Shown here in pieces: positions 1 to 64,000 of a DNA stretch of 64,000 bases (position 1 is the first letter of the stretch; each line of letters opens with the position of its first letter). The notes below the pieces were generated by a model. It was not told where the DNA came from. It worked only from the letters and a program-made list of their open reading frames with translations, and did no database searches. This DNA comes from Pseudomonas saponiphila. Its GTDB lineage: Bacteria > Pseudomonadota > Gammaproteobacteria > Pseudomonadales > Pseudomonadaceae. The position numbers were made by a program, and so were the translations under genes. The DNA is taken from positions 1,426,001-1,490,000 of the forward strand of contig NZ_FNTJ01000002.1 in assembly GCF_900105185.1 (NCBI RefSeq), in the 5' to 3' direction.

Positions 1-627
1 GGCACCGAAGATTTTCTGATCAACCCGTTCGGCATGATGTTCCACGAGATCACCGCCTCCAGCCTGGTGAAGGTCGATCAGGCCGGCAACAAGTTGATGG
101 ACAGCCCCTACGAGATCAACCCGGCCGGCTACACCATTCACAGTGCCGTGCATGCGGTGCGCCACGATGCGCTCTGTGTGCTGCATACCCATACCGCTGC
201 CGGGGTCGCCGTGTCGGCGCAGAAGCAGGGCGTGCTGCCCATCAGTCAGCAGTCGCTGTTTGTCCTGTCGAGCCTGGGCCATCACCCCTATGAAGGGGTG
301 GCCCTGAACCCCGAGGAAAAGGTCCGGCTGCAGGCCGATCTGGGAGACAACAACTTTCTGCTGCTGCACAACCATGGCTTGCTGACCTGCGGCGCCAGCA
401 TCGCCGACACCTTTCTGATGATGTTCATCTTCCAGCGTGCCTGTGAGATCCAGGTGCTGGCGCAAAGTGGCGGCGCCGAGCTGATGGTCATTTCCCCAGC
501 GATCCTGAGCGGTGCCAAGGCGATGATCGCCGGGGTCACCCGCAGTGCCCAGGGCATGGGCGGGGTGCTGGCCTGGCCGGCCCTGCTGCGCAAACTCGAT
601 CAACTCGACCCGGGTTATAACGTCTGA
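1..627 (+). CDS. Class II aldolase/adducin-family protein (5' end outside window)
   Basis: The reading frame is open from base 1, so the gene starts upstream; 208 residues and the stop are visible. The fragment has the class II aldolase/adducin fold signatures: a zinc-binding HTH pair at visible residues 62-64 inside LHTHTAAG, and a second histidine pair at residues 123-125 inside LLLHNHGLLTCG. Members are divalent-metal-dependent cytoplasmic aldolases, epimerases or decarboxylases acting on small hydroxy-carbonyl substrates; the substrate here cannot be read from sequence. The stop codon overlaps the ATG of the alpha/beta hydrolase by one base, so the two are very likely co-translated and act in the same catabolic route. 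Family assignment is firm, reaction unknown. Confidence 0.85.
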   Translation, partial: GTEDFLINPFGMMFHEITASSLVKVDQAGNKLMDSPYEINPAGYTIHSAVHAVRHDALCVLHTHTAAGVAVSAQKQGVLPISQQSLFVLSSLGHHPYEGVALNPEEKVRLQADLGDNNFLLLHNHGLLTCGASIADTFLMMFIFQRACEIQVLAQSGGAELMVISPAILSGAKAMIAGVTRSAQGMGGVLAWPALLRKLDQLDPGYNV

Positions 628-1529
628 TGCCTATTGCCGAGATTCCTCTTTCTGTCTGGCGCAAGCACGGCAAGGACTTCGAGTTCCGCGGCCAGCGCAT
701 TCGCTACTGGGTGGCGGGGCATGGCGAGCCGCTGCTGTTGATCCATGGTTTTCCAACGGCCAGCTGGGACTGGCATTACCTGTGGCAACCCCTGGCGCGG
801 CGTTATCAGCTGATCGCCTGCGACATGCTCGGCTTCGGCGACTCGGACAAGCCCCTGGAGCATGAGTACAGCCTGCTGGAACAGGCGGACTTGCAGCAGG
901 CGCTGCTGGCTCATTTGCAGGTTCGCCAGGCGGTGCACCTGCTGGCCCATGACTATGGCGACAGCGTCGCCCAGGAACTGCTGGCCCGGCACTATGAACA
1001 GCGAATCGCCATTGCCAGCTGCGTGTTTCTCAATGGCGGCCTGTTTCCGGAAACCCATCGCCCGGTGCTGACCCAGAAGCTCCTGCTCAGCCCACTGGGC
1101 TGGATGCTTGGGCGGGCCTTCAGCCGTCATGGCCTGGCGAACAGCTTCCGGCAGATCTTCGGCCCCCAGACCCGGCCCAGCGAGTCGGTCCTGGACGACT
1201 TCTGGAGCCTGGTGCACAGCAACAACGGGCCGCGCATCCTGCACAAGTTGATCGCCTATATCCCCGAGCGGCGGCTGCAGCGCGAGCGTTGGGTCAGTGC
1301 CATGCAACGCGGCGAGGTGCCGCTGCGGGTGATCGACGGCGCCCAGGACCCGATTTCCGGCGCGCACATGGTGGAGCGCTATTGCCAGCTGATCCCCGAG
1401 CCGGACACCGTGCTGCTGCCAGGCATCGGCCATTACCCGCAGATCGAGGCGCCGCTGCCGGTGCTCAAGCATTACCTGGGCTTTCGCGACAGGCTGCCTT
1501 CACCATCGCGTCAGGCCGTGGGCTCCTGA
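627..1529 (+). CDS. Alpha/beta-fold hydrolase, epoxide hydrolase/dehalogenase-like
   Basis: A 300-residue alpha/beta hydrolase. The oxyanion-hole motif HGFP lies at residues 40-43. The nucleophile elbow is LAHDYGDS with Asp109, not Ser, as in epoxide hydrolases, haloalkane dehalogenases and the MEST-like branch. The acid is probably in DGAQDP near residue 240 and the catalytic histidine in GIGHYPQ near residue 268. No signal peptide is visible, so it should be cytoplasmic. Its ATG overlaps the upstream aldolase stop by one base, which implies translational coupling. An Asp nucleophile argues for attack on an epoxide or C-halogen bond, or for a MEST-type hydrolase, rather than a simple esterase. 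The substrate is unknown. Confidence 0.82.
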   Translation: MPIAEIPLSVWRKHGKDFEFRGQRIRYWVAGHGEPLLLIHGFPTASWDWHYLWQPLARRYQLIACDMLGFGDSDKPLEHEYSLLEQADLQQALLAHLQVRQAVHLLAHDYGDSVAQELLARHYEQRIAIASCVFLNGGLFPETHRPVLTQKLLLSPLGWMLGRAFSRHGLANSFRQIFGPQTRPSESVLDDFWSLVHSNNGPRILHKLIAYIPERRLQRERWVSAMQRGEVPLRVIDGAQDPISGAHMVERYCQLIPEPDTVLLPGIGHYPQIEAPLPVLKHYLGFRDRLPSPSRQAVGS

Positions 1530-1696
1530 GCGCCAGGGCCGCGCCGTGGTCCCTTGGCGCAGCCCGCTCTTGAGCGCTCGGGGCAATTATCCCGCTGTCT
1601 TATTGCGCACCATTCAGGTCCGGACGCTTTTATTGTGACCGCCGCCCGGCTGCCTGACACTCGACCCATAGTCCATTGGCCCAGCTGGAGTTCGGT

Positions 1697-2608
1697 ATGA
1701 GTGAATCTGTGCGCTTGCAAGACAAAGTAGTGATCATTACCGGAGCCGGCGGCGGCCTGGGTCGGGCCCATGCATTGCTGTTCGCCAGGCACGGGGCCAA
1801 GGTGCTGGTCAACGACCTGGGAGGCTCGGCCCAGGGAGAAGGCGCCAGCGCCTCGGCGGCCGATAAGGTGGTGGCGCAGATCCGCGAGGCCGGGGGCATC
1901 GCCGAGGCCAACCACGACTCGGTCACCGATGGCGACAAGATCGTGCAGAACGCTCTGGATGTGTTCGGCCGGGTCGATGTGCTGGTCAACAACGCCGGCA
2001 TCCTGCGGGACAAGACCTTCCACAAGATGGACGACAGCGATTGGGACCTGGTGTACCGGGTGCATGTCGAAGGGGCCTACAAGGTCACCCGTGCCGCCTG
2101 GCCGCACCTGCGGGACCAGGCCTACGGGCGGGTGATCTTCACCAGCTCCACATCGGGCATCTACGGCAACTTCGGCCAGTCCAACTACGGCATGGCCAAG
2201 CTCGGCCTGTACGGCCTGACCCGGACCCTGGCCATCGAAGGGCGCAAGAACAACATCCTGGTCAACGCCATTGCCCCCACCGGTGGCACGCGGATGACCG
2301 AGGGGCTGATCCCGCCGCAAGTGTTCGAGCAGCTCAAGCCGGAACTGGTGAGCCCGCTGGTGGTGTACCTGGGCAGCGAGCAATGCCAGGAAACCTCCGG
2401 CCTGTTCGAAGTGGGCGGCGGCTGGATCGGCAAGGTGCGTTGGGAGCGCAGCCTGGGCGTCGGTTTCGATCCGCGCCAGGGTTTTTCGCCCGACGATGTG
2501 GCGGCGCACTGGCAGCAGATCTGCGATTTCGAAGGGGCGGCCCATCCCAACGACAACATCGAGGCGCTTAAGCAGATGATGCAGAATCTGCAAAAGTACG
2601 CCCTCTGA
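1697..2608 (+). CDS. SDR-family NAD-dependent dehydrogenase (HSD17B4-like)
   Basis: A 303-residue short-chain dehydrogenase. I chose the ATG at 1697 over an in-frame upstream start at 1676 because GGAG lies about 7 bases before it. The Rossmann motif TGAGGGLG is at residues 15-22, Asp40 after strand 2 favours NAD, NNAG is near residue 98-101, and the catalytic set is Ser150/151, Tyr164 and Lys168 (YGMAK). The segment DLGGSAQGEG after Asp40 resembles the dehydrogenase domain of the multifunctional beta-oxidation enzyme type 2 (17-beta-HSD4), so a 3-hydroxyacyl-CoA or steroid-like substrate is plausible. It sits about 170 bp after the hydrolase on the same strand. The family is certain, the substrate is inference. 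Confidence 0.85.
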   Translation: MSESVRLQDKVVIITGAGGGLGRAHALLFARHGAKVLVNDLGGSAQGEGASASAADKVVAQIREAGGIAEANHDSVTDGDKIVQNALDVFGRVDVLVNNAGILRDKTFHKMDDSDWDLVYRVHVEGAYKVTRAAWPHLRDQAYGRVIFTSSTSGIYGNFGQSNYGMAKLGLYGLTRTLAIEGRKNNILVNAIAPTGGTRMTEGLIPPQVFEQLKPELVSPLVVYLGSEQCQETSGLFEVGGGWIGKVRWERSLGVGFDPRQGFSPDDVAAHWQQICDFEGAAHPNDNIEALKQMMQNLQKYAL

Positions 2609-2760
2609 CGCTGCGCGAAGCTGGGTGGTCCGGCGGGCACTCTTTCCAGGCTTGAAAGCAGCCATTCAATGATCCGCCGGAGCCTGGGCTGCGGCGGTTT
2701 TACTCCTGTGGCGTTCGTCTCTATGCTCGACGGTTGGCGAACGCACAAGGAGCGCTTGAG

Positions 2761-3120
2761 ATGTATGAATCAAAGGATCAGCCGGTACTGTCGCGACTGC
2801 TGTTCATCCGCCGGCTGTGTGTTCACGGCCTGGTGGTTCTGGCCCTGATCAGCTTTTCGGTGTTGCTGGGCATCAGCGGCCTGCTGTACTTCGAGCAGGA
2901 CATTTCCTTTCACGACGCCCTGTATGACGCGGCCATGATCCTCGGCGGCATCGGGCCCATCAACATGCCGCAAACCCCTGGCGGCAAGCTGTTTTTTGCT
3001 ACCTACGGGCTTTACACCAACCTGGTTTTCGCCGCCACGCTGGGCTTGATCCTGTCACCGGTGGCGCATCGCCTGTTGCACAAATTTCATTACGACGAAG
3101 GTGATGACGACAGGTTGTAA
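2761..3120 (+). CDS. Small two-TM membrane protein with degenerate K+-channel-like pore
   Basis: A 119-residue protein starting at ATG 2761, with AAGGAG 8 bases upstream. It has a first hydrophobic helix (about residues 20-46), a short re-entrant-like segment (ALYDAAMILGGIGP, about 53-66), and a second helix (about 80-102) ending in a basic tail, HRLLHKFH. The arrangement TM1, pore helix, loop, GGKLF, TM2 mirrors a 2-TM potassium channel subunit. The selectivity filter position reads GGIGPI instead of TVGYGD, so K+ selectivity is not expected. It may be an ion-channel relative that conducts something else, or a structural derivative. No operon partner is evident. Confidence 0.65.
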   Translation: MYESKDQPVLSRLLFIRRLCVHGLVVLALISFSVLLGISGLLYFEQDISFHDALYDAAMILGGIGPINMPQTPGGKLFFATYGLYTNLVFAATLGLILSPVAHRLLHKFHYDEGDDDRL

Positions 3121-3155
3121 GTTCCGCCTGGCCGTTGTCTTGCGCGCATAAAAAA

Positions 3156-3177
3156 GGCCGCTGCAAGCGCAGCGGCC
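3156..3177. terminator. GC-rich hairpin with flanking A-run
   Basis: A perfect 9-bp stem, GGCCGCTGC / GCAGCGGCC, with the 4-base loop AAGC lies 36 bases after the stop of the small membrane protein. Six A residues precede it (3150-3155), so on the minus strand it reads as a classical hairpin plus T-run. On the plus strand it lacks a T-run and would terminate weakly or protect the mRNA 3' end. Confidence 0.6.
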
Positions 3178-3608
3178 AAAGCAAGACGTTAGATCAAGGA
3201 GCTACAAAATCAACGTCGGTGAACCTGGTGTCGCGACCTGAATTCAAACCCTTCAAGCCGCCTGGAAACTGATTCGGGGAACCCGGGTGCCGGGCACTTC
3301 CCATGGCAGTGGCGTGGCGCTGTTTGCCGTGACTGCGAAGCAAGAATAAGCCCTGGCCCGCCTGGGAAAAATAGCGATTCAGGACAAGGACTGTTACAGC
3401 CTGAGCAACAGTTCGAAGTGGTCGCCCGGGAACTGGATCGACGCCCCTGATGAGGCCGTATCCAGCCCATGGATAGGCCGCTGAAGCGCCCCTGAGGCAA
3501 GGGCATTCATCCTTTCGAGCGACAACGCGAATACCTCCTTGGTGCGCTTATCGGCCGAGGTACCCCGGCAGTAGGGTGACTTCTCCTGTCATTCACCGGG
3601 GAAGACGC
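3178..3608. other. Non-coding upstream region of the DUF1302 gene
   Basis: About 430 bases with no convincing gene. Open frames here on the minus strand (for example 3210-3506) have Arg/Ser/Pro-rich translations, no ribosome binding site and no recognisable domain. The stretch presumably carries the promoter and the regulator-binding sites for the DUF1302-DUF1329 pair. I could not identify a sigma54, Fur or LexA site in it. Confidence 0.5.
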
Positions 3609-5399
3609 ATGACAAAAATAACAATGCGCGCCATCTTCACACCGCAGGCGTTGGCCGCCGCGGTGGCGCTGGGCTGCTGCAGCCAGGTGCAAGCGGTTTC
3701 GTTCAACATCGGGGAAATCGAAGGGCAGTTCGACTCGTCGCTATCGGTCGGCGCCAGCTGGGGCATGCGTGATGCCGACCGGGCGTTCGTCGGTACGGTC
3801 AACGGCGGCACCGCGCAGTCTTCAACCGGCGACGATGGCCGCCTGAACTTCAAGAAGGGCGAAACCTTCTCGAAGATCTTCAAGGGCCTGCATGACCTGG
3901 AGCTCAAGTACGGCGACACCGGGGTCTTCGTGCGCGGCAAGTACTGGTACGACTTCGAACTCAAGGACGAAGACCGCGAGTTCAAGCCCATCAGCGACCA
4001 CAACCGCAAGGAAGGCGCCAAGTCCTCGGGGGCGCAGATTCTCGACGCCTTCGTCTACCACAACTATTCCATCGCCGACCTGCCAGGCACCGTGCGCGCC
4101 GGCAAGCAGGTGGTCAGCTGGGGCGAGAGCACCTTCATCGGCAACTCCATCAACAGCATCAACCCGGTGGACGTCTCGGCCTTTCGCCGCCCTGGCGCCG
4201 AGATCAAGGAAGGCCTAGTGCCGGTGAACATGCTGTTCGCTTCCCAGAGCCTGACCAACCAGCTGACCGTCGAGGGCTTCTATCAGCTGGAGTGGGACCA
4301 GACCGTGGTGGACAACTGCGGCACCTTCTTCGGCAACGATGTGGTAGCCGATGGCTGCACCACCGGCTACACCGTCGGCAACCCGGCGATCGCGCCCCTG
4401 CAACCGGTCGCCGCGGCGTTTGGCCAGGGCTTCCAGGTGTCCCGCGAGGGGGTGATCCTGCCCCGCGGCGGCGACCGCGATGCCCGTGATTCCGGGCAGT
4501 GGGGCGCCGCCTTGCGCTGGCTCGGCGACGACACCGAGTACGGCCTGTACTTCATGAACTACCACGCTCGCAGCCCGGTGGTCAGCACCACCACGGCCAA
4601 TGTGCGTCCGGCGACCCTGGGCGCCATTGCCGGGGCTGCCAACGGCATCGTTCCCGGCTCTGGCAGCGGCCTGGTGCAAAGCGTGATGCTCGGCCGTGGC
4701 CAGTACTACCTCGAATACCCCGAAGACATCCGCCTGTATGGCGCCAGCTTCTCCACCACGCTGCCCACCGGCACCGCCTGGACCGGCGAGATCAGCTACC
4801 GTCCCAACGCCCCGGTGCAGGTCAACACCAACGACCTGACCCTGGCCCTGCTCAATCCGATTGCCGGCGGCGCGGCGTCGCCGATCAAGACCGCCCTGGG
4901 CGCCGACAACACCGGCTACCGGCGCAAGGAAATCACCCAGATCCAGAGCACCATGACCCAGTTCTTCGATCAGGTGCTGGGGGCCGATCGCCTGACCCTG
5001 GTGGGCGAAGCGGCGGTCGTCCACGTCGGCGGCCTGGAAGACAAGAGCAAGCTGCGCTACGGCCGTGACTCGGTCTACGGCCAGTACGGCTATGGCGGCG
5101 ATACCGGCGGTTTCGTCACCGCCACCTCCTGGGGCTATCGGGCCCGGGCGATCCTCGACTACAGCAACCTGATCGGCGGGATCAACTTCAAGCCCAACCT
5201 GTCCTGGTCCCATGACGTCAACGGCTACGGTCCCAATGGCCTGTTCAACCAGGGGGCCAAGGCCCTGAGCGTCGGGGTCGATGCCGACTACCGCAATACC
5301 TACACCGCCAGCCTCAGCTACACCGACTTCTTTGGCGGGCGCTACAACACCCTCACCGACCGGGATTTCCTCGCGTTGAGCTTTGGCGTGAACTTCTGA
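3609..5399 (+). CDS. DUF1302 outer-membrane protein
   Basis: A 596-residue DUF1302 protein. The longest frame begins at GTG 3576, but ATG 3609, with GGGGAAG just upstream, yields a normal N-terminus: basic MTKITMRAIF, a hydrophobic stretch, and a cleavage site near VQA. The mature part is rich in alternating aromatic and polar residues and ends in GVNF with a terminal Phe, as in outer-membrane beta-barrels. DUF1302 proteins almost always travel with DUF1329 proteins, as here (24-base gap). In other pseudomonads such pairs have been linked to fatty acid, ester or alcohol metabolism, but the molecular role is not settled. Probably induced by the large LuxR regulator downstream. Confidence 0.88.
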   Translation: MTKITMRAIFTPQALAAAVALGCCSQVQAVSFNIGEIEGQFDSSLSVGASWGMRDADRAFVGTVNGGTAQSSTGDDGRLNFKKGETFSKIFKGLHDLELKYGDTGVFVRGKYWYDFELKDEDREFKPISDHNRKEGAKSSGAQILDAFVYHNYSIADLPGTVRAGKQVVSWGESTFIGNSINSINPVDVSAFRRPGAEIKEGLVPVNMLFASQSLTNQLTVEGFYQLEWDQTVVDNCGTFFGNDVVADGCTTGYTVGNPAIAPLQPVAAAFGQGFQVSREGVILPRGGDRDARDSGQWGAALRWLGDDTEYGLYFMNYHARSPVVSTTTANVRPATLGAIAGAANGIVPGSGSGLVQSVMLGRGQYYLEYPEDIRLYGASFSTTLPTGTAWTGEISYRPNAPVQVNTNDLTLALLNPIAGGAASPIKTALGADNTGYRRKEITQIQSTMTQFFDQVLGADRLTLVGEAAVVHVGGLEDKSKLRYGRDSVYGQYGYGGDTGGFVTATSWGYRARAILDYSNLIGGINFKPNLSWSHDVNGYGPNGLFNQGAKALSVGVDADYRNTYTASLSYTDFFGGRYNTLTDRDFLALSFGVNF

Positions 5400-5423
5400 A
5401 CCGGCACAAGAAGGAGCACTTGA

Positions 5424-6791
5424 ATGCGCAACATGATTCTGCAATGCAGCGCCCTGGCACTGGGCCTGTGGGCGGCCAACCTGATGGCCGCGGTGAGCCC
5501 GGAAGAAGCCGCCCAACTGGGCACCAGCCTGACTCCCATAGGGGCGCAAAAGGCCGGTAATGCCGATGGCTCGATCCCGGCCTGGAACGGAGGCATCCCG
5601 AAGAACGCCGGAGCGGTGGACAGCAAGGGCTTTCTCGCCGACCCGTTCGCCAATGAAAAGCCGCTGTTCATTATCACCGCGGCCACGGCGGACAAGTACA
5701 AGGACAAGCTATCTGCAGGGCAGTTGGCGATGTTCAAGCGTTACCCCGACAGTTACCGGATCCCGGTCTACCCGACCCATCGCAGCGTCGGCCTGCCGCC
5801 GGAGATCTACGAGTCGGCCAAGCGCAGCGCGCTGAACGTGACCACCACCAATGACGGCAACGGCCTGGCCAACTTCACCGGCAACCGCTACTACGCCTTC
5901 CCGATTCCGAAGAACGGCATCGAGGTGCTGTGGAACCACCTGACCCGCTATCACGGCGGCAACCAGAAACGCATCATCACCCAGGTCACCCCGCAGACCA
6001 ACGGCAGCTACACCTCGATCCGTTTCGAGGAAGAGATCGCGGCGCCGCCGATGATCCCCGATCTGGATCCGGCCAAAGCCGCCAACGTGCTGAACTTCTT
6101 CAAGCAGTCGGTGACCGCCCCGGCGCGGCTGGCGGGCAACGTGCTGCTGGTCCACGAGACTCTGGACCAGGTCAAGGAGCCACGTTCGGCGTGGATCTAC
6201 AACGCCGGCCAGCGCCGCGTGCGGCGGGCTCCGCAAGTCGCCTACGACGGTCCGGGCACCGCCTCCGATGGGATGCGCACCTCGGACAACTTCGACATGT
6301 TCTCCGGCGCGCCCGATCGTTACGACTGGAAGCTGGTGGGCAAGAAGGAGATGTACATCCCCTACAACAGCTACAAGCTGGACTCCCCGAGCCTCAAGTA
6401 CGACGACATCGTCAAGGCCGGGCATATCAACCAGGACCTGACCCGTTACGAGCTGCACCGGGTCTGGGAAGTGGTGGGCACGGTCAAGCCGAACCAGAGG
6501 CATATCTACGCCACCCGGCACATGTACATCGACGAGGACAGCTGGCAGGTGGCCCTGGTGGATCACTACGACGGTCGTGGCCAACTGTGGCGGGTCGCCG
6601 AAGGGCACGCGCAGTACTACTACGACCACCAGGTTCCGGCCTACACCCTGGAAGCCCTGTATGACCTCAACGCCGGTCGCTACCTGGCCCTGGGCATGAA
6701 GAACGAGGAAAAGCACAGCCTGGAATTCGGCTTCGCCGCCAAGGCCGCCGACTACACCCCGGCCGCCTTGCGCGCCAGCGGGGTACGCTAG
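5424..6791 (+). CDS. DUF1329 periplasmic/outer-membrane-associated protein
   Basis: A 455-residue DUF1329 protein preceded by AAGGAG at the right distance. The N-terminus is a signal peptide (MRNMILQCSALALGLWAANL, cleavage near MAA), followed by the family opening AAQLGTSLTPIGAQKAGNAD. DUF1329 resembles lipoprotein-carrier folds of the LolA/LolB type, so a role in binding or ferrying a hydrophobic ligand at the outer membrane is plausible. It lies 24 bases after the DUF1302 gene and ends just before a strong terminator, so the two form a bicistronic operon. Family certain, function inferred. Confidence 0.88.
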   Translation: MRNMILQCSALALGLWAANLMAAVSPEEAAQLGTSLTPIGAQKAGNADGSIPAWNGGIPKNAGAVDSKGFLADPFANEKPLFIITAATADKYKDKLSAGQLAMFKRYPDSYRIPVYPTHRSVGLPPEIYESAKRSALNVTTTNDGNGLANFTGNRYYAFPIPKNGIEVLWNHLTRYHGGNQKRIITQVTPQTNGSYTSIRFEEEIAAPPMIPDLDPAKAANVLNFFKQSVTAPARLAGNVLLVHETLDQVKEPRSAWIYNAGQRRVRRAPQVAYDGPGTASDGMRTSDNFDMFSGAPDRYDWKLVGKKEMYIPYNSYKLDSPSLKYDDIVKAGHINQDLTRYELHRVWEVVGTVKPNQRHIYATRHMYIDEDSWQVALVDHYDGRGQLWRVAEGHAQYYYDHQVPAYTLEALYDLNAGRYLALGMKNEEKHSLEFGFAAKAADYTPAALRASGVR

Positions 6792-6813
6792 GCACGGGTG
6801 ACGCACGAGGTTG

Positions 6814-6840
6814 AAAGGCGACCGCCCGGTCGCCTTTTTT
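6814..6840 (+). terminator. Rho-independent terminator after DUF1302-DUF1329
   Basis: The inverted repeat GGCGACC (6817-6823) / GGTCGCC (6828-6834) has a 4-base loop, is flanked by AAA on the left and is followed by six T residues. It lies 25 bases after the DUF1329 stop and closes the two-gene operon. Confidence 0.93.
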
Positions 6841-6939
6841 ATGGCAGGGGATCAGCCCGCTGAATACTTCTTCAACAGGTCGGGAGCTCGGGGCTAGGGT
6901 GGGGGCACGCTGGCTAAAACTATAAAAAGGCTCGCCGCA

Positions 6940-9495
6940 ATGACTGCCATGACTCGTTGTCCAGAGCGTCCCGGGTTCATGCCCCGTTTGTCTTCCCATC
7001 ATTCTCCACGCCGCCATTTGAGTGCGCCCCTGCTGCTCTCCAGCGCGCGGGTCAAGTTGTTGTGCGCCCCCGCCGGCAGCGGCAAGACCGCGCTGCTCAG
7101 CGAATGCCTGCAGCAGGCCCCGGAGGGCTGCCGAGTCATCTGGTTGCCCCTGGGCGGCGCGCGGCAGACGCCCGAGGAGTTGTGTCGCGCCCTGGCCTCG
7201 GCCCTGGGCCTGGCCGCGGCCGAGCCGGCTGCGCTGCTGGCTCATCTGGCCCATTTGCCGGCCTCGACCTGGCTGTGCATCGATGACTATTGCCGGTTGC
7301 CGGCGGCCGATCTGGACCTGCTGCTGGACCGTTTGCTGAGCGTCGACAACCCCGGGCTCACCTGGTGGATCGGCAGCCGCCGCCGGCCTCAATGCAACTG
7401 GCCACGACTGTTGCTGGACGACCAGCTCTACGAATTGGACGGCGGCGCCCTGGCGTTCAGCCAGGACGATATCGAGCGCTTGCTGCAACGCCTGCCGCAG
7501 CCTTTGTGCGCCCAGACCGCCAGCCGCGTCCTGCAGCGCAGCGGTGGCTGGTGCGCGGGGGTACGTATCGCCTTGCTCGACGGCAGCGAGTGGGTCAGCC
7601 AACCCTGCAAGCCCGGGCGCCCCAACACCTTGCTCGAATACCTGGAGCACGAGCTGTTCAGCGTGCTGCCGGCGGAACTGGCGGAAGTCTGGCAAGTGCT
7701 GGCCCATATGCCGCGGTTCAATGCCGAGCTGTGCGAGCACCTGTTTGGCGCCGGAGAAGGGGCCCAGTACCTGCGTACCCTGCAGGACCTGGGCTGCTTT
7801 ATCGAACCCTGGGAAGGCGGTGGCGACTGGCTGCAGGTGTTCGCGCCCCTGGCCCGGCTGATGCGCGACGAGGCCTGGCCCACGGCACGCTCCTGGCATC
7901 GCCGGGCCTGCCAGTGGTTTACCGTGCAGGAGGATTGGCAGTCGGCCTTTGAGCAGGCGCTGTTGGCGCAGGAGTTTGAAGTGGCGGTCAGCCTGCTGGA
8001 GCACTTCAACTTCGAGTTTCTGTTCCAGCGCCACAATGGCTTGCTGTTGTTGCAACTGCACGAGCGCCAGGGCGCCGAGCTGTTGCTGGGCAGTCCGCAG
8101 TTACTGGGGCTCTTGGCGGCGGCCATGCTGTTTGCCGGGCGTTTCGAGCAGGCCGGGCAGTGCATGGCGCAGATGGCTCGTTTCACGCCGCAAGCGTCGG
8201 CGGCCGAACAGCGGCAGTTGCTGGCCCGCTGGCAAGCGCAGCAGGGCTGGCTGTTGCATCTGGGCGGGCGCATGGAGGCTGCGCGGCAGCACTTTCGCGA
8301 AGCCTTGAACGAATTGGACGACAGCGCCTGGACCATCCGCTTGCTGTGTCTGTCCGGCCTGACCCAGCAAGCGTTGCTGTGTGGCGAGCTGGACGTGGCT
8401 CAGTCCCTCAATCGGCAAGCCCTGTGCCTGGCTCGGGCCCAGGATGCGCTGTTGTTCGAGGGCCTGCTGGAACTCGACCATGCCCAACTGCTGGAACAGC
8501 GCGGCGCGCCGCATCGGGCGCAGAGCCTGCTGGAGCAGGTGCTCGAGCGCTTGTCCGGGCAAGCGCTGCGGGCCACGCCCTTGCTGGGGCGCCTGGCCTT
8601 GCGCCTGGGGCGTCTGGCCTTGCGCCAGGGACAGGACCCGCAAGCGGCCGGGTATTTTCGCCGGGGTCTTGAGGATTGCCTGGTCAGTCATGACAAGTGC
8701 GCCTTGTATGGCTTTCTCGGTGAGGCGCAGTTGGCGGCCAATCAGGGCGACTACGCCCAGGCCTTCGTGCGCCTGCGAGACGCCGAGCGGCTGATGCAGC
8801 AACGGCAGATCCCGGACAGCGTCTACCGTGGTGTGCTGTTGCAGGTCAGCAGTCAACTCTGGCTGCAGCAGGGGCGGGCGGATCTGGCGCACGAAGCCCT
8901 GAGTCGGGTGCTCCGGCATTATCGCGGTCCCCAGGCACTGCAGGCGCCACCGGCCAGTCTGGAGCTGATCCCGAGTATCGAATGCCTGCTGGTGCTGGCC
9001 GAGGTGCATCTGGGACGGCCCCAGGCAGCGGTGGCCACGTTGCAGGAGCTGCTGGCCCGGGCCCGGCGCCACGGCATGCTGGGCCTGGAGGTCCAGGTGC
9101 AGCTGGTTTTGGCCGAGGTGGCCTTCAGGCTCGGCGATCAGGTTCTGGCGGCCCAGGCCCTGCAGGCCGGGCAGGCATTGGCGGCGCGCTGCAATCTGCC
9201 TCATGCGCTGCACGAGTTGCGCCTGCGGCAGCCCGGCTTGTTGCCGCCAGCCGACAGCCCGCCGGCCATGGCGGCCCAGGCGCCGCCTGAAAGTCACGAG
9301 AACCTGCTCAGCCTGCGGGAGCTGCAGGTGCTGCAATTGATTGCCCAGGGCTGCTCCAACCAACAGATTGCCGAGCAGTTGTTCATCTCTCTGCACACGG
9401 TGAAGACCCACGGTCGCAGGATCCACAGCAAGCTGGGGGTGGAGCGGCGCACCCAGGCCGTGGCCAAGGCCCAGGCCCTGGGGCTGATGAGCTGA
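6940..9495 (+). CDS. Large ATP-binding LuxR-family (MalT/LAL-type) transcriptional regulator
   Basis: An 851-residue regulator of the MalT/LAL class. Walker A is APAGSGKT at residues 43-50, and a Walker B-like WLCIDDY lies near residues 111-117. The middle (about 380-760) is a long Leu/Ala/Gln-rich helical repeat region of TPR/SARP type that usually binds the inducer. The C-terminus (about 785-850) is a LuxR helix-turn-helix with SLRELQVLQLIAQG and LHTVKTH. Such proteins are ATP- and ligand-dependent activators. It follows the DUF1302-DUF1329 operon on the same strand behind a terminator, the arrangement expected of that operon's dedicated activator. The start codon is uncertain because the first ATG has only a weak ribosome binding site. 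Confidence 0.88.
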   Translation: MTAMTRCPERPGFMPRLSSHHSPRRHLSAPLLLSSARVKLLCAPAGSGKTALLSECLQQAPEGCRVIWLPLGGARQTPEELCRALASALGLAAAEPAALLAHLAHLPASTWLCIDDYCRLPAADLDLLLDRLLSVDNPGLTWWIGSRRRPQCNWPRLLLDDQLYELDGGALAFSQDDIERLLQRLPQPLCAQTASRVLQRSGGWCAGVRIALLDGSEWVSQPCKPGRPNTLLEYLEHELFSVLPAELAEVWQVLAHMPRFNAELCEHLFGAGEGAQYLRTLQDLGCFIEPWEGGGDWLQVFAPLARLMRDEAWPTARSWHRRACQWFTVQEDWQSAFEQALLAQEFEVAVSLLEHFNFEFLFQRHNGLLLLQLHERQGAELLLGSPQLLGLLAAAMLFAGRFEQAGQCMAQMARFTPQASAAEQRQLLARWQAQQGWLLHLGGRMEAARQHFREALNELDDSAWTIRLLCLSGLTQQALLCGELDVAQSLNRQALCLARAQDALLFEGLLELDHAQLLEQRGAPHRAQSLLEQVLERLSGQALRATPLLGRLALRLGRLALRQGQDPQAAGYFRRGLEDCLVSHDKCALYGFLGEAQLAANQGDYAQAFVRLRDAERLMQQRQIPDSVYRGVLLQVSSQLWLQQGRADLAHEALSRVLRHYRGPQALQAPPASLELIPSIECLLVLAEVHLGRPQAAVATLQELLARARRHGMLGLEVQVQLVLAEVAFRLGDQVLAAQALQAGQALAARCNLPHALHELRLRQPGLLPPADSPPAMAAQAPPESHENLLSLRELQVLQLIAQGCSNQQIAEQLFISLHTVKTHGRRIHSKLGVERRTQAVAKAQALGLMS

Positions 9496-9504
9496 GGGAG
9501 CCGC

Positions 9505-10305
9505 TTACTCGGGCTGGGCCTGATAACCCATGCGCCAGCTCACGGCGGCGCTGGCCGCCAGCAGGCGCTGGGCCGCCGGTCCATGTTCATCGGCGTGAAA
9601 CAGCGAAGTCGGTCCCACCACGGTCAGCACGGCGGCGATCTTGCCGGTGGCATCGAATACCGGGGCCGACAGCGCATCGACCCCGGGCATGAGCAGGCCG
9701 TGGACATGGTGCAGGCCGCGCTGGCGAATCTGTTGTGCCAGTGCATCGTGAACCTGGGGATCGGCCAGTGCATGGGGCCCGCCGCTGGCCAGTTCCTGCT
9801 GACGCAGATCGAGGGTTTCCCGTTGTGGCAGGTAGGCGTTGAACACCAGGCCGGTGGATGAACTGAGCAGCGGCAGCACTGAACCCAGTTGAGTGACCAC
9901 GGTCACCGCCCGTACTGCCGGTTCGATGTGCACCACGGTCGCACCCTGATTGCCCCACACCGCGAGGAAACAGGTTTCGTTCAGTTCATCGCGCAGTTCC
10001 GCCAGGGGCAGGGCGCCGACCTTCAGCACATCCATGCTGCCCAGGGCCGCCAGGCCGACCCGCAGGGCCTCGCGACCCAGGCCGTAATGATTGGTGGCGG
10101 TGTTCTGCTCGGCAAAACCGCTGGCGATCAACGCCTGCAGATAACGGTGGACCTTGCTCGCCGGCATCTGCACATGTTCGGCCAGGCGCGAAAGAGAAGT
10201 GGCCGGTGACAGTTCCGCCAGGGCCTTGAGGATGTCGGTGCCGACTTCGGCCGAGCGGACTTTCTGTTTACCGGTGCTGTCGCTGGTGCTGCGCGGCTTT
10301 TCCAT
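9505..10305 (-). CDS. hmgR: IclR-family repressor of the homogentisate genes
   Basis: A 266-residue IclR-family protein counted from ATG 10305; a TTG at 10329 would add eight residues. The N-terminal winged helix (about 25-85) contains the recognition segment LSRLAEHVQMPASKVHRYLQ, and the C-terminal effector domain contains GVDALSAPVFDATG and HADEHG. It is divergent from hmgA with a 167-bp intergenic region carrying a perfect palindrome. In P. putida the IclR-type HmgR represses hmgABC and responds to homogentisate, and the identical synteny supports that role here. The stop lies only 9 bases from the stop of the convergent LuxR regulator. Confidence 0.88.
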   Translation of the reverse strand: MEKPRSTSDSTGKQKVRSAEVGTDILKALAELSPATSLSRLAEHVQMPASKVHRYLQALIASGFAEQNTATNHYGLGREALRVGLAALGSMDVLKVGALPLAELRDELNETCFLAVWGNQGATVVHIEPAVRAVTVVTQLGSVLPLLSSSTGLVFNAYLPQRETLDLRQQELASGGPHALADPQVHDALAQQIRQRGLHHVHGLLMPGVDALSAPVFDATGKIAAVLTVVGPTSLFHADEHGPAAQRLLAASAAVSWRMGYQAQPE

Positions 10306-10366
10306 GGAGGTGTCGGGGTCCCGTGACAAGTGGCGGTCTTTATAGCTTGACGCTCATAGGCAATCA

Positions 10367-10395
10367 AATTACGTTATGCGTAATTGGATTACGAT
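10367..10395. promoter_or_regulatory. Candidate HmgR operator (palindrome plus third half-site)
   Basis: The 19-base sequence at 10367-10385 is a perfect inverted repeat, AATTACG-TTATG-CGTAATT. A further direct half-site, ATTACG, lies at 10388-10393, with TTACG repeated at exactly 20-base spacing (10369 and 10389). It is in the hmgR-hmgA intergenic region, 88 bases before hmgA, in an AT-rich island of a GC-rich genome. An IclR-type dimer or tetramer is the obvious binder. Confidence 0.78.
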
Positions 10396-10472
10396 AAAAA
10401 CAACCCAGGCGTGCCGATAACTCTTGCGAAGGAGTGGTGGGCCCCTGCCTATTCCAACTTCCAGGAGGCTCC

Positions 10473-11777
10473 ATGAACCTCGATTCTTCGGCGTCGGCCC
10501 TTCGCTACCAATCGGGCTTCGGCAATGAATTTGCCAGCGAGGCCCTGCCGGGCGCACTGCCCGTTGGCCAGAACTCCCCGCAAAAAGCCCCTTATGGCCT
10601 GTACGCCGAACTGTTTTCCGGCACCGCCTTCACCATGACCCGCAGCGAAGCCCGACGCACCTGGATGTACCGCATCCAGCCTTCGGCCAAGCACCCGGCT
10701 TTCGCCAAGCTGGCGCGGCAACTGGCAGGCGGCCCGCTGGGTGAGGTCACGCCGAACCGCCTGCGCTGGAGCCCCCTGCAGATTCCAGGCGAGCCCACCG
10801 ACTTCATCGACGGCCTGGTGGCCATGGTGGCCAACTCGGCGGCGCAGCATCCGGCCGGTATCAGCGTCTATCACTATCGCGCCAACCGCTCGATGGAACG
10901 GGTGTTCTTCAACGCCGATGGCGAACTGCTGCTGGTGCCGGAACTGGGCCGCCTGCGCATCGTCACCGAGTTGGGCGTGCTGGAGCTGGAACCGCTGGAA
11001 ATCGCCGTGCTGCCTCGCGGCCTGAAATTCCGCGTCGAGCTGCTGGATCCGCAAGCCCGTGGCTACGTCGCCGAGAACCATGGCGCGCCACTGCGCTTGC
11101 CGGACCTCGGGCCGATTGGCAGCAACGGCCTGGCCAACCCCCGCGACTTCCTGACGCCAGTGGCTCATTACGAAGACCTGCGCCAGCCCACTACGCTGGT
11201 CCAGAAGTACCTGGGCGAGCTCTGGGGCTGCGAGCTCGACCACTCGCCGCTGAACGTTGTCGCCTGGCACGGCAACAACGTGCCGTACAAATACGACCTG
11301 CGTCGTTTCAACACCATCGGCACGGTCAGCTTCGACCACCCGGACCCGTCGATCTTCACCGTATTGACCTCGCCCACCAGCGTACCGGGCCTGGCCAACC
11401 TGGATTTCGTGATCTTCCCGCCGCGCTGGATGGTGGCCGAGAACACCTTCCGTCCACCATGGTTCCACCGCAACCTGATGAACGAGTTCATGGGCCTGAT
11501 CCAGGGTGCCTACGATGCCAAGGCCGAAGGCTTCCTGCCTGGCGGCGCGTCGCTGCACAGCTGCATGAGCGCCCACGGCCCAGACGGCGAAACCTGCACC
11601 AAGGCGATCAACGTCGAGCTGCAGCCGGCAAAGATCGACAACACCATGGCCTTCATGTTCGAAACCAGCCAGGTGCTGCGCCCGAGCCAGTTCGCCCTGG
11701 AATGCCCGGAACTGCAGAACGACTACGATGCTTGCTGGGCCTCGCTGCCCGTCACCTTCAACCCGAATCGGAGATAA
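10473..11777 (+). CDS. hmgA: Homogentisate 1,2-dioxygenase
   Basis: A 434-residue enzyme that opens the homogentisate ring to maleylacetoacetate using Fe(II) and O2, the central step of Phe/Tyr catabolism. The start ATG 10473 has AGGAGG 4 bases upstream. Family landmarks include [19 protein letters not shown] at the N-terminus, the cupin core around [15 protein letters not shown] and [20 protein letters not shown], and [14 protein letters not shown] near the C-terminus. It is the first gene of hmgA-fahA-maiA; fahA follows after 3 bases. Expression should be set by HmgR through the upstream palindrome. Confidence 0.97.
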
Positions 11778-11780
11778 CCC

Positions 11781-13085
11781 ATGACCTTGCCCACCATCAC
11801 CCGTAGCTGGGTCGAGTCCGCCAACGGTCACCCCGACTTCCCGTTGCAGAACCTGCCGCTGGGCGTCTTCAGCACCCAGGGCTCGGCGCCCCGCTGCGGT
11901 GTGGCCATCGGCGAACAGATTTTCGACCTGGAAGCGGCGCTGGATGCCGGGCTGTTCGAGGGCCCGGCCAAGGCCGCGGCGCAAGCCACCCGCGGTGGCC
12001 AGTTGAACGCGTTCTTCGAACTCGGCCGCCCGGCTCGTGTAGCTCTGCGTGAACGCCTGCTGGAACTGCTGGGCGAAGGCAGCAGCCTGCGCGCCAAGGT
12101 CGAAGCCCTGGGCTCGAAGCTGCTGCCGCTGGCGGCCGATTGCCAGATGCACCTGCCGGCCAAGATCAGCGACTACACCGACTTCTATGTGGGCATCGAG
12201 CATGCGCAGAACGTCGGCAAGCTGTTCCGCCCGGACAACCCCCTGCTGCCCAACTACAAGTACGTGCCCATCGGTTATCACGGCCGGGCCTCGACCATTC
12301 GGGTTTCCGGTGCCGACGTGCGTCGGCCCAAGGGCCAGACCCTGCCGGCCGGGCAGACCGAGCCGAGCTTCGGCCCCTGCGCCCGTCTGGACTACGAGCT
12401 GGAGCTGGGGATCTGGATCGGCCAGGGCAACCAGATGGGCGAACCGATCGCGATTGGCGATGCCGCCGAGCACATCGCCGGTTTCTGCCTGCTCAACGAC
12501 TGGTCGGCGCGGGATATCCAGGCCTGGGAATACCAGCCGCTGGGCCCGTTCCTGTCGAAAAGCTTCATCACCAGCATTTCGCCCTGGGTGGTGACCGCTG
12601 AAGCCCTGGAGCCGTTCCGCCAGGCCCAGGCGCCGCGTCCGGAAGGCGACCCGCAACCGCTGCCATACCTGCTGGACAAGCGCGATCAGGCTGCTGGCGG
12701 CTTCGATATCGAACTGGAAGTGCTGCTGATCACTCAGGCCATGCGCGAGCAAGGCTTGCCGGCCCACCGCCTGACCCTGAGCAACACCCAGTACATGTAC
12801 TGGACCGTGGCGCAGATGGTCGCGCACCACAGCGTCAACGGCTGCCAGTTGCAGGCGGGCGACCTGTTTGGTTCGGGCACCTTGTCCGGTCCGCAGAGCG
12901 GTCAGTTCGGCAGCCTGCTGGAGATCACCGAAGGCGGCAAGAAACCCATCGAGCTGGCCTCCGGCGAGGTGCGCAAGTTCCTCGAAGACGGCGATGAAAT
13001 CATCCTGCGCGGGCGCTGCCGCCGCGAGGGCTTCGCCTCCATCGGCTTCGGCGAATGCCGGGGCACGGTCCAACCGGCGCGCTAA
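11781..13085 (+). CDS. fahA: Fumarylacetoacetase
   Basis: A 434-residue fumarylacetoacetate hydrolase (also named hmgB) that cleaves fumarylacetoacetate to fumarate and acetoacetate. The N-terminal SH3-like domain is followed by the catalytic domain with DYTDFYVGIEHAQNVGKLFR, which supplies the metal-binding Asp and catalytic His, then YHGRASTIRVSG, and GSGTLSGPQSGQFGSLLE near the C-terminus. Length matches the family. The ATG follows the hmgA stop by 3 bases and maiA begins 11 bases after its own stop, so the three genes are one transcription unit. Confidence 0.97.
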   Translation: MTLPTITRSWVESANGHPDFPLQNLPLGVFSTQGSAPRCGVAIGEQIFDLEAALDAGLFEGPAKAAAQATRGGQLNAFFELGRPARVALRERLLELLGEGSSLRAKVEALGSKLLPLAADCQMHLPAKISDYTDFYVGIEHAQNVGKLFRPDNPLLPNYKYVPIGYHGRASTIRVSGADVRRPKGQTLPAGQTEPSFGPCARLDYELELGIWIGQGNQMGEPIAIGDAAEHIAGFCLLNDWSARDIQAWEYQPLGPFLSKSFITSISPWVVTAEALEPFRQAQAPRPEGDPQPLPYLLDKRDQAAGGFDIELEVLLITQAMREQGLPAHRLTLSNTQYMYWTVAQMVAHHSVNGCQLQAGDLFGSGTLSGPQSGQFGSLLEITEGGKKPIELASGEVRKFLEDGDEIILRGRCRREGFASIGFGECRGTVQPAR

Positions 13086-13096
13086 GGGAGAGCCCC

Positions 13097-13735
13097 ATGC
13101 AGCTCTATACCTACTACCGTTCCACCGCGTCCTACCGGGTGCGCATTGCCCTGGCCCTCAAGGGCCTGGAGTTCCAGGCGATTCCGGTCAACCTGCTGGT
13201 ACCCAAGGGCGGCGCCAACCGCCAGCCGGAATACCTGGAGATCAACCCCCAGGGGCGGGTGCCGGCCCTGCGCACCGACGACGGCGACCTGCTGATCCAG
13301 TCCCTGGCGATCATCGAGTACCTGGAAGAGCGTTATCCACAGGTGCCGCTGCTGTCCGAGGACCTGGCCAGTCGTGCCCGGGAACGGGCGGTGGCGGCGA
13401 TCATCGGTTGCGACGTCCATCCGCTGCACAACTCCAGCACCCTCAACCTGCTGCGCGAATGGGGGCATGAGGAAGAGCAGTTGCTGGTGTGGATCGACCA
13501 CTGGATCAGCCAGGGCCTGGCGGCTCTGGAACAGCTGATCGGCGATCAGGGCTTCTGCTTTGGCGAGCAGCCGGGGCTGGCCGATGTGTTCCTGATTCCC
13601 CAGCTGTACGCGGCGGAGCGTTTCAAGGTGTCCCTGGAGAACTACCCGCGGATTCTCCGGGTCGCGGCCCTGGCTGCCGAACACCCGGCGTTCCAGGCCG
13701 CGCACCCGGCCAACCAGCCGGACACCCCGGCCTGA
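13097..13735 (+). CDS. maiA: Maleylacetoacetate isomerase (zeta-class GST)
   Basis: A 212-residue zeta-class glutathione transferase (also hmgC) that isomerises maleylacetoacetate to fumarylacetoacetate with glutathione. I chose ATG 13097, with AAGGGAG upstream, over longer in-frame starts inside fahA. The N-terminal thioredoxin-like domain opens with YTYYRSTASYRVRIALALKG, which contains the zeta-class active-site loop, followed by the glutathione-binding QSLAIIEYLEE. The helical C-terminal domain contains DVHPLHNSSTLN. It is the third gene of the operon and is followed by a very stable hairpin. Confidence 0.95.
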   Translation: MQLYTYYRSTASYRVRIALALKGLEFQAIPVNLLVPKGGANRQPEYLEINPQGRVPALRTDDGDLLIQSLAIIEYLEERYPQVPLLSEDLASRARERAVAAIIGCDVHPLHNSSTLNLLREWGHEEEQLLVWIDHWISQGLAALEQLIGDQGFCFGEQPGLADVFLIPQLYAAERFKVSLENYPRILRVAALAAEHPAFQAAHPANQPDTPA

Positions 13736-13740
13736 GCCTG

Positions 13741-13769
13741 CGCGCGGCCCCGGCATACGGGGCCGCGCG
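13741..13769 (+). terminator. 12-bp GC hairpin between maiA and the MFS gene (no T-run)
   Basis: A perfect stem of CGCGCGGCCCCG (13741-13752) and its complement (13758-13769) with a 5-base loop begins 5 bases after the maiA stop. There is no T-run, so it is unlikely to be a simple intrinsic terminator. It more probably pauses polymerase or blocks 3' exonucleases, which would lower transporter expression relative to hmgA-fahA-maiA. Confidence 0.6.
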
Positions 13770-13874
13770 GCATCTGCATCACCCAGGCCCCGCAATGAGG
13801 CCTGAGCGGTCACCACCGGTGACCTGGGCAACACCGCAGTCCATAACCATAAAAAACCGAACAGGTACCTTGCG

Positions 13875-15245
13875 ATGCAAAATCAGCTTGCCAGCTTTCG
13901 TGCTGCACTCGACGCCCGCCCGGTGTCCCGCTACCAGTGGTTGCTCCTGTTGCTGCTCGCCTTGCTGTTGGTCACCGACGGCTACGATGCCCAGGTCCTG
14001 GGGTATGTGGTGCCGGCTCTGGCCCAGGACTGGGGCCTGGAAAAGGCCGCCTTCGGCCCGGTATTCAGCGCCAACCTGCTGGGCCTGACCCTGGGCTCCC
14101 TGGCGGTAACGCCCCTGGCGGACCGTTTTGGCGTGCGCCGCATCCTGCTCTGTTGCGTGCTGATCTACGCCAGCCTGACGGTGCTGATGGTGTTCACCCG
14201 TTCCCTGGAAAGCCTGATGGCGGCGCGTTTTATCTGCGGCATCGGCATGGGCGGGGCGATGCCCAGCGCCATGGCGCTGATGTCGGAATATTCACCGCCA
14301 CGCCTGCGCACCCTGATGGTCACCCTGGCGGCTTGCGGTTTCTCCTTTGGCGGTGCTGCCGGTGGTTTTGTGGCCGCCGGCTTTATCGAACGCTTCGGTT
14401 GGCAGGCGGTGTTCCTCGCCGGTGGCATCACGCCTTTGCTGTTGTTTCCTTTCCTGCTCTGGCGCTTGCCCGAATCGCTGCCGCGCCTGCTGCGGGATGC
14501 GCCGCCCTATGCGCGCCTGCGCAAGCTCACCGCGCAAATGCTTCCGGGCTGGCAGCCGCCGGCTGCCGAGTTGGGCCGCGACGAAGCGCAGGCGGACAGC
14601 CAGCTCACGGTGTTGGAACTGTTTCGCCACGGCTATGCGCGGCCGACCCTGCTGATCTGGTCGACCTTTTTCGTCAGCCTGATCCTGCTGTACTTCATGA
14701 TCAGCTGGCTGCCGACGCTGCTGCTGGAGAGTGGCCTGGCCCTGAAGCAGGCCAACCTGGTGACCTCGATGTTCCTCTTCGCAGGCACCCTCGGCGCGAT
14801 CTGCATGGCCTGGGTCGCCGACCGCCTGAAACGCAAGGTGCGCCTGCTGGCGGCGGTGCTCGCGGCGGCTGCGCTGTGCACCGTGCTGTTGGGGCTGAAC
14901 CACGACAATCCGCGCTACCTGGTGCTGTTCGTGTTTGCTGCGGGCTTTTGCATCATTGGCGGCCAGCTGACCCTGAACGCCTTTGCCAGCAACTTCTACC
15001 CGGCCCAGGTGCGCGCTACCGGCACCGGCTGGGCCTTGGGCGTCGGGCGTTTCGGGTCGATCCTCGGCCCGCTGTTCGGCAGCATGCTGCTGGCGATGCA
15101 GGTTCCGGTGCAGCAGATTTTCTTCTTCTGTGGGATTCCGGCGCTGCTCGCGGCGCTGCTGATCATGCAGGTGCGTTCGCCGCAGGCGCCGGACTCTGGC
15201 GAAGCGGGGCCGGCCGCGCCACGCTCTGCGCCACTCAAGTCCTGA
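13875..15245 (+). CDS. MFS transporter, aromatic acid:H+ symporter type
   Basis: A 456-residue inner-membrane carrier with twelve predicted helices. The first helix is followed by DGYDAQVLGYVVPAL, the DGxD-type motif of the aromatic acid/H+ symporter (AAHS) family, and the loop 2-3 motif reads PLADRFGVRR. The ATG is 13875, 139 bases after maiA. An MFS gene at this place is also found beside hmgABC in other pseudomonads, so uptake of homogentisate or another aromatic acid feeding the pathway is the likely role. Substrate not proven. Its stop is only 6 bases from the stop of the convergent GNAT gene. Confidence 0.87.
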   Translation: MQNQLASFRAALDARPVSRYQWLLLLLLALLLVTDGYDAQVLGYVVPALAQDWGLEKAAFGPVFSANLLGLTLGSLAVTPLADRFGVRRILLCCVLIYASLTVLMVFTRSLESLMAARFICGIGMGGAMPSAMALMSEYSPPRLRTLMVTLAACGFSFGGAAGGFVAAGFIERFGWQAVFLAGGITPLLLFPFLLWRLPESLPRLLRDAPPYARLRKLTAQMLPGWQPPAAELGRDEAQADSQLTVLELFRHGYARPTLLIWSTFFVSLILLYFMISWLPTLLLESGLALKQANLVTSMFLFAGTLGAICMAWVADRLKRKVRLLAAVLAAAALCTVLLGLNHDNPRYLVLFVFAAGFCIIGGQLTLNAFASNFYPAQVRATGTGWALGVGRFGSILGPLFGSMLLAMQVPVQQIFFFCGIPALLAALLIMQVRSPQAPDSGEAGPAAPRSAPLKS

Positions 15246-15251
15246 AGCCGC

Positions 15252-15719
15252 TCAGCGTGCCAGATGCTTGATCATCGGCACGCACGCCAGGGTCAGGCCC
15301 CGGGGCGATTGGTACTGGGCGATGCGCTCGCCGACGAAACCGCAGCGACGATAGAAGTCGGCGGCATTGAGGGTCGAGTCCAGGATCAGGTGCGACAGGC
15401 CGGCTTGCAGGGCCTGTTGTTCGAGGTAGTCCATCATCCGGCGGCCGATTCCGCGGCCCATGCAGGCCGGGTCGACGAACACCGCGTCGACCTGTCCGGT
15501 CTCCAGGTCGAGCAGGCCGCTGGCGGTCACCTGGTTGTCGATGACCGCGACATGGCCGGTGTTCGCCACCACCTCGATGAAGTAGTCCGACAGTTCGCCA
15601 CGGGTCCAGACCGCCAGGTCCGCTTCGGGATAGTGGCCGACGCACTGGTGGTTGATGGCCTGGTTGCGAATGTCGAAGACCCGCTGCGCGTCGCCGCTGT
15701 GAGCTTTTCTGATGAGCAT
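15252..15719 (-). CDS. GNAT-family N-acetyltransferase
   Basis: A 155-residue GNAT enzyme. I take ATG 15719, preceded by AAGGAACGG, because upstream codons in the same frame are Arg/Pro-rich and read like a shadow of the neighbouring gene. The acetyl-CoA pyrophosphate-binding motif is MGRGIGRRMM (R/QxxGxG/A type), preceded by VDAVFVDPAC on the central strand and followed by LILDSTLNAADFYRRCGFV. Substrate not predictable. It lies 59 bases downstream of the SirB1-like gene on the same strand, so the two are probably co-transcribed. Confidence 0.85.
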   Translation of the reverse strand: MLIRKAHSGDAQRVFDIRNQAINHQCVGHYPEADLAVWTRGELSDYFIEVVANTGHVAVIDNQVTASGLLDLETGQVDAVFVDPACMGRGIGRRMMDYLEQQALQAGLSHLILDSTLNAADFYRRCGFVGERIAQYQSPRGLTLACVPMIKHLAR

Positions 15720-15778
15720 GCTGATTCCGTTCCTTGGTGTGAGCCGCCCATCCTGCCAGAGAGCGGTCCGGGACACGA

Positions 15779-16582
15779 TCAGTGGACCACGGTATTGGGC
15801 GGCAGGTGCCCCAGGCGTTCGGTCAGGCGCAGGCGCTGGATCGGGTCGTCGCTGAGCAGCAGGGCGTGTTCCAGGTCGAAGCGTTCGGCATTCGGGCATT
15901 CCAGGCGCTGGTAGAGGCTGGCCCGGGCCAGGTAGTCGGCGGCGCTGCCATTGCCCAGCTCCAGCACGCGCTCGGCGTTGATCAGGGCTCCCAGGTGGTC
16001 GTCGTAGGACAGGTGCAACTGGCGCAGGTTGCGCGACAGGCGCTGGAACATCTGCGTGGGCTCGGCGCTGACCAGGTGTTCGGCACTGAGCTTGATGTGG
16101 GCACCGTATTGGCGTTGCAGCAGTTCCCGGCAGTCGGCGGGGTACAAGCGGCGTCCGCCGCAAGGGTCCAGCAAATGATCGGCGCCGGGCACCCGCAGCA
16201 GGAAGTGCCCGGGGAAGTTCACCCCCACCATGGGAATCTGCAGCCGTTGCGCCAGCTCCAGGGCGATCAGCGCCAGGGCCAGGGGCTGCCCGCGGCGCGA
16301 CTCCAGGACCTTGTCCATCAGCGCCGCCTGGGGCCGCAGGGGCAGGTGTTCGTCTTGCTGGAAGCCCAGGTCGTTCATCCGGCGCAACAGCGGCTGGCCC
16401 AGTTCGTTCGCGGGTAGCGGAGGCAGGCTATGGCCGATCTGCAACTGGATCTCCTTGAAGGCTTCCAGCTGGCGTTCGGGGACCAGCTGCGGTGCATGTT
16501 CGGCGGCAATCCACAGCGCCGCTTCCAGCAGAGCGGGCGGCGAGCGATGCAGGCAGGCGAAAAAAGCTTGGCGCGGGTTCAT
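15779..16582 (-). CDS. SirB1-family transglutaminase-like/TPR protein
   Basis: A 267-residue SirB1-family protein starting at ATG 16582 (a GTG lies one codon earlier). The transglutaminase-like core contains ESRRGQPLALALIALELAQR and VNFPGHFLLRVPG with DPCGG following. The C-terminal third carries TPR-like helices (AERVLELGNGSAADYLARAS). The usual catalytic Cys of true transglutaminases is not obvious, as in most of the family, whose biochemical function is unknown. It is cytoplasmic and divergent from the amino acid dehydrogenase gene. Confidence 0.85.
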   Translation of the reverse strand: MNPRQAFFACLHRSPPALLEAALWIAAEHAPQLVPERQLEAFKEIQLQIGHSLPPLPANELGQPLLRRMNDLGFQQDEHLPLRPQAALMDKVLESRRGQPLALALIALELAQRLQIPMVGVNFPGHFLLRVPGADHLLDPCGGRRLYPADCRELLQRQYGAHIKLSAEHLVSAEPTQMFQRLSRNLRQLHLSYDDHLGALINAERVLELGNGSAADYLARASLYQRLECPNAERFDLEHALLLSDDPIQRLRLTERLGHLPPNTVVH

Positions 16583-16764
16583 CACGATCTCCGACGGATG
16601 CCCCGTTTTAGCCTCGTGACGAAGCTTCGTCCAGTGTTGAAATGCGTGGTAGCAGGTTATTTCCCAAAGCCTGCTAATCCCTCGGGCTTATTCCTGCGTG
16701 GCGCAGCAAATTCCAGGCGCAAGCCTATACTGGCGACTACAAGAAGTGATTCGGGAGCCCGTCG

Positions 16765-17784
16765 ATGTTTGCTCTCATGCACAGCACCCGCCTTGAATCG
16801 CTGCACCTCAGCGTCGACCCCAGCACCGGGTTGAAGGCAGTGATCGCCATCCACGACAGCCGCCTGGGGCCCGCCCTCGGCGGTTGTCGTTATCTCGCCT
16901 ATCCCGACGACATCAGTGCCGTGACGGATGCCGCGCGCCTGGCCCAGGGCATGAGCTACAAGGCCGCGCTGGCTGGCCTGCCCCAGGGCGGCGGCACCGC
17001 GGTGATCATCCGTCCGGCCCATGTGGAAAGCCGCGCCGCGCTATTCGAAGCATTCGGCCGTTGCGTCGAGCAACTGGACGGGCGCTACATCACCGCCATC
17101 GACAGCGGCACCTCGGTGGCCGACATGGACTGCATCGCCCAGCAGACCCGCTACGTCACCAGTACCACCGCCGCGGGGGACCCGGCTCCACATGCGGCCA
17201 TGGGGGTTTTTGCCGGCATCCGCAGCACCGCCATGGCGCGCCTGGGCAGTGACAATCTGGAGGGCTTGCGGGTCGCGATCCAGGGCCTGGGCAATGTCGG
17301 TTATGCCCTGGCCGAACAGTTGCACGCCGCCGGTGCTGAATTGCTGGTCAGCGATATCGATGCCGGCAAGGTGCAACTGGCCATGGAGCAACTGGGCGCG
17401 CATCCGATCGCCAACGATTCACTGCTCAGCACCCCCTGCGACATCCTTGCCCCTTGCGGCCTGGGGGCGGTGCTCAACAGCCTCAGCGTGGCGCAATTGC
17501 GCTGCTCGGCAGTGGCCGGTTCGGCCAACAATCAACTGACCAACCTGCAGGTCGCCGATCAACTGGAGCGGCGCGGGATTCTCTATGCGCCAGACTACGT
17601 GATCAATTCCGGCGGCCTGATCTATGTGTCGCTCAAGCATCAGCACGTCGAGCTGCCGGTGATCACCGCGCACCTGTCGAAGATCAGCCAGCGGCTGACG
17701 GAAATCTTCGCCCACGCCCAGGCGGAAAAGCGCTCTCCGGCGCGAGTGGCCGATGAACTGGCGGAACGGGTGCTGTACCGCTAG
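16765..17784 (+). CDS. Leu/Phe/Val dehydrogenase-family protein with catalytic Lys replaced
   Basis: A 339-residue member of the Glu/Leu/Phe/Val dehydrogenase family, which normally performs NAD-dependent oxidative deamination of branched or aromatic amino acids. The N-terminal catalytic domain has LGPALGGCRY and MSYKAALAGLPQGGG, with Lys66 matching the substrate-carboxylate lysine. The next lysine, 12 residues on in the family motif GGGK, is Thr78 here (GGGT). The essential Asp is retained near residue 120 (SVADMD). The Rossmann domain has GLGNVGYALAEQL and VSDID. The codon is a clear ACC, not a frameshift. The family is certain, but deaminase activity is doubtful. Confidence 0.85.
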   Translation: MFALMHSTRLESLHLSVDPSTGLKAVIAIHDSRLGPALGGCRYLAYPDDISAVTDAARLAQGMSYKAALAGLPQGGGTAVIIRPAHVESRAALFEAFGRCVEQLDGRYITAIDSGTSVADMDCIAQQTRYVTSTTAAGDPAPHAAMGVFAGIRSTAMARLGSDNLEGLRVAIQGLGNVGYALAEQLHAAGAELLVSDIDAGKVQLAMEQLGAHPIANDSLLSTPCDILAPCGLGAVLNSLSVAQLRCSAVAGSANNQLTNLQVADQLERRGILYAPDYVINSGGLIYVSLKHQHVELPVITAHLSKISQRLTEIFAHAQAEKRSPARVADELAERVLYR

Positions 17785-17863
17785 GCATGCATGCCTTAAC
17801 CCTTGGCCAGGCTCTGTGTACCATCCGGCAGCGAAGTGCCCACTGACAAGGAATCTATTGACG

Positions 17864-18119
17864 ATGCGTGAAGCGCTGGAGACCGGGCTGGACGAGCAGT
17901 TGTCCTGCCTGTTGCGGGCGGGGGGCGGACATTCAGCAGGTTCGCGATGTTCTTGTGGCGTACCGGGACAAGGGCTTTTGCGCAGAGGCCGTGTACAACC
18001 ATCTGGCGTCACTCCGGCCTGGCGCATCAGAGGGGGTGGAAGACCGAATTCTGGAAGCCATGGATATCGCATCAGGCTTTTGTTCCGCAGGCTCCAGGGT
18101 CTGGGACGTCGCGCAATGA
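17864..18119 (+). pseudogene. Unknown small gene with a one-base frameshift
   Basis: ATG 17864, with AAGGA upstream, opens a frame MREALETGLDEQLSCLLRAG. After a G-run near 17922-17927 the sensible continuation, DIQQVRDVLVAYRDKGFCAE, is in the next frame, up to TGA 18117-18119. Deleting one G restores one 84-residue acidic helical protein. The stop overlaps the ATG of the next gene (ATGA), as in a coupled operon. As read, the N-terminus runs in frame through into the next gene and would make a 239-residue fusion with a nonsense linker. I do not recognise the family. It may be a true frameshift, programmed slippage or a sequence error. Confidence 0.65.
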
Positions 18120-18583
18120 CAGCTCCAGATCCAGCCCCACCACTGACTGGCTACTCCATCAGGCAACTGCAGTTGTACGCTGCGGAATGCCTGGCGGTTT
18201 ATTGCGAACGAAAAGGCATTGCTCACCCCTCCATCGATGACTTGATAAAGCACCTTGAGGGCTACCCGCCAAAGGGTGATCTAACTGCGTGGGAGAGCGC
18301 CGGGGCGCGGTTGGCACTCAATGGTCGCGGAGATGATTGGCCCCAGGAACTTGTCGCCTTGATAGCGCCTGAAGAGGTCGAGGCGTTCTCCTGCATCGTT
18401 GAAAGCGCAGTTGAGGTGGGAATGGTTGACCTGTATGGCGACTCAACTGATATGCCCCTGACCTTCATGCGCAAGATCACTTCCCTGCTGCGTCGCAACG
18501 CTATCGAATTGCCTGATCCGCCAGGGGCGACAGCGCTTCAACCGGCCACCGCACAAGTGCCACTCTTGCCTTCGCAGGCATGA
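18116..18583 (+). CDS. Hypothetical protein coupled to the frameshifted gene
   Basis: A 155-residue protein of unknown family starting at ATG 18116, which overlaps the upstream stop by 4 bases. It is soluble and mixed alpha-type, with YSIRQLQLYAAECLAVYCER near the N-terminus, a central DLTAWESAGARLALNGRGDD, and a Pro/Ala-rich tail. Codon use is more AT-tolerant than in flanking genes, which hints at recent acquisition. A two-gene unit of small acidic proteins with lower GC could be an immunity or accessory pair, but nothing in the sequence proves it. Its stop lies at the foot of the yebG terminator. Confidence 0.6.
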   Translation: MTAPDPAPPLTGYSIRQLQLYAAECLAVYCERKGIAHPSIDDLIKHLEGYPPKGDLTAWESAGARLALNGRGDDWPQELVALIAPEEVEAFSCIVESAVEVGMVDLYGDSTDMPLTFMRKITSLLRRNAIELPDPPGATALQPATAQVPLLPSQA

Positions 18584-18614
18584 AAAAAGCCCTGTGCCAC
18601 GGGGCGCAGGGCTT
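18583..18614 (-). terminator. Terminator of yebG (minus strand)
   Basis: On the minus strand the sequence reads AAGCCCTG, an imperfectly paired inner stem with loop CCGT, then CAGGGCTT followed by a T-run (plus-strand A residues 18583-18588). It lies just after the yebG stop and overlaps the stop codon of the convergent hypothetical gene. Confidence 0.85.
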
Positions 18615-18632
18615 ATTCAATTCGCGTGAAGC

Positions 18633-18983
18633 CTATTTCGCGGCCTTGGCCGCTTTCGCCGGTTTGGATGGCGCCTCGGCTTCGGCAGGTTGCTGCACTT
18701 CAGCGGTTTCAACTGTTTCCACTGCGGGCGCGGGGGCGCTGAGCAACTCGGACAATGCATCCGGCTGGCTCTTGAACGCCTTGGCGAACACATCGCGGTT
18801 CTTCGCCATGTAGATCCCGGCTTCTTCCACCTGCTGCTCGCTCAACGACGGCACGGCTTTTTGCAACACTTCAGCCAGCAATTCAGCCAGTTCGAGCATT
18901 TTGTCATGACGGTCAGCTTCGGCTTTATCCATGAACAAGCGCTCCAGATCTCGGCTGCTGCGGTATACCACTTCGACGGCCAT
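18633..18983 (-). CDS. yebG: YebG-family SOS-induced protein
   Basis: A 116-residue protein. The first 75 residues match YebG: MAVEVVYRSSRDLERLFMDK, then EADRHDKMLELAELL. YebG is a small DNA-damage-inducible protein of E. coli under LexA control. The C-terminal 40 residues form a Pro/Ala/Glu/Lys-rich tail (PSKPAKAAKAAK) that is longer than in the enterobacterial protein and probably disordered. A perfect LexA box lies 44-59 bases upstream of its start, and a terminator follows the gene. Family identity and SOS control are both well supported, though the biochemical role is unknown. Confidence 0.88.
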   Translation of the reverse strand: MAVEVVYRSSRDLERLFMDKAEADRHDKMLELAELLAEVLQKAVPSLSEQQVEEAGIYMAKNRDVFAKAFKSQPDALSELLSAPAPAVETVETAEVQQPAEAEAPSKPAKAAKAAK

Positions 18984-19026
18984 TCACCACCTCACATGCC
19001 TTCACGATAATGGGTCTGTACAAGTA

Positions 19027-19042
19027 CTGTATCTATATACAG
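19027..19042 (-). promoter_or_regulatory. LexA (SOS) box of yebG
   Basis: The 16-base site CTG-TATCTATATA-CAG matches the gammaproteobacterial LexA consensus CTG-N10-CAG, with the expected AT-rich alternating core. It sits 44 bases upstream of the yebG start codon, in the right place to overlap the promoter. Confidence 0.9.
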
Positions 19043-19250
19043 GTCGAGAGGATAGGCGAATCCTTTTCCCTTGGATAGTGGCTTTTTAATGTAGACGGAA
19101 TTTTTTTCCCGGGGTCGATTGTTACCGGGCCGTGCCTCGTTGCGGGCGGCCACCATCTCATTGACGGCTCCTGGCCTTTTTTCTGCATGCAGAACAACCG
19201 TCACGTCCAATCCGCATCATCCGGTCGAACCGACCTAAGGAAGTACCATC

Positions 19251-19751
19251 GTGAAAATCAATTGGGCCGAGAACCTGCGGCAGAACGTCCATCAGTTGGC
19301 CGAATCCCTGGGCAACCTGTTCGTCGAGACATTCCATTACCTGGCGCTGTTCGCCATCGGAGCGGTGACCGCCTGGGCGGCGGTGATGGAATTTTTGCAG
19401 ATGATCGAGGCGGGGCACATCAAGATCGATGACATCCTGCTGTTGTTCATCTACCTGGAATTGGGGGCGATGGTCGGTATCTACTTCAAGACCAACCACA
19501 TGCCGGTGCGCTTCCTGATCTACGTGGCGATCACCGCGTTGACCCGGCTGTTGATCTCCAACGTTTCCCACCACAACCCGCCGGATCTGGGGATCATCTA
19601 CCTGTGCGGCGGCATCCTGCTCCTGGCCTTCGCCATCCTGGTGGTGCGCTACGCCTCGTCGCAATTTCCCTCGGTGAAGATCGAGCACCCGCAACGCAAG
19701 CTCGGCGCCGGCTCCGGCGAGCACCCGGAAGTGGAGAAGGGCGAGCTTTAA
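19251..19751 (+). CDS. psiE: PsiE-like phosphate-starvation-inducible membrane protein
   Basis: A 166-residue inner-membrane protein starting at GTG 19251, with AAGGAAG upstream. It shows four hydrophobic helices (about residues 27-50, 60-78, 84-102 and 112-132) and the PsiE-type motifs FIYLELGAMVGIYFK and ALTRLLI. PsiE was named for phosphate-starvation induction in E. coli, but its function is unknown. The last 30 residues are hydrophilic and charged. Its stop overlaps that of the convergent DUF3509 gene by two bases, so no independent terminator fits between them. Confidence 0.85.
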   Translation: MKINWAENLRQNVHQLAESLGNLFVETFHYLALFAIGAVTAWAAVMEFLQMIEAGHIKIDDILLLFIYLELGAMVGIYFKTNHMPVRFLIYVAITALTRLLISNVSHHNPPDLGIIYLCGGILLLAFAILVVRYASSQFPSVKIEHPQRKLGAGSGEHPEVEKGEL

Positions 19752-20065
19752 ATCCTCAGGGCCTGGGGCGCGGGCCTGTGGCCGGCGGGTGGCAACTGCG
19801 CCAGGTTGTCGCCGTTGGTCATGGCTTCGAGGATGGCCACGGCGCTGTGGCCCTGCTCGATGGCTATGCCGAACTGGATGCTCTGCACCAGGCGCTTGAT
19901 GCGTTGCGGGTCATTGCGCTGGGCCGCGCTGATCATGCGTTTGGCCACCACCCGACCGGCCTGGGACAGAGTCAGCATGATGCTGCCGTCCAGGCCCTGG
20001 ATGCTCAGGTTGACCTGATAGTCCGGGGTGAAGGTGTCGGTAATCAGTTGGAAGGGGTTGTCCAT
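19748..20065 (-). CDS. DUF3509 protein
   Basis: A 105-residue DUF3509 protein, a small family almost confined to Pseudomonas. It begins MDNPFQLITDTFTPDYQVNL and continues with a repeated strand pattern (LSIQGLDGSIMLTLSQAGRV) and a basic helix (AQRNDPQRIKRLVQSIQFG). It is cytoplasmic with no catalytic motif. Function unknown. Its stop and that of psiE overlap tail to tail. Confidence 0.85.
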   Translation of the reverse strand: MDNPFQLITDTFTPDYQVNLSIQGLDGSIMLTLSQAGRVVAKRMISAAQRNDPQRIKRLVQSIQFGIAIEQGHSAVAILEAMTNGDNLAQLPPAGHRPAPQALRI

Positions 20066-20240
20066 GATGCCTCACCGCTTGATTGGATCGTGCAGTCATT
20101 GACCGGCAGGGCGCGCAATAGGTTCGCGATTCCAGACCGCCGGCCGGTCGTTCGTCGAGGTTTGTCTACGTCCGTGTGGCTCAAGGACGAACGAAGCAAG
20201 GGGCATGCCGGGAACCGCGCGAGGCAATGATTGCGGGGAT

Positions 20241-20270
20241 AAAAAAGCGGACCGTAAGGTCCGCTTTTTT
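20241..20270. terminator. Bidirectional terminator downstream of sdaC
   Basis: A perfect inverted repeat, AAAAAAGCGGACC (20241-20253) / GGTCCGCTTTTTT (20258-20270), with the loop GTAA. It is a hairpin with a T-run on both strands. It closes the sdaA-sdaC unit on the minus strand. Confidence 0.95.
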
Positions 20271-20284
20271 CATTCCGGTCCGTT

Positions 20285-21586
20285 TCAGGGCAGGAACGAG
20301 TAAATGATCGCAGACAGTGCGATCAGGCCGATCAGCACCACGAACAGGTTCGACAGCTGGCCTGAATACTGGCGCAGTGAAGGCACCCGCTGGATCGCGT
20401 ACATCGGCATCAGGAACAGCAGGCAGGCGATCACCGGGCCGCCCAGTGTCTCGATCATGCCGAGGATGCTCGGGTTGAAAGTGGCCACGGCCCAGCAGGT
20501 GAGGACCATGAACAGGGCGGTGATCTTTTCCAGCTTGCCGGCCGAGAGGACACGGCCGCGGCTGCGCAGGCTTTTCACGATCAGCCCCTGGAAGCCCTCG
20601 CTGGCGCCGATGTAGTGGCCCAGGAACGACTTGGTAATGGCTACCAGCGCGATCAGCGGCGCGGCGTAGGCAATCACCGGGGTCTGGAAGTGGTTGGCCA
20701 GGTACGACAGGATCGAGATGTTCTGTTGCTTGGCCGCCACCAGGTCCGCCGGCGACAGGGCCAGCACACAGCTGAAGCAGAAGAACATCACCGTCAGTAC
20801 CATCATGCCGTGGGCCGTGGCCAGGATGCCGCTGCTCTTGCGCTCGGCCAGGGCACCGTACTGGCGCTTCTGATCCACCGCGAAGGCCGAGATGATCGGC
20901 GAGTGGTTGAAGGAAAACACCATCACCGGAATCGCCAGCCACAGGGTCTTGAAGAACAGCGGCAGGGCCATGCCTTCGCTGGCCGAGGCGAAGAACGCGC
21001 CGTTCCAGTTGGGGATCAGGCTCAGGGCCAGGAGCAGCAAGGCGGCGACGAACGGATAGACCAGCAGGCTCATGGCCCGCACGATCACGCCCTGGCCGCA
21101 GCGCACGATGGTCATCAGGCCAAGGATCAGCAGCAGCGACAGCAGCGCCCGAGGCGGTGGCGTCATGTGCAACTGGTGCTCCATGAAGCTGCCCAGGGTA
21201 TTGGTCAGGGCCACGCTGTACACCAGCAGGATCGGAAAGATGGCAAAGAAGTACAGCAGGGTGATCAGCTTGCCGGCGCCGATCCCGAAATGTTCCTCGA
21301 CCACTTCGGTGATGTCCCCGGAGCGTCCGGAGAGGACGAAACGGGTCAGGCCGCGGTGGGCGAAGAAGGTCATGGGGAAGGCCAGCAGCGCCAGCACGAT
21401 CAGCGGCCAGAAGCCACCGACCCCGGCGTTGATCGGCAGGAACAGGGTGCCGGCACCGATGGCGGTGCCATACAGGCCGAGCATCCAGGTGGTGTCGTGC
21501 TTGCTCCAGCCCTGATGGGCTGTCGCGGTGTCGCGGGGTGTGGCTACAGCAGGGTGTTCGGCAGCAGGTGTGGGTACATCGGTCAT
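20285..21586 (-). CDS. sdaC: Serine/H+ symporter of the HAAAP (SdaC) family
   Basis: A 433-residue inner-membrane transporter with about eleven helices. I start at ATG 21586, with GAGGCG 6 bases upstream, rather than at 21622. The N-terminal GWSKHDTTWMLGLYGTAIGA and GTLFLPINAGVGGFWPLI are hallmarks of the hydroxy/aromatic amino acid permease family, and FNHSPIISAFAVDQKRQYG is the SdaC/TdcC-type motif. It lies 63 bases downstream of sdaA on the same strand, so it should supply L-serine to the deaminase. A terminator follows. Confidence 0.9.
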   Translation of the reverse strand: MTDVPTPAAEHPAVATPRDTATAHQGWSKHDTTWMLGLYGTAIGAGTLFLPINAGVGGFWPLIVLALLAFPMTFFAHRGLTRFVLSGRSGDITEVVEEHFGIGAGKLITLLYFFAIFPILLVYSVALTNTLGSFMEHQLHMTPPPRALLSLLLILGLMTIVRCGQGVIVRAMSLLVYPFVAALLLLALSLIPNWNGAFFASASEGMALPLFFKTLWLAIPVMVFSFNHSPIISAFAVDQKRQYGALAERKSSGILATAHGMMVLTVMFFCFSCVLALSPADLVAAKQQNISILSYLANHFQTPVIAYAAPLIALVAITKSFLGHYIGASEGFQGLIVKSLRSRGRVLSAGKLEKITALFMVLTCWAVATFNPSILGMIETLGGPVIACLLFLMPMYAIQRVPSLRQYSGQLSNLFVVLIGLIALSAIIYSFLP

Positions 21587-21649
21587 CGGTATCGCCTCGT
21601 TATTATTTTTGCTCGGGCTCACGTTTTACGGACGGTCAGGCAAGGCTCC

Positions 21650-23026
21650 TCAGCATTCCACCCAGCTCACTGCCAGGCCGCCCCGTGAAGTTTCTTTGTA
21701 TTTGTCGTGCATATCGGCACCGGTATCGCGCATGGTGCGGATCACCCGGTCCAGGGAAATGAAATGCTGGCCGTCGCCGCGCAGGGCCATCTGAGTGGCG
21801 TTGATCGCCTTCACCGCGGCAATTGCATTGCGCTCGATGCACGGCACTTGCACCAGGCCGCCCACCGGGTCGCAGGTCAGGCCGAGGTTGTGTTCCAGGC
21901 CGATCTCGGCGGCGTTCTCCAGTTGCTCGGGCGTGGCGCCGAGCACTTCCGCCAGACCGGCGGCGGCCATGGCGCAGGCTGAGCCCACTTCACCCTGGCA
22001 ACCGACTTCGGCACCGGAGATGGAGGCGTTCTTCTTGCACAGGATGCCCACGGCCGCGGCGCCGAGGAAAAAGCTCACGACGTCGTCGTCACAGGCCTGG
22101 GGATTGAACTTCATGTAGTAGTGCAGCACTGCCGGGATGATCCCCGCCGCACCGTTGGTGGGGGCAGTGACCATGCGGCCGCCGGCGGCGTTTTCCTCGT
22201 TTACCGCCAGGGCGTAGAGGTTGACCCACTCCATGGCCGAGAGGGTCGAGGTGATGACATTCGGCTTGCCGATCTCCAGCAGGCTGCGGTGCAGCCTGGC
22301 GGCGCGCCGCGGCACGTCGAGGCCGCCGGGCAGGGTGCCTTCGTGGCGCAGGCCCTGTTCCACGCACTCGCGCATCACCGACCAGATATGCAGCAGGCCG
22401 CTGCGGATTTCGGCATCGCTGCGCCAGGCCCGTTCGTTGGCCAGCATCAGTTCGCCGACCCGCAGCTTGTGGGTCTTGCACAGGGCCAGCAGTTCGGCGG
22501 CGCTGTTGAAGTCGTAAGGCAACTGGACGCTGGCAGCGGCGTCGACACCGGCCTCGACCTGGGCGGCCTCGATGATGAAACCACCACCCACCGAGTAGTA
22601 GGTCTGCTCCAGCAGCATGCCCTGCTCGCCGCAGGCGCTCAGCGACATGGCGTTGGGATGGTAGGGCAGGCTTTCGTCCAGCAGTAGCAAATCCTGCTGC
22701 CAGTCAAAGGCAATGGGGGTGCGTCCGCCCAGCAGCAGTTGGCCGCTTTCGCGCAGTTGCTGGATGCAAGGGTCGATGCTGCTGGGGTCGATGCTGTCTG
22801 GCCATTGGCCCATCAGGCCCATGACGCTGGCGCGGTCGGTGGCATGGCCGACGCCGGTGGCCGACAGCGAGCCGTAGAGGCGGATTTGCACCCGCTGCAC
22901 CTGCTGCTCCAGGCCCTGGTCGAACAGCGCCTGGGCGAAGGTGGCGGCGGCGCGCATCGGGCCTACGGTGTGGGAACTGGAGGGGCCGATACCGACTTTG
23001 AAAAGATCGAAAACACTGATAGCCAT
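21650..23026 (-). CDS. sdaA: L-serine ammonia-lyase (iron-sulfur type)
   Basis: A 458-residue single-chain Fe-S L-serine dehydratase converting L-serine to pyruvate and ammonia. The N-terminal beta domain begins [20 protein letters not shown]. The alpha domain carries the cluster cysteines in [20 protein letters not shown] and GLTCDPVGG, with [19 protein letters not shown] before them. Length matches SdaA/SdaB of E. coli. It is the promoter-proximal gene of sdaA-sdaC and is divergent from a LysR regulator, which probably controls it. It lacks the PLP lysine motif of the other serine dehydratase type. Confidence 0.96.
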
Positions 23027-23161
23027 GCTAAAGCCTTACAAGCAATGGAAGGTGGATCGCTGCCATTTTTTGTAGGCCAAGCGCAATGTCGGCGATACTG
23101 CCCGGGTCGGTCGCGGCTGACCAACGAAAATTCCTAAGAGATCCTTTAGCAGGACTAAACG

Positions 23162-24109
23162 ATGAGTCGTCAATTTCATGCCCAGACCTATGTCTGGCTG
23201 CATGTGTTTTCCTGTGCTGCGCGGCACCTGTCCTTTACTCGCTGTGCCGAAGAACTGCACATCACCCCCGGCGCGGTCAGCCAGCAGATTCGCCAGTTGG
23301 AAGAGCGCCTGGGGCTGCGCCTGTTTCATCGCCGGCCCCGGGGCGTCGAGCTGAGTGCCGAGGGCCAGCGGCTGGCGCTGACGGTGAGCGAGGCCTACGG
23401 CAGCATCGATGCGGAATTGCGGCGCCTGGACGCGGGGATGATCAGCGGCACCTTGCGCTTGCGGTCGATCCCTTCGTTTCTCGGCAAGTGGCTGACTCCG
23501 CGCCTGCCGCGGCTGCAGCAGCGTTATCCGGAGATTCAGCTGCGGCTGGTGGCCGAAGACAGCAGCGTGGCCCTGCACGAAGGCGACTTCGATCTGGCCA
23601 TCGATCTCAACGACGGCAGTTATCCGGGCTTGCAGTCCACCGCGCTACTGGACGAGCAGATATTTCCCGTGTGCGCGCCGGGCCTGCTGCGGGGCCGACC
23701 ACCGCTGCATGGCCCGGCGGACCTGGCGCACTTTGCGCTGCTGCACGACATCACCGCCTGGCGTGGCAGCTACGAATACGCCGAATGGGAGTTCTACCTC
23801 GATGCCATCGGTTTCGAAGGCGCGGATGTGCGCCGTGGTCATACCTTCAATCGCAATCACCTGACCATCGAGGCGGCGATTGCCGGCATGGGCGTGGCGA
23901 TTGCCCGACGCACCCTGCTCAACGACGAGCTGGAGCGTGGCACCCTGATCGTGCCTTTCGGCCTGGCGGTGCCCAATCACAAGCGCTATGTGCTGCTCTA
24001 TGCGCCGGGCGCGCTGAGTCATCCGGGGGTTCGCGCGGTGCATGACTGGCTGGTGGAGGAGGCGGAGATTTTTCGTGGTCTGCACCCCCTGGGAGAGGGG
24101 CAATTGTGA
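23162..24109 (+). CDS. LysR-family regulator, divergent from sdaA
   Basis: A 315-residue LysR-type regulator. The winged helix-turn-helix covers about residues 10-70, with FTRCAEELHITPGAVSQQIR. The effector domain covers about residues 95-300 and contains SIPSFLGKWLTPRLPRLQQR and AIAGMGVAIARRTLL, typical of the GcvA/DsdC branch. It is transcribed away from sdaA across 135 bp and so is very likely the activator of serine catabolism, perhaps responding to serine. ATG 23162 is preceded by AGCAGGA. Confidence 0.88.
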   Translation: MSRQFHAQTYVWLHVFSCAARHLSFTRCAEELHITPGAVSQQIRQLEERLGLRLFHRRPRGVELSAEGQRLALTVSEAYGSIDAELRRLDAGMISGTLRLRSIPSFLGKWLTPRLPRLQQRYPEIQLRLVAEDSSVALHEGDFDLAIDLNDGSYPGLQSTALLDEQIFPVCAPGLLRGRPPLHGPADLAHFALLHDITAWRGSYEYAEWEFYLDAIGFEGADVRRGHTFNRNHLTIEAAIAGMGVAIARRTLLNDELERGTLIVPFGLAVPNHKRYVLLYAPGALSHPGVRAVHDWLVEEAEIFRGLHPLGEGQL

Positions 24110-24322
24110 GGGTTTGAGCGAGGAAGCCGAATCGAGCTAACTCCCGACATTAACAGCGCTTTTGCGGTTTGTCCGGGTTTATTTGCGTATGAATATTTAT
24201 CTTTTTTTAGGGGTTGAAATGTTCCTCGCCGTGCCTAATTGTGTAACCAAGAGGTCACGAAAAGCAGGTCCAAACGCCCTGCATTGACCCTCTTACGAGC
24301 AAGCTGAAATAAGGGAAGAACT

Positions 24323-24730
24323 ATGCAAATCCAAGTCCATAGCGATAACCATATTCAAAGCAGCCTTCGGATGGAGGAGTGGGTGCGCAGCACCGTTGAA
24401 AGCACGCTCGAACGCTACGAAGAAGATTTGACCCGGGTCGTGGTCCACCTGCGGGACGAGAACGGCGGCAAGTCCGGTCCAGACGATATGCGCTGCCAGC
24501 TGGAAGCCCGTCCGAAAGGTCACCAACCGATTTCCGTGACCCACAAGGCCGACACCCTGGAACAGGCCATTGATGGTGCCACCATCAAGTTGGAAAGCGC
24601 CCTGGAGCACATGTTCGGCAAACTGCGCGGCAAACGTGTAGCGGCCGTGCCCAGCAGCGATGGCAGCGAGGCTGATGCCCTGCTTGAAGAAGAATTCCTG
24701 GAAAACCAACAGGCCGCGCTCAATAGCTGA
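24323..24730 (+). CDS. HPF/RaiA-family ribosome-associated protein
   Basis: A 135-residue protein with a beta-alpha-beta-beta-beta-alpha profile: MQIQVHSDNHIQSSLRMEEW, a helix, RVVVHLRDENGG, CQLEARPKG, and the family-typical VTHKADTLEQAIDGA. HPF/RaiA proteins bind the decoding centre of the 30S subunit and hibernate or protect ribosomes in stress. The acidic C-terminal tail (about residues 112-135) is short, so this is not the long-form HPF. AAGGGAAG precedes the ATG, and a terminator follows. It is monocistronic with a 213-bp AT-rich upstream region that presumably holds its promoter. Confidence 0.82.
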   Translation: MQIQVHSDNHIQSSLRMEEWVRSTVESTLERYEEDLTRVVVHLRDENGGKSGPDDMRCQLEARPKGHQPISVTHKADTLEQAIDGATIKLESALEHMFGKLRGKRVAAVPSSDGSEADALLEEEFLENQQAALNS

Positions 24731-24752
24731 CGGCTGAGCTTCACTCCCAACG

Positions 24753-24785
24753 ACGGGCCTGCATTGCAGGCCCGTTTTGTTTTGT
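24753..24785 (+). terminator. Terminator after the HPF-like gene
   Basis: The stem CGGGCCTGC (24754-24762) / GCAGGCCCG (24766-24774) with the loop ATT is followed by TTTTGTTTT. It lies 23 bases after the stop codon. Confidence 0.93.
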
Positions 24786-24934
24786 GGCGAAAAAGCATCA
24801 GAGCCCGACTGAAGTCGGCACGTGGAGAGCGTGCGGTTCAGCCACGTGCTTGCCCTTGTTCGAACCGGACCGTCCTCACGAATGGTGGTGCCGATACGGG
24901 CCGCAAGCGACTGTAGCTGCGCTTTTTTGCATAT

Positions 24935-24956
24935 GAGAATATTTATCATTATTATC
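24935..24956 (+). promoter_or_regulatory. Fur-type iron box
   Basis: The AT-rich stretch GAGAATATTTATCATTATTA and its last two bases contains overlapping ATTAT/ATAAT-like units. Read on the other strand it begins GATAATAATGATAAATATTC, close to the Fur consensus of GATAAT repeats. It lies 67 bases before the DUF3649 remnant and upstream of the ECF sigma gene, the usual place for Fur control of fecI-type genes. Confidence 0.75.
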
Positions 24957-25022
24957 GTGCGCCTGTTGGCTCCGGGCGCTTGTACTGCATCCGGGCTTCT
25001 CCCCTCGTTCCCAGGTCCAAAC

Positions 25023-25190
25023 ATGAAAAGCAAGACCGGCGGGCTCCCCGCTTACTATCGTCTGGCGGTCGCCTCGCGGGTCTGTGCCGCCGTCCTGGGG
25101 GGCTATCTGCTGGCGGCTACCGGCTGGTGCCTGGGCCTGGTGCCGTCGACGGCGGGGGCAGGCCCCCGCGCCGCCCTGGCCCGATTCTGA
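25023..25190 (+). CDS. Truncated DUF3649-like iron-regulated membrane peptide
   Basis: A 55-residue frame from ATG 25023 reading MKSKTGGLPAYYRLAVASRV and a single hydrophobic segment (CAAVLGGYLLAATGWCLGLV). This matches the first part of DUF3649 proteins, roughly 90-110-residue membrane proteins linked to iron uptake. The remaining helices are absent: the frame ends in a Gly/Ala/Pro tail, and neither other frame continues the family. The stop overlaps the region of the ribosome binding site of the sigma gene, so translation of the two may be coupled. It could be a remnant or a shortened leader peptide. Moderate confidence that it is expressed. Confidence 0.5.
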   Translation: MKSKTGGLPAYYRLAVASRVCAAVLGGYLLAATGWCLGLVPSTAGAGPRAALARF

Positions 25191-25201
25191 AGGAGCGGCC
25201 C

Positions 25202-25780
25202 ATGATGAGCGCCCTGCCACCGGAACCCTCCGATCTGGATCACCCCGATCTGCGGGGCAGTCGCGCGCATTTTCTCCAGGTGTTCCTGTCCCAGCGGGCG
25301 CAGATGGAAGCCCTGGTCAGCCGCCGGGTCGGTTGCCGGGCCACCGCCGCGGACCTGGTGCAGGACCTGTTCCTGCGTTTCTGGCGCCGGCCGCTGGTGC
25401 AGGTCGAAGAACTCAGCACCTACCTGCTGCGCTGTGCCGGCAACATCGCCATCGATCATCTGCGTAGCGAGGGCGCGCGGGTGCGGGTCAGCGAAGGCTG
25501 GCTGCCGGAGCAACAGGACAATCAGGGCTGCGAGCCCCAGGCCGCCCTGGAAGCCGGCAACGATCTGCGCCATGTCGAGGCCGCCCTGCGCAGCCTGCCG
25601 CAGCGTACCCGGCAGATCTTCCTGCTCAACCGCATCCACGGGCGCAAGTACGCCGAGATCGCCAAGGTCATGGGCCTGTCCCAAAGCGCCGTGGAAAAAC
25701 ACATGATGCGCGCCCTCGAAGCCTGCAAGGCCAGCCTGCGGGCCCCCTCGACCCCGCGCACGCCAAGGAATGCACCGTGA
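25202..25780 (+). CDS. FecI-like ECF RNA polymerase sigma factor
   Basis: A 192-residue ECF sigma factor, start ATG 25202 (or 25205), with AAGGAG 6 bases upstream. Sigma region 2 contains CRATAADLVQDLFLRFWRRP, and region 4 contains LPQRTRQIFLLNRIHGRKYA then LSQSAVEKHMMRALEAC, the FecI/PvdS-group pattern. The 3' end overlaps the anti-sigma gene (GTGA). Such factors are released by a FecR partner when a TonB receptor with a signalling domain binds its ligand, and they then transcribe the receptor gene. The receptor here is probably the one at 33070. Upstream Fur-type box implies iron control. Confidence 0.93.
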   Translation: MMSALPPEPSDLDHPDLRGSRAHFLQVFLSQRAQMEALVSRRVGCRATAADLVQDLFLRFWRRPLVQVEELSTYLLRCAGNIAIDHLRSEGARVRVSEGWLPEQQDNQGCEPQAALEAGNDLRHVEAALRSLPQRTRQIFLLNRIHGRKYAEIAKVMGLSQSAVEKHMMRALEACKASLRAPSTPRTPRNAP

Positions 25781-26766
25781 ACCACCGCTCCCGCGTTATC
25801 CCGACGCCCGCCCAGGAACAGGCGGCCCTGGCCTGGCTGAGCCTGCTCCACGATCAGCCCAGCAGCGGTGATCAGGCGACCTTCAGCCAGTGGCTGCAGG
25901 CCGACCCCGCGCACATCGAGGCCTATGCCCAGGCCCAGGTGCTGTGGGAGTTGAGCGAACAGCCGGCGCGGACCCTGGCCGATGAGGACGCTTTTGCCCT
26001 GCAAGGCCTGCTGCGCTCCATGGACGCGGCCAAGGGCCGAGCGCGACGACGCTGGTCGGCGGGCCTGGCCATGGCCGCCAGCCTGGTGCTGGCGGTGGCC
26101 CTGGGCACCGGTTGGCAGCCTGGGCGCTGGGTCGATGACCTGGGGGCCGACTACGTTTCCGCGCCGGGCCAGGTGCACACCGTGACCCTGGCCGACCAGA
26201 GCCAGGTGACCCTGGACGCCGACAGCGCGATTGCCGTGGACTTCAGCGGCGGCGAGCGGCATGTGCAACTGCGCCGCGGCGCCGGATTCTTCAGTGTCAG
26301 CCACACCGGCGCGCCCTTCGTGGTGGCGGCCGGGGAGGGCGAGACACGGGTCCTGGGTACCCAGTTCGAAGTACGCCTGCAACCGGCGGGCGCGCAGGTC
26401 ACGGTGCTGTCCGGGCGGGTCGCGGTCACGGCGGCCCAAGGCGCGGCGCAACAGGTCCTCGGCGCCGGCCAGCAAGTGGCCTACGGGCACGCTGTAGCGA
26501 CCCCGTTGCACGGCGTCGACAGCGAGGCGCAACTGGCCTGGCGCCAGGGTTGGCTGAACTATTACCACGCGCCCCTGGGCGAGGTGGTGGCCGACCTGCG
26601 GCGCTATTTCCCCGGACGCATTGTGCTGCTCAACGACGAGTTGGCGGCGCGCCGGGTCAGCGGCAGTTTCTCCAGCAAGGACCCGCAAGCGGTCCTCGAT
26701 TCCCTGCAGGCCGTCTTGGGCTTCGAGCAGCACCAGCTTTTTGGCCGACTCCTGGTTCTGCGCTGA
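25777..26766 (+). CDS. FecR-family anti-sigma/sigma regulator
   Basis: A 329-residue inner-membrane regulator starting at GTG 25777, overlapping the sigma stop. The N-terminal cytoplasmic DUF4880 part (about 15-60) has AALAWLSLLHD and FSQWLQADPAHIEAYAQAQ. One transmembrane helix lies at about 90-108. The periplasmic FecR domain has LADQSQVTLDADSAI and VLGTQFEVRLQ. The C-terminus (about 255-325) resembles an STN-like module (LNYYHAPLGEVVADLRRYFP). It relays the signal from a TonB receptor to the ECF sigma factor. About 170 bp separate it from exbD. Confidence 0.92.
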   Translation: MNHRSRVIPTPAQEQAALAWLSLLHDQPSSGDQATFSQWLQADPAHIEAYAQAQVLWELSEQPARTLADEDAFALQGLLRSMDAAKGRARRRWSAGLAMAASLVLAVALGTGWQPGRWVDDLGADYVSAPGQVHTVTLADQSQVTLDADSAIAVDFSGGERHVQLRRGAGFFSVSHTGAPFVVAAGEGETRVLGTQFEVRLQPAGAQVTVLSGRVAVTAAQGAAQQVLGAGQQVAYGHAVATPLHGVDSEAQLAWRQGWLNYYHAPLGEVVADLRRYFPGRIVLLNDELAARRVSGSFSSKDPQAVLDSLQAVLGFEQHQLFGRLLVLR

Positions 26767-26934
26767 AAAGCCCGTCCCAGAGCTCCCGAACATTCATCGA
26801 GATCACACCGTTCTGTCACCAAACCGTTATCTCGGAGGCGGATGATCTGCGCATTCCTGAGCACATGGTCAGGATTGGCGAGGGTTGAGATTCAGCTCTC
26901 ACAAGGGAGGGAAGGCTGAAGCGGGAGCAAGACG

Positions 26935-27342
26935 ATGCGCAGCTGGGATGTCGCTAAAAAGAAGAAGGCCCACATCGAAATCATTCCGATGATCGACGTG
27001 ATGATGTTTTTGCTGGTGTTCTTCGTACTCATCAGCCTCAACGTGATCCCGGCCGTAGGGATCAAGACGCAGTTGCCGGTCGCCAGCACCGCGCAACAGT
27101 TGAAGCCGCAAAACAAGGCGGTGATTACCCTGGGTCTGCAGGAACGTCTGCAACTGGACGGACAGGATCTGGATGAAGGGGCACTGTTGGCCCAACTCAA
27201 AGTGCTGAACAACGGCAGTGAAAAGTTGGTGATCATTATCAATAGCGATCAGGGCGTGGAAGTTAAGCGCCTGGTGTCGGTGATGGACTTGCTCAAGGGC
27301 AATGGCTTCTCTTCCGTCTCCATCGCTACACGCAAGTCCTGA
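26935..27342 (+). CDS. exbD: ExbD-type biopolymer transport protein
   Basis: A 135-residue ExbD/TolR protein. A short basic N-terminus (KKKKAH) is followed by the single membrane helix IIPMIDVMMFLLVFFVLI, with the essential proton-path Asp at position 21. The periplasmic domain ends in VKRLVSVMDLLKGNGFSSV. With ExbB it converts proton motive force into motion of TonB. The order is unusual: exbD leads, then tonB, a receptor, and exbB, whereas exbB-exbD-tonB is the common order. tonB starts 5 bases after its stop. Confidence 0.93.
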   Translation: MRSWDVAKKKKAHIEIIPMIDVMMFLLVFFVLISLNVIPAVGIKTQLPVASTAQQLKPQNKAVITLGLQERLQLDGQDLDEGALLAQLKVLNNGSEKLVIIINSDQGVEVKRLVSVMDLLKGNGFSSVSIATRKS

Positions 27343-27346
27343 CGCC

Positions 27347-28117
27347 ATGTTCGCCTTATATAAAACACGCAAGTGGCTGGCGTGCCTGCTGCCGGCTGGC
27401 CTGTTGTTGCTGGTGATCTATACCAGCCAGTTGCAGCAGTTGCAGATCAAGCCGGTGTACGACGAAAGCACCGTGGAAATTGCCCTGGTCGATGCCGCCG
27501 AACTGCTGGCCGCTGCCGAGCCACCGCCGCCGCCCGAGCCCGAGCCGTTGCCCATCGAGCCCGAGCCGCCGCAGGTGGTGCCGGAGGAAGACCCGCTGGT
27601 GATCGAGCCGCCCAAGCCCAAGCCGGTGGTCAAGCCCAAGCCGCCCGTGCCCAAGCCCATGGTGGCCAAGCCCTCGCCACCCAAGCCGGCTCCGGCCGTG
27701 GCCCAGAGCGCCCCAGCAACACCGCAACCCGCCGCGGTGGCCGCCGCCCAACCGGTGGCGCCAGCGGCCGCCGTACCTGCTCCGGCCCCCGCCCCCGCGG
27801 CGCCCAGCAGTGCCATCAAGGAAAGCCTGTACACCGCCGCTTTGCGCAAGGAACTGGAAAAGCACAAGCAATACCCCAGCGGCCGCGAGGCCTCGTTGCA
27901 ACGTCCCCAGGGCGATGTGGTGATCTGGCTGGAAGTCGATCGGGCCGGCAACGTGCTCGACAGTGGCATCGAAAACAAGGCGCCGAACATGTTGCTCAAT
28001 CGCGCCGCGCAAACCAGTTTGCGCCGCGTGGAGAAAGTTTCACCGTTTCCCTCGGACGCGTTCTCCGGCAAGACCAAGCAACGTTTTACCGCGACCTTTA
28101 GTTACAACGTGGAATAA
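27347..28117 (+). CDS. tonB: TonB-family energy transducer
   Basis: A 256-residue TonB starting at ATG 27347. It has an N-terminal membrane anchor (about residues 8-26, LACLLPAGLLLLVIY), a long Pro-rich periplasmic spacer with EPEP and KPKP repeats (about 48-150), and a C-terminal domain with LEKHKQYPSGREASLQRPQG (the YP motif), VDRAGNVLDSGI and TATFSYNVE. The histidine typical of the E. coli TonB anchor helix is absent. It is embedded between exbD and a receptor gene, so it is a dedicated TonB and not the housekeeping copy. Confidence 0.92.
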   Translation: MFALYKTRKWLACLLPAGLLLLVIYTSQLQQLQIKPVYDESTVEIALVDAAELLAAAEPPPPPEPEPLPIEPEPPQVVPEEDPLVIEPPKPKPVVKPKPPVPKPMVAKPSPPKPAPAVAQSAPATPQPAAVAAAQPVAPAAAVPAPAPAPAAPSSAIKESLYTAALRKELEKHKQYPSGREASLQRPQGDVVIWLEVDRAGNVLDSGIENKAPNMLLNRAAQTSLRRVEKVSPFPSDAFSGKTKQRFTATFSYNVE

Positions 28118-28160
28118 ACCCATCACCTATTAACGAAAGTTGTAAGCAAGGGATTGACCC

Positions 28161-30401
28161 GTGAAGATCAATAAACTTTATGCCCTGCTTCTGGCATCGG
28201 GCCTGGGCAGTTTTGCGCCATTGGTTCTGGCCGACGACAGCGTCGACGTCGGTGCGGTGAACGTTGCCGGTAAACAGACCCTGGGCAACGGCCACATGAT
28301 CAAGGAAGAAAGCGCCAAGGGGCGCTCCACCGTGACCAAGGAGGCCATGGACCAGATGGCCCCCACCGCCAACGCCGTGGACAAGCTCAAGTACACCCCG
28401 GGGATCAACGTCTCCAGCACCGACGCCACGGGCCTTAGCGGCACCAACTTCACCATGCGCGGGATGAACTCCGACCAGGTCGGGCTGTCTTCCGACGGTT
28501 TCCCGATCAACGATTCGGGGGACTACAGCATCTACCCCAACCTGATGGGCGACCCGGAGAACTTAAGCGAAGTCTTCGTCACCCAGGGTTCATCCGAGGC
28601 CGACGGCCCGCACATCGGCTCCAGCGGTGGCAACATCGGCCTGGTGACCATCCGCCCGACCAAGGATTTTGGCGTGTTCGCCAAGCAGTCCATCGGCTCG
28701 AACAACGTGCGCAAGAGCTTCGCCCGCTTGAACACCGGCGACCTGGGCGGCTTCAAGACCTGGGTTTCGGCGTCCCACACCGAGGGCGACAAGTGGCGTG
28801 GCAAGGGCACCCTGCGCGCCGACAAGGTCGAGTGGAACACCCTGTTCGAAGACGGTAACGGCAACTCCACCAACGCCATCGTCAAGTACAACCTGCAGGA
28901 AAACTACAACTACAACAGCCTGAGCAAGGCCCAGTTCCAGAACCAGGGCCGGCGCCTGGACTACTCGGAAAACACCGTGTTCAAGAACGGCAGCGTGTCC
29001 CAGTCCTACAAGCTCAACCGCAATCCCTTCGAAAGCGTGACTGCTTCGCTGACCCAGCGCTTCCAGCTGCGCGACGACCTGAGCCTGACCTTCAACCCGT
29101 ACTACGTGTGGTCCAACGGCGGCAGCTTCAGCGGCCAGACTGCCAACAGCCTGTCCGCCAGCTCGAACAAGGCAGGCAACTACGACCTCACCGGCTTGCC
29201 CAGCGGCACCTACTACCGGCCGTCGTGGACCGAAACCTGGCGCCCCGGCATGAGTACCAAGCTCAAGTGGGACCTCAACGACGCCCACAGCCTGGATGTC
29301 GGCTACTGGTACGAGCGCGCCCGTCACCGTCAGACCCAGCCCTTCATCGGCATCAAGGGCAACGGTGCTCCGGAAAATGTCTGGGGCGACTACAACGGCT
29401 CCGACCAACTGGTGGACCGCAACGGCGTCACGGTCCAGGGCCGGCACCAGTACACCGTGACCCCGGCGCAGAAACTCTGGGTGCAGGACACCTGGCAGGC
29501 GACCCCGGACCTGACCCTCACCGGGGTCCTGGCCTACCAGCACGTGGAACGTGACGGCAACAACCTCGGCAGCCTCACCGACAAGCCGGAAAAACGCGAC
29601 ACCAAGTACCACGAGTTCTTGCCGGGCTTCAACGCCAAGTACCAGATCGACCCGAACAACCAGGCGTTCTACAACGTCACCCGCAACATGCGCACGCCGC
29701 CCAACTACGTGCTCTACAACAAGGGTGATTCCATCAGCCTGAAACCCGAGCTGAGCTGGAACCAGGAGCTGGGCTGGCGCTACAGCGAAGAGAACATGGC
29801 CCTGAGCGCGACCCTGTTCTACATCAGCTTCAAGGACCGGCAGATCTCCACCACCGACCTCAACGGCGACTACGTCGTGGCCAACGTCGGCGAAGTGAAG
29901 AACCGCGGCCTGGAGCTGGAGTGGAGCGGCAAGTTGCCCCACGACTTCAACTACTACGCCTCCTACACCTACACCAAGTCCGAGCAGATGAACGACCTGA
30001 CCAACAAGAACGTGCTGCTGCCGACCTCCGGCAAGCAACTGGCCAACGTGCCGGAAAACATGTTCAACCTGAGCCTGGGCTACGACGACTCGCGCTACTA
30101 CGGCAACGTGGTCGGCAAGTACGTCGGCGCCTTCTATGGCGACCTGACCAACGACGAGAAGATCGCCGGGCGCACCGTGGTCGACCTCAACGCCGGTATC
30201 TACCTGCCGGTGGACAAGAAGGTGCTGAAGTCCGCGACCCTGCGCTTCTCCATGCTCAACGTGTTCGACAAGGAATACCTGGCCTCGACCCGCACCGTGT
30301 CGTTCAACAGTCAGAGCACCAACGGCCTGGCGCCGAGCACCGCCTACTACAACGTCGGTGAGGAACGCACCGCGATGGTCTCCCTGGAAGCCGGGTTCTG
30401 A
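28161..30401 (+). CDS. TonB-dependent outer-membrane receptor without signalling domain
   Basis: A 746-residue receptor starting at GTG 28161. A signal peptide ends near LVLA-DD. A possible TonB box follows within DSVDVGAVNVAG, then a plug domain with TPGINVSSTDATGLSGTNFT and GSSGGNIGLVTIRP. The rest is a 22-strand-type barrel ending in the aromatic C-terminus LEAGF. There is no N-terminal STN domain, so it transports but cannot signal to FecR. It lies between tonB and exbB. The barrel is unusually rich in Asn, Tyr and Lys. Iron-chelate uptake is the default guess, but the substrate is not readable. Confidence 0.92.
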   Translation: MKINKLYALLLASGLGSFAPLVLADDSVDVGAVNVAGKQTLGNGHMIKEESAKGRSTVTKEAMDQMAPTANAVDKLKYTPGINVSSTDATGLSGTNFTMRGMNSDQVGLSSDGFPINDSGDYSIYPNLMGDPENLSEVFVTQGSSEADGPHIGSSGGNIGLVTIRPTKDFGVFAKQSIGSNNVRKSFARLNTGDLGGFKTWVSASHTEGDKWRGKGTLRADKVEWNTLFEDGNGNSTNAIVKYNLQENYNYNSLSKAQFQNQGRRLDYSENTVFKNGSVSQSYKLNRNPFESVTASLTQRFQLRDDLSLTFNPYYVWSNGGSFSGQTANSLSASSNKAGNYDLTGLPSGTYYRPSWTETWRPGMSTKLKWDLNDAHSLDVGYWYERARHRQTQPFIGIKGNGAPENVWGDYNGSDQLVDRNGVTVQGRHQYTVTPAQKLWVQDTWQATPDLTLTGVLAYQHVERDGNNLGSLTDKPEKRDTKYHEFLPGFNAKYQIDPNNQAFYNVTRNMRTPPNYVLYNKGDSISLKPELSWNQELGWRYSEENMALSATLFYISFKDRQISTTDLNGDYVVANVGEVKNRGLELEWSGKLPHDFNYYASYTYTKSEQMNDLTNKNVLLPTSGKQLANVPENMFNLSLGYDDSRYYGNVVGKYVGAFYGDLTNDEKIAGRTVVDLNAGIYLPVDKKVLKSATLRFSMLNVFDKEYLASTRTVSFNSQSTNGLAPSTAYYNVGEERTAMVSLEAGF

Positions 30402-30429
30402 TGCCCTTCGGGGCCAAGAGGAAATGACG

Positions 30430-31074
30430 ATGGACATGAATCTGCTGCACGACATCACCTTCTACACCATGTACGGCGCCGCCGCGATTGCCGCCTTTAT
30501 CGCCGTGGAGCGGGGCATCTACTTCAGTTTCAGCCTGCGCCAGGCGAAGAAACTGGAGAGCGTGCTCAACCCGAAAATGCACAGCGTCGACGACCTGCCC
30601 GCCGAGCTGCGCCAGCGCAACAGCCTGCCCCTGGAGATGGTCGCCGAGCTGTTTGCCCACAAGCAGGGGCTGGCCAGCCACAAGGACCTGGAAGACTTGA
30701 GCGAGTCGATCTACATCGCCACCCGCAGCAAGCTGATGCATGGCCTGTGGCTGTTGGAAACCGTGGTTACCGCCGCGCCCTTGCTGGGCCTTCTGGGCAC
30801 CATCCTGGGGATCATCGACACCTTCAAGGCCCTGGCCGAAACCGGCGTCAGCGACCCGGGCGAAGTGTCCAAGGGCATCGGCACCGCGCTCTATGCCACG
30901 GCCCTGGGCATCGCCATCGCCCTGGGCAGCATGATCTTCCACAACCACTTCCAGGACCGGGTCGAGCGCATCACCGACCACCTGAAGATCCTCCTGCTGC
31001 GCGCCGGCATGGGCACCGCGCTGAAGGCCCCCGCGCCCGCAGCCACGATCCAGGGCAACCTGCAACCGGCCTGA
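30430..31074 (+). CDS. exbB: ExbB/MotA/TolQ-type proton channel protein
   Basis: A 214-residue ExbB. I prefer ATG 30430 because AGAGG lies 8-9 bases upstream; the ATG at 30424 abuts it. Helix 1 is FYTMYGAAAIAAFIAV (about 11-26). A cytoplasmic loop runs to about residue 95. Helix 2 is TAAPLLGLLGTILGIIDTF, and helix 3 is GIGTALYATALGIAIALGSM, with the conserved Thr of the proton path. It completes the exbD-tonB-receptor-exbB motor set of this locus. It starts 28 bases after the receptor stop. Confidence 0.92.
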   Translation: MDMNLLHDITFYTMYGAAAIAAFIAVERGIYFSFSLRQAKKLESVLNPKMHSVDDLPAELRQRNSLPLEMVAELFAHKQGLASHKDLEDLSESIYIATRSKLMHGLWLLETVVTAAPLLGLLGTILGIIDTFKALAETGVSDPGEVSKGIGTALYATALGIAIALGSMIFHNHFQDRVERITDHLKILLLRAGMGTALKAPAPAATIQGNLQPA

Positions 31075-31093
31075 TGACCTGAAGTGACCTGTG

Positions 31094-31186
31094 GCCGCTG
31101 CCCCAGGCTGCGATCGACGACGAAGCCGGCGCTGTTCCCCAGCGCTCTTCTGCGCCTGATCCAGGCCTGTGCCAGCGGCTTTTTTT
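31094..31186 (+). terminator. Branched inverted repeat ending in a T-run after exbB
   Basis: An outer stem, GCCGCTG (31094-31100) / CAGCGGC (31173-31179), encloses about 70 bases and is followed by seven T residues. Inside is a second hairpin, GCGCTG-TTCCC-CAGCGC. It sits between exbB and the nucleotidase gene. The outer loop is long for an intrinsic terminator, so it may act as a partial terminator separating the motor operon from the phosphatase gene. Confidence 0.45.
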
Positions 31187-31202
31187 CGCTGATCTGCCAA
31201 GG

Positions 31203-32915
31203 ATGTCTTTCATGTCCCGTCTTCGTCCCATGCCCCGGCTGCTGGGTGCACTGACCCTGGCCCTGGTCGCCCTGGCCGGTTGCAGCTCGCTGACCCGCGA
31301 GCCGCAACCGGTGGCGGTGAACATCGTCGCCATCAACGATTTGCACGGCTACCTGCAAGCCAACCCCTTCAGCTACAAGGACCCGCAGGCCCCGGGCGGG
31401 GTGCGCAAGCTTGCGGCTGGCGGCATCGCCACCCTCGGCGGCATGCTCACCCAGCTGCGCCAACAGGACCCGCAGCTGCTGTTCATCGGCGCTGGCGATC
31501 TGGTGGGCGGCAGCCCGCCGCTGTCGGCGATGTGGGCCGACGAGCCGACCCTGGAGGCCCTGCGCCAGATGGGCATGAAGCTCAGCGCCATCGGCAACCA
31601 CGAACTGGACAACGGCAAGGCCGAGTTCCTGCGCCAGCTCAACGGCGGCTGCCAGTCGTCGCGGCCGGACAAGGCCTGCCAGTTCCGCCCGAACTACCCC
31701 GGCAGCGGTTTCCCCTACCTGGCGGCCAACCTGCTGGACAGCGACACCGGCCAGCCGCTGTTGCCGGCCTATCGCATCGAGGAAGTGCGCGGGGTCAAGG
31801 TGGCCTTCGTCGGCGCGGTGTTGCGGGATGTGGCCTCGGTGGTCAGCGCCAAGGGCATGCGTGGTTTGCAGGTGACCGATGAAGCCGATGCCATCAACCG
31901 GCTGATCCCCGAGCTCAACGCCCAGGGGGTCAACGCCATCGTCGCCGTGGTGCATCAGGGCGGCGCGACCCCGGAGCCGTTCGACCAGCCGGACTGTTCG
32001 CAACTGAGCGGCGATATCGTCGAGGTGGCCAAGCGCCTGGACCCGGCGGTGGACGTGCTGGTCAGCGCCCACTCGCACCAGGGCTACTTGTGCAAGGTCG
32101 GCCCGCTGCTGGTGACCCAGGGCAATGCCTACGGCCATCTGCTGACCCACCTGACCCTGCAAGTGACACCGGGCCAGCACCGGGTGGCGAGCATCCAGGC
32201 GGCCAACCTGCTGGCCGATCCGGCGCGTTATCCACAGGACTCGGCTCTGGCGCAGTTGCAACAACAGGTCGAGGCCCGCAGCAATCAGGTGTTGCTCAAG
32301 CCGGTGGGGGCCATTGCCGCCTCGCCGATTGCCCGGCGCGCCGATGCCGCCGGGGAAATGCCGATTGGCGACCTGATCGCCGACGCCCATCTGGCCGGCG
32401 GCCGGGCGGGCGGTGCGCAGATCGCCTTCATGAACACTGGCGGGATTCGCAGCGACCTGGCCCTGGAACCCGGGCAGACTCAGGTCAACTACGGGCAACT
32501 GGCGACCCTGCAGCCGTTCAACAACAACCTGATTGCCTTCGACCTCACCGGCCGACAGATCGAACAGGTGCTCAACCAGCAGTGGAAGGGCGCGGACGAT
32601 GCCAACATCCTGCAAGTGTCCCAGGGCTTCAGCTATCGCTGGGATGCCAAGCGTCCGCCGGACAGCCGCGTGGTGCCCGGCAGCCTGCGCCTCAATGGCC
32701 AGCCGCTGCGTGCCGAGGCGAACTACCGGGTGGTGATGAACGGTTTCCTGGCCGATGGCGGCGACCGCTTCAGCCTGTTCAAGAGCGGCCGCAACCGCAG
32801 CGACCTCGGGCTCAGTGACCTCGACGCAATGCTCCAGTACCTCAAGGCCATGGACCAGCAGGGCCGGCCAGTGGGCTCCAGCACCAGCGCCGGGCGTATC
32901 CAGCGATCCCTGTAG
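31203..32915 (+). CDS. 5'-nucleotidase/metallophosphatase lipoprotein
   Basis: A 570-residue two-domain enzyme of the UshA/5'-nucleotidase family. The N-terminus is a lipoprotein signal with the lipobox LVALAGC (Cys27), so it is membrane-anchored and exported. Metal-site motifs are NDLHGY (Asp46, His48), GAGDLVGG (Asp99), GNHELDNG (Asn132, His133) and AHSHQG. The C-terminal substrate domain has MNTGGIRSDL and FNNNLIAFDLTG. It hydrolyses phosphate esters outside the cytoplasm. Lying 128 bp after exbB and before an STN-type receptor gene, it should dephosphorylate the ligand or release phosphate from it. ATG 31203 or 31212 are both possible starts. Confidence 0.92.
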   Translation: MSFMSRLRPMPRLLGALTLALVALAGCSSLTREPQPVAVNIVAINDLHGYLQANPFSYKDPQAPGGVRKLAAGGIATLGGMLTQLRQQDPQLLFIGAGDLVGGSPPLSAMWADEPTLEALRQMGMKLSAIGNHELDNGKAEFLRQLNGGCQSSRPDKACQFRPNYPGSGFPYLAANLLDSDTGQPLLPAYRIEEVRGVKVAFVGAVLRDVASVVSAKGMRGLQVTDEADAINRLIPELNAQGVNAIVAVVHQGGATPEPFDQPDCSQLSGDIVEVAKRLDPAVDVLVSAHSHQGYLCKVGPLLVTQGNAYGHLLTHLTLQVTPGQHRVASIQAANLLADPARYPQDSALAQLQQQVEARSNQVLLKPVGAIAASPIARRADAAGEMPIGDLIADAHLAGGRAGGAQIAFMNTGGIRSDLALEPGQTQVNYGQLATLQPFNNNLIAFDLTGRQIEQVLNQQWKGADDANILQVSQGFSYRWDAKRPPDSRVVPGSLRLNGQPLRAEANYRVVMNGFLADGGDRFSLFKSGRNRSDLGLSDLDAMLQYLKAMDQQGRPVGSSTSAGRIQRSL

Positions 32916-33021
32916 CCGCAGGGGGGGATGCCGCGAGGCACAGGCGTGGTGTTTGCCGTCATGAAAATATTTTCAAAAAACAGGTGAGGTCTTTGCGTTC
33001 GAGCTACGTGTAGTGCTTGAA

Positions 33022-33040
33022 AGTGCGACTAATTCGCATT
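33022..33040 (+). promoter_or_regulatory. Candidate regulator site upstream of the signalling receptor
   Basis: A perfect inverted repeat, TGCGA-CTAAT-TCGCA (33024-33038), with extra pairing at the ends lies 30 bases before the receptor start. It resembles a diverged Fur box or the operator near an ECF promoter. The position fits control of the receptor gene, but the match is only partial. Confidence 0.4.
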
Positions 33041-33069
33041 CACGACTTTTTTACACGCGAGTCTCAAGC

Positions 33070-35508
33070 ATGAAGTCCAGGGCACATTCGGCGGCAAACG
33101 CTTCGGTCAAACGGTGGTTCGGCGCTTCGGCGCTGGTGGTTTCAGGGGCGGCGCTGCTGCCTCTGAGTGTTGCATTGGCAGCCCAGGTCGGTGCCGAGCA
33201 ACACAGCGCGCTGTTCAACTTTTCCATCGCGGCCAAGCCGTTGCCCCAAGCCCTGAGCGATTTCACCCGGGTCACCGGGATCAGCGTGGTCTACACCGAC
33301 GACGCGCCCTACAGCCTCCAGGCACCTGCGATCAGCGGCCAGCTCAGCGCCGACCAGGCGCTGCAGCAGCTGTTGGGCAATTCCGGTTTCACCTACCGGC
33401 ACAGCGATGCCCGCACCCTGGTTCTCGAACCCTTGCCGAAAAGCGCCGGGTTGAACCTGGCGCCCACCAGCATCACCGCCCAGGGGCCTGACGACAGCAC
33501 CAGCTACCAGCCGCCGGCCACCACCTCGGTGGCCCGTAGCCAGGCGCTGAACCAGGAAATCCCGCAGATCATCAACGTGGTCCCGGCCCAGGTGCTGAAG
33601 GACCAGACCCCGCGCAACCTGGATGACGCCCTGAAGAACGTCAGTGGCATCACCCAGACCAACACCCTGGGCGGCACCCAGGACGCGGTGTTGCTGCGCG
33701 GTTTTGGCGACAACCGCAACGGTTCGATCATGCGCGACAGCATGCCGGTGGTGCAGGGCCGGGCGCTGAATGCCACGGCGGAGCGGGTTGAAGTGCTCAA
33801 GGGGCCGTCGTCGCTGCTGTACGGCATCCAGGACCCGGGCGGGGTGATCAACGTCGTCAGCAAGAAGCCTGAGTTGCAACAGTCCACTTCCTTGACCGTG
33901 CGCGGCTCGACCTACGGCTCGGGCAAGAACGGCAGCGGTGGCAGCCTGGACACCACCGGTCCGCTCGGCGACTCCGGGTTGGCCTACCGCTTGATCGTCG
34001 ATCACGAAGACGAAGATTACTGGCGCAACTTCGGCACCCACCGCGAATCCCTGGTGGCGCCGTCCCTGGCCTGGTATGGCGAGAGCACCAAGGTGCTGCT
34101 GGCCTATGAACACCGCGAATTTCTGACCCCGTTCGACCGCGGCACGGCCATCGACCCCAAGACCAATCACCCGCTGGACATTCCCGCCACCCGGCGCCTG
34201 GACGAGCCGTTCAACAACATGGAAGGGCGCTCGGACCTGTATCGCTTCGAAGTCGACCACGAGCTCAGCGACGACTGGAAAGCCCACTTCGGCTACAGCT
34301 GGAACCGCGAAACCTACGACGCCAGCCAGGTGCGCCTGACCGCGGTGAATGCCAACGGCACCCTGACTCGAAGCATGGACGGCACCCAGGGCGCCCTGAC
34401 CACCGACCGCTATGCCACCGCCAGCCTGGAAGGCAAGGTGCAACTGGGCGGCATGCAGCACGACCTGGTGTTCGGCCTGGACGACGAGTACCGCAAGATC
34501 TACCGCGCCGACCTGATCCGGCAGAAAAGCCGGACCACCTTCAACTACCTGAACCCGGTCTACGGTCGGGAAGTGGCCGGCACCACGGTCAGCGCCCCGG
34601 ACAGCGACCAGACCGACCTGCTGCGCAGCGACTCGCTGTTCTTCCAGGACGCCATCCACCTCACCGACCAGTGGATCCTGGTGGGCGGCGGGCGCTTCCA
34701 GGAATACGACCAGTACGCCGGCAAGGGCCGGCCGTTCCACGCCAACACCGACAGCAACGGGCAGAAGTTCGTGCCCCGTGCCGGGCTGGTGTATCGCTAC
34801 ACCGACCAGCTGTCGTTCTACGGCAGCTACACCGAGTCGTTCAAACCCAACTCCAGCATCGCCCAGCTGGCTGGCGGCACCGCGGTGCTGGACGGCTCCA
34901 TCGCCCCGGAAGAGGCCAAGTCCTGGGAGCTGGGCGCCAAACTCGACATCCCCGGGCGCATCACCGCCAGCGCGGCGCTGTTCGACATCACCAAGCGCAA
35001 TGTGCTGGTGTCCACGGCCACCGCCACCGAGACCGTCACCAGCGTCGCCGGTGAAGTGCACTCCCAGGGCCTGGAGCTGGACCTGACCGGGCAGCTCACG
35101 GATCAGTGGAGCCTGATCGGCAGCTATGCCTACACCGACACCGAGGTGACCAAGGACACCCAGTACAAGGGCAAGCAACTGCAGAACGTGGCCAAGAACA
35201 GCGGCTCGCTGTCGGCGGTCTACGACTTCGGCAGCCTGATCGGCGGCGACCGCCTGCGGGTCGGCGCCGGGGCTCGTTATGTCGGCCAGCGCGCCGGGGA
35301 CGCGCCCAACAGCTTCGACCTGCCGGGCTACACCGTGGCCGATGCCTTCGCCACCTACGACACCCGGCTCGAAGGGCAGAAGGTCAAGTTCCAGCTCAAC
35401 GTGAAGAACCTGTTCGACAAGACCTACTACACCTCGTCGGCCAGCAAGTTCTTCGTGTCCATGGGTGATGCTCGCCAAGTATCGCTGTCCAGCACCCTGG
35501 AGTTCTGA
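33070..35508 (+). CDS. TonB-dependent receptor with STN signalling domain (FecA-like transducer)
   Basis: An 812-residue receptor from ATG 33070; the frame is open back to 33013. A long signal peptide (about 1-38) precedes an STN domain at about 49-118 (FNFSIAAKPLPQALSDFTRV through ARTLVLE). This is the part that touches FecR in the periplasm. The plug follows, with VPAQVLKDQTPRNLDDALKN and GPSSLLYGIQDPGGVINVVS, then a siderophore-receptor-type barrel ending in SSTLEF. It is the only STN receptor in the window, so it is the likely input for the sigma/FecR pair at 25202-26766. Its stop overlaps the next ATG by one base. Confidence 0.93.
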   Translation: MKSRAHSAANASVKRWFGASALVVSGAALLPLSVALAAQVGAEQHSALFNFSIAAKPLPQALSDFTRVTGISVVYTDDAPYSLQAPAISGQLSADQALQQLLGNSGFTYRHSDARTLVLEPLPKSAGLNLAPTSITAQGPDDSTSYQPPATTSVARSQALNQEIPQIINVVPAQVLKDQTPRNLDDALKNVSGITQTNTLGGTQDAVLLRGFGDNRNGSIMRDSMPVVQGRALNATAERVEVLKGPSSLLYGIQDPGGVINVVSKKPELQQSTSLTVRGSTYGSGKNGSGGSLDTTGPLGDSGLAYRLIVDHEDEDYWRNFGTHRESLVAPSLAWYGESTKVLLAYEHREFLTPFDRGTAIDPKTNHPLDIPATRRLDEPFNNMEGRSDLYRFEVDHELSDDWKAHFGYSWNRETYDASQVRLTAVNANGTLTRSMDGTQGALTTDRYATASLEGKVQLGGMQHDLVFGLDDEYRKIYRADLIRQKSRTTFNYLNPVYGREVAGTTVSAPDSDQTDLLRSDSLFFQDAIHLTDQWILVGGGRFQEYDQYAGKGRPFHANTDSNGQKFVPRAGLVYRYTDQLSFYGSYTESFKPNSSIAQLAGGTAVLDGSIAPEEAKSWELGAKLDIPGRITASAALFDITKRNVLVSTATATETVTSVAGEVHSQGLELDLTGQLTDQWSLIGSYAYTDTEVTKDTQYKGKQLQNVAKNSGSLSAVYDFGSLIGGDRLRVGAGARYVGQRAGDAPNSFDLPGYTVADAFATYDTRLEGQKVKFQLNVKNLFDKTYYTSSASKFFVSMGDARQVSLSSTLEF

Positions 35509-36557
35509 TGAAGGCCCTGACCCTGAGTGCGTTCCTGGCGTTTTGCGGCGTGGCCCAGGCCGCCTCGCCAACGGATGAGCGCCTGTACCACCGCGAGCAG
35601 CAAGTGCAGTTGCCGGGTGCCGGCAGCAGCTGGGGCTTTATCTCCCTGGACCCGACCCGGCCCTACCTTTACGTGGCCCGGCGCGAGAACGGCCTGAGCG
35701 TGTTCGATGTGGACAAGCAGCGTCTGCTGCGCACCGTCGAGCAATCACAGGGAGCCAACGGCGTGGTGGCGCTGCCCGAACTGAACCGTCTGCTGGTGCT
35801 CAACACCGACGGCAGCCTGGGGCTGGTGGAGTTATCCACACTCAAGCCGCTCAAGCGCATCGCCGTGACCCAGAGCAACCTCAATAGCGCGGTGTACGAG
35901 CCGCGCACCGGGCAGGTGATCATCGTCAGCGGGCGCCGGGCCGATCGTTCGACCCTGTTCGTGTTCGATCCCAAGGAGGAACGGATCACTGCGGCCCATG
36001 AGCTGGCGGTGAAGAAGATCGACCCCTTGCTGCTCAAGGGCGATGGCAGTTTCTTTTTGCCGATGCGCGACGAAGGCATCGTCGCGCGGTTGTCCTCCAG
36101 CAGCTTCAAGGTCCTGGATCGCTGGCAGTATCCCGACTGTCAGCGGCCCAGTGCCCTGGCCCAGGATGAACAGCGTGGGCGGCTGTTCGTCGCCTGCCGC
36201 GGTGAGCGGCCGCTGCTGCTGGTGCTCGACCGCGACAGCGGCGCGCTGAAGGCCAGCCTGCCGATCACCCGCGACGTCAACGCCCTGGCCTACGACCCCC
36301 AGGCCCGGCGCTTGCTGATTGCCAGCGGGGTGGACGCCAACCTCAGCGTCATCGCCCAGCTCGACGCCGACCGCTACCAGGCCCTGGGCAGCGTCAGCAC
36401 CCAGCCCATGGCCTACAACATGGCATTCGACCCCCGCAGTCAGCGGGTCTATCTGGCGGCGATGGACTTCACCCAGCCGGCCGCCAGCCCGGCCGACCCC
36501 AAGCCGGATCCGCTGTTTCACGCCAATACCTTCAAGGTCATCACCCTGGCGCCCTAG
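35508..36557 (+). CDS. Periplasmic YncE-like beta-propeller protein
   Basis: A 349-residue protein with a signal peptide (MKALTLSAFLAFCGVAQAAS) and then repeated blades such as PTRPYLYVARRENGLSVFDV, PELNRLLVLNTDGSLGLVEL and PQARRLLIASGVDANLSVIA. This is the seven-bladed YncE/YVTN propeller pattern. The ATG overlaps the receptor stop (TGATG), so it is co-translated with the TonB receptor and probably helps bind or hand over the same ligand in the periplasm. YncE of E. coli is iron-regulated, which fits. No catalytic motif is visible. Its stop overlaps that of the convergent acid phosphatase. Confidence 0.85.
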   Translation: MKALTLSAFLAFCGVAQAASPTDERLYHREQQVQLPGAGSSWGFISLDPTRPYLYVARRENGLSVFDVDKQRLLRTVEQSQGANGVVALPELNRLLVLNTDGSLGLVELSTLKPLKRIAVTQSNLNSAVYEPRTGQVIIVSGRRADRSTLFVFDPKEERITAAHELAVKKIDPLLLKGDGSFFLPMRDEGIVARLSSSSFKVLDRWQYPDCQRPSALAQDEQRGRLFVACRGERPLLLVLDRDSGALKASLPITRDVNALAYDPQARRLLIASGVDANLSVIAQLDADRYQALGSVSTQPMAYNMAFDPRSQRVYLAAMDFTQPAASPADPKPDPLFHANTFKVITLAP

Positions 36558-37381
36558 TCGGCGCCCAGTGCCAGGGCTTGCGCTTGTGCCGCGCAGTCGC
36601 CGCTGGCGGTCAGGCCCTTGGCGCGGACGGCCAGTAACTCTTGCCGGGCGACGGCGAAGTCGGCCTGGAAGGTCGGGTCGGCGTGCAAGCGTGCCACGGT
36701 GGTCGCGCCGATCTCGCGGCCTTCGCGCACATCGCTGTACCAATGCACGTTGCACACCATGCGACTTTCCGAATAGGCCCGGCCACGGGCCCAGAGCGCG
36801 TTGCCGTGCTCGGGGGCCAGTTCGCTCAACAGCAGCGCCCAGGCCCAGCCGATGGCGCTGTGGCCCGATGGGTAGGAACCGTCCGCGGCCAGCTTGGCCT
36901 CATCTTCCGGGGTGCAGCTGGGCTGCTGGTTGTAGACGAAGGGCCGGCTGCGCTGGTAGCGCTTCTTGGCGCTGTAGGTGGCCAGCCCGGCGTCGGTCAG
37001 GGTCCGGCGCAAGACTCTGTACAACACTGGTGTGTGCTGTTCGCTGATTGGCGCATCCAAGGCACAGGAAAACGTCTCTGCGGCGGCGGGGAACTTCAGG
37101 TTGGCATCGCTGATAGCCAGCTCCCAGCGTTTTCCGCCGCGCAAGGCCTGGCTTTTTTCAGCCATGCGCTGGTCCAGAGCGAAGGCCGGAGTGCCCGGCG
37201 CAGGAGGTGGCGGCAACAGCGACAGACTATTGGGCAGATCCTGCTGTTTCAGATAACCGATCAAGTAACCCGGCCGGAACTCCGGGATATTTTCCACTGT
37301 ACCGGTTTGTTTGGCTGCGACAGGGTTGAACAGGCTTATAAACAACAGGCTGGATAAACTTTTCAATAATAGGCGTTGCAT
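36554..37381 (-). CDS. Class A non-specific acid phosphatase (PAP2 superfamily)
   Basis: A 275-residue secreted phosphatase with a signal peptide (about 1-23). The full PAP2 signature is present: Lys139-x6-Arg146-Pro147, PSGH at 171-174 and SR-x5-H-x3-D at 206-217, with GSYPSGHSAIGW typical of PhoN-type class A enzymes. It acts in the periplasm or outside on a broad range of phosphomonoesters. It is convergent with the receptor/propeller operon (stops overlap by two bases) and upstream of nothing on its own strand. OprD lies just upstream (gap 52 bp) and is probably co-transcribed. A second phosphatase in one uptake locus is notable. Confidence 0.92.
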   Translation of the reverse strand: MQRLLLKSLSSLLFISLFNPVAAKQTGTVENIPEFRPGYLIGYLKQQDLPNSLSLLPPPPAPGTPAFALDQRMAEKSQALRGGKRWELAISDANLKFPAAAETFSCALDAPISEQHTPVLYRVLRRTLTDAGLATYSAKKRYQRSRPFVYNQQPSCTPEDEAKLAADGSYPSGHSAIGWAWALLLSELAPEHGNALWARGRAYSESRMVCNVHWYSDVREGREIGATTVARLHADPTFQADFAVARQELLAVRAKGLTASGDCAAQAQALALGAD

Positions 37382-37433
37382 GGAAATGGCACCTCCAGGT
37401 ATTCGAATTGTTACATCGGCTCTGTGTATTGAG

Positions 37434-38708
37434 TTACTTGATGTTCCAGGAATAGTTGAACATCAAGCGGGTGTCGTCAGTGTCGCGAATGAAGTTCTTG
37501 GCGTAATTGGAACGATAGAGTGCACTGCGCAGGCGCACACTCAAGTTTTTCAGTGGGCCTTGTTGCACGACATAGCGCAGTTCATTATCCAGCTCCCATG
37601 ATTTGCCAATAGTGCGGGTGCCGGTGATCTCGGCATGGCTGCCGGATATATAGCGACTATTGAGGCTCAGGCCCGGCAAGCCCAGGCTGGCGAAGTCATA
37701 GCCATAACGCAGGGCCCAGGAGCGCTCCTTGGCATTGGCGAAGTCGCCCAATATGGACAAGTTGATCAGGTTGGCATCGGCCCCCAGGATGTTGGCATAC
37801 CCGGTGTCGCCCAACATTCGCTGGTAGGTCAGGCCAAGGCTGTGGCCCTTGTAGGCGTAGCCGAGCAACCCCTGCAATGCGCGGTTATCGATCTTGCCGC
37901 CCTTGGCATCGCCGTAGTCGTTCATCAGGCTCAGGCGCAGATCGCCGCTGAACGTTCCCGGTCCCCAGGGGCTCTTGCCGACCAGGGTGAAGACCTGCTG
38001 GCGGTAGATGTCCTCCAACTGGGCGACATGCACGCGAGCCAGCCATTGCTTGTGGAATCGGTAGTCGATGCCTGCCATGTCGAAGTGTTCCGCGGTTGCC
38101 CCCTGGCCTTGAAAGCGCCGGTTCAAGGGGCTCAGGGTCAGCGGGGTGTACTCCGTGGCGTTGCGCTGCATGACCCGGCTCAGGCGCCCGGCGGTCAATT
38201 CCAGGTCGTCGATTTCATTCGAGGTCAGCAGCCCGCCTTCGAAAACCTGCGGAAACAGGCGGCCGTCGTTGGGTTTCAGCGTCGGCAGTGTCGGTGGCAC
38301 CAGGGCGCCGAACTTGAACTGGGTCTTGCTGGCCTTGAGCTTCCCGGCCAGGGCGAGTTTCCAATAGTCATCCTCGGCCCGGCCATTGCGCGCCACCTTC
38401 AGCAGCCCGGTGCCGCTTCGGCCGGGGGCGGAATCCAGCTTGATCCCGAGCATGCCGATGGCGTCGGCACCGACACCGATGCGGCCCTCGGTAAACCCCG
38501 AGTCCAGGTGCAGGAGGAAGCCTTGCGCCCATTCTTCTCGGGGCGGGGCGGTGCCTTCGCGATAGTCCCGGTTGAAGTAGTAGTTGCGCAGTTCCAGGCG
38601 AGCGCTGCTGTCGTCCAGCAGTTTGGCGTTCACCGGAACGGCCAGTATCGAGGCACACATTAGGGTCGAGCACTTGACCCATTGTCGTGGCAAGTTTCTT
38701 GAACGCAT
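37434..38708 (-). CDS. OprD-family outer-membrane porin
   Basis: A 424-residue OprD/OccD-OccK-type porin. A signal peptide ends near VNA, and the family opening is SSARLELRNYYFNRDYREG, then EEWAQGFLLHLDSGFTEGRI and GLLKVARNGRAEDDYWKLAL. The barrel ends NYSWNIK. OprD porins admit small, mostly anionic or basic organic nutrients. It is the promoter-proximal gene before the acid phosphatase, so it may take up the dephosphorylated product. A long AT-rich leader region lies upstream. Confidence 0.9.
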   Translation of the reverse strand: MRSRNLPRQWVKCSTLMCASILAVPVNAKLLDDSSARLELRNYYFNRDYREGTAPPREEWAQGFLLHLDSGFTEGRIGVGADAIGMLGIKLDSAPGRSGTGLLKVARNGRAEDDYWKLALAGKLKASKTQFKFGALVPPTLPTLKPNDGRLFPQVFEGGLLTSNEIDDLELTAGRLSRVMQRNATEYTPLTLSPLNRRFQGQGATAEHFDMAGIDYRFHKQWLARVHVAQLEDIYRQQVFTLVGKSPWGPGTFSGDLRLSLMNDYGDAKGGKIDNRALQGLLGYAYKGHSLGLTYQRMLGDTGYANILGADANLINLSILGDFANAKERSWALRYGYDFASLGLPGLSLNSRYISGSHAEITGTRTIGKSWELDNELRYVVQQGPLKNLSVRLRSALYRSNYAKNFIRDTDDTRLMFNYSWNIK

Positions 38709-39171
38709 TGCATCGTCCTCTGTTCTTGTTGTTTTTGGAGTAAGGCGATTGACGACTGAGGTGTTGAGTTATTGCCGGTTCATTTAATTAATGAAGGTTT
38801 CGGGTGTTTGGTTGTGGGTGTGATGTTGCTGGGTGTTTCAATTGGTTGGCTTAAATGGTGTGTGGTTGTGTGTTGGACTTTTGCCTAATGCCAGGGGGTT
38901 CACGGTCTAAAGACTAAGTTAGGATTGAGGTTAAACAAGAATCATCACCTCTGTGAATGAAGTGGTAACTGAAGTTTTAAAATAATTACTTGTTTATGTT
39001 TTTGAGTGTCATATAAGAGCTTGTTGGAAGTGCTCTTTTATGGAAGGGCGTGTGGGATTTGTTTAATTGGTTTGTAAGAATCGTCTTGTTTAAGTAAGGA
39101 ACTTGAGTCAATTACTGATTCAGGCGTACCCGCGTGGGTCTGGGCACAAGAAGGGGGCCGGCAGAGGTGGC
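38709..39171. other. AT-rich non-coding region between oprD-like and araC-like genes
   Basis: About 460 bases with much lower GC than the window average. They are rich in TTG/GTG runs (38790-38890) and in A/T stretches such as TTTTAAAATAATTACTTG near 38975. No plausible gene was found. It should contain the promoter of the oprD-like gene on the minus strand. The composition would suit MvaT/H-NS-type silencing, but no single binding motif can be named. Confidence 0.5.
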
Positions 39172-40065
39172 TTATCGGTCGTCCGAACCTTGGCCCAGGA
39201 ATGCCAGGCGATAGTCCCCCGGTGTTCCCCCCAGGGCCTGACGGAAGCGATTGCTGAAGTGGCTGGCGCTGGCAAAACCACAGGCCAGGGCGATCTCGCC
39301 CAGGGGCAGGGCCGTGCGGCTTAGCAACTGCCGGGCCCGGCTCAGGCGCCGGGCCAGGACGTATTGATGGGGTGGCAGGCCGAAGCTTGCGCGAAACATG
39401 CGGGCGAAGTGGTATTCGGAGAGGGCGCACAATCCCGCCAGTTGGCCCAGGCTCAGGGGCGCGTCCAGCTGGCTGTCGATGTAGTCCACCAGCAGGCGGC
39501 GCTGGTGCGCGGCCAGGCCGCCCTTGAGCCGGGCTCCCTGGTGCGGGCCCGCTTGATTGAGCAGGGCGTGGCTGAGCATCTCGTGGGCCAGGCTGCTGGT
39601 CAGCAGGCGCTCGCCGGGCTCGTCCCAGTTCAGGCGGACCAACTGCGCAAAGCGCCGGGTCTGCTCGGGGTCGTCGACGAAGGTGCTTTCGCGTAGGTGC
39701 ATTTCCCGGGGTTCGCGGTCCAGCAGAGTGACGCAGCCCAGGGCGAATTGTTCGGGGCTGAAATACACGTGGGCCAGGCGGATATCGCCGTTGATCACCC
39801 AGGCCGACTGGTGCTCGGCGGGCAGGATGCACAGCTTGCCCGGGGCGCCCTTGCTGCCCGGCTGATCGCGGCGAAAGGTGCCGGTGCCGCCGGCCAGATA
39901 GCAGGACAGGGTGTGGTGACCGGGCGCCTGATATTCCTGGGCGTCGTGATGGTTGCTCCACAAGGCCGCGGACAAGCCGTCACCGAGCTCGGCGCTGTGC
40001 TCAAGGCGAGCATGGGGCGAGCGGTTGAGGGCTTGGAAGACTTGCAGAGTATCCAGTGCGGGCAT
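39172..40065 (-). CDS. AraC-family transcriptional regulator
   Basis: A 297-residue AraC/XylS regulator. I use ATG 40065, since the longer frame to 40200 reads through the divergent promoter. The N-terminal cupin part contains HHTLSCYLAGGTGTFRRD and RLAHVYFSPEQ. The C-terminal double helix-turn-helix (about 195-290) contains LSLGQLAGLCALSEYHFARM, LARRLSRARQLLS and LGEIALACGFASASHFSNRF. It is divergent from the DMT exporter gene and is its likely regulator. The ribosome binding site is weak. Confidence 0.88.
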   Translation of the reverse strand: MPALDTLQVFQALNRSPHARLEHSAELGDGLSAALWSNHHDAQEYQAPGHHTLSCYLAGGTGTFRRDQPGSKGAPGKLCILPAEHQSAWVINGDIRLAHVYFSPEQFALGCVTLLDREPREMHLRESTFVDDPEQTRRFAQLVRLNWDEPGERLLTSSLAHEMLSHALLNQAGPHQGARLKGGLAAHQRRLLVDYIDSQLDAPLSLGQLAGLCALSEYHFARMFRASFGLPPHQYVLARRLSRARQLLSRTALPLGEIALACGFASASHFSNRFRQALGGTPGDYRLAFLGQGSDDR

Positions 40066-40221
40066 GGTGGGGGCGTCAATCAACGGTCCGTTTACCGGTG
40101 TTTCGCATGCTACTCCGTCGTCCCTGCGCTGCCAGCCCCGGCCTGATAAAAAGCGCAAGTTTGTGCAAGCGCGCGAGGTCCGAGGGGCAGGACACTGCAC
40201 ACCTTGCCAAGGAGTCGCGCC

Positions 40222-41121
40222 ATGAACCTATCGCTGTACCTATTGACCGTGCTGATCTGGGGCACCACCTGGATCGCCCTGAAACTGCAACTGGGGGTGG
40301 TGGCGATTCCGGTGTCCATCGTCTATCGCTTCGCCCTGGCGGCCCTGGTGCTGTTCGTCCTGCTGCTGCTCAGTCGCAAGCTGCAGCCGATGAACCGTCG
40401 TGGCCACCTGATCTGCCTGGCCCAGGGCCTGTGCCTGTTCTGCATCAACTTCATGTGCTTTCTGCACGCCAGCCAATGGATTCCCAGCGGCCTGGTGGCG
40501 GTGGTGTTTTCCACCGCGACCTTGTGGAACGCCCTCAATGCGCGGGTGTTCTTCGGCCAGAAGATCGCCCGCAACGTGTTGCTCGGCGGCGGCCTGGGGC
40601 TATTCGGGCTGGGGCTGCTGTTCTGGCCCGAGCTGGCGGGCCACAGCGCCAGCCCGCAGACCTTGCTGGGACTGGGCCTGGCCCTGCTCGGCACCCTGTG
40701 TTTCTCGGCGGGCAACATGCTCTCCAGCCTGCAGCAGAAAGCCGGGCTCAAGCCGCTGACCACCAATGCCTGGGGCATGGCCTACGGCGCGACGATGCTG
40801 GCGGTGTATTGCCTGGCCCAGGGCATTGCCTTCGACGTGGAGTGGAGCACCCGCTACATCGGCTCGCTGCTGTACCTGGTGATACCGGGTTCGGTGATCG
40901 GCTTTACCGCCTACCTGACCCTGGTGGGGCGCATGGGCCCGGAGCGGGCGGCGTACTGCACCGTGCTGTTTCCGGTGGTGGCGCTGAACGTCTCGGCCTT
41001 TGCCGAAGGCTACCAATGGACCGCCCCGGCGCTGGCCGGGCTGGTGCTGGTGATGCTGGGCAACGTCCTGGTGTTCCGCAAACCCAAGGCGCTGTTGACA
41101 GCCAAGGCCGCTACCGCCTGA
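40222..41121 (+). CDS. EamA-type DMT-superfamily transporter
   Basis: A 299-residue membrane protein with ten helices and two EamA repeats. The start is ATG 40222, with AAGGAG 7 bases upstream. It begins LYLLTVLIWGTTWIALKLQL, the standard EamA opening, and the second repeat contains SLLYLVIPGSVIGFTAYLTL and GRMGPERAAYCTVLFPVVAL. Such proteins usually export amino acids or other metabolites. Its divergent AraC partner suggests inducible expression. Substrate unknown. Confidence 0.88.
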   Translation: MNLSLYLLTVLIWGTTWIALKLQLGVVAIPVSIVYRFALAALVLFVLLLLSRKLQPMNRRGHLICLAQGLCLFCINFMCFLHASQWIPSGLVAVVFSTATLWNALNARVFFGQKIARNVLLGGGLGLFGLGLLFWPELAGHSASPQTLLGLGLALLGTLCFSAGNMLSSLQQKAGLKPLTTNAWGMAYGATMLAVYCLAQGIAFDVEWSTRYIGSLLYLVIPGSVIGFTAYLTLVGRMGPERAAYCTVLFPVVALNVSAFAEGYQWTAPALAGLVLVMLGNVLVFRKPKALLTAKAATA

Positions 41122-41136
41122 GCAGGCGCTGGCTTG

Positions 41137-41379
41137 TGTAGGAGCTGGCTTGCCAGCGAACTCGGTTTCCGGATTTGCGCAGAACTTGCGGGCCCCTTCG
41201 CTGGCAAGCCGGCTCCTACGGGGCGGTGGTTGTGCAGGTGTTGGTTGTAGGAGCTGGCTTGCCAGCGAATTCGGTTTCCGGATTTGCGCAGAACTTGCGG
41301 GCCTCTTCGCCGGCAAGCCGGCTCCTACGGGGCGGTGGTGGCGCAGGCACTGGTTGTAGGAGCTGGCTTGCCAGCGAAG
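41137..41379 (+). repeat. Tandem REPIN array (two REPINs plus a half element)
   Basis: REPINs at 41137-41220 and 41246-41329 each begin TGTAGGAGCTGGCTTGCCAG and end in the inverted form CTGGCAAGCCGGCTCCTACG or its variant. A single REP lies at 41355-41379. Starts are exactly 109 bases apart (41137, 41246, 41355). The array sits between the convergent DMT and hydroxyacid dehydrogenase genes. Confidence 0.93.
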
Positions 41380-41399
41380 GGGCCATCGAGGCTATTGCG

Positions 41400-42374
41400 T
41401 CAGCCCTTCCACACCTGCGGGTTGACCAGGTCCTGCGGGCGTTCGCCCAGCAGGGCGCTGCGCAGGTTGGCCATGGCGCGGTTGGCCATGGCGTCGCGGG
41501 TCTCGGTGGTGGCCGAGCCGATATGCGGCAAGGTCACGGCGTTCTTCAGCTGGAACAGCGGCGATTCTGCCAACGGCTCCTTCTCGTACACATCCAGGCC
41601 GGCGCCACGGATCTGGCCTTTCTGCAAGGCGTCGATCAGCGCCGGTTCATCCACCACCGGACCACGGGAAATGTTCACCAGGATCGCGCTGGGCTTCATC
41701 AGCGCCAGTTCGCGATGGCTGATCAAATGCCGGGTCTGCTCGCTCAACGGCACCACCAGGCAGACGAAATCCGCCTCGGCCAAGAGTTGCTCCAGGCTGC
41801 GAAACTGCGCCCCCAGCTCCTGCTCCAGGGCCTCCTTGCGGCTGTTGCCGCTGTAGAGAATCGGCATGCCGAAGCCCAAACGCCCGCGGCGGGCGATGGC
41901 CGCGCCAATGTTGCCCATGCCGACGATGCCCAGGGTCTTGCCGTGCACATCGCAACCGAACAGCGCCGGGCCGACGCTGGCCTGCCATTGTCCGGCCTTG
42001 GTCCAGGCATCCAGCTCGGCCACCCGGCGAGCGCTGCCCATGAGCAGGGCGAAGGCCAGGTCGGCGGTGCTTTCGGTGAGCACGTCCGGGGTGTTGGTGA
42101 GCATCAGCCCGCGTTCGTTGAAATAGCCCAGGTCATAGTTGTCGTAACCCACCGAGATGCTCGACACCACTTCCAGCTGCGCGGCGTTTTCCAACTGCGC
42201 GCGCCCCAGCTTGCGGCCGACGCCGATCAGGCCGTGGGCCCGGGGCAGGGCCTCATTGAACTGCGCGGCGATGTCCCCGAGCTTGGGGTTGGGGACGATG
42301 ACCTCGAAGTCCTGTTGCAGGCGTTCGGTCATCTCGGGGGTGATGCGGCTGAAGGCAAGTACAGTCTTTTTCAT
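41400..42374 (-). CDS. D-2-hydroxyacid dehydrogenase (2-ketogluconate/glyoxylate reductase type)
   Basis: A 324-residue NAD(P)-dependent reductase of the GhrB/TkrA/KguD group. The nucleotide motif is GMGNIG (152-157). Catalytic residues are Arg237 (NISRGPVVDE), Glu266 (DVYEKEP) and His284 (LPHIGSA). The N-terminus is MKKTVLAFSRITPEMTERLQ, and the segment SSISVGYDNYDLGYFNERGL is characteristic of hydroxypyruvate/ketogluconate reductases. The likely reaction is reduction of glyoxylate, hydroxypyruvate or 2-ketogluconate. It is separated from the upstream LysR gene by a REPIN. Confidence 0.9.
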   Translation of the reverse strand: MKKTVLAFSRITPEMTERLQQDFEVIVPNPKLGDIAAQFNEALPRAHGLIGVGRKLGRAQLENAAQLEVVSSISVGYDNYDLGYFNERGLMLTNTPDVLTESTADLAFALLMGSARRVAELDAWTKAGQWQASVGPALFGCDVHGKTLGIVGMGNIGAAIARRGRLGFGMPILYSGNSRKEALEQELGAQFRSLEQLLAEADFVCLVVPLSEQTRHLISHRELALMKPSAILVNISRGPVVDEPALIDALQKGQIRGAGLDVYEKEPLAESPLFQLKNAVTLPHIGSATTETRDAMANRAMANLRSALLGERPQDLVNPQVWKG

Positions 42375-42463
42375 CGCGGGAAGGCTCGTCAGGCGGGTGG
42401 GAATGCCAAGCAAGCTAACATTTTTGCCGCCGCCGCCAAAGCGCCCGCCACGGGCCGGCTTGT

Positions 42464-42565
42464 TGTAGGAGCTGGCTTGTTGTAGGAGCTGGCTTGCCAG
42501 CGAAGGCGGCCCCCGGGTTTGCGCCGGACGTGCGGCCCTCTTCGCCGGCAAGCCGGCTCCTGCGG
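42464..42565 (+). repeat. REPIN with duplicated first 17 bases
   Basis: A REPIN running from TGTAGGAGCTGGCTTGCCAG (42481) to AAGCCGGCTCCTGCGG. It is preceded at 42464-42480 by an extra copy of TGTAGGAGCTGGCTTGT, apparently a slippage duplication. It lies between the LysR gene and the hydroxyacid dehydrogenase gene. Confidence 0.9.
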
Positions 42566-42598
42566 GTGGGGCGGTGGTTTGGGCGGGCGCCCTGGCAG

Positions 42599-43567
42599 TC
42601 AATTGGCCAGGCGGGCACCGGTGAGGCTGCTGCTCAGTTCGTAAGCCGCCAGTTCCGCCTGGTGCGCAGCGAGGATCTCCGGCAGGGAGCCGCGCAGGTA
42701 TTCGACCCAGGTCTTGATCTTGGCGTCCAGGTACTGGCGCGACGGGTAGATGGCGTACAGGTTCAGCTCCTGGGAGCGGTACTTGGGCATCACCCGCACC
42801 AGGGTGCCGTTGCGCAGGCCTTCGATGGCGGCATACACCGGCAGCACGCCAATGCCCATGCCGCTGATGATCGCAGTCTTCATCGCGTCGGCGGAGTTCA
42901 CCAGGAACGGCGAGCTGTTGATGGTGACCATTTCCTGGCCTTCCGGGCCGTCGAAGGCCCACTTCTCCAGGGGAATCACCGGGCTCACCAGGCGCAGGCA
43001 GGCGTGGTTCAGCAGGTCGCTGGGCTTTAGCGGGCAGCCATTGGCTTTCACATAGGCCGGGGAGGCGCAGACGATGCTGTAGGTGATCCCCAGGCGCTGG
43101 GAGACGAACCCCGAGTCCGGCAGCTCGCTGGCCAGGACGATGGACACATCGTAGCCCTCGTCCAGAAGGTCCGGCACGCGGTTGGCCAGGGTCAGGTCGA
43201 AGGTCACGTCCGGGTGCGACTTGCGGTAGCGGGCGATGGCGTCGATCACGAAGTGCTGGCCGATGCCGGTCATGGTGTGCACTTTCAACTGGCCGGCGGG
43301 GCGGGCGTGGGCGTCGCTGGCCTCGGCCTCGGCTTCTTCGACGTAGGCCAGGATCTGCTCGCAACGCAGCAGGTAGCGTTTGCCGGCTTCGGTCAGGGCG
43401 ATACGGCGGGTGGTGCGGTTGAGCAGGCGGGTTTGCAGGTGAGCCTCTAGATTGGAGACTGCGCGCGAGACGTTGGCCGTGGTGGTATCCAGCTGCACCG
43501 CGGCGGCGGTGAAACTGCCGGCTTCGGCCACACAACTGAAGGCACGCATGTTTTGCAAAGTGTCCAT
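42599..43567 (-). CDS. LysR-family regulator, divergent from efflux operon
   Basis: A 322-residue LysR regulator. The helix-turn-helix covers about 5-60, with AEAGSFTAAAVQLDTTTANV and SRAVSNLEAHLQTRLLNRTT. The effector domain has LASELPDSGFVSQRLGITYS and AIISGMGIGVLPVYAAIEGL. It is divergent from the four-gene efflux unit across 266 bp, like AaeR upstream of aaeXAB in enterobacteria, and so probably senses the exported aromatic acid. Its 3' neighbour is the hydroxyacid dehydrogenase on the same strand behind a REPIN. Confidence 0.88.
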   Translation of the reverse strand: MDTLQNMRAFSCVAEAGSFTAAAVQLDTTTANVSRAVSNLEAHLQTRLLNRTTRRIALTEAGKRYLLRCEQILAYVEEAEAEASDAHARPAGQLKVHTMTGIGQHFVIDAIARYRKSHPDVTFDLTLANRVPDLLDEGYDVSIVLASELPDSGFVSQRLGITYSIVCASPAYVKANGCPLKPSDLLNHACLRLVSPVIPLEKWAFDGPEGQEMVTINSSPFLVNSADAMKTAIISGMGIGVLPVYAAIEGLRNGTLVRVMPKYRSQELNLYAIYPSRQYLDAKIKTWVEYLRGSLPEILAAHQAELAAYELSSSLTGARLAN

Positions 43568-43717
43568 GGGGTGCTCTCTGGGGAGATGGCAAATTGTGAC
43601 ACGAAGTTACGGGGGCTTGGATAGGCGACCAAGGGATTATCGCGTTTACGGTAACAAAGAATCACAGGAATCCCTGCTTATCGCCGCCCCAGACGCCCCC
43701 TAGAATTGCCCCGATCC

Positions 43718-43793
43718 GTAGGAGTCGGCATGCCGGCGGTCCGCGCAACGCGGTGTAGCAGGCGTCTCGCTGCGCTGGCCGGCCGACTTCCAC
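43718..43793 (+). repeat. Second-type REPIN-like inverted repeat
   Basis: GTAGGAGTCGGC (43718-43729) and GCCGACTTCCAC (43782-43793) are inverted with 10 of 12 positions matching. Inner GCCGGC palindromes add stem potential. The ends resemble, but are not, the GTAGGAGC REPs seen elsewhere here. It lies 40 bases before the outer-membrane factor gene, in its 5' untranslated region or promoter. Confidence 0.45.
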
Positions 43794-43833
43794 GAGAGAA
43801 ATACTCCCCCCCGATCTTCAGGAATTCGCAGCA

Positions 43834-45345
43834 GTGCCGCGTCGCATCAGCAGAGGGTTCAAGACCCTCAGTGTTTGGGCTTTATCGTTAGCAATCAGCG
43901 GCTGCATCGGAACCGGAGGCATTGCCCCACAAGGCAAGACACTTCCCGCTAATACCTTGGCCACCGACGAGGCGATCAAGAGCGCCGCGCAAGATGCCCA
44001 CTGGCCCAGTGCCCAGTGGTGGCAGGCCTACGGCGACCCGCAGTTGAACCGCTGGATCAGCCTCGCCGTGCAAGGCAGCCCGAGCCTGGCCATGGCCGCC
44101 GCCCGGGTGCGCCAGGCCAAGGCCCTGGCCGGTATCGCCGAGTCGGCCGAGTCGCTGCAGATCAACGGCGACGCCACCCTCAAGCGCCACAACTGGCCCA
44201 CCGATCAGTTCTACGGCCCCGGCGCCCTGGCCAACACCACCACCTGGGACAACAACGCGGCCCTGGGCTTGAGTTATGCCCTGGACCTCTGGGGCCGCGA
44301 AAGCAACAACACCGAGCGCGCCGTCGACCTGGCCCACATGAGCGTGGCCGAAGCCCGCCAGGCCCAGCTGGAGCTGGTGAACAACGTGGTGCGCAGCTAT
44401 ATCCAGCTGTCCTTGCACTTCGCCCAGCGCGATATCGTCGCCGCCACCCTCAAGCAGCAGCAACAGATCCTGGCCCTGGCGCAACGGCGCCTGGACGGCG
44501 GCCTGGGCACCCATTTCGAAGTCAGCCAGGCCGAGGCGCCGCTGCCGGAAACCCATCGCCAACTGGACGCCCTGGACGAAGCAATCGCCCTGACCCGCAA
44601 CCAACTGGCGGCCCTGGCCGGCAAGGGCCCGGGGGAGGGCGCGCAGTTGCAGCGGCCGAGCCTGTCCCTGGGCGCCGCGCTGAAACTGCCCTCGGCCCTG
44701 CCCGCCGAACTGCTGGGGCAACGCCCGGACGTGGTCGCCAGCCGCTGGCAGGTGGCGGCCCAGGCTCGCGGCATCGATGTGGCTCACGCCGGCTTCTACC
44801 CCAACGTCGACCTGGTGGGCAGCATCGGCTTCATGGCCACTGGCGGTGGCGCCCTGGAGTTCCTCACTGGCAAGAAGCTCAACTACAGCGTCGGCCCGGC
44901 CATCAGCCTGCCGATTTTCGACGGCGGCCGCCTGCGCTCGCAGCTGGGTGAAGCCGCGGCCGGCTACGACCTGGCCGTGGCCAAGTACAACCAGACCCTG
45001 GTGGACGCGCTGAAAAGCATCTCCGACCAGCTGATCCGCCGCGAGTCCATGGACAAGCAGCAAGTCTTCGCCGCCGAGTCGGTGGCTGCGGCGCAGAAGA
45101 CCTACGACATCGCCACCGTGGCCTTCCAGCGCGGCCTGACCGACTACCTGAATGTGCTCAACGCCCAGAGCCTGCTGTTTCACCAGCAGCAGATCCAGCA
45201 ACAGGTGCAGGCCGCGCGCCTGACCGTCCAGGCGGACCTGGTGACGGCCCTGGGCGGCGGGCTTGAAGCCGGCCGCGACGTACCCGCGGACAATCGCACC
45301 CAGGCACCCAAGACCCCCGCGGCCCTGGCCGTGTTCGACCACTGA
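43834..45345 (+). CDS. RND/NodT-type outer-membrane efflux lipoprotein
   Basis: A 503-residue TolC-like outer-membrane factor of the OprM/NodT group. It starts at GTG 43834 and has a lipobox ISGC near residue 24. The duplicated OEP repeats contain QAKALAGIAESAESLQING and LLGQRPDVVASRWQVAAQAR, the latter a strong family marker, then ARGIDVAHAGFYPNVDLVGS and VGPAISLPIFDGGRLRSQLG. It forms the exit duct for the FUSC pump and HlyD adaptor encoded directly downstream (11-base gap). Confidence 0.92.
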   Translation: MPRRISRGFKTLSVWALSLAISGCIGTGGIAPQGKTLPANTLATDEAIKSAAQDAHWPSAQWWQAYGDPQLNRWISLAVQGSPSLAMAAARVRQAKALAGIAESAESLQINGDATLKRHNWPTDQFYGPGALANTTTWDNNAALGLSYALDLWGRESNNTERAVDLAHMSVAEARQAQLELVNNVVRSYIQLSLHFAQRDIVAATLKQQQQILALAQRRLDGGLGTHFEVSQAEAPLPETHRQLDALDEAIALTRNQLAALAGKGPGEGAQLQRPSLSLGAALKLPSALPAELLGQRPDVVASRWQVAAQARGIDVAHAGFYPNVDLVGSIGFMATGGGALEFLTGKKLNYSVGPAISLPIFDGGRLRSQLGEAAAGYDLAVAKYNQTLVDALKSISDQLIRRESMDKQQVFAAESVAAAQKTYDIATVAFQRGLTDYLNVLNAQSLLFHQQQIQQQVQAARLTVQADLVTALGGGLEAGRDVPADNRTQAPKTPAALAVFDH

Positions 45346-45356
45346 AGCAGGCTCCC

Positions 45357-47564
45357 ATGACTTCCTTGCCCGCCCCTTTGCGCTGGCTGTACTCCCTTGA
45401 ATGGCGCCGGGGTTTCTTCGACTGGGCGCGCAGCGACGGCGTGACCTGGGTCTACATCTTCAAGGTGCTGGCCGCCGCGTTCCTCACCCTGTGGCTGGCC
45501 ATGCGCCTGGAACTGCCGCAACCGCGCACGGCGATGATCACCGTGTTCATCGTCATGCAGCCGCAAAGCGGCCAGGTGTTCGCCAAGAGCTTCTACCGCT
45601 TTCTCGGCACCCTGACCGGCTCGGCGGTGATGGTGGCGCTGATCGCCCTGTTCGCCCAGAACACCGAGCTGTTCCTCGGTTCCCTGGCGATCTGGGTCGG
45701 CATCTGTTCGGCCGGTGCCGCGCGCTGTCGCAACTTCCGCGCCTACGGTTTCGTCCTCGCCGGCTACACCGCGGCGATGGTCGGACTGCCGGCCCTGGCC
45801 CATCCGGAAGGCGCCTTCATGGCGGCGGTGTGGCGGGTGCTGGAGATCTCCCTGGGGATTCTCTGCTCGACCCTGGTCAGCGCCGCGATCCTGCCGCAGA
45901 CCGCCAGCGCCGCGATGCGCAACGCCCTGTACCAGCGCTTCGGAGTGTTCGCCCTGTTCGTCACCGACGGCCTGCGCGGGCGTAGCCAGCGCGACAGTTT
46001 TGAAAGCAGCAACGTGCGCTTCATCGCCGAGGCCGTGGGCCTGGAAGGGCTGCGCAGCGTCACCGTGTTCGAAGACCCGCACATGCGTCGGCGCAACGGC
46101 CGCCTGAGCCGCCTGAACAGCGAGTTCATGGGCATCACCACGCGCTTCAACGCCCTGCACCAGTTGCTCGAACGCCTGCGCAGCAGCGGTGCCGATCACG
46201 TGGTGGCGGCGATCAAACCCGGGCTCTACGACCTGGCGGAGTTGCTCGACGGCTTTTCCGGCCGGGCTCTCACCAGCCCTGATGCGGCGCGCCTGGCCAC
46301 CGCCCTGGCGACCTACAAGAGCGAGCTGCCGGCGCGGGTGCGCAGTCTGCGCGCGGCGTTCCAGGAGACTGGCCCGAGCGACGCCGAGCAGTTGGATTTC
46401 CACACCGCCTACGAGCTGCTCTACCGCTTCGTCGACGAGATGCACAGCTATGCCCAGACCCACGCCTCCCTGGCCGACCACAGCCACGAACGCGAGCGCT
46501 GGGACGAGCCCTACACGCCGCAAACCAACTGGTTGGCCAGTGCCGCTTCGGGCATTCGCGCGGCCTTCGTGCTGCTGGTACTGGGCAGCTATTGGGTGGC
46601 CACGGCCTGGCCCAGCGGCGCCACCATGACCCTGATCGCCGCCGCCACCATCGGCCTTTCCGCCGCCACGCCGAACCCCAAGCGCATGGCCTTCCAGATG
46701 GCCTGCGGGACCTTTGTCGGCGCCCTGGTGGGCTTCGTTGAAATGTTCTTCGTGTTCCCCTGGATCGACGGCTTCCCGCTGCTGTGCCTGATGCTGGCGC
46801 CGGTGATCGTGCTCGGTTCGTTCCTCGCTTCCAGGCCCAAGTACGCCGGGGTCGGCCTGGGCCTGCTGATCTTTTTCAGCACCGGTTCGGTGCCGGACAA
46901 CCTGACCGTGTACAACCCCTACACCTTCATCAACGACTACATCGCCATGGTCATGGGCATGCTGGTCTGCGCTGCCGCCGGGGCGATCATCCTGCCGCCC
47001 AACAGCCGTTGGCTGTGGCGGCGCCTGGAGCAGGACCTGCGCGGCCAGGTGGTGTACGCCATCAGCGGCAAGCTCAAGGGCCTGGCGTCGAGCTTCGAGA
47101 GCCGCACCCGCGACCTGCTGCACCAGGCCTATGGCCTGGCGGTGGGCCAGCCCAAGGTGCAGAGCGAACTGCTGCGCTGGATGTTCGTGGTGCTGGAAGT
47201 CGGTCACGCCATCATCGAGTTACGCAAGGAGCAGGCGATCCTCCCGGTGCACCCGGCCTATGCCGAATCCCAGCCCTGGCGCCAGGCGATCCGGGTCATG
47301 GGCCGCTCCCTGGTGCGGCTGTTTTTGCAACCGAGCCAGAGCAACCTGGAGCGCGGCCTGATCGCCGTGGACCACGCTATCAGCCGGGTCCAGGCCACTG
47401 ACGAGCCCTTCGCCCCGCACTTCGACACCTCGGCCCTGCGCCGGGTCAAGAGCTACCTGCACTTCATTCGTACTTCACTGCTCGATCCGCAATCGCCGCT
47501 GGCGGCCTATGCCGTGGCCAAGCCGGCGGCGCCTGCACCCCAAGGACTTGACCATGCCTCGTGA
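45357..47564 (+). CDS. FUSC-family (AaeB-like) efflux transporter
   Basis: A 735-residue inner-membrane protein with two sets of helices, at about 35-170 and 385-530, separated and followed by cytoplasmic domains. This is the FUSC/AaeB layout. Typical segments are LPQPRTAMITVFIVMQPQSG and AYGFVLAGYTAAMVGLPALA in the first half and WPSGATMTLIAAATIGLSAA in the second. AaeB homologues export aromatic carboxylic acids such as p-hydroxybenzoate. It lies between the outer-membrane factor and the DUF1656/HlyD genes. Substrate inferred from family only. Confidence 0.9.
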   Translation: MTSLPAPLRWLYSLEWRRGFFDWARSDGVTWVYIFKVLAAAFLTLWLAMRLELPQPRTAMITVFIVMQPQSGQVFAKSFYRFLGTLTGSAVMVALIALFAQNTELFLGSLAIWVGICSAGAARCRNFRAYGFVLAGYTAAMVGLPALAHPEGAFMAAVWRVLEISLGILCSTLVSAAILPQTASAAMRNALYQRFGVFALFVTDGLRGRSQRDSFESSNVRFIAEAVGLEGLRSVTVFEDPHMRRRNGRLSRLNSEFMGITTRFNALHQLLERLRSSGADHVVAAIKPGLYDLAELLDGFSGRALTSPDAARLATALATYKSELPARVRSLRAAFQETGPSDAEQLDFHTAYELLYRFVDEMHSYAQTHASLADHSHERERWDEPYTPQTNWLASAASGIRAAFVLLVLGSYWVATAWPSGATMTLIAAATIGLSAATPNPKRMAFQMACGTFVGALVGFVEMFFVFPWIDGFPLLCLMLAPVIVLGSFLASRPKYAGVGLGLLIFFSTGSVPDNLTVYNPYTFINDYIAMVMGMLVCAAAGAIILPPNSRWLWRRLEQDLRGQVVYAISGKLKGLASSFESRTRDLLHQAYGLAVGQPKVQSELLRWMFVVLEVGHAIIELRKEQAILPVHPAYAESQPWRQAIRVMGRSLVRLFLQPSQSNLERGLIAVDHAISRVQATDEPFAPHFDTSALRRVKSYLHFIRTSLLDPQSPLAAYAVAKPAAPAPQGLDHAS

Positions 47565-47754
47565 AATCGCCTTCCACGGCGTTTACATGCCCACCATGAC
47601 CCTGATGTTCTTCATCGCCGCGGCCCTGGCCTGGGCCCTGGACCGGTTCATCTCCGGCTATGACCTGTATCGCTTCTTCTGGCACCCGGCGCTGCTGCGC
47701 CTGAGCCTGTTCTGCTGTCTGTTCGGCGCCATGGCGCTCACTGTCTACCGTTGA
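47554..47754 (+). CDS. DUF1656 small inner-membrane protein (AaeX-like)
   Basis: A 66-residue protein with two helices (about 10-30 and 42-62). It starts at ATG 47554, so its first 11 bases overlap the end of the FUSC gene. MPREIAFHGVYMPTMTLMFF and ALDRFISGYDLYRFFWHPAL are standard DUF1656 features. The family is nearly always found between FUSC and HlyD genes of aromatic acid exporters and is probably a small pump subunit. The HlyD gene follows after 10 bases. Confidence 0.9.
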   Translation: MPREIAFHGVYMPTMTLMFFIAAALAWALDRFISGYDLYRFFWHPALLRLSLFCCLFGAMALTVYR

Positions 47755-47764
47755 GATCCCCGCA

Positions 47765-48625
47765 ATGAAAAAGTTTTTCAGCCTGCTCGCCACCCTGCTC
47801 GTGCTGGCCCTGGCCCTGTGGATCGGCTGCACCCTGTGGGAGCACTACATGTACACCCCCTGGACCCGTGACGGCCGGGTGCGGGCGGACATCATCAACG
47901 TCGCCGCCGACGTCACCGGCGAAGTGGTGGACGTGCCGGTCAAGGACAACCAACTGGTGCACAAGGGCGACCTGCTGATGCAGATCGACCCCGAGCACTA
48001 CCAGATCGCGGTCAAGCAGGCGCAGTCGCTGGTGGCGTCGAAGAAGGCCACCTGGGAGATGCGCAAGGTCAACGCCAAGCGCCGCGCCGACATGGACAAC
48101 CTGGTGATCTCCAAGGAAAACCGCGACGACGCCGGCAACATCGCCGACTCGGCCCTGGCCGACTACCAGCACGCCCAGGCCCAGCTGGAAGCGGCGGAGC
48201 TCAACCTCAAGCGCACCCAGGTGCGGGCGGCGGTGGACGGCTACGTGACCAACCTCAACGTGCACCGCGGCGACTACGCGCGCATCGGCGAGGCGAAAAT
48301 GGCCGTGGTCGACATGAACTCGTTCTGGGTTTACGGCTTCTTCGAGGAAACCAAGCTGCCCCACGTGCGCGTCGGGGATAAAGCGGACATGCAATTGATG
48401 AGCGGTCAGGTGCTCAAGGGCCACGTGGAAAGCATTTCCCGCGGCATCTACGACCGCGACAACCCGGAAAGCCGCGAACTGATCGCCGACGTCAACCCGA
48501 CCTTCAACTGGGTGCGCCTGGCCCAGCGGGTGCCGGTACGCATCCACATTGATGAAGTGCCGGAGGGCGTGCTGCTGGCGGCGGGCATCACCTGCACCGT
48601 CATCGTCAACCCCGAGCCGTTGTAG
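47765..48625 (+). CDS. HlyD-family membrane fusion protein (AaeA-like)
   Basis: A 286-residue periplasmic adaptor. One N-terminal helix (about 5-25) anchors it. It then has the family opening YTPWTRDGRVRADIINVAAD, a lipoyl half-motif (VTGEVVDVPVKDNQLVHKGD), a short helical hairpin (about 85-150), and the second lipoyl half with RTQVRAAVDGYVTNLNVHRG. It links the FUSC pump to the outer-membrane factor. It is the last gene of the efflux operon. A REPIN array follows. Confidence 0.92.
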   Translation: MKKFFSLLATLLVLALALWIGCTLWEHYMYTPWTRDGRVRADIINVAADVTGEVVDVPVKDNQLVHKGDLLMQIDPEHYQIAVKQAQSLVASKKATWEMRKVNAKRRADMDNLVISKENRDDAGNIADSALADYQHAQAQLEAAELNLKRTQVRAAVDGYVTNLNVHRGDYARIGEAKMAVVDMNSFWVYGFFEETKLPHVRVGDKADMQLMSGQVLKGHVESISRGIYDRDNPESRELIADVNPTFNWVRLAQRVPVRIHIDEVPEGVLLAAGITCTVIVNPEPL

Positions 48626-48670
48626 GAACAGGGGCGGAAACCCTAGGAACTGCACGGTCTGCCTGACTGC

Positions 48671-48974
48671 TGTAGGAGCTGGCTTGCCAGCGAAGGCGTC
48701 CGCCCAGGCGATGCAAGACTCAAGGGCCTCTTCGCCGGCAAGCCGGCTCCTACAGGGAACTGCACGGTCTGCCTGACTGCTGTAGGAGCTGGCTTGCCAG
48801 CGAAGGCGTCCGCTCGGGCGATGCAAGGCTCAAGGGCCTCTTCGCCGGCAAGCCGGCTCCTACAGGGAAATGCACGGTCTGCCTGACTGCTGTAGGAGCT
48901 GGCTTGCCAGCGAAGGCGTCCGCTCAGGCAATGCAGGGCTCAAGGGCCCCTTCGCCGGCAAGCCGGCTCCTACG
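48671..48974 (+). repeat. Tandem array of three REPINs, 110-base period
   Basis: REPINs at 48671-48754, 48781-48864 and 48891-48974 all begin TGTAGGAGCTGGCTTGCCAG and end GCCGGCAAGCCGGCTCCTAC. Starts are exactly 110 bases apart. The 26-base spacer, which begins GGGAACTGCACGGTCTG (GGGAAATG in the third), is repeated with the element and is also found before the first copy. The unit has therefore been duplicated together with its flank. It fills the gap between the HlyD gene and the convergent lipoprotein gene. Confidence 0.94.
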
Positions 48975-48989
48975 ATGGAGGGGGGGCCG

Positions 48990-49933
48990 TTATTTGTAGC
49001 TTTTCTGCATGATCGCCAGGGACTTCTTCGCCGCCGCTTCCAGGCCGTCGTCGACGTGGTTGATGACCGCCACCAGCTTCGGGTTCTGCAGCACGTCGAC
49101 ACCGGGGTAACGTTGCTGGGCCAGGCGCGAGACGATGATGTACTGGGTCACCGCGTAATGCAGCTTGAACTGGCCGCTGTCCCGGGCCTTGGCGATGGCC
49201 GCTTTGACAAAGGCCTGGCGCTGGGCCGTGGTCATGCCCTGGAACAGGTCGGGGAGATCGAAATGGATCTCGGCGGAGAAAATCGCCACCTCCTCATCCC
49301 GCGCTTCGTCATACATCACCTGTTTGCTGGTCACGCGCTGCTTGAGGTCGGCAAAGCGCTGTTCACCTGCGGCCAGTTGCTCCGGACTCATCTTGCCTTT
49401 CAGGGCGTCCAGCTGGCTGGTGTCTTCGGTGTTGTCGATGATCTTCAGCCAGGCGTAGGCCTTGACCAGGTCGCCGGATTCTTCGGCGGCGTCGGCCAGG
49501 CTCTGCTGCGGTTCCGGGTTGCCGTGCAGCGCCGAGCGCTCCAGCCAGCGCAGCGCCAGGTCGCGGTCCTTGGGAATGTCCTTGTCGCCGAACCAGTAGG
49601 TGGCGTACATGCCGTACTCGGCGCACCAGTCGTTCTGCGACGCCGAGTAGGCGATGTAGTTGAAGGACTCGCGGCCATGGCGAAGCAGCCCTTGGCGTTC
49701 TTGTAGTCCTCGATCTCGTTCAGCTTGTAACCGATGCCGTACAGCAGATCGGCCTCCATGGCCGGGTTGCAGTATTCGTTGGCGCTGACCTTGGGCAAGA
49801 CGCTGTCCAGCGTCAGCTTGGGCAGGGTGTCATTCAGGTCGGGGACTTTCGGTTCGGTGTTTTCCGCAGGCGTGGAGGCGCAGGCCGCCAGCAAGACAGC
49901 TAATGCCAGTGGCAGCGCGTTGAACAATTTCAA
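48990..49933 (-). pseudogene. Sel1/TPR-like lipoprotein gene split by a one-base deletion
   Basis: The 5' part (from ATG 49933) encodes MKLFNALPLALAVLLAACAS, a lipoprotein signal with lipobox LAAC, and continues to NAKGCFAMA. The natural continuation, ESFNYIAYSASQNDW then MYATYWFGDKD, is in another frame that runs to the stop at 48990. Restoring one base in the GGCC tract near 49671-49675 would give a single protein of about 314 residues ending AKKSLAIMQKSYK. The middle shows a Sel1-like helical repeat (LALRWLERSALHGNPEPQQS). As read, the gene is broken; a sequencing indel is equally possible. Function unknown. Confidence 0.75.
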
Positions 49934-50106
49934 TGGGTATTCCCTGATCGGCGAATGAAAAAAGCGCGCATGAAATCAGGCAGTGACAGGACGGGAGAGG
50001 GTGGAGCGTTAGCCATTCCGTGCTTGGGTGTCGATAGCAGCGATTCCATGCGGCGAGCGCATTCTACTGGGAATGCGCGGGGGCACAATCCGCACCGCGC
50101 CGCTGC

Positions 50107-50291
50107 TGTAGGAGCTGGCTTGCCAGCGAAGGCGCCGACATGGGCGATGCAAGGCTTGCGGGCCCTTTCGCCGGCAAGCCGGCTCCTACGAGGGGAGGTG
50201 TTGGCTGTGTAGGAGCTGGCTTGCCAGCGAAGGCGCCGGCATGGGCGATGCAAGGCTTGCGGGTCCTTTCGCCGGCAAGCCGGCTCCTACG
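50107..50291 (+). repeat. Two tandem REPINs, 101-base period
   Basis: REPINs at 50107-50190 and 50208-50291 begin TGTAGGAGCTGGCTTGCCAG and end CCGGCAAGCCGGCTCCTAC. Their internal parts are almost identical (GCGCCGACATGGGCGATGCA versus GCGCCGGCATGGGCGATGCA), which indicates recent duplication. They lie between the SDR stop and the start of the lipoprotein gene. Confidence 0.93.
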
Positions 50292-50296
50292 GGAGG

Positions 50297-51121
50297 TCAG
50301 AGTTTGGCGCTCAATCCGAAGCGCTTCATCAGCACCTTCTCCAGCAAACCCTTGGGCAGCAGGTTGGCCAGCAGCGGCAGGGCGCGGCTGCCATTGCCCA
50401 GGCGCACCAGGCGCGGCGGATTGTGCTGTTGCACGGCCTTGAGCAAGCCGGCGGCAAATTCGCTGGCGGGGGTGGGTTTGTCCTGGGAGGCCTTGGCCCG
50501 GGCGCGGATGCCCTCGCGCAGCGGCCACCAGGGCGATTGTTCGTTGAGCAGTTGCTCGGCTTCATGCCCGGCGTTCTTGGCAAAGCTCGACGCAATGGCC
50601 CCGGGCTGCACTTCCATGACCCGAATGCCGAACGGCGCCAGCTCCATGCGCAGGGCGTCGCTCAAGGCATGCACCGCGGCCTTCGAGGCACAGTAGGCGC
50701 CGGCAAACGGCGTCACCAGCACCCCGGATACGCTGCCGATATTCACCACCAGGCCACGGCTGCGGCGCAGCACCGGGAACATCGCCCGGGTCACCCCGAC
50801 CAGGGAAAACACATTGGTTTCGAATTGACGCTGCATGGCGTCCACACCGCCATCCAGCAGCGGGCCCATGGCGCCGTAACCGGCGTTGTTGATCAGCACA
50901 TCCAGGCCGCCGTACTGCTGGTTGATCTTCTCGCCCAAGGCGCCGAGCGCCGGGCCGTCATTCACGTCCAGTTGGATGGCGGTAAAACCGGCGGCTTGCA
51001 GGGTGGCAACGTCCTCGGCCTTGCGAGCGGTGGCGAGCACGGTGAAACCGGCGTTCTTGAAGGCGTCCGCCAGGGCGCGGCCGATGCCGCTGGAACAACC
51101 GGTGATCAAGGCTACAGGCAT
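50297..51121 (-). CDS. SDR-family oxidoreductase
   Basis: A 274-residue classical short-chain dehydrogenase. The motif TGCSSGIG is at residues 7-14, with Arg33 in ATARKAED suggesting NADP preference. NNAG is near residues 87-90. The catalytic set is Ser near 135 (IGSVSG) and YCASK. The C-terminal half (GHEAEQLLNEQSPWWPLREG and onwards) is longer than average. ATG 51121 has AAGGA upstream. The small membrane protein gene lies 36 bases upstream on the same strand. Substrate not predictable. Confidence 0.88.
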   Translation of the reverse strand: MPVALITGCSSGIGRALADAFKNAGFTVLATARKAEDVATLQAAGFTAIQLDVNDGPALGALGEKINQQYGGLDVLINNAGYGAMGPLLDGGVDAMQRQFETNVFSLVGVTRAMFPVLRRSRGLVVNIGSVSGVLVTPFAGAYCASKAAVHALSDALRMELAPFGIRVMEVQPGAIASSFAKNAGHEAEQLLNEQSPWWPLREGIRARAKASQDKPTPASEFAAGLLKAVQQHNPPRLVRLGNGSRALPLLANLLPKGLLEKVLMKRFGLSAKL

Positions 51122-51157
51122 GGCGCGGTCCTTGTGCTGGGTAAGGGGAAGGGCGAA

Positions 51158-51622
51158 TCAGTCGGAGAAACTACCCTGCAGACGCTCGGCGCGAAACTCC
51201 AGGGTTTGCGGGCGATAGCCCGGGCGCAGCGGTGGCAGCGGCAGACAATCCTGCCAACTGGCGCCGGCCTGCAACTCGCCGGGGCCACGGTAGCGTGGGG
51301 CGCTGTATTGGTTGTCGGCGAGGTTGACCGTATCCCCCGGAGCATAGGCGGCGACCCGCCAGCGCAGCTCGACCAGGGGCACCTTGTTGCCGTTGTTGAG
51401 CTTGACCTGCAATGGCCGGTCGGCGGGGCAGTGGTCCGGCGCATAGATCAGGCGCAGTTCCAGACGCGCCAGTTGCTGGGCTTCGCGGTTATCCAGCCAG
51501 ACCACCCAGCAGGCCACCAGGGCCAGGCCGAACGCGGCGGCCAGGGACACGGGCAGGGCTTTGGCGGGATAGCGCAGAAGCAGGATCAGCCAGGTGATGA
51601 CCAGCAGAACGCCGATGAACAT
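51158..51622 (-). CDS. Small membrane-anchored hypothetical protein
   Basis: A 154-residue protein with two N-terminal helices (about 2-17 and 22-41) and a soluble C-terminal domain of about 110 residues. That domain holds two cysteines (APDHCPADRPL and SWQDCLPLPPL) and mostly beta-type sequence, probably facing the periplasm. GAGG lies 8 bases before ATG 51622. It precedes the SDR gene on the same strand. Some relatives are loosely labelled multidrug transporters, but nothing here supports transport. Confidence 0.7.
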   Translation of the reverse strand: MFIGVLLVITWLILLLRYPAKALPVSLAAAFGLALVACWVVWLDNREAQQLARLELRLIYAPDHCPADRPLQVKLNNGNKVPLVELRWRVAAYAPGDTVNLADNQYSAPRYRGPGELQAGASWQDCLPLPPLRPGYRPQTLEFRAERLQGSFSD

Positions 51623-51853
51623 GACGCGAGCCTCGGGGAAAAGGAAGGGACATCCTACCTAAGCGTAGGTGGGGTTGGCGATGGAGGAAGGCTGTGAAAC
51701 AGACTTAAAACCTGCACCCGCGATTGAGCTGATGCCCCGCAGTGCCCCAGGCAAGGATGTTCCCAACACCCGTGGCTTGGACATAAACTGCGACGCCTTT
51801 GTCGTTGCTCCGTATCGAACCCGGGACTAGCCTTTGAGCGTCGCTGCCAACTC

Positions 51854-52052
51854 AGCGGCCGGGCTTGGTAACCCGTGTTGATACAGGCGCAACAGCGCCC
51901 CATTTCATAATTGCAGGCGCTTTTTTTGTGTCTGCACACTCGTGCAATGGCGGCTGTGCGTGGGAGGGCTTGTCCCTGCCGGGTTCCTGTATCTCCGGTT
52001 TACCAACCTGCGCACGGCTGCCACCCATTCGCTTGGTAACGAACGTGGCAGC
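51854..52052 (+). promoter_or_regulatory. Structured 5' leader with attenuator-like and kissing-loop elements
   Basis: The leader before the DUF3077-like gene contains several nested inverted repeats. CGGG-CTTGGTAA-CCCG is at 51860-51875. GGCGC (51886-51890) and GGCGC (51916-51920, followed by seven T) both complement GCGCC at 51895-51899, so anti-terminator and terminator hairpins exclude each other. A helix of 51953-51960 with 52011-52018 encloses two small hairpins. GCTGCCAC (52017-52024) pairs GTGGCAGC (52045-52052) around TTCG-CTTGGTAA-CGAA. TTACCAA at 52000-52006 complements both TTGGTAA loops. This looks like a regulatory RNA leader. Ligand or binding protein unknown. Confidence 0.6.
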
Positions 52053-52078
52053 TCTCACTTCGATATGGGGGTTCAACC

Positions 52079-52351
52079 ATGTGCGCTATCAAGACCTCGG
52101 GCTTCGTCACCTTTGGTTCCTGTGGTGATGCCGATCAGTCCCTGTTCCGCGTCAATGCCGATGTGCCTCTGTTGCAGGCGCTGGAGCACGCGTCGACCCT
52201 GCTGTACTACGCCAAGAAACTCGCCCTGGATGCGGCCATGGAAGACCAGGGCGAGCGTTACGCCTGGGCCGCGCATTTCCTGGCGGAGATGGGCAAGGCG
52301 GTGATCGATGACGTGGGATTGGGAATGAAGGAAGAGGTGTTGCAGGCCTGA
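52079..52351 (+). CDS. DUF3077-like small protein
   Basis: A 90-residue soluble protein from ATG 52079, with a G-rich ribosome binding site. It reads MCAIKTSGFVTFGSCGDADQ, SLFRVNADVPLLQALEHAST and LLYYAKKLALDAAMEDQGER, with a helical C-terminus ending in a conserved-looking DDVG. The pattern LFRV, a short loop, then ALEHASxLL, then a second amphipathic helix with EMGKAVIDD is that of Pseudomonas DUF3077/DUF6124 proteins, whose function is unknown. It stands alone between a long structured leader and a terminator, so regulation at the RNA level is probable. Confidence 0.72.
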   Translation: MCAIKTSGFVTFGSCGDADQSLFRVNADVPLLQALEHASTLLYYAKKLALDAAMEDQGERYAWAAHFLAEMGKAVIDDVGLGMKEEVLQA

Positions 52352-52379
52352 TCGCAGCTTCTTGATCAGGACGTCGAAA

Positions 52380-52415
52380 GGGCGCTACGTCTTCGTGGGA
52401 GGGGGTAGCGCTTTT
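52380..52415 (+). terminator. Terminator after the DUF3077-like gene
   Basis: The inverted repeat GCGCTAC (52381-52387) / GTAGCGC (52404-52410) with a 16-base loop is followed by TTTTT. It lies about 30 bases after the stop codon. Confidence 0.8.
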
Positions 52416-52551
52416 TCTTGGCGCTTGAAGCTCGCCCCTTGCCCCTTGCCCCTGCTTCAAAAAAAATCCCCCTGTCCAACCGCCTGCGGATAGGGGACGC
52501 AGGCACCTGGAAAGGGGGAGCACAAAGGTCTTACCAACACGACTCCCTGCT

Positions 52552-52625
52552 TTTTCTTGCAGCTTGCCGCTCGAAGCTAACGGCTGCTTCTACTTGCAGC
52601 TTGCCGCTTGAAACTTGCCGCTGCG
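52552..52625. repeat. Short degenerate repeat downstream of algA
   Basis: TTCTTGCAGCTTGCCGCT at 52554 and CTTGCAGCTTGCCGCTTGAA at 52594 repeat about 40 bases apart, with a third partial copy, CTTGCCGCTGCGC, ending the block. GAAGCTAACGGCTGC between them gives some inverted pairing. The rest of 52352-52626 holds only the terminator above and a threefold CCCCTTG-type run near 52436-52453. Confidence 0.6.
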
Positions 52626-52626
52626 C

Positions 52627-54078
52627 TTACTGCGCTATGGTTTTCACCGAAACGCCCCGCTCCACCGGCGTCGAGCGCCCGTAGATATCCTCAAACCGCT
52701 CGATATCGTCCTCACCCAAATAACTGCCCGATTGCACCTCGATGATCTCCAGCGGGATCTTCCCTGGGTTGCGCAAACGGTGCACCGAGGCAATCGGGAT
52801 GTAGGTGGACTGGTTCTCGGTGAGCAGGAACACGTTCTCGTCACAGGTGACTTCGGCGGTGCCGCTGACCACGATCCAGTGTTCGGCGCGGTGGTGGTGC
52901 ATCTGCAGCGACAGGCAGGCCCCCGGCTTGACCGAGATGTGCTTGACCTGGAAGCGTCCGCCCATGTCCACCGAGTCGTAGGAGCCCCACGGGCGGTAGA
53001 CCTCGCAGTGGTTCTGGGTTTCGCTGCGGCCCTGTTGGTTGAGGGTGTTGACCATCTGTTTCACCCCTTGGACCTTGTCCTTGTGGGCAATCATCATGGC
53101 GTCCTTGGTTTCCACCACCACGATGTTTTCCAGGCCGATCACCGACACCAGTTTGCCGTTGCCGTGGATCATGCAGTTCTTGCTGTCCTGGATCACCACG
53201 TCGCCTTTGCTGACGTTGCCGTTGGCGTCCTTTTCATGCACGTCCCACAGCGACGACCAGCAGCCGACGTCGCTCCAGCCGGCGCTCAGGGGCACCACGC
53301 AGGCGCGCTGGGTCTTTTCCATCACCGCGTAGTCGATGGAGTTGTCCGGGCAGCAGGCGAAGGTGGCTTCGTCGATGCTTACGCTGTCCGGGTCCTGTTG
53401 GCTGCGCTCCAGGGTCAACAGGCAGGTGTCGTAGATGTCCGGATCGTGTTTCTTCAGCTCTTCGAGGAAGCGGCTGGCGCGGAACAGGAACATGCCGCTG
53501 TTCCAGAAGTAGCCGCCGGCCTGGACGAACTCGTTGGCGCGTTTTTCATCAGGCTTCTCGACGAATTGCGCGACCCGGCTGATGCCTTCCGGCAGCAGGG
53601 CATCGTTGGCCGATTTGATGTAGCCGTAGCCGGTTTCCGGTTTGCTCGCCGGCACGCCGAACAGCACCATTTCGCCGCGCTCGGCGGCCACGGTGGCCAG
53701 GGCCAGGGCCCGCTGCAGGGCTTTCTGGTCGTCGAGCACGTGGTCGGCGGGCAGCACCAGCATCAGTTCGTCGCGGCCTTCGTTGACCAGCATCATCGCG
53801 GTCAGGGCCACGGCCGGGGCGGTGTTGCGGCCGAAGGGCTCCATGAGGATGCGTTGGGCTTCCAGATTACGGTTGGCCAACTGTTCGTTGACGATGAAGC
53901 GGTGGTCCTTGTTGCAGACCACGATCGGGGTGTCCATGCCTTCGAACACCAGGCGCTCCAGGGTTTGCTGGAACAACGTGTGTTCGCCGGTCAGGGCGAG
54001 GAATTGCTTGGGGAACTGCTTGCGCGAAAGCGGCCAAAGACGTGAGCCGCTACCACCTGACAAGATCACCGGAATCAT
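52627..54078 (-). CDS. algA: Mannose-1-phosphate guanylyltransferase/mannose-6-phosphate isomerase
   Basis: A 483-residue bifunctional type II enzyme making mannose-6-phosphate from fructose-6-phosphate and GDP-mannose from mannose-1-phosphate, the precursor for alginate. The guanylyltransferase signature is GGSGSRLWPLSRKQFPKQFL at 8-27. The C-terminal cupin isomerase domain carries QMHHHRAEHW near 410-420 and ENQSTYIPIASVHRLRNPGK. It is the last gene of the alg operon, reading away from algF. A REPIN sits in the 194-bp gap before it, so a separate promoter or partial uncoupling is possible. Confidence 0.97.
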   Translation of the reverse strand: MIPVILSGGSGSRLWPLSRKQFPKQFLALTGEHTLFQQTLERLVFEGMDTPIVVCNKDHRFIVNEQLANRNLEAQRILMEPFGRNTAPAVALTAMMLVNEGRDELMLVLPADHVLDDQKALQRALALATVAAERGEMVLFGVPASKPETGYGYIKSANDALLPEGISRVAQFVEKPDEKRANEFVQAGGYFWNSGMFLFRASRFLEELKKHDPDIYDTCLLTLERSQQDPDSVSIDEATFACCPDNSIDYAVMEKTQRACVVPLSAGWSDVGCWSSLWDVHEKDANGNVSKGDVVIQDSKNCMIHGNGKLVSVIGLENIVVVETKDAMMIAHKDKVQGVKQMVNTLNQQGRSETQNHCEVYRPWGSYDSVDMGGRFQVKHISVKPGACLSLQMHHHRAEHWIVVSGTAEVTCDENVFLLTENQSTYIPIASVHRLRNPGKIPLEIIEVQSGSYLGEDDIERFEDIYGRSTPVERGVSVKTIAQ

Positions 54079-54174
54079 GTTGTTACTCCTTTAAACATCG
54101 TATGGGTTAGAGCTACTGCGTTCTGTCGTTTCACTCTTGTTTTTGTTGCGTGTCCGGAGGCGCTGCCTACCTTC

Positions 54175-54240
54175 TGTAGGAGCCGGCTTGCCGGCGAAGG
54201 GGCCCCTGAGGACGCCTTCGCTGGCAAGCCAGCTCCTACG
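54175..54240 (-). repeat. Short REPIN between algF and algA
   Basis: TGTAGGAGCCGGCTTGCCGG at the left and TGGCAAGCCAGCTCCTACG at the right, 66 bases in total. The arm order (GCCGGC first, CCAGC last) is the reverse of the REPINs at 41-50 kb, so it lies in the opposite orientation. It is inside the alginate transcription unit. Confidence 0.92.
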
Positions 54241-54272
54241 AGAGGCGGGAATGGCGTGCATCCGGAAATTCG

Positions 54273-54929
54273 TTAGCGAGTCGAGACGGGGCGTTTTACC
54301 CAGACTGGCGACAGGCTCGAACCTGAACCGGTGACGTAGAGCACCGCCGCTTCGCCGCGCTCCAGGGCCACGGGCTTGAGGTCGCTGACTTTTTTCTCGC
54401 CGTCATACAGGGCGAAGCTGACCTTCACCGGGTTGATCTCGCGCTCGCCGCGGCCTTTGGCGGCCACCGCCTTGACCACGTCGGTCTTGCCGTCGGCGGT
54501 CTTCAGGGTCAGGGCCTGGTCGCTGAGGTTCTGCACCCGCACCAGGGATTTCTGCTTGTTCTTGAACGGCGGCTCTTCGATCAGTTGCGGCTGGCCGCTG
54601 GCGTTGTTGACCAGGGTGTAATAGTGATCGGCGGCGAGTTTCACCGGCACGCTCTGGCTGCCCACCTTGGCGCTGTAGTCGCCGCCGGGCATGAAGCTGA
54701 AGTCGCTGCTGGCCAGAGGCGCGAGGTCGTTGATGCTGGTGCTGCCCACCGTGGCGCTGACTTCGCTGTTGCTGGCGTTGTACAGGCGCACGAAGGTCGA
54801 GCCCTTGGGCGCGGTGGGGCCGTACAGCGCGGCGTCGCCACCGGCGAAGGCCGACAGGGACAGGACGCTCATGCCGGCAGCCAGGGTGATTGCTTGGGCG
54901 AGACGGCGAGGAGTAGTGATGAAAGTCAT
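54273..54929 (-). CDS. algF: Alginate O-acetyltransferase accessory protein AlgF
   Basis: A 218-residue periplasmic protein from ATG 54929, with GAGG-type ribosome binding site. The signal peptide ends in LSAFAGG near residue 30. The mature protein begins ALYGPTAPKGSTFVRLYNAS, the AlgF hallmark, and has VRVQNLSDQALTLKTADGK later. AlgF is needed with AlgI, AlgJ and AlgX to O-acetylate mannuronate residues of alginate. algJ ends 17 bases upstream. Length agrees with AlgF of other pseudomonads. Confidence 0.95.
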   Translation of the reverse strand: MTFITTPRRLAQAITLAAGMSVLSLSAFAGGDAALYGPTAPKGSTFVRLYNASNSEVSATVGSTSINDLAPLASSDFSFMPGGDYSAKVGSQSVPVKLAADHYYTLVNNASGQPQLIEEPPFKNKQKSLVRVQNLSDQALTLKTADGKTDVVKAVAAKGRGEREINPVKVSFALYDGEKKVSDLKPVALERGEAAVLYVTGSGSSLSPVWVKRPVSTR

Positions 54930-54946
54930 GAGTGTTACCTCTTTTT

Positions 54947-56125
54947 TCAGTTTTGCGCCCGATCGGGCGTCTCGGATTTCGGAGTGTTGCTGGCTAGGTT
55001 TTGCTGGCGAGCACCGGCTTGCTTGAGTTCTGCGACCCACTGCGGGTCGGCGTCGCCGATTTCGTTGTTGATGGGCAGATAGCGTTCAGGGAATTCCCAG
55101 ATCAGCACCTGGGGCGGGTGGTTCTTGAAGTCGTCGCTTTTCAGGTAGCCGAGCATCGGCAGGATCGGCCCGTGGCCGTCTTCGGCGTAGCTCAGCACGT
55201 CGCTGTGCAGGGCCTGTTTCAGGGCACCGACGAAGTTCCAGCTGGGGTTGGCGCTGTAGCTGGTGCCCACCAGGGTCACCGGCACTTCGTGGTCGGCGAA
55301 TAGCGTGTCGTCGGCGGCCGGCGCTTCCTCGCTGGCGTGGGTCACGCGCTTTTGCAGGGGCTCTTCGGCGGGCATCAGGTGTTCGAACAGCGGGTCCAGG
55401 GGCAGGAAGCGCCGCAGGTCGCCCTGATGCTTCACGGTCTCTTGGGTTTGGGTGACGAAGCGTTGTGGCGGGCCGCTGAGCGGGGTCTTGGCGGCGATGG
55501 CCTGGGCCAGTTGCCGGGCGACGACTTCGGCGCCGGCCGGGGTCCAGTGGGTGTCGGTGCGCAGGAATACTTGCTGGCCCTGTTGCTTGGCCTGTTGCAA
55601 AGGCCCAAGCAGGTCGGGGGCGAGGATCTTGTCGGCGGCGACCCGGGCATGGAAGTCCTGGTAGAGGTTGGCGTGGATCCGCGCCGGGCGTACCTGGTCC
55701 AGGTGTTCCGGGTACAGGCGGGCCTTGGCCGGGACGATGGCCATCACCAGTTTCACCCCGTGCGCCTTCAAGGTCTGGCGCACGCCTTCCACCAGGGCGT
55801 AGTTGCCCTGCAGGTTGAGTTCCTCGTTGACCACCGGGTTGAACTCTTCATCGCTGTACAGCCACTGGTCGCGGCCCAGTACCACCCCGGGGCGACCTTC
55901 GTTGAACAGCTTGAAGTCCAGGGCGGCCCACAGGTTGGTGCCCAGGCGCTTGATCGGGAACTGGTCGTCGTAGTGGGTTTCCACGGCCTTGGCCCAGCGC
56001 CCGTTGAGCACGCTGGCGTCGCTGTTGGTACTGAAGCCGAAGAAGCTGCGCACCGACCACAGCCCCAGCACCAGCAGGGTCAGCAGGAACAGGGCGATGT
56101 ACAACACGCGTAATGAGCGGGTCAT
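54947..56125 (-). CDS. algJ: Alginate O-acetylase AlgJ
   Basis: A 392-residue SGNH-like acetylesterase anchored by one N-terminal helix (about 7-26). The catalytic set is Asp191 and His193 in TDTHWTP and Ser289 in GTSYSANP, matching the positions known in P. aeruginosa AlgJ within one residue. It moves acetyl groups on the periplasmic side, downstream of AlgI. It starts 11 bases after algI and is followed by algF after 17 bases. It shares fold and motifs with AlgX. Confidence 0.95.
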   Translation of the reverse strand: MTRSLRVLYIALFLLTLLVLGLWSVRSFFGFSTNSDASVLNGRWAKAVETHYDDQFPIKRLGTNLWAALDFKLFNEGRPGVVLGRDQWLYSDEEFNPVVNEELNLQGNYALVEGVRQTLKAHGVKLVMAIVPAKARLYPEHLDQVRPARIHANLYQDFHARVAADKILAPDLLGPLQQAKQQGQQVFLRTDTHWTPAGAEVVARQLAQAIAAKTPLSGPPQRFVTQTQETVKHQGDLRRFLPLDPLFEHLMPAEEPLQKRVTHASEEAPAADDTLFADHEVPVTLVGTSYSANPSWNFVGALKQALHSDVLSYAEDGHGPILPMLGYLKSDDFKNHPPQVLIWEFPERYLPINNEIGDADPQWVAELKQAGARQQNLASNTPKSETPDRAQN

Positions 56126-56136
56126 GGGCAGATCCC

Positions 56137-57696
56137 TCAGAACTGGAAGTAAAGGAACGGCGAGAAGCTTTGCGCCGAGAGTTTGAGAATCGAGGCCACG
56201 AACAGCAGCAGCACCAGGGCGCGCATGGCGTAGCGCGACCAGTCGGCCGTCCAGTAGGCCGGTTGCACCTGGGCCTCGCGGCCGACGATGTAGCCCGGCT
56301 GGTGGAGGCTGCCGGGGGTGTCGCCAGGGACCGCCTTGATCAGGCCGGGCTGGGCCGTGGCCGGACCATCGGCCGGGGTGTCGGGCTTGGCCTTGACCGG
56401 CGCCGGGTTGCGGTACAGGTCACGCAGGCCGAAGAACGCCAGGGTGGCGTAGGCCAGGACCAGGGTCGCCACTTGCAGGCCGGTGAGGCTGGCGCGGTTG
56501 AGTTCCGACAACGACCAGTCGCCAAAGCTGAACATGGCGCCGTACATGCGCCCGGCCACGTGCAGGTTTTCGGCGCGGAAGATCACCCAGCCCATCACCA
56601 CCAGCAGGAAGGTCAGGGCCCAGCGCAACGGGTTCAGGCTGCGTGGGGTGGTGTTGATGCCCAGGGCCTTTTCGATGGCCAGCCACATGCCGTGCCAGGC
56701 GCCCCAGACGATGTAGGTGAAGTTGGCGCCGTGCCACAGGCCGCCCAGGAGCATGGTCAGGAACAGGTTGCGGTAGGTGATCAGGGTGCCTTTGCGGTTG
56801 CCTCCCAGGGTGATGTACAGGTAGTCCCGCAGCCAGGTGGAGAGGCTGATGTGCCAGCGCCGCCAGAACTCGGTGATGGACTGGCTGATATAGGGCTGCT
56901 TGAAGTTCTCCATGAAGCGGAACCCCATCATCAAGCCCAGGCCGATGGCCATGTCGCTGTAGCCGGAGAAGTCGAAGTACAGCTGCGCGGTGTAGGCCAG
57001 GGCGCCGAGCCAGGCATCCCCCGTGGTGGGGTTCTGCAGGGCGAAGCAATGGTCGGCGACCACCGCCAGGGTGTCGGCGATGAACACCTTCTTGATGAAG
57101 CCCTGCATGAAGCGGGTGCAGCCTTCGGAGAACTTGTCCAGGGTGTGGGTGCGATTGTTGAACTGGTCTGCCAGGTCGCGAAAGCGCAGCACGGGACCGG
57201 CGATCAGGTGCGGGAAGATCGCCACGAACGCCGCGAAGTCGATCAGGTTGCGGGTGGCCGGGGTGTCGCCCCGGTAGACGTCGATGATGTAGCTGATGGA
57301 CTCGAAGATGTAGAACGAGATACCGATCGGCAACAGCACGTGGGTCAGGATGAAGGGTTCCAGGCCCATGGAAGTCATGATGGCGTTGAGGCTGTCGACG
57401 CCGAAGTTGGCGTACTTGAAGTAGCCGAGGATGCCCAGGTCCACCGCCACCCCCAGCAGCAGCCAGCGCTGGGCAGGTTGGGTGCGAACACCGGCGGCGC
57501 CGACTTTCAGGCCGATCCAGTAGTTCCACAGGGTGACGCCGGCGAACAGCGCCAGGAAGTCCACCCGCCACCAGGCATAGAACACGTAGCTGGCGATCAG
57601 CAGCAGCAGGTTGCGATAGCGTTGCCCGCTCAAGTAGTACAAGCCGAGAAAGATCGGCAGGAACAGGAACAGGAACACATTGGATGAGAAAACCAT
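56137..57696 (-). CDS. algI: Alginate O-acetyltransferase AlgI (MBOAT)
   Basis: A 519-residue multi-helix MBOAT protein from ATG 57696; the ATG at 57720 would add eight non-conserved residues. The catalytic His322 is in GGLWHGANFTYIVWG, and the second conserved histidine is in EFWRRWHISLSTWLRDYLYI. AlgI passes acetyl groups across the inner membrane to AlgJ/AlgX. The first helix is VFLFLFLPIFLGLYYL. Length matches AlgI of P. aeruginosa. A REPIN separates it from algL upstream. Confidence 0.96.
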   Translation of the reverse strand: MVFSSNVFLFLFLPIFLGLYYLSGQRYRNLLLLIASYVFYAWWRVDFLALFAGVTLWNYWIGLKVGAAGVRTQPAQRWLLLGVAVDLGILGYFKYANFGVDSLNAIMTSMGLEPFILTHVLLPIGISFYIFESISYIIDVYRGDTPATRNLIDFAAFVAIFPHLIAGPVLRFRDLADQFNNRTHTLDKFSEGCTRFMQGFIKKVFIADTLAVVADHCFALQNPTTGDAWLGALAYTAQLYFDFSGYSDMAIGLGLMMGFRFMENFKQPYISQSITEFWRRWHISLSTWLRDYLYITLGGNRKGTLITYRNLFLTMLLGGLWHGANFTYIVWGAWHGMWLAIEKALGINTTPRSLNPLRWALTFLLVVMGWVIFRAENLHVAGRMYGAMFSFGDWSLSELNRASLTGLQVATLVLAYATLAFFGLRDLYRNPAPVKAKPDTPADGPATAQPGLIKAVPGDTPGSLHQPGYIVGREAQVQPAYWTADWSRYAMRALVLLLFVASILKLSAQSFSPFLYFQF

Positions 57697-57793
57697 CCCG
57701 ATCTCTCCATGTTTAACCAATAGTCAGAGGCCGGAGCCCCCCCAACCCCCCCCGTGAAAAACGGGGAGGCGGTATTGCCTGTAGTGCGTCTTC

Positions 57794-57877
57794 TGTAGGA
57801 GCCGGCTTGCCGGCGAAGGCGTCCTTGGATGTGACGGAGTCCTTGAGGGCCCCTTCGCTGGCAAGCCAGCTCCTACA
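57794..57877 (-). repeat. REPIN between algL and algI
   Basis: TGTAGGAGCCGGCTTGCCGG at 57794 and CTGGCAAGCCAGCTCCTACA at the right end, 84 bases in total. It is in the same orientation as the algF-algA element and opposite to those at 41-50 kb. It occupies most of the 196-bp algL-algI gap inside the operon. Confidence 0.93.
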
Positions 57878-57892
57878 GTGGGGTGTTGCAAA

Positions 57893-59008
57893 TCAGGAGC
57901 CTTTTTCATGGGCCGGGTCGTAGACCTTGGTCAGGTCGCCCCCCAGGCGGAAGGTCTTGAACGGCTGCATCTTGTGCTTGCGCGCCAGTACTTCCGGGGC
58001 GCAGGTGTAGAGGCTGCAGTAGGGTTCCAGCCAGGCGAATTTGGAGTCGACCTTGAGGTCGGTCATGTCCTGGGCCTTGCCGTTCTTCTGCTCGAAGGTG
58101 TCCGGGTCCTTGACCCCGGCCAGCACCCGTTCGCCCAGGCGCTTGAGCGCGCTGTTGTTCTCCTGGCGCAGGTCGACGCCGTTGACCTGGGCGAAGCTGG
58201 CGATCATCGCCAGTGGCGGCAGGGCGTAGTTGTGGTAGGCCAGGGCCCGTTGCTGGCGCTTGAGCTCGTTGGGCAGGTAGCCGTCGGCGTCGACCTGGTT
58301 GGCGCCGACCTTGTATTCCTTGACCGCCCAATCGAACAGGTCGCGGCGGTTGGTGGCCACGGCGGTGGCCATCACCGACCAGGCGGCCCAGTAGGAGTGG
58401 TTGTTGGTCTTGTCCAGGGGCAGGTTGTCCCAGTCGCTGATCACCTGGTCGGCCAGCTTGCTGAACCAGGCCTCGATCTTCTGCGCCTGCTCCTGGTGGG
58501 TGGCCAGGGGGTGGGAGTCGGAGAACTTCAGTCGCAGGTAGGCCGAGGCCATGCTGCCCAGGGCCCATTTGCGCATCGACTTGCCGGTGTGGTTGAAGTC
58601 CTTGGACATCAGCGCGTCGGCCTGGGCCCAGGCGCTGAGCCAGGCCAGGGTGCAGTCCAGTTGTTCCGGGCGGCCGTCGCGCATGAACTGCATGACCCGC
58701 TTGCTGGTGCCGCGCTCGATCTTGGTGATGTCCGCGGTGGTGTCGCGAAAGGCCTGTTCGGACTGCACATTGAGGGTGGCCCGGGCCTTGTCCGAGCCTT
58801 CGTACTTGCTGCGAAACTGCAGGGCGCCGGTGTAGGGCGTGGGCATGGCGTCGCAGCCTTCGCTGTGGTCGCTGCTCTTGAACTTGTCCACCGGGGCGTA
58901 ATAACCCTGGGGCGGGCGCAGCGGCGCGGCGGCCTGGGCGCTGCCGGTGACCATGGCCAGCCCCAGCAGGCTGGGGAGCAACCAGTGTTTCAGGTGTGTG
59001 CTTGGCAT
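57893..59008 (-). CDS. algL: Periplasmic poly(beta-D-mannuronate) lyase AlgL
   Basis: A 371-residue alginate lyase (PL5). The signal peptide ends TGSAQAA near residue 27. Family motifs are DDFNHTG-like [18 protein letters not shown] and the catalytic [11 protein letters not shown] (His204), with Arg251 and Tyr258 in [15 protein letters not shown]. It degrades polymer stuck in the periplasm and helps keep the export path clear. GAGG lies 8 bases before ATG 59008. The alternative ATG at 59020 overlaps the algX stop as ATGA and would add four residues. Confidence 0.96.
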
Positions 59009-59016
59009 AGGTAACC

Positions 59017-60477
59017 TCATTGCCCGATCTGCGCGGTGCGTTGCTCGGCGCTCGGGAACACGTTGCGTTTGCAGACTCTTGCCTCGACCTTCTGCCCGGC
59101 GCTGCCCGCTTCCGGGCCCTGGACTTCAACCGCCAGCAGGTTCTGCGAGGCCCAGTCTTCATCGGTGCGCAGTTCGAAGGCGAAGCGCCCATCGGTGTCG
59201 GATGTTTCCGGTTTCTCGATCTTGATGTCCTCGTGGCGGCCGTTCATGTACCAGAGGGTGGCTTGCAGGGTTTTCACCGAAGGGTCGGCGAAACGGATGT
59301 CGACCTGATGGCCGCTGTTGCGCAGATCCAGGTTCTTGCTGTTGACCAGCAGTTCGTTCTTGCCCGGCTTGAGGGTGGTGCTGGCGTTCATCTGCGTATC
59401 CTTGCCTTCGCAGCCGTTGTCCAGCAGGGCCATCATCTGCCGGTAGATGGTTTCCTGGTCCAGGCGGTACAGCGGCGAGAATTCCCAGATCAGGATCTTC
59501 GGCGGGCTCTTCTGGAACTCGTCGCTGCCCAGGTACTGCAGCATGGAGCCTTCCAGGCCGCCGCCGGGGAAGGCGACGTTGAGAATGTCGGCACCGATGG
59601 CCTCTTCGAGGAAGCCGGCGAAGTTGTAGTTCTTGCCGCTGTGGCTGGTGCCCACCAGGGTGATCTGCGGGTTGCCGGAATCTCCGAACAGGTCGCCGTC
59701 GCCGGCCTCGCCCTTGGGCTCGGTGGTGAACTGGTCCATGTACTGGATGGCGTAGCTGGTGCCGCACAGCTGGCCGGCCATGTTGTGCAGGGTGCCGGTC
59801 TTGCCCATGCGCCCGGATTTGTGAGTCTCGAATTCACGTCGCGGAATGTCGGCGAAGGCCGGCAGCTGCTTGACCTTGTCGGCGACGATCTGCGCCGTGC
59901 GCTGGGCGCCGTAAGGGGTCCAGTGCTGGTCGCCGCGGAAGTAGAAATCGTGGGCCGGCAGGGTTTCGGGCAGTTGTTCGTTGGTCAGCGGTGACAGGTC
60001 CGGCACCACGTAGCCCATCTGCGCAAAGCGCCCGAGCATGGCCTTGTAGTTGTTCAGCGCCTTGTCGTAGTCGAAGCGGGCTTTTTGTTCCGGGTTGAGT
60101 TTGTTGCGGTTCACCAGGCCGCGAGTCGGCTGATAGACCAGTACCAGTTCCACGCCCTTGCTCTTGAAGGCTTGGTGCAGCTGCTTGAGGCGGCGGTAGC
60201 CTTCGGGCGTGGTGTCGAATTCGGTGCGCAGGTCTTCCTGGGTGCGGAACAGCCAGTCGCCCTGGGCTTGCACCAGGGTGGTGAAGTTCTGCTGGTAGCG
60301 GGTCACGTAGTTCTTCGCGTCGTGGGCGGCCGGGCACAGGTTGCAGCAGGGCTCGGCCTTGAAGCTGGGCGCGGCGCTCGGCGCGTTGGCCGCATCGGCA
60401 CGGGCGCCGGCGCTGGCGGCGAGAAGCCCCGCGGTCAGGGCCGACAGGCCCAGGAGTTTGATCAGGTGTGGGTGCAT
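59017..60477 (-). CDS. algX: Alginate acetyltransferase/export complex protein AlgX
   Basis: A 486-residue periplasmic protein from ATG 60477. A signal peptide (about 1-28) is followed by an SGNH-like domain with Asp183 and His185 in DQHWTPYG and Ser278 in [11 protein letters not shown], then a C-terminal carbohydrate-binding module (about 350-486). AlgX directly acetylates alginate and holds the periplasmic complex together with AlgK and AlgG. Cysteines in CCNLCP and LCGTS are conserved in the family. It starts 11 bases after algG. Confidence 0.96.
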
Positions 60478-60488
60478 GCAAGTCATCC

Positions 60489-62075
60489 TCAATCGCGCAT
60501 TTCGGTCTGGCGTTCGACGGGGTCGATCAGCACGGCCTTCTGCTGGCGCACCAGCAGGTCGAGAATTTCATCCTGGCGCTCGCCCAGGACCCCGGAGAAG
60601 CTGATGCCGCTGCTTTTGGTCGGCGCCAGCATCGACACCCGGTACAGCTCCACGCTCAGGGGCGAGTCGATGGACATCGGCCCGCTGCCGTTGGCCGCCA
60701 GCTCGCCGCCGACCACGATCAGCGAAACCTGGGCATCGAACGGGTCGAGCTTGATGTCGCGGTCGGTGTCGGACAGGTCCTTGATGTGGCCGTAGACCCC
60801 GCTCAGGCCGTTGGCCATGGCGATGTTTTCGTACAGGCGGATGTTCACGCTGTTGCGAATGCGGATGCCGTGGCGGCGGTTGCTGATCACCTTGTTGGCG
60901 TAGATCAGGTTGTCGGCACTCTCGTAGAGGGTGATGCCGTCGCTGTGGTTGCGGTAGATCTCGTTGTAGGCGATCAGGTTGTTGACGCTGTTGCGGTCGA
61001 TCACCAGCCCCGAGAGGTGGTTGTCGTAGCTGCGGTTGTTGAAGATGAAGCTGTCGTTCACCTCCCGGGAAATGATGATGCCGTGCTTCTTCTTGGTCCC
61101 GTGGACGGTGTTGTCGGCAATGATCAGGCGGTGGGAACGGTCGTGGGGGTCGATGCCGTAGACGATGTTGTCCTTGTAGGTGTTGCCCTTGAGCACAAAA
61201 TCCCGGGTTTCGTAGCAGTAGAAGCCGTACCACATGTCGGAGAAGGTCGAGCCGATGATCCAGCCGGTGGGCTCGGGACGCTTGAGCACCTTGGCCATGT
61301 TCGGCGTGTACTGGGAAATGCTCACCCCGTAGGACTTGGAGTTGGCGTAGCCGAAGCTGGCCATCTGGCTGTTGACGATGTAGGTCTGGGTGCCGCCCCA
61401 GGCCAGCAGGAACGGGCGGAACTCCTTGGGTGAACGGAAGGTTGCCGGGCCGTTGTCCTGCTCGCGCCAGCCGGTGACTTTGCTGTCACGCACGAACAGC
61501 TGGCCGTCGTTGACCAGGAACGCGCCGCCTTCCTGGGACAGGCGCAGCTCCCGGGTCTGCTGGTCGATTTCGAGGATGCCGTGGCGACCGACGACGATTG
61601 GCACGCGGGCCAGGTAGACCCCGGGCGCCGTCTCGCTGAGGTACTGCTTGGGCAGCTTGCGCGCCAGTTCCTTGAGGTTGACGTAGCCGTCATCGATGAA
61701 GATCGCCTGGGGGATGCCGTGCTGGCGCACCACCCATTCGGCCATCTTGTTGTCGCCGCCGATGAAGTCCTTCAGGGCGTCTTCCTGCATCATCCGGCGC
61801 ACGCTGATCTTGCCCGGCTGGCTGCGCACGATTTTCGCCGCGACGGCTTCGGCGGTGTAGCCTGACAGGTCCGGCAGGGTCGGCTTGGCCAGGGCCAGGG
61901 GCTCGGTGGGCGCGCTGCTGACGGTGTAGGTCTTGGCCTGTTGCAGGCCCTTGGCGATGATCGGCGCCTTGGCCGTCTCGACATTGGCGAAGGCGGCGCT
62001 GCTGGCCAGCAGCAGGGCGCCGGCCAGCAGGCTCAGGGAGCCTTGGCCACGCGGGCTGTGGTGGTTGGCATGCAT
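60489..62075 (-). CDS. algG: Mannuronan C5-epimerase AlgG
   Basis: A 528-residue periplasmic epimerase that converts mannuronate to guluronate in the growing polymer. It starts at ATG 62075, with AAAGGAG 9 bases upstream. A signal peptide ends SSAAFA near residue 30. The right-handed beta-helix has successive coils such as IVNSQMASFGYANSKSYGVS and NLIAYNEIYRNHSDGITLYE. The catalytic DPHDRS motif is at 309-314, with His311 corresponding to His319 of P. aeruginosa. algE ends 26 bases upstream. Confidence 0.97.
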   Translation of the reverse strand: MHANHHSPRGQGSLSLLAGALLLASSAAFANVETAKAPIIAKGLQQAKTYTVSSAPTEPLALAKPTLPDLSGYTAEAVAAKIVRSQPGKISVRRMMQEDALKDFIGGDNKMAEWVVRQHGIPQAIFIDDGYVNLKELARKLPKQYLSETAPGVYLARVPIVVGRHGILEIDQQTRELRLSQEGGAFLVNDGQLFVRDSKVTGWREQDNGPATFRSPKEFRPFLLAWGGTQTYIVNSQMASFGYANSKSYGVSISQYTPNMAKVLKRPEPTGWIIGSTFSDMWYGFYCYETRDFVLKGNTYKDNIVYGIDPHDRSHRLIIADNTVHGTKKKHGIIISREVNDSFIFNNRSYDNHLSGLVIDRNSVNNLIAYNEIYRNHSDGITLYESADNLIYANKVISNRRHGIRIRNSVNIRLYENIAMANGLSGVYGHIKDLSDTDRDIKLDPFDAQVSLIVVGGELAANGSGPMSIDSPLSVELYRVSMLAPTKSSGISFSGVLGERQDEILDLLVRQQKAVLIDPVERQTEMRD

Positions 62076-62101
62076 GTCGGGCACTCCTTTGGCGGTGCGC
62101 A

Positions 62102-63622
62102 TCAGAAGCGCCAGATCACGTCGATGAAGGCGCGGTGCATGTAGGAGTCGACCTCTTTGCCGTAGGCGTCGCCGGGCTTGAACACGCCACCGCGAAACCG
62201 CACCAGGGCCGAAGGTTCGTCGATCGACTGGCTCAGGGCCGCGGGCAGCAGGCCTTGCTTGAAGTACTTGGTGACCACCAGGTCCAGCTCCTGGCCGAGG
62301 TCTTTCTTGCCGTCCTGCAAGGGCAGCGAAGTGCTACTGAGCAGGGCGCCGCTGGCGTCGTCGTACTGGTTGTCCACGGCATTGATGCCGTTGCTGCCCA
62401 CCGGCTTGTTGCCGTCCACGCGCCAGAACTTGTGGTAGACCAGGCTGGCGTCGTAGTCCTCGCGCAGTTGCCAGGAGCCGAACAGGGTGGCGGTCTGGGT
62501 GTTGTTCATTTCGCCACGGAAGGCTTCGCCGAAGCGGTGCACCCGGGAACGGGTGCCGGTGTAGTTGGAGCGGTTGCTCTGCAGGCCGTTCTGCTCGTAT
62601 TCGGCGCTGGCCCGGGCATAGGCGGCGCCCACTTGCCAGTTCGGGTCCAGGCGCAGGCGCACCCCCAGGTCGGTGGCCCAGCCATCGAGGTGGTCACCGC
62701 GCTTGGCCTGGGCCGGGCGGCTGCCGTCGGCGTTCAGCGGGTTGACGGTGTCGCGGTCGCCGCGCATGCCGGTGAGGCTGGCCCAGTAGTTGACGGTGTT
62801 GGTGTTGCGAAAGTTGTAGGCGTCGCTGTTGGCTTCCAGGCCGAGCCAGGTCAGGTCGCCGTTGTGCTTCTTGTCCAGCGGGTCGCTGGCCACGCCGGGC
62901 TGGGCGTAGTCGAGCTTGCCGTCGTCGTGGGTGTGGTGGGCGCGGATGCCGACCCACTGGCCGGGCGTCCACTGGTAGGCGGCGTCGGCGTACAGGTGCA
63001 GGCGGTCCTTGTCCTCGGGCGCCAGCTTCTTGAGGTCGGTGCGGTATTCGCTGAAGCGCTCGGCGGCGCCGACGTTGGCCCGCAGCAGGGTGGTGTCGAA
63101 GGTCCAGTTCAGTGCCTCGATGTTGGTGTCGCGCCATTGCCCGTCGTCGTTGCGCAGGCGCTGGCGACCGAACTTCAACTGCTCGCCGGGGTAGGCGGTG
63201 AAGCCGCTGTAGCCGATCCAGAACTCGCGCATCGCCAGGTAGCTCTTCTTGGTCTTGCGGTCGTCGTTGCCGGACTGCTGGCTGGCGTCGTCGCCGGAGG
63301 TTTGCAGGGTGTCGGTTTCGATCACGTCGCTGGACGTCACCGCCTGGCCCATGGCGTAGGCGCTCCAGTTGCCGCTTTCGCCATAGACCCAGGGCCGCAG
63401 GTCGAGGCCGACGCCGTTGACGTCGCCACCGCGCTGGGTGCCCAGGTCGCGGTCGTCCTCGGACTGGCCGGTGATCTTCACTTCCAGGCCGAAGTTCTGG
63501 GTGTCGCTGAGGGCGGCCAGGGCCGGAGTGGACCCGAGCATGGCAAAACCCAGGGCCATGCCCAGTTTCGACAGGCTGAAACGTCCAGGGACAGCAGTGG
63601 TGAGTGCAAGCTTGAGTGTCAT
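62102..63622 (-). CDS. algE: Alginate outer-membrane export porin AlgE
   Basis: A 506-residue outer-membrane beta-barrel with a signal peptide ending STPALA near residue 36. The mature part begins [20 protein letters not shown] and contains [20 protein letters not shown] and [20 protein letters not shown], matching AlgE. It ends in VIWRF with the C-terminal Phe required for barrel insertion. It is an 18-strand, Arg/Lys-lined pore that lets the anionic polymer out. Its ATG overlaps the algK stop by 4 bases. Confidence 0.96.
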
Positions 63623-64000
63623 AGGGATTCCTCGCCGTCTTCTTCCTGCAGGGCGTGCAGTTGCAGCGTGTTCTGGGTCAGGGCGCCACGCACCGCTTGT
63701 TCCTGTTGCAGCAGGCGCTGGGCTTCGGCGCGCTGGCCGGGGGGCAATTGCTCTTCAACCTGCTGGGCCAGTTCGTTGGCCTGGGGCGTGTCCTGGACCT
63801 TGGCCAGCTGGCTGAAGACGTAGGCGTTGACCGGATTGGGCTGGGTGCCGCGGCCCTGGGAAAACAGTTGGGCAATGGCGAAATCGGCGCTGTTCTGGCC
63901 GTTGCGCGCGGCGGTCAACAGGTGGTCCAGGGCTTTTTGCGGGTACACCTGGCCCAGGTAGCCACGGCGGTAGATCTGCCCCAGGTAGTAATCGGCGGCG
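63619..64000 (-). CDS. algK: AlgK, C-terminal part (5' end beyond window)
   Basis: About 126 C-terminal residues of AlgK, an outer-membrane lipoprotein of Sel1/TPR repeats that places AlgE and binds AlgX. The visible part begins [20 protein letters not shown], followed by the repeat [20 protein letters not shown] and a Gln/Glu-rich end ([14 protein letters not shown]). The frame is open to the window edge. Operon order algK-algE matches all known alginate clusters; algD, alg8 and alg44 should lie beyond position 64000. Confidence 0.93.

Follow-up and report, generated by a model that had tools for sequence, protein, structure and literature searches.

Comparative evidence for a TonB receptor module linked to phosphoesterases within a mosaic locus of Pseudomonas saponiphila

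The locus described here lies in a 64,000-nucleotide stretch of the Pseudomonas saponiphila genome, referred to below as the window. Its genes and putative control elements are collected in Table 1. All open frames named in an earlier sequence-only reading were present and matched the expected families.

Table 1. Genes and putative control elements of the locus (positions within the window).
Feature	Position	Strand	Basis
Fur-box-like site, unit 1	24935..24953	+	15/19 positions of an assumed consensus matched
Remnant ORF: start of DUF3649-like gene + last codons of DUF3325 gene	25023..25190	+	blastn vs six sibling loci
ECF sigma factor (FecI-like), unit 1	25202..25780	+	family matches
FecR-type sigma regulator, unit 1	25777..26766	+	family matches
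Pho-box-like promoter of inserted module, CTGTCAC-N4-CCGTTAT, 10 bp, GATGAT	26813..26846	+	matrix score
Inverted repeat CTGA-N8-TCAG, exbD 5' leader	26857..26872	+	kept in related leaders
ExbD, unit 2	26935..27342	+	Pfam PF02472
TonB, unit 2	27347..28117	+	PF03544, TIGR01352
TBDR1, TonB-dependent receptor (Plug + barrel, no STN), unit 2	28161..30401	+	family matches
ExbB, unit 2	30430..31074	+	PF01618
NT5, predicted 5'-nucleotidase lipoprotein, unit 2	31203..32915	+	PF00149 + PF02872, lipobox LAGC
Putative ECF-type promoter motif of TBDR2, GAGGT-N16-CGTGTAGTG, unit 1	32986..33015	+	motif scan
Fur-like inverted repeat TGCGACTAATTCGCA, unit 1	33024..33038	+	pattern scan
TBDR2, siderophore-type receptor (FoxA/FhuA-like; STN + Plug + barrel), unit 1	33070..35508	+	family matches
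Beta-propeller, YncE fold (predicted), unit 1 (variable)	35508..36557	+	predicted model + fold match
Class A acid phosphatase, lineage-specific unit 3	36554..37381	-	complete class A signature
OprD-family porin, OpdH-like, lineage-specific unit 3	37434..38708	-	best PDB match OpdH

Comparison with related loci indicates that the block is a mosaic of three units, not one system. Unit 1 is a common Fur/ECF siderophore-signalling set, comprising the sigma factor, FecR, TBDR2 and a variable propeller; a separate putative promoter motif stands at its TBDR2. Unit 2, exbD-tonB-TBDR1-exbB with a gene for an extracytoplasmic phosphoesterase, was inserted between FecR and TBDR2. Unit 3, the acid phosphatase and the porin, is a third, unrelated insertion and adjoins the module in close relatives only. 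The sequence-only reading had joined all of these genes in one system, and had named co-conservation of both phosphatases and OprD with the receptors as the check. Across Pseudomonas, however, the parts separate. TBDR2 relatives were found in 176 of 219 genomes, TBDR1 (at least 55% identity) in 39 and the close acid phosphatase (at least 87% identity) in 2, and both phosphatases plus OprD accompanied TBDR1 in just 2 of its 47 places. Among 17 TBDR2 loci picked by hand as lying away from TBDR1, 15 carried ECF-FecR-TBDR2 but had neither TBDR1 nor NT5 nor the acid phosphatase; ECF-FecR stood directly 5' of TBDR2 in 15. The acid phosphatase and OprD were present in 6 of the 11 full-module loci that extend to that spot. 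Strain FW300-N2E3 also has the locus (L013). That the two receptors work together with OprD and the two phosphatases on a single phosphorylated iron ligand is suggested by their contiguity here and in five other loci (three of them, L007, L009 and L041, without the propeller), yet the genome counts and the separate promoters and insertion points make it highly improbable. One joint system for all genes was rejected on the co-occurrence counts, a caution that contiguous uptake genes need not form one system.

The Fur-type site was the best match in the whole window to what we take to be the Fur consensus. The 55-codon fusion behind it is a deletion remnant. At this position L008 has three genes, DUF3649-PepSY-DUF3325 (blastn, six sibling loci; the first is presumably a DUF3649 gene), of which the intervening PepSY gene was lost here. 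Unit 1 combines an ECF sigma factor, FecR and an STN-bearing receptor (Pfam), as in Fec-type signalling, and TBDR2 passed the threshold of TIGR01783, a model of siderophore receptors (385 vs 223.5 bits). In the scanned loci all 27 occurrences of the ECF-type motif stood before TBDR2, and 27 of 33 TBDR2 loci carried this putative sigma-dependent promoter. Occurrences of the Fur-like inverted repeat pattern TGCGACTAATTCGCA were also confined to the region before TBDR2 (21/21). No sequence family matched the propeller more than weakly; its predicted model folds like E. coli YncE. As an iron-starvation unit, the Fur site, ECF sigma factor, FecR, TBDR2 and propeller would sense and import a ferric siderophore.

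In unit 3, the acid phosphatase carries a complete KX6RP-PSGH-SRX5HX3D motif, which we take to be the class A (PhoC/PhoN) signature. Its identification as PhoC itself was rejected, as the PhoC model gave 203.7 bits against a cut-off of 430. For the OprD-family porin, the best PDB match and closest solved sequence was OpdH (E 2.4e-119), a cis-aconitate/tricarboxylate porin. The earlier suggestion that a dephosphorylated product enters through OprD found no support, the porin being nearest to a tricarboxylate porin.

Comparison of the same kind shows a strong and tight link between the module and phosphoester hydrolysis. Wherever TBDR1 (at least 55% identity, 219 Pseudomonas genomes) had an adjacent exbB, what followed was NT5 (8), a gene for a PLD3/4-like phosphodiesterase (PLD; 29) or both (1), in 38/38 places; where exbB was absent, NT5 or PLD was the next gene in 0/9. 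The tie also holds from the side of the enzymes. Thirty of 31 PLD genes lay within a module, and the last one lay between flanks common to module loci such as L105. NT5 genes occupied 12 places, 9 of them 3' of a module exbB, 1 3' of an ExbB remnant and 2 elsewhere; two NT5 homologues adjoin tctCBA, a point against the scavenging reading. All 30 PLD-type, L077 and L078 loci of Pseudomonas reaching that side have a divergent PhoD-like phosphatase gene upstream. Searched for more widely, TBDR1 had matches at E<=1e-110 in 4 genomes of the phylum out of 299, two of them from other genera, and in 6 of 149 genomes of the family of G437, a family chosen because G437 had a match; at E<=1e-120, 1 of 145 genomes of the order matched, namely its own. 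In another family, L102 has NT5 and PLD together 3' of one module. Relatives at 35-37% in G085, G128 and G159 stand in another context and lie outside the counts, and the AlphaFold model of TBDR1 (mean pLDDT 49.8) was left out of the evidence.

In NT5, both the Metallophos and the 5_nucleotid_C domain are present, as are metal-site and base-clamp motifs with the residue roles that we assume for them, placing NT5 with UshA/CD73. Its best solved match was the nucleotidase 3IVD, and NT5 probably hydrolyses nucleotides. Ten distinct NT5 loci were without ECF and without PhoD. In nine of these, NT5 was followed by Cdd and a CNT nucleoside transporter, with DeoC-DeoA-DeoB also present in six; the tenth, whose contig came from two sources (L038 = L051) and was counted once, carries genes for an NCS2 permease and a YcdC-like TetR regulator. 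Genetic linkage to nucleotidase/exonuclease-like genes (38/38) is joined by linkage to nucleoside use (9/10). In the tree, TBDR1 groups with the loci of the nucleoside-operon kind (91/91 support) and, in contrast to TBDR2, it stays under the siderophore-receptor threshold. The CNT transporter (PF07662) had 0 matches in the window's own genome, where the nucleoside half of the path is accordingly hypothetical.

Other phosphodiesters have to be considered as ligands, since the commonest partners are PLD and PhoD rather than NT5. The best match of the PLD was a Serratia enzyme (7E0M, 5e-175), followed by the 5'-3' exonucleases PLD4 and PLD3. The Serratia enzyme was characterised as a phospholipase, its nuclease activity being left open, and phospholipid head-groups are a possible ligand of PLD-type modules. 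In some loci an M20 peptidase or phytase-like gene also lies near the module. TBDR1 would then import glycerophosphodiesters or phospholipid head-groups freed by PLD/PhoD, and NT5 would act in the window as a general phosphatase. We regard this as unlikely, because the partner in the window's own TBDR1 clade is NT5 with its base-clamp motifs kept, and related loci also contain genes for Cdd, CNT and Deo proteins.

Alternatively, TBDR1 could be a receptor for iron (xenosiderophores) that was recruited into the ECF-FecR unit, with NT5 as a hitch-hiker. A Fur site heads the unit, models of siderophore and haem receptors fit TBDR1 best, though below their cut-offs (TIGR01783, 141 vs 223.5 bits), and nine lone TBDR1 genes (9/47 places) follow FecR and lack NT5, as would suit an iron gene. 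However, these lone genes form one clade (100/100 support), and in 8 of their 9 genomes a PLD gene is present at another place. TBDR1 has no STN domain (Pfam) and thus falls outside Fec-type signalling; in the scanned loci neither exbD nor TBDR1 showed the promoter motif of TBDR2, and ECF control of the module was rejected on this ground. As the NT5/PLD linkage moreover runs in both directions, an iron receptor is quite improbable. Iron on a phosphorylated ligand, as had been proposed, may still apply to TBDR1, but nothing pointed to it; its joint use with the second receptor did not hold.

The exbD promoter region is unlike that of TBDR2, and the module is perhaps under phosphate control through the Pho-box-like promoter before exbD. 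A first Pho score on exbD upstream regions was mixed. The test was then scored with spacing and a -10 element, using a matrix built partly on sites that we presume to be Pho boxes. The score of the window was matched or beaten by 1 of 859 control upstream regions, an unrelated one that scores higher. Scores fell in the top 5% of controls for 26 of 30 PLD/PhoD-type rows (three at another position) and for 8 of 10 ECF-free NT5-type rows, the rows in each set being related, and for 0 of 7 enterobacterial rows. The match was weak outside types A, B and D. A universal Pho box was rejected, a plain whole-genome consensus scan giving 14 hits, hardly above the 10 of the reversed control. The inverted repeat of the exbD leader is kept in related leaders, and its loose pattern is also found elsewhere.

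These observations are best explained by a mosaic block whose inserted module is a phosphoester scavenger, with TBDR1 most likely importing a nucleotide or nucleic-acid fragment (probability roughly 0.6). We infer the ligand, the direction of events, the place of NT5 and the phosphate control as follows. Phosphate shortage would switch on the Pho-box-like promoter. At the cell surface, TBDR1 would bind a nucleotide or a short piece of nucleic acid, and its own ExbB-ExbD-TonB motor would drive the ligand into the periplasm, where lipoprotein NT5 would cleave it to nucleoside and phosphate. Phosphate would enter by Pst, and the nucleoside would be used by those bacteria that possess a nucleoside transporter and Cdd/Deo enzymes. 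The idea of a phosphorylated ligand, nucleotides among the candidates, dephosphorylated outside the cytoplasm thus survives for exbD-tonB-TBDR1-exbB-NT5, and fails for both phosphatases, both receptors and OprD taken jointly. More tentatively, at somewhat under even odds, TBDR1 may found a family of TonB-dependent nucleotide/oligonucleotide transporters: a cassette that brings along its TonB-ExbB-ExbD motor and whose phosphoesterase can be exchanged (5'-nucleotidase, PLD3/4-like exonuclease or PhoD), here inserted into a siderophore-signalling operon. Outer-membrane routes for nucleotides and nucleic-acid fragments have been described mainly via pores such as Tsx and OmpK, and an energised route would be new if confirmed. 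Since the TonB cassette is tied both ways to nucleotidases/PLD, and sometimes to nucleoside catabolism, such a route can be put to a direct test in harmless Pseudomonas, and an orphan receptor family gains a candidate ligand class.

Unit 1 resembles Fec/Fox/Fiu-type signalling of Pseudomonas in its ECF, FecR, STN receptor, Fur-like site and putative receptor promoter motif, but the operon is split here by the inserted module, and a deletion has removed the DUF3649-PepSY-DUF3325 genes that siblings have next to it. Both receptors weakly matched the model of E. coli PqqU (YncD), although far under the NCBIfam cut-off (TBDR1 78.5 and TBDR2 92.4 vs 1200 bits), and the propeller shares the fold of E. 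coli YncE at ~16% identity. NT5 has both domains and the base-clamp motifs of UshA/CD73, but is a predicted lipoprotein encoded behind a TonB motor. According to PMC5082522, P. putida BIRD-1 did not secrete an UshA-like protein when phosphate was low, which counts against the scavenging reading. In the PUMA3/Hxc locus of P. aeruginosa, a secreted phosphatase likewise shares one region with homologues of ExbBD/TonB, an ECF sigma factor and a regulator resembling FecR. However, its VreA has a TolA-like C-terminal domain, its phosphatase exits by type II secretion, and the account in PMC2729926, so far as it covers the locus, describes no nucleotidase-linked TonB receptor. Also close is the use of extracellular DNA by Vibrio cholerae, which according to PMC4723616 involves Xds/Dns, OmpK, UshA/CpdB/PhoX and NupC, with nucleases induced at low phosphate. 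There, extracytoplasmic phosphoesterases feed nucleosides to CNT transporters, comparable to the NT5-Cdd-CNT-Deo loci. The outer-membrane step is the pore OmpK, and the main text of that paper is without the term 'TonB'; in the locus described here, this step would fall to a TonB receptor powered by a dedicated motor.

The genome containing the window (7.38 Mb) belongs to the genus Pseudomonas, and the nearest named relatives of the locus are P. protegens and P. piscis. ORF and family searches showed that the genes named in the sequence-only reading are all open frames of the families claimed. Its Fur-type site is the best match in the 64 kb window to the Fur consensus. The proposal that the whole block, with both receptors, both phosphatases and the OprD porin, forms one system did not hold, since comparison of gene order across Pseudomonas splits it into three units. 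Unit 1 consists of the Fur site, ECF sigma factor, FecR, STN-bearing receptor (TBDR2) and propeller, unit 2 (the module) of exbD-tonB-TBDR1-exbB with a phosphoesterase, here the 5'-nucleotidase lipoprotein NT5, and unit 3 of the class A acid phosphatase and OprD. Gene order around TBDR1, the receptor without STN, was compared in 32 relatives among 33 fetched loci (the 33rd, L039, is without TBDR1) and at all 50 places found in 219 Pseudomonas genomes (E ≤ 1e-120), 47 with at least 55% identity and three being 35-37% relatives in a different context. For TBDR2, 17 further loci were picked by hand. Units 1 and 3 are ordinary parts of the block. What stands out is unit 2, in which a TonB cassette is tied tightly to an interchangeable phosphoesterase. 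This linkage is the strongest claim supported by the data, while ligand and control are inferred.

TBDR2 relatives were detected in 176 of the 219 genomes (E ≤ 1e-160). ECF-FecR stands immediately upstream of TBDR2 in 15 of the 17 hand-picked loci, preceded in 9 by DUF3649-PepSY-DUF3325 (PepSY and DUF3325 labelled by Pfam, DUF3649 a presumed name), and AraC-EamA follows in 14, sometimes after one or two intervening genes. Since exbD-tonB-TBDR1-exbB-NT5 lies between FecR and TBDR2 in the window, the module is an insertion into this common unit. Between Fur site and sigma gene the window has lost all of PepSY, probably a siderophore reductase gene, and most of DUF3649 and DUF3325, leaving a 55-codon fusion. 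An S13 penicillin-binding peptidase gene lies downstream of TBDR2 in eight scanned loci (L024, L037, L047, L086, L087, L088, L095, L096), with the propeller in between in L024 and L096. The spot between TBDR2/propeller and AraC is reached by 11 full-module loci; acid phosphatase and OprD occupy it in 6 of them (window, L007-L010 and L041) and are missing from the other five (L012, L013, L029, L032 and L042, of which L012 and L029 are two contigs of one strain). None of the 17 hand-picked loci has the pair at that spot. A close acid phosphatase occurs in only 2 of the 219 genomes; six further ones are 48-49% alike and by coordinates none adjoins TBDR1.

Among the 47 TBDR1 places, exbB follows directly in 38 (a contig end precedes exbD in L052 and L141), and nine are lone TBDR1 genes behind FecR, that of L047 being followed by TBDR2. 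The next gene in all 38 exbB-bearing places encodes NT5 (8) or a PLD3/4-like phosphodiesterase (PLD) whose N-terminus looks like a signal sequence (29), and L077 has both; neither is the next gene at any of the nine lone places. An in-frame stop is present in the PLD gene of L055 (G212) and in the TBDR1 gene of L074 (G119). Conversely, 30 of 31 PLD places (E ≤ 1e-60, 219 genomes) lie within a module, and the 31st, L140, may be a module remnant, as its flanking genes are those of L105. NT5 (E ≤ 1e-80) was found at 12 places in 11 genomes, nine times behind the module's exbB and twice in tctCBA loci; the last, L081, is best read as a decayed module that retained its nucleotidase behind an ExbB remnant. 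TBDR1 is present in 9 of 11 NT5 genomes versus 30 of 208 others (Fisher p ~3e-6, only a guide because the species are related).

Outside the genus, 6 of 149 genomes of one family, probably enterobacterial, carry the module, as does a Chimaeribacter plasmid; all seven have PLD, and none has PhoD within the fetched stretch. In L115, motor and PLD are oriented opposite to TBDR1. L102, likewise outside the genus, carries NT5 and PLD together. The distant relative L080 is perhaps another dedicated-motor uptake locus, judging by its gene content.

A maximum likelihood tree (34 of 82 extracted TBDR1 proteins, near-copies dropped, without L102, midpoint root) grouped the window's TBDR1 with NT5-bearing and lone receptors in one clade (support 91/91), to which the nucleoside-operon loci also belong. 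Lone genes form a single clade (100/100) next to that of the window's type (100/100), an arrangement suggesting loss of motor and NT5 from the lone genes. A PLD gene occurs elsewhere in 8 of 9 lone-TBDR1 genomes versus 23 of 210 others, the species being related, so that the lone receptor could borrow the motor of that PLD module.

Partner genes point to nucleotides or nucleic-acid fragments as ligand. Of 10 distinct NT5 loci without ECF and PhoD, nine carry cytidine deaminase (Cdd) and a CNT nucleoside transporter downstream of NT5 on the same strand (L027, L028, L030, L031, L033 and L035 of the P. fragi group and kin; L052, L053 and L054). DeoC, DeoA and DeoB come next in six (L028, L030, L031, L052-L054), and DeoD as well in the four whose sequence extends far enough. 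At the tenth locus, L038/L051, NT5 is followed by genes for a YcdC-like TetR regulator and an NCS2 permease. A PhoD-like phosphatase gene lies upstream on the opposite strand in 30 Pseudomonas loci (PLD type plus L077 and L078). Metallophosphatase motifs are present in the window's NT5, as are the two aromatic positions with which CD73 and UshA clamp the base. The closest solved structure to PLD is a Serratia plymuthica enzyme, followed by the 5'-3' exonucleases PLD4 and PLD3; the paper on the Serratia structure points out nuclease-like features and raises the question of nucleic-acid cleavage (PMC8004604). Taken together, partner genes, PLD kinship and base-clamp motifs point to nucleotides or nucleic-acid fragments, the main rival being that the module serves other phosphodiesters. 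The lack of a CNT transporter in the window's own genome counts against nucleotides.

The promoters differ between the units. In L007-L100 and the window, the motif GAGGT-N13..19-CGTGTAGTG occurred 27 times, in every case before TBDR2 (in 27 of the 33 loci with this receptor), with no match at exbD or TBDR1, and all 21 Fur-like repeats in the scanned loci were at TBDR2. Exact copies of the palindrome TGAAAATATTTTCA lie before TBDR2 in eight scanned loci. Before exbD, or a lone TBDR1, lies a conserved block, CTGTCAC-CAAA-CCGTTAC, ten bases, GATGAT, arranged like a PhoB promoter and as at the genome's own pst genes. A Pho score combined a -10 element with half-sites taken from eight E. coli sites and three of this genome. 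Of 859 control upstream regions, one scored at least as high as the site in the window, and it belongs to an unrelated L078 gene. Scores in the top 5% of controls were obtained for 11 of 12 type A rows, 5 of 6 scored lone-type rows (from a set of 23), 8 of 10 ECF-free NT5-type rows (both misses from one contig), 26 of 30 PLD/PhoD Pseudomonas rows (L061, L065 and L103 at a different position), none of 7 enterobacterial rows and L102 (1 of 1), counts that are not independent tests because the rows are related. Phosphate control of the module is likely in the window's lineage. CTGA-N-GGTCAG matched 16 times in exbD leaders and 21 times in TBDR1 leaders, and the loose pattern 47 times elsewhere in the scanned loci; its TGGTCA half resembles a RutR operator, and some loci contain a YcdC-like TetR gene.

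Positions of individual features in the window and in relatives' loci
Locus	Position	Feature	Remark
window	24935	Fur-type site
window	25023-25190	deletion	~2 kb versus siblings
window	26857-26872	inverted repeat CTGA-N-GGTCAG	exbD leader
window	32962-32975	perfect palindrome TGAAAATATTTTCA	upstream of TBDR2 promoter motif
L037	15258-16562	S13 peptidase gene
L080	8184-12130	35% TBDR1 relative	own tonB-, exbB-, exbD-like genes; oxidoreductase and aldehyde-dehydrogenase-like neighbours (names read from sequence)
L081	9458-9691	77-codon ExbB C-terminal remnant	just upstream of intact NT5
L082	9090-10739	NT5 homologue, 54-55%	tctCBA/OprD tricarboxylate-type locus (names read from sequence), outside TonB module
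L083	8602-10230	NT5 homologue, 54-55%	as L082; in-frame TGA
L101	4534-5907	phytase-like protein (PF13449)	downstream of PLD; outside Pseudomonas
L114	4594-5955	look-alike of L101 protein	after PLD; outside Pseudomonas; PF13449 scan covered L101 only

Among the open-licence papers listed by literature searches, neither this module nor a TonB-dependent transporter for nucleotides is described in a title or abstract opening. Sections of a review from 2024 on TonB substrates mention nucleosides only with the porin Tsx (PMC11658791), and 'TonB' is absent from the main text of a paper on the Pseudomonas phosphorus exoproteome (PMC5082522). According to portions of the latter, low-phosphate exoproteins of Pseudomonas include PhoD and UshA, and an UshA-like protein of BIRD-1 was not secreted at low phosphate (PMC5082522). 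For Pf-5, excerpts of a paper on iron in this strain list five tonB-exbB-exbD clusters, two of them iron-regulated (PMC3377617).
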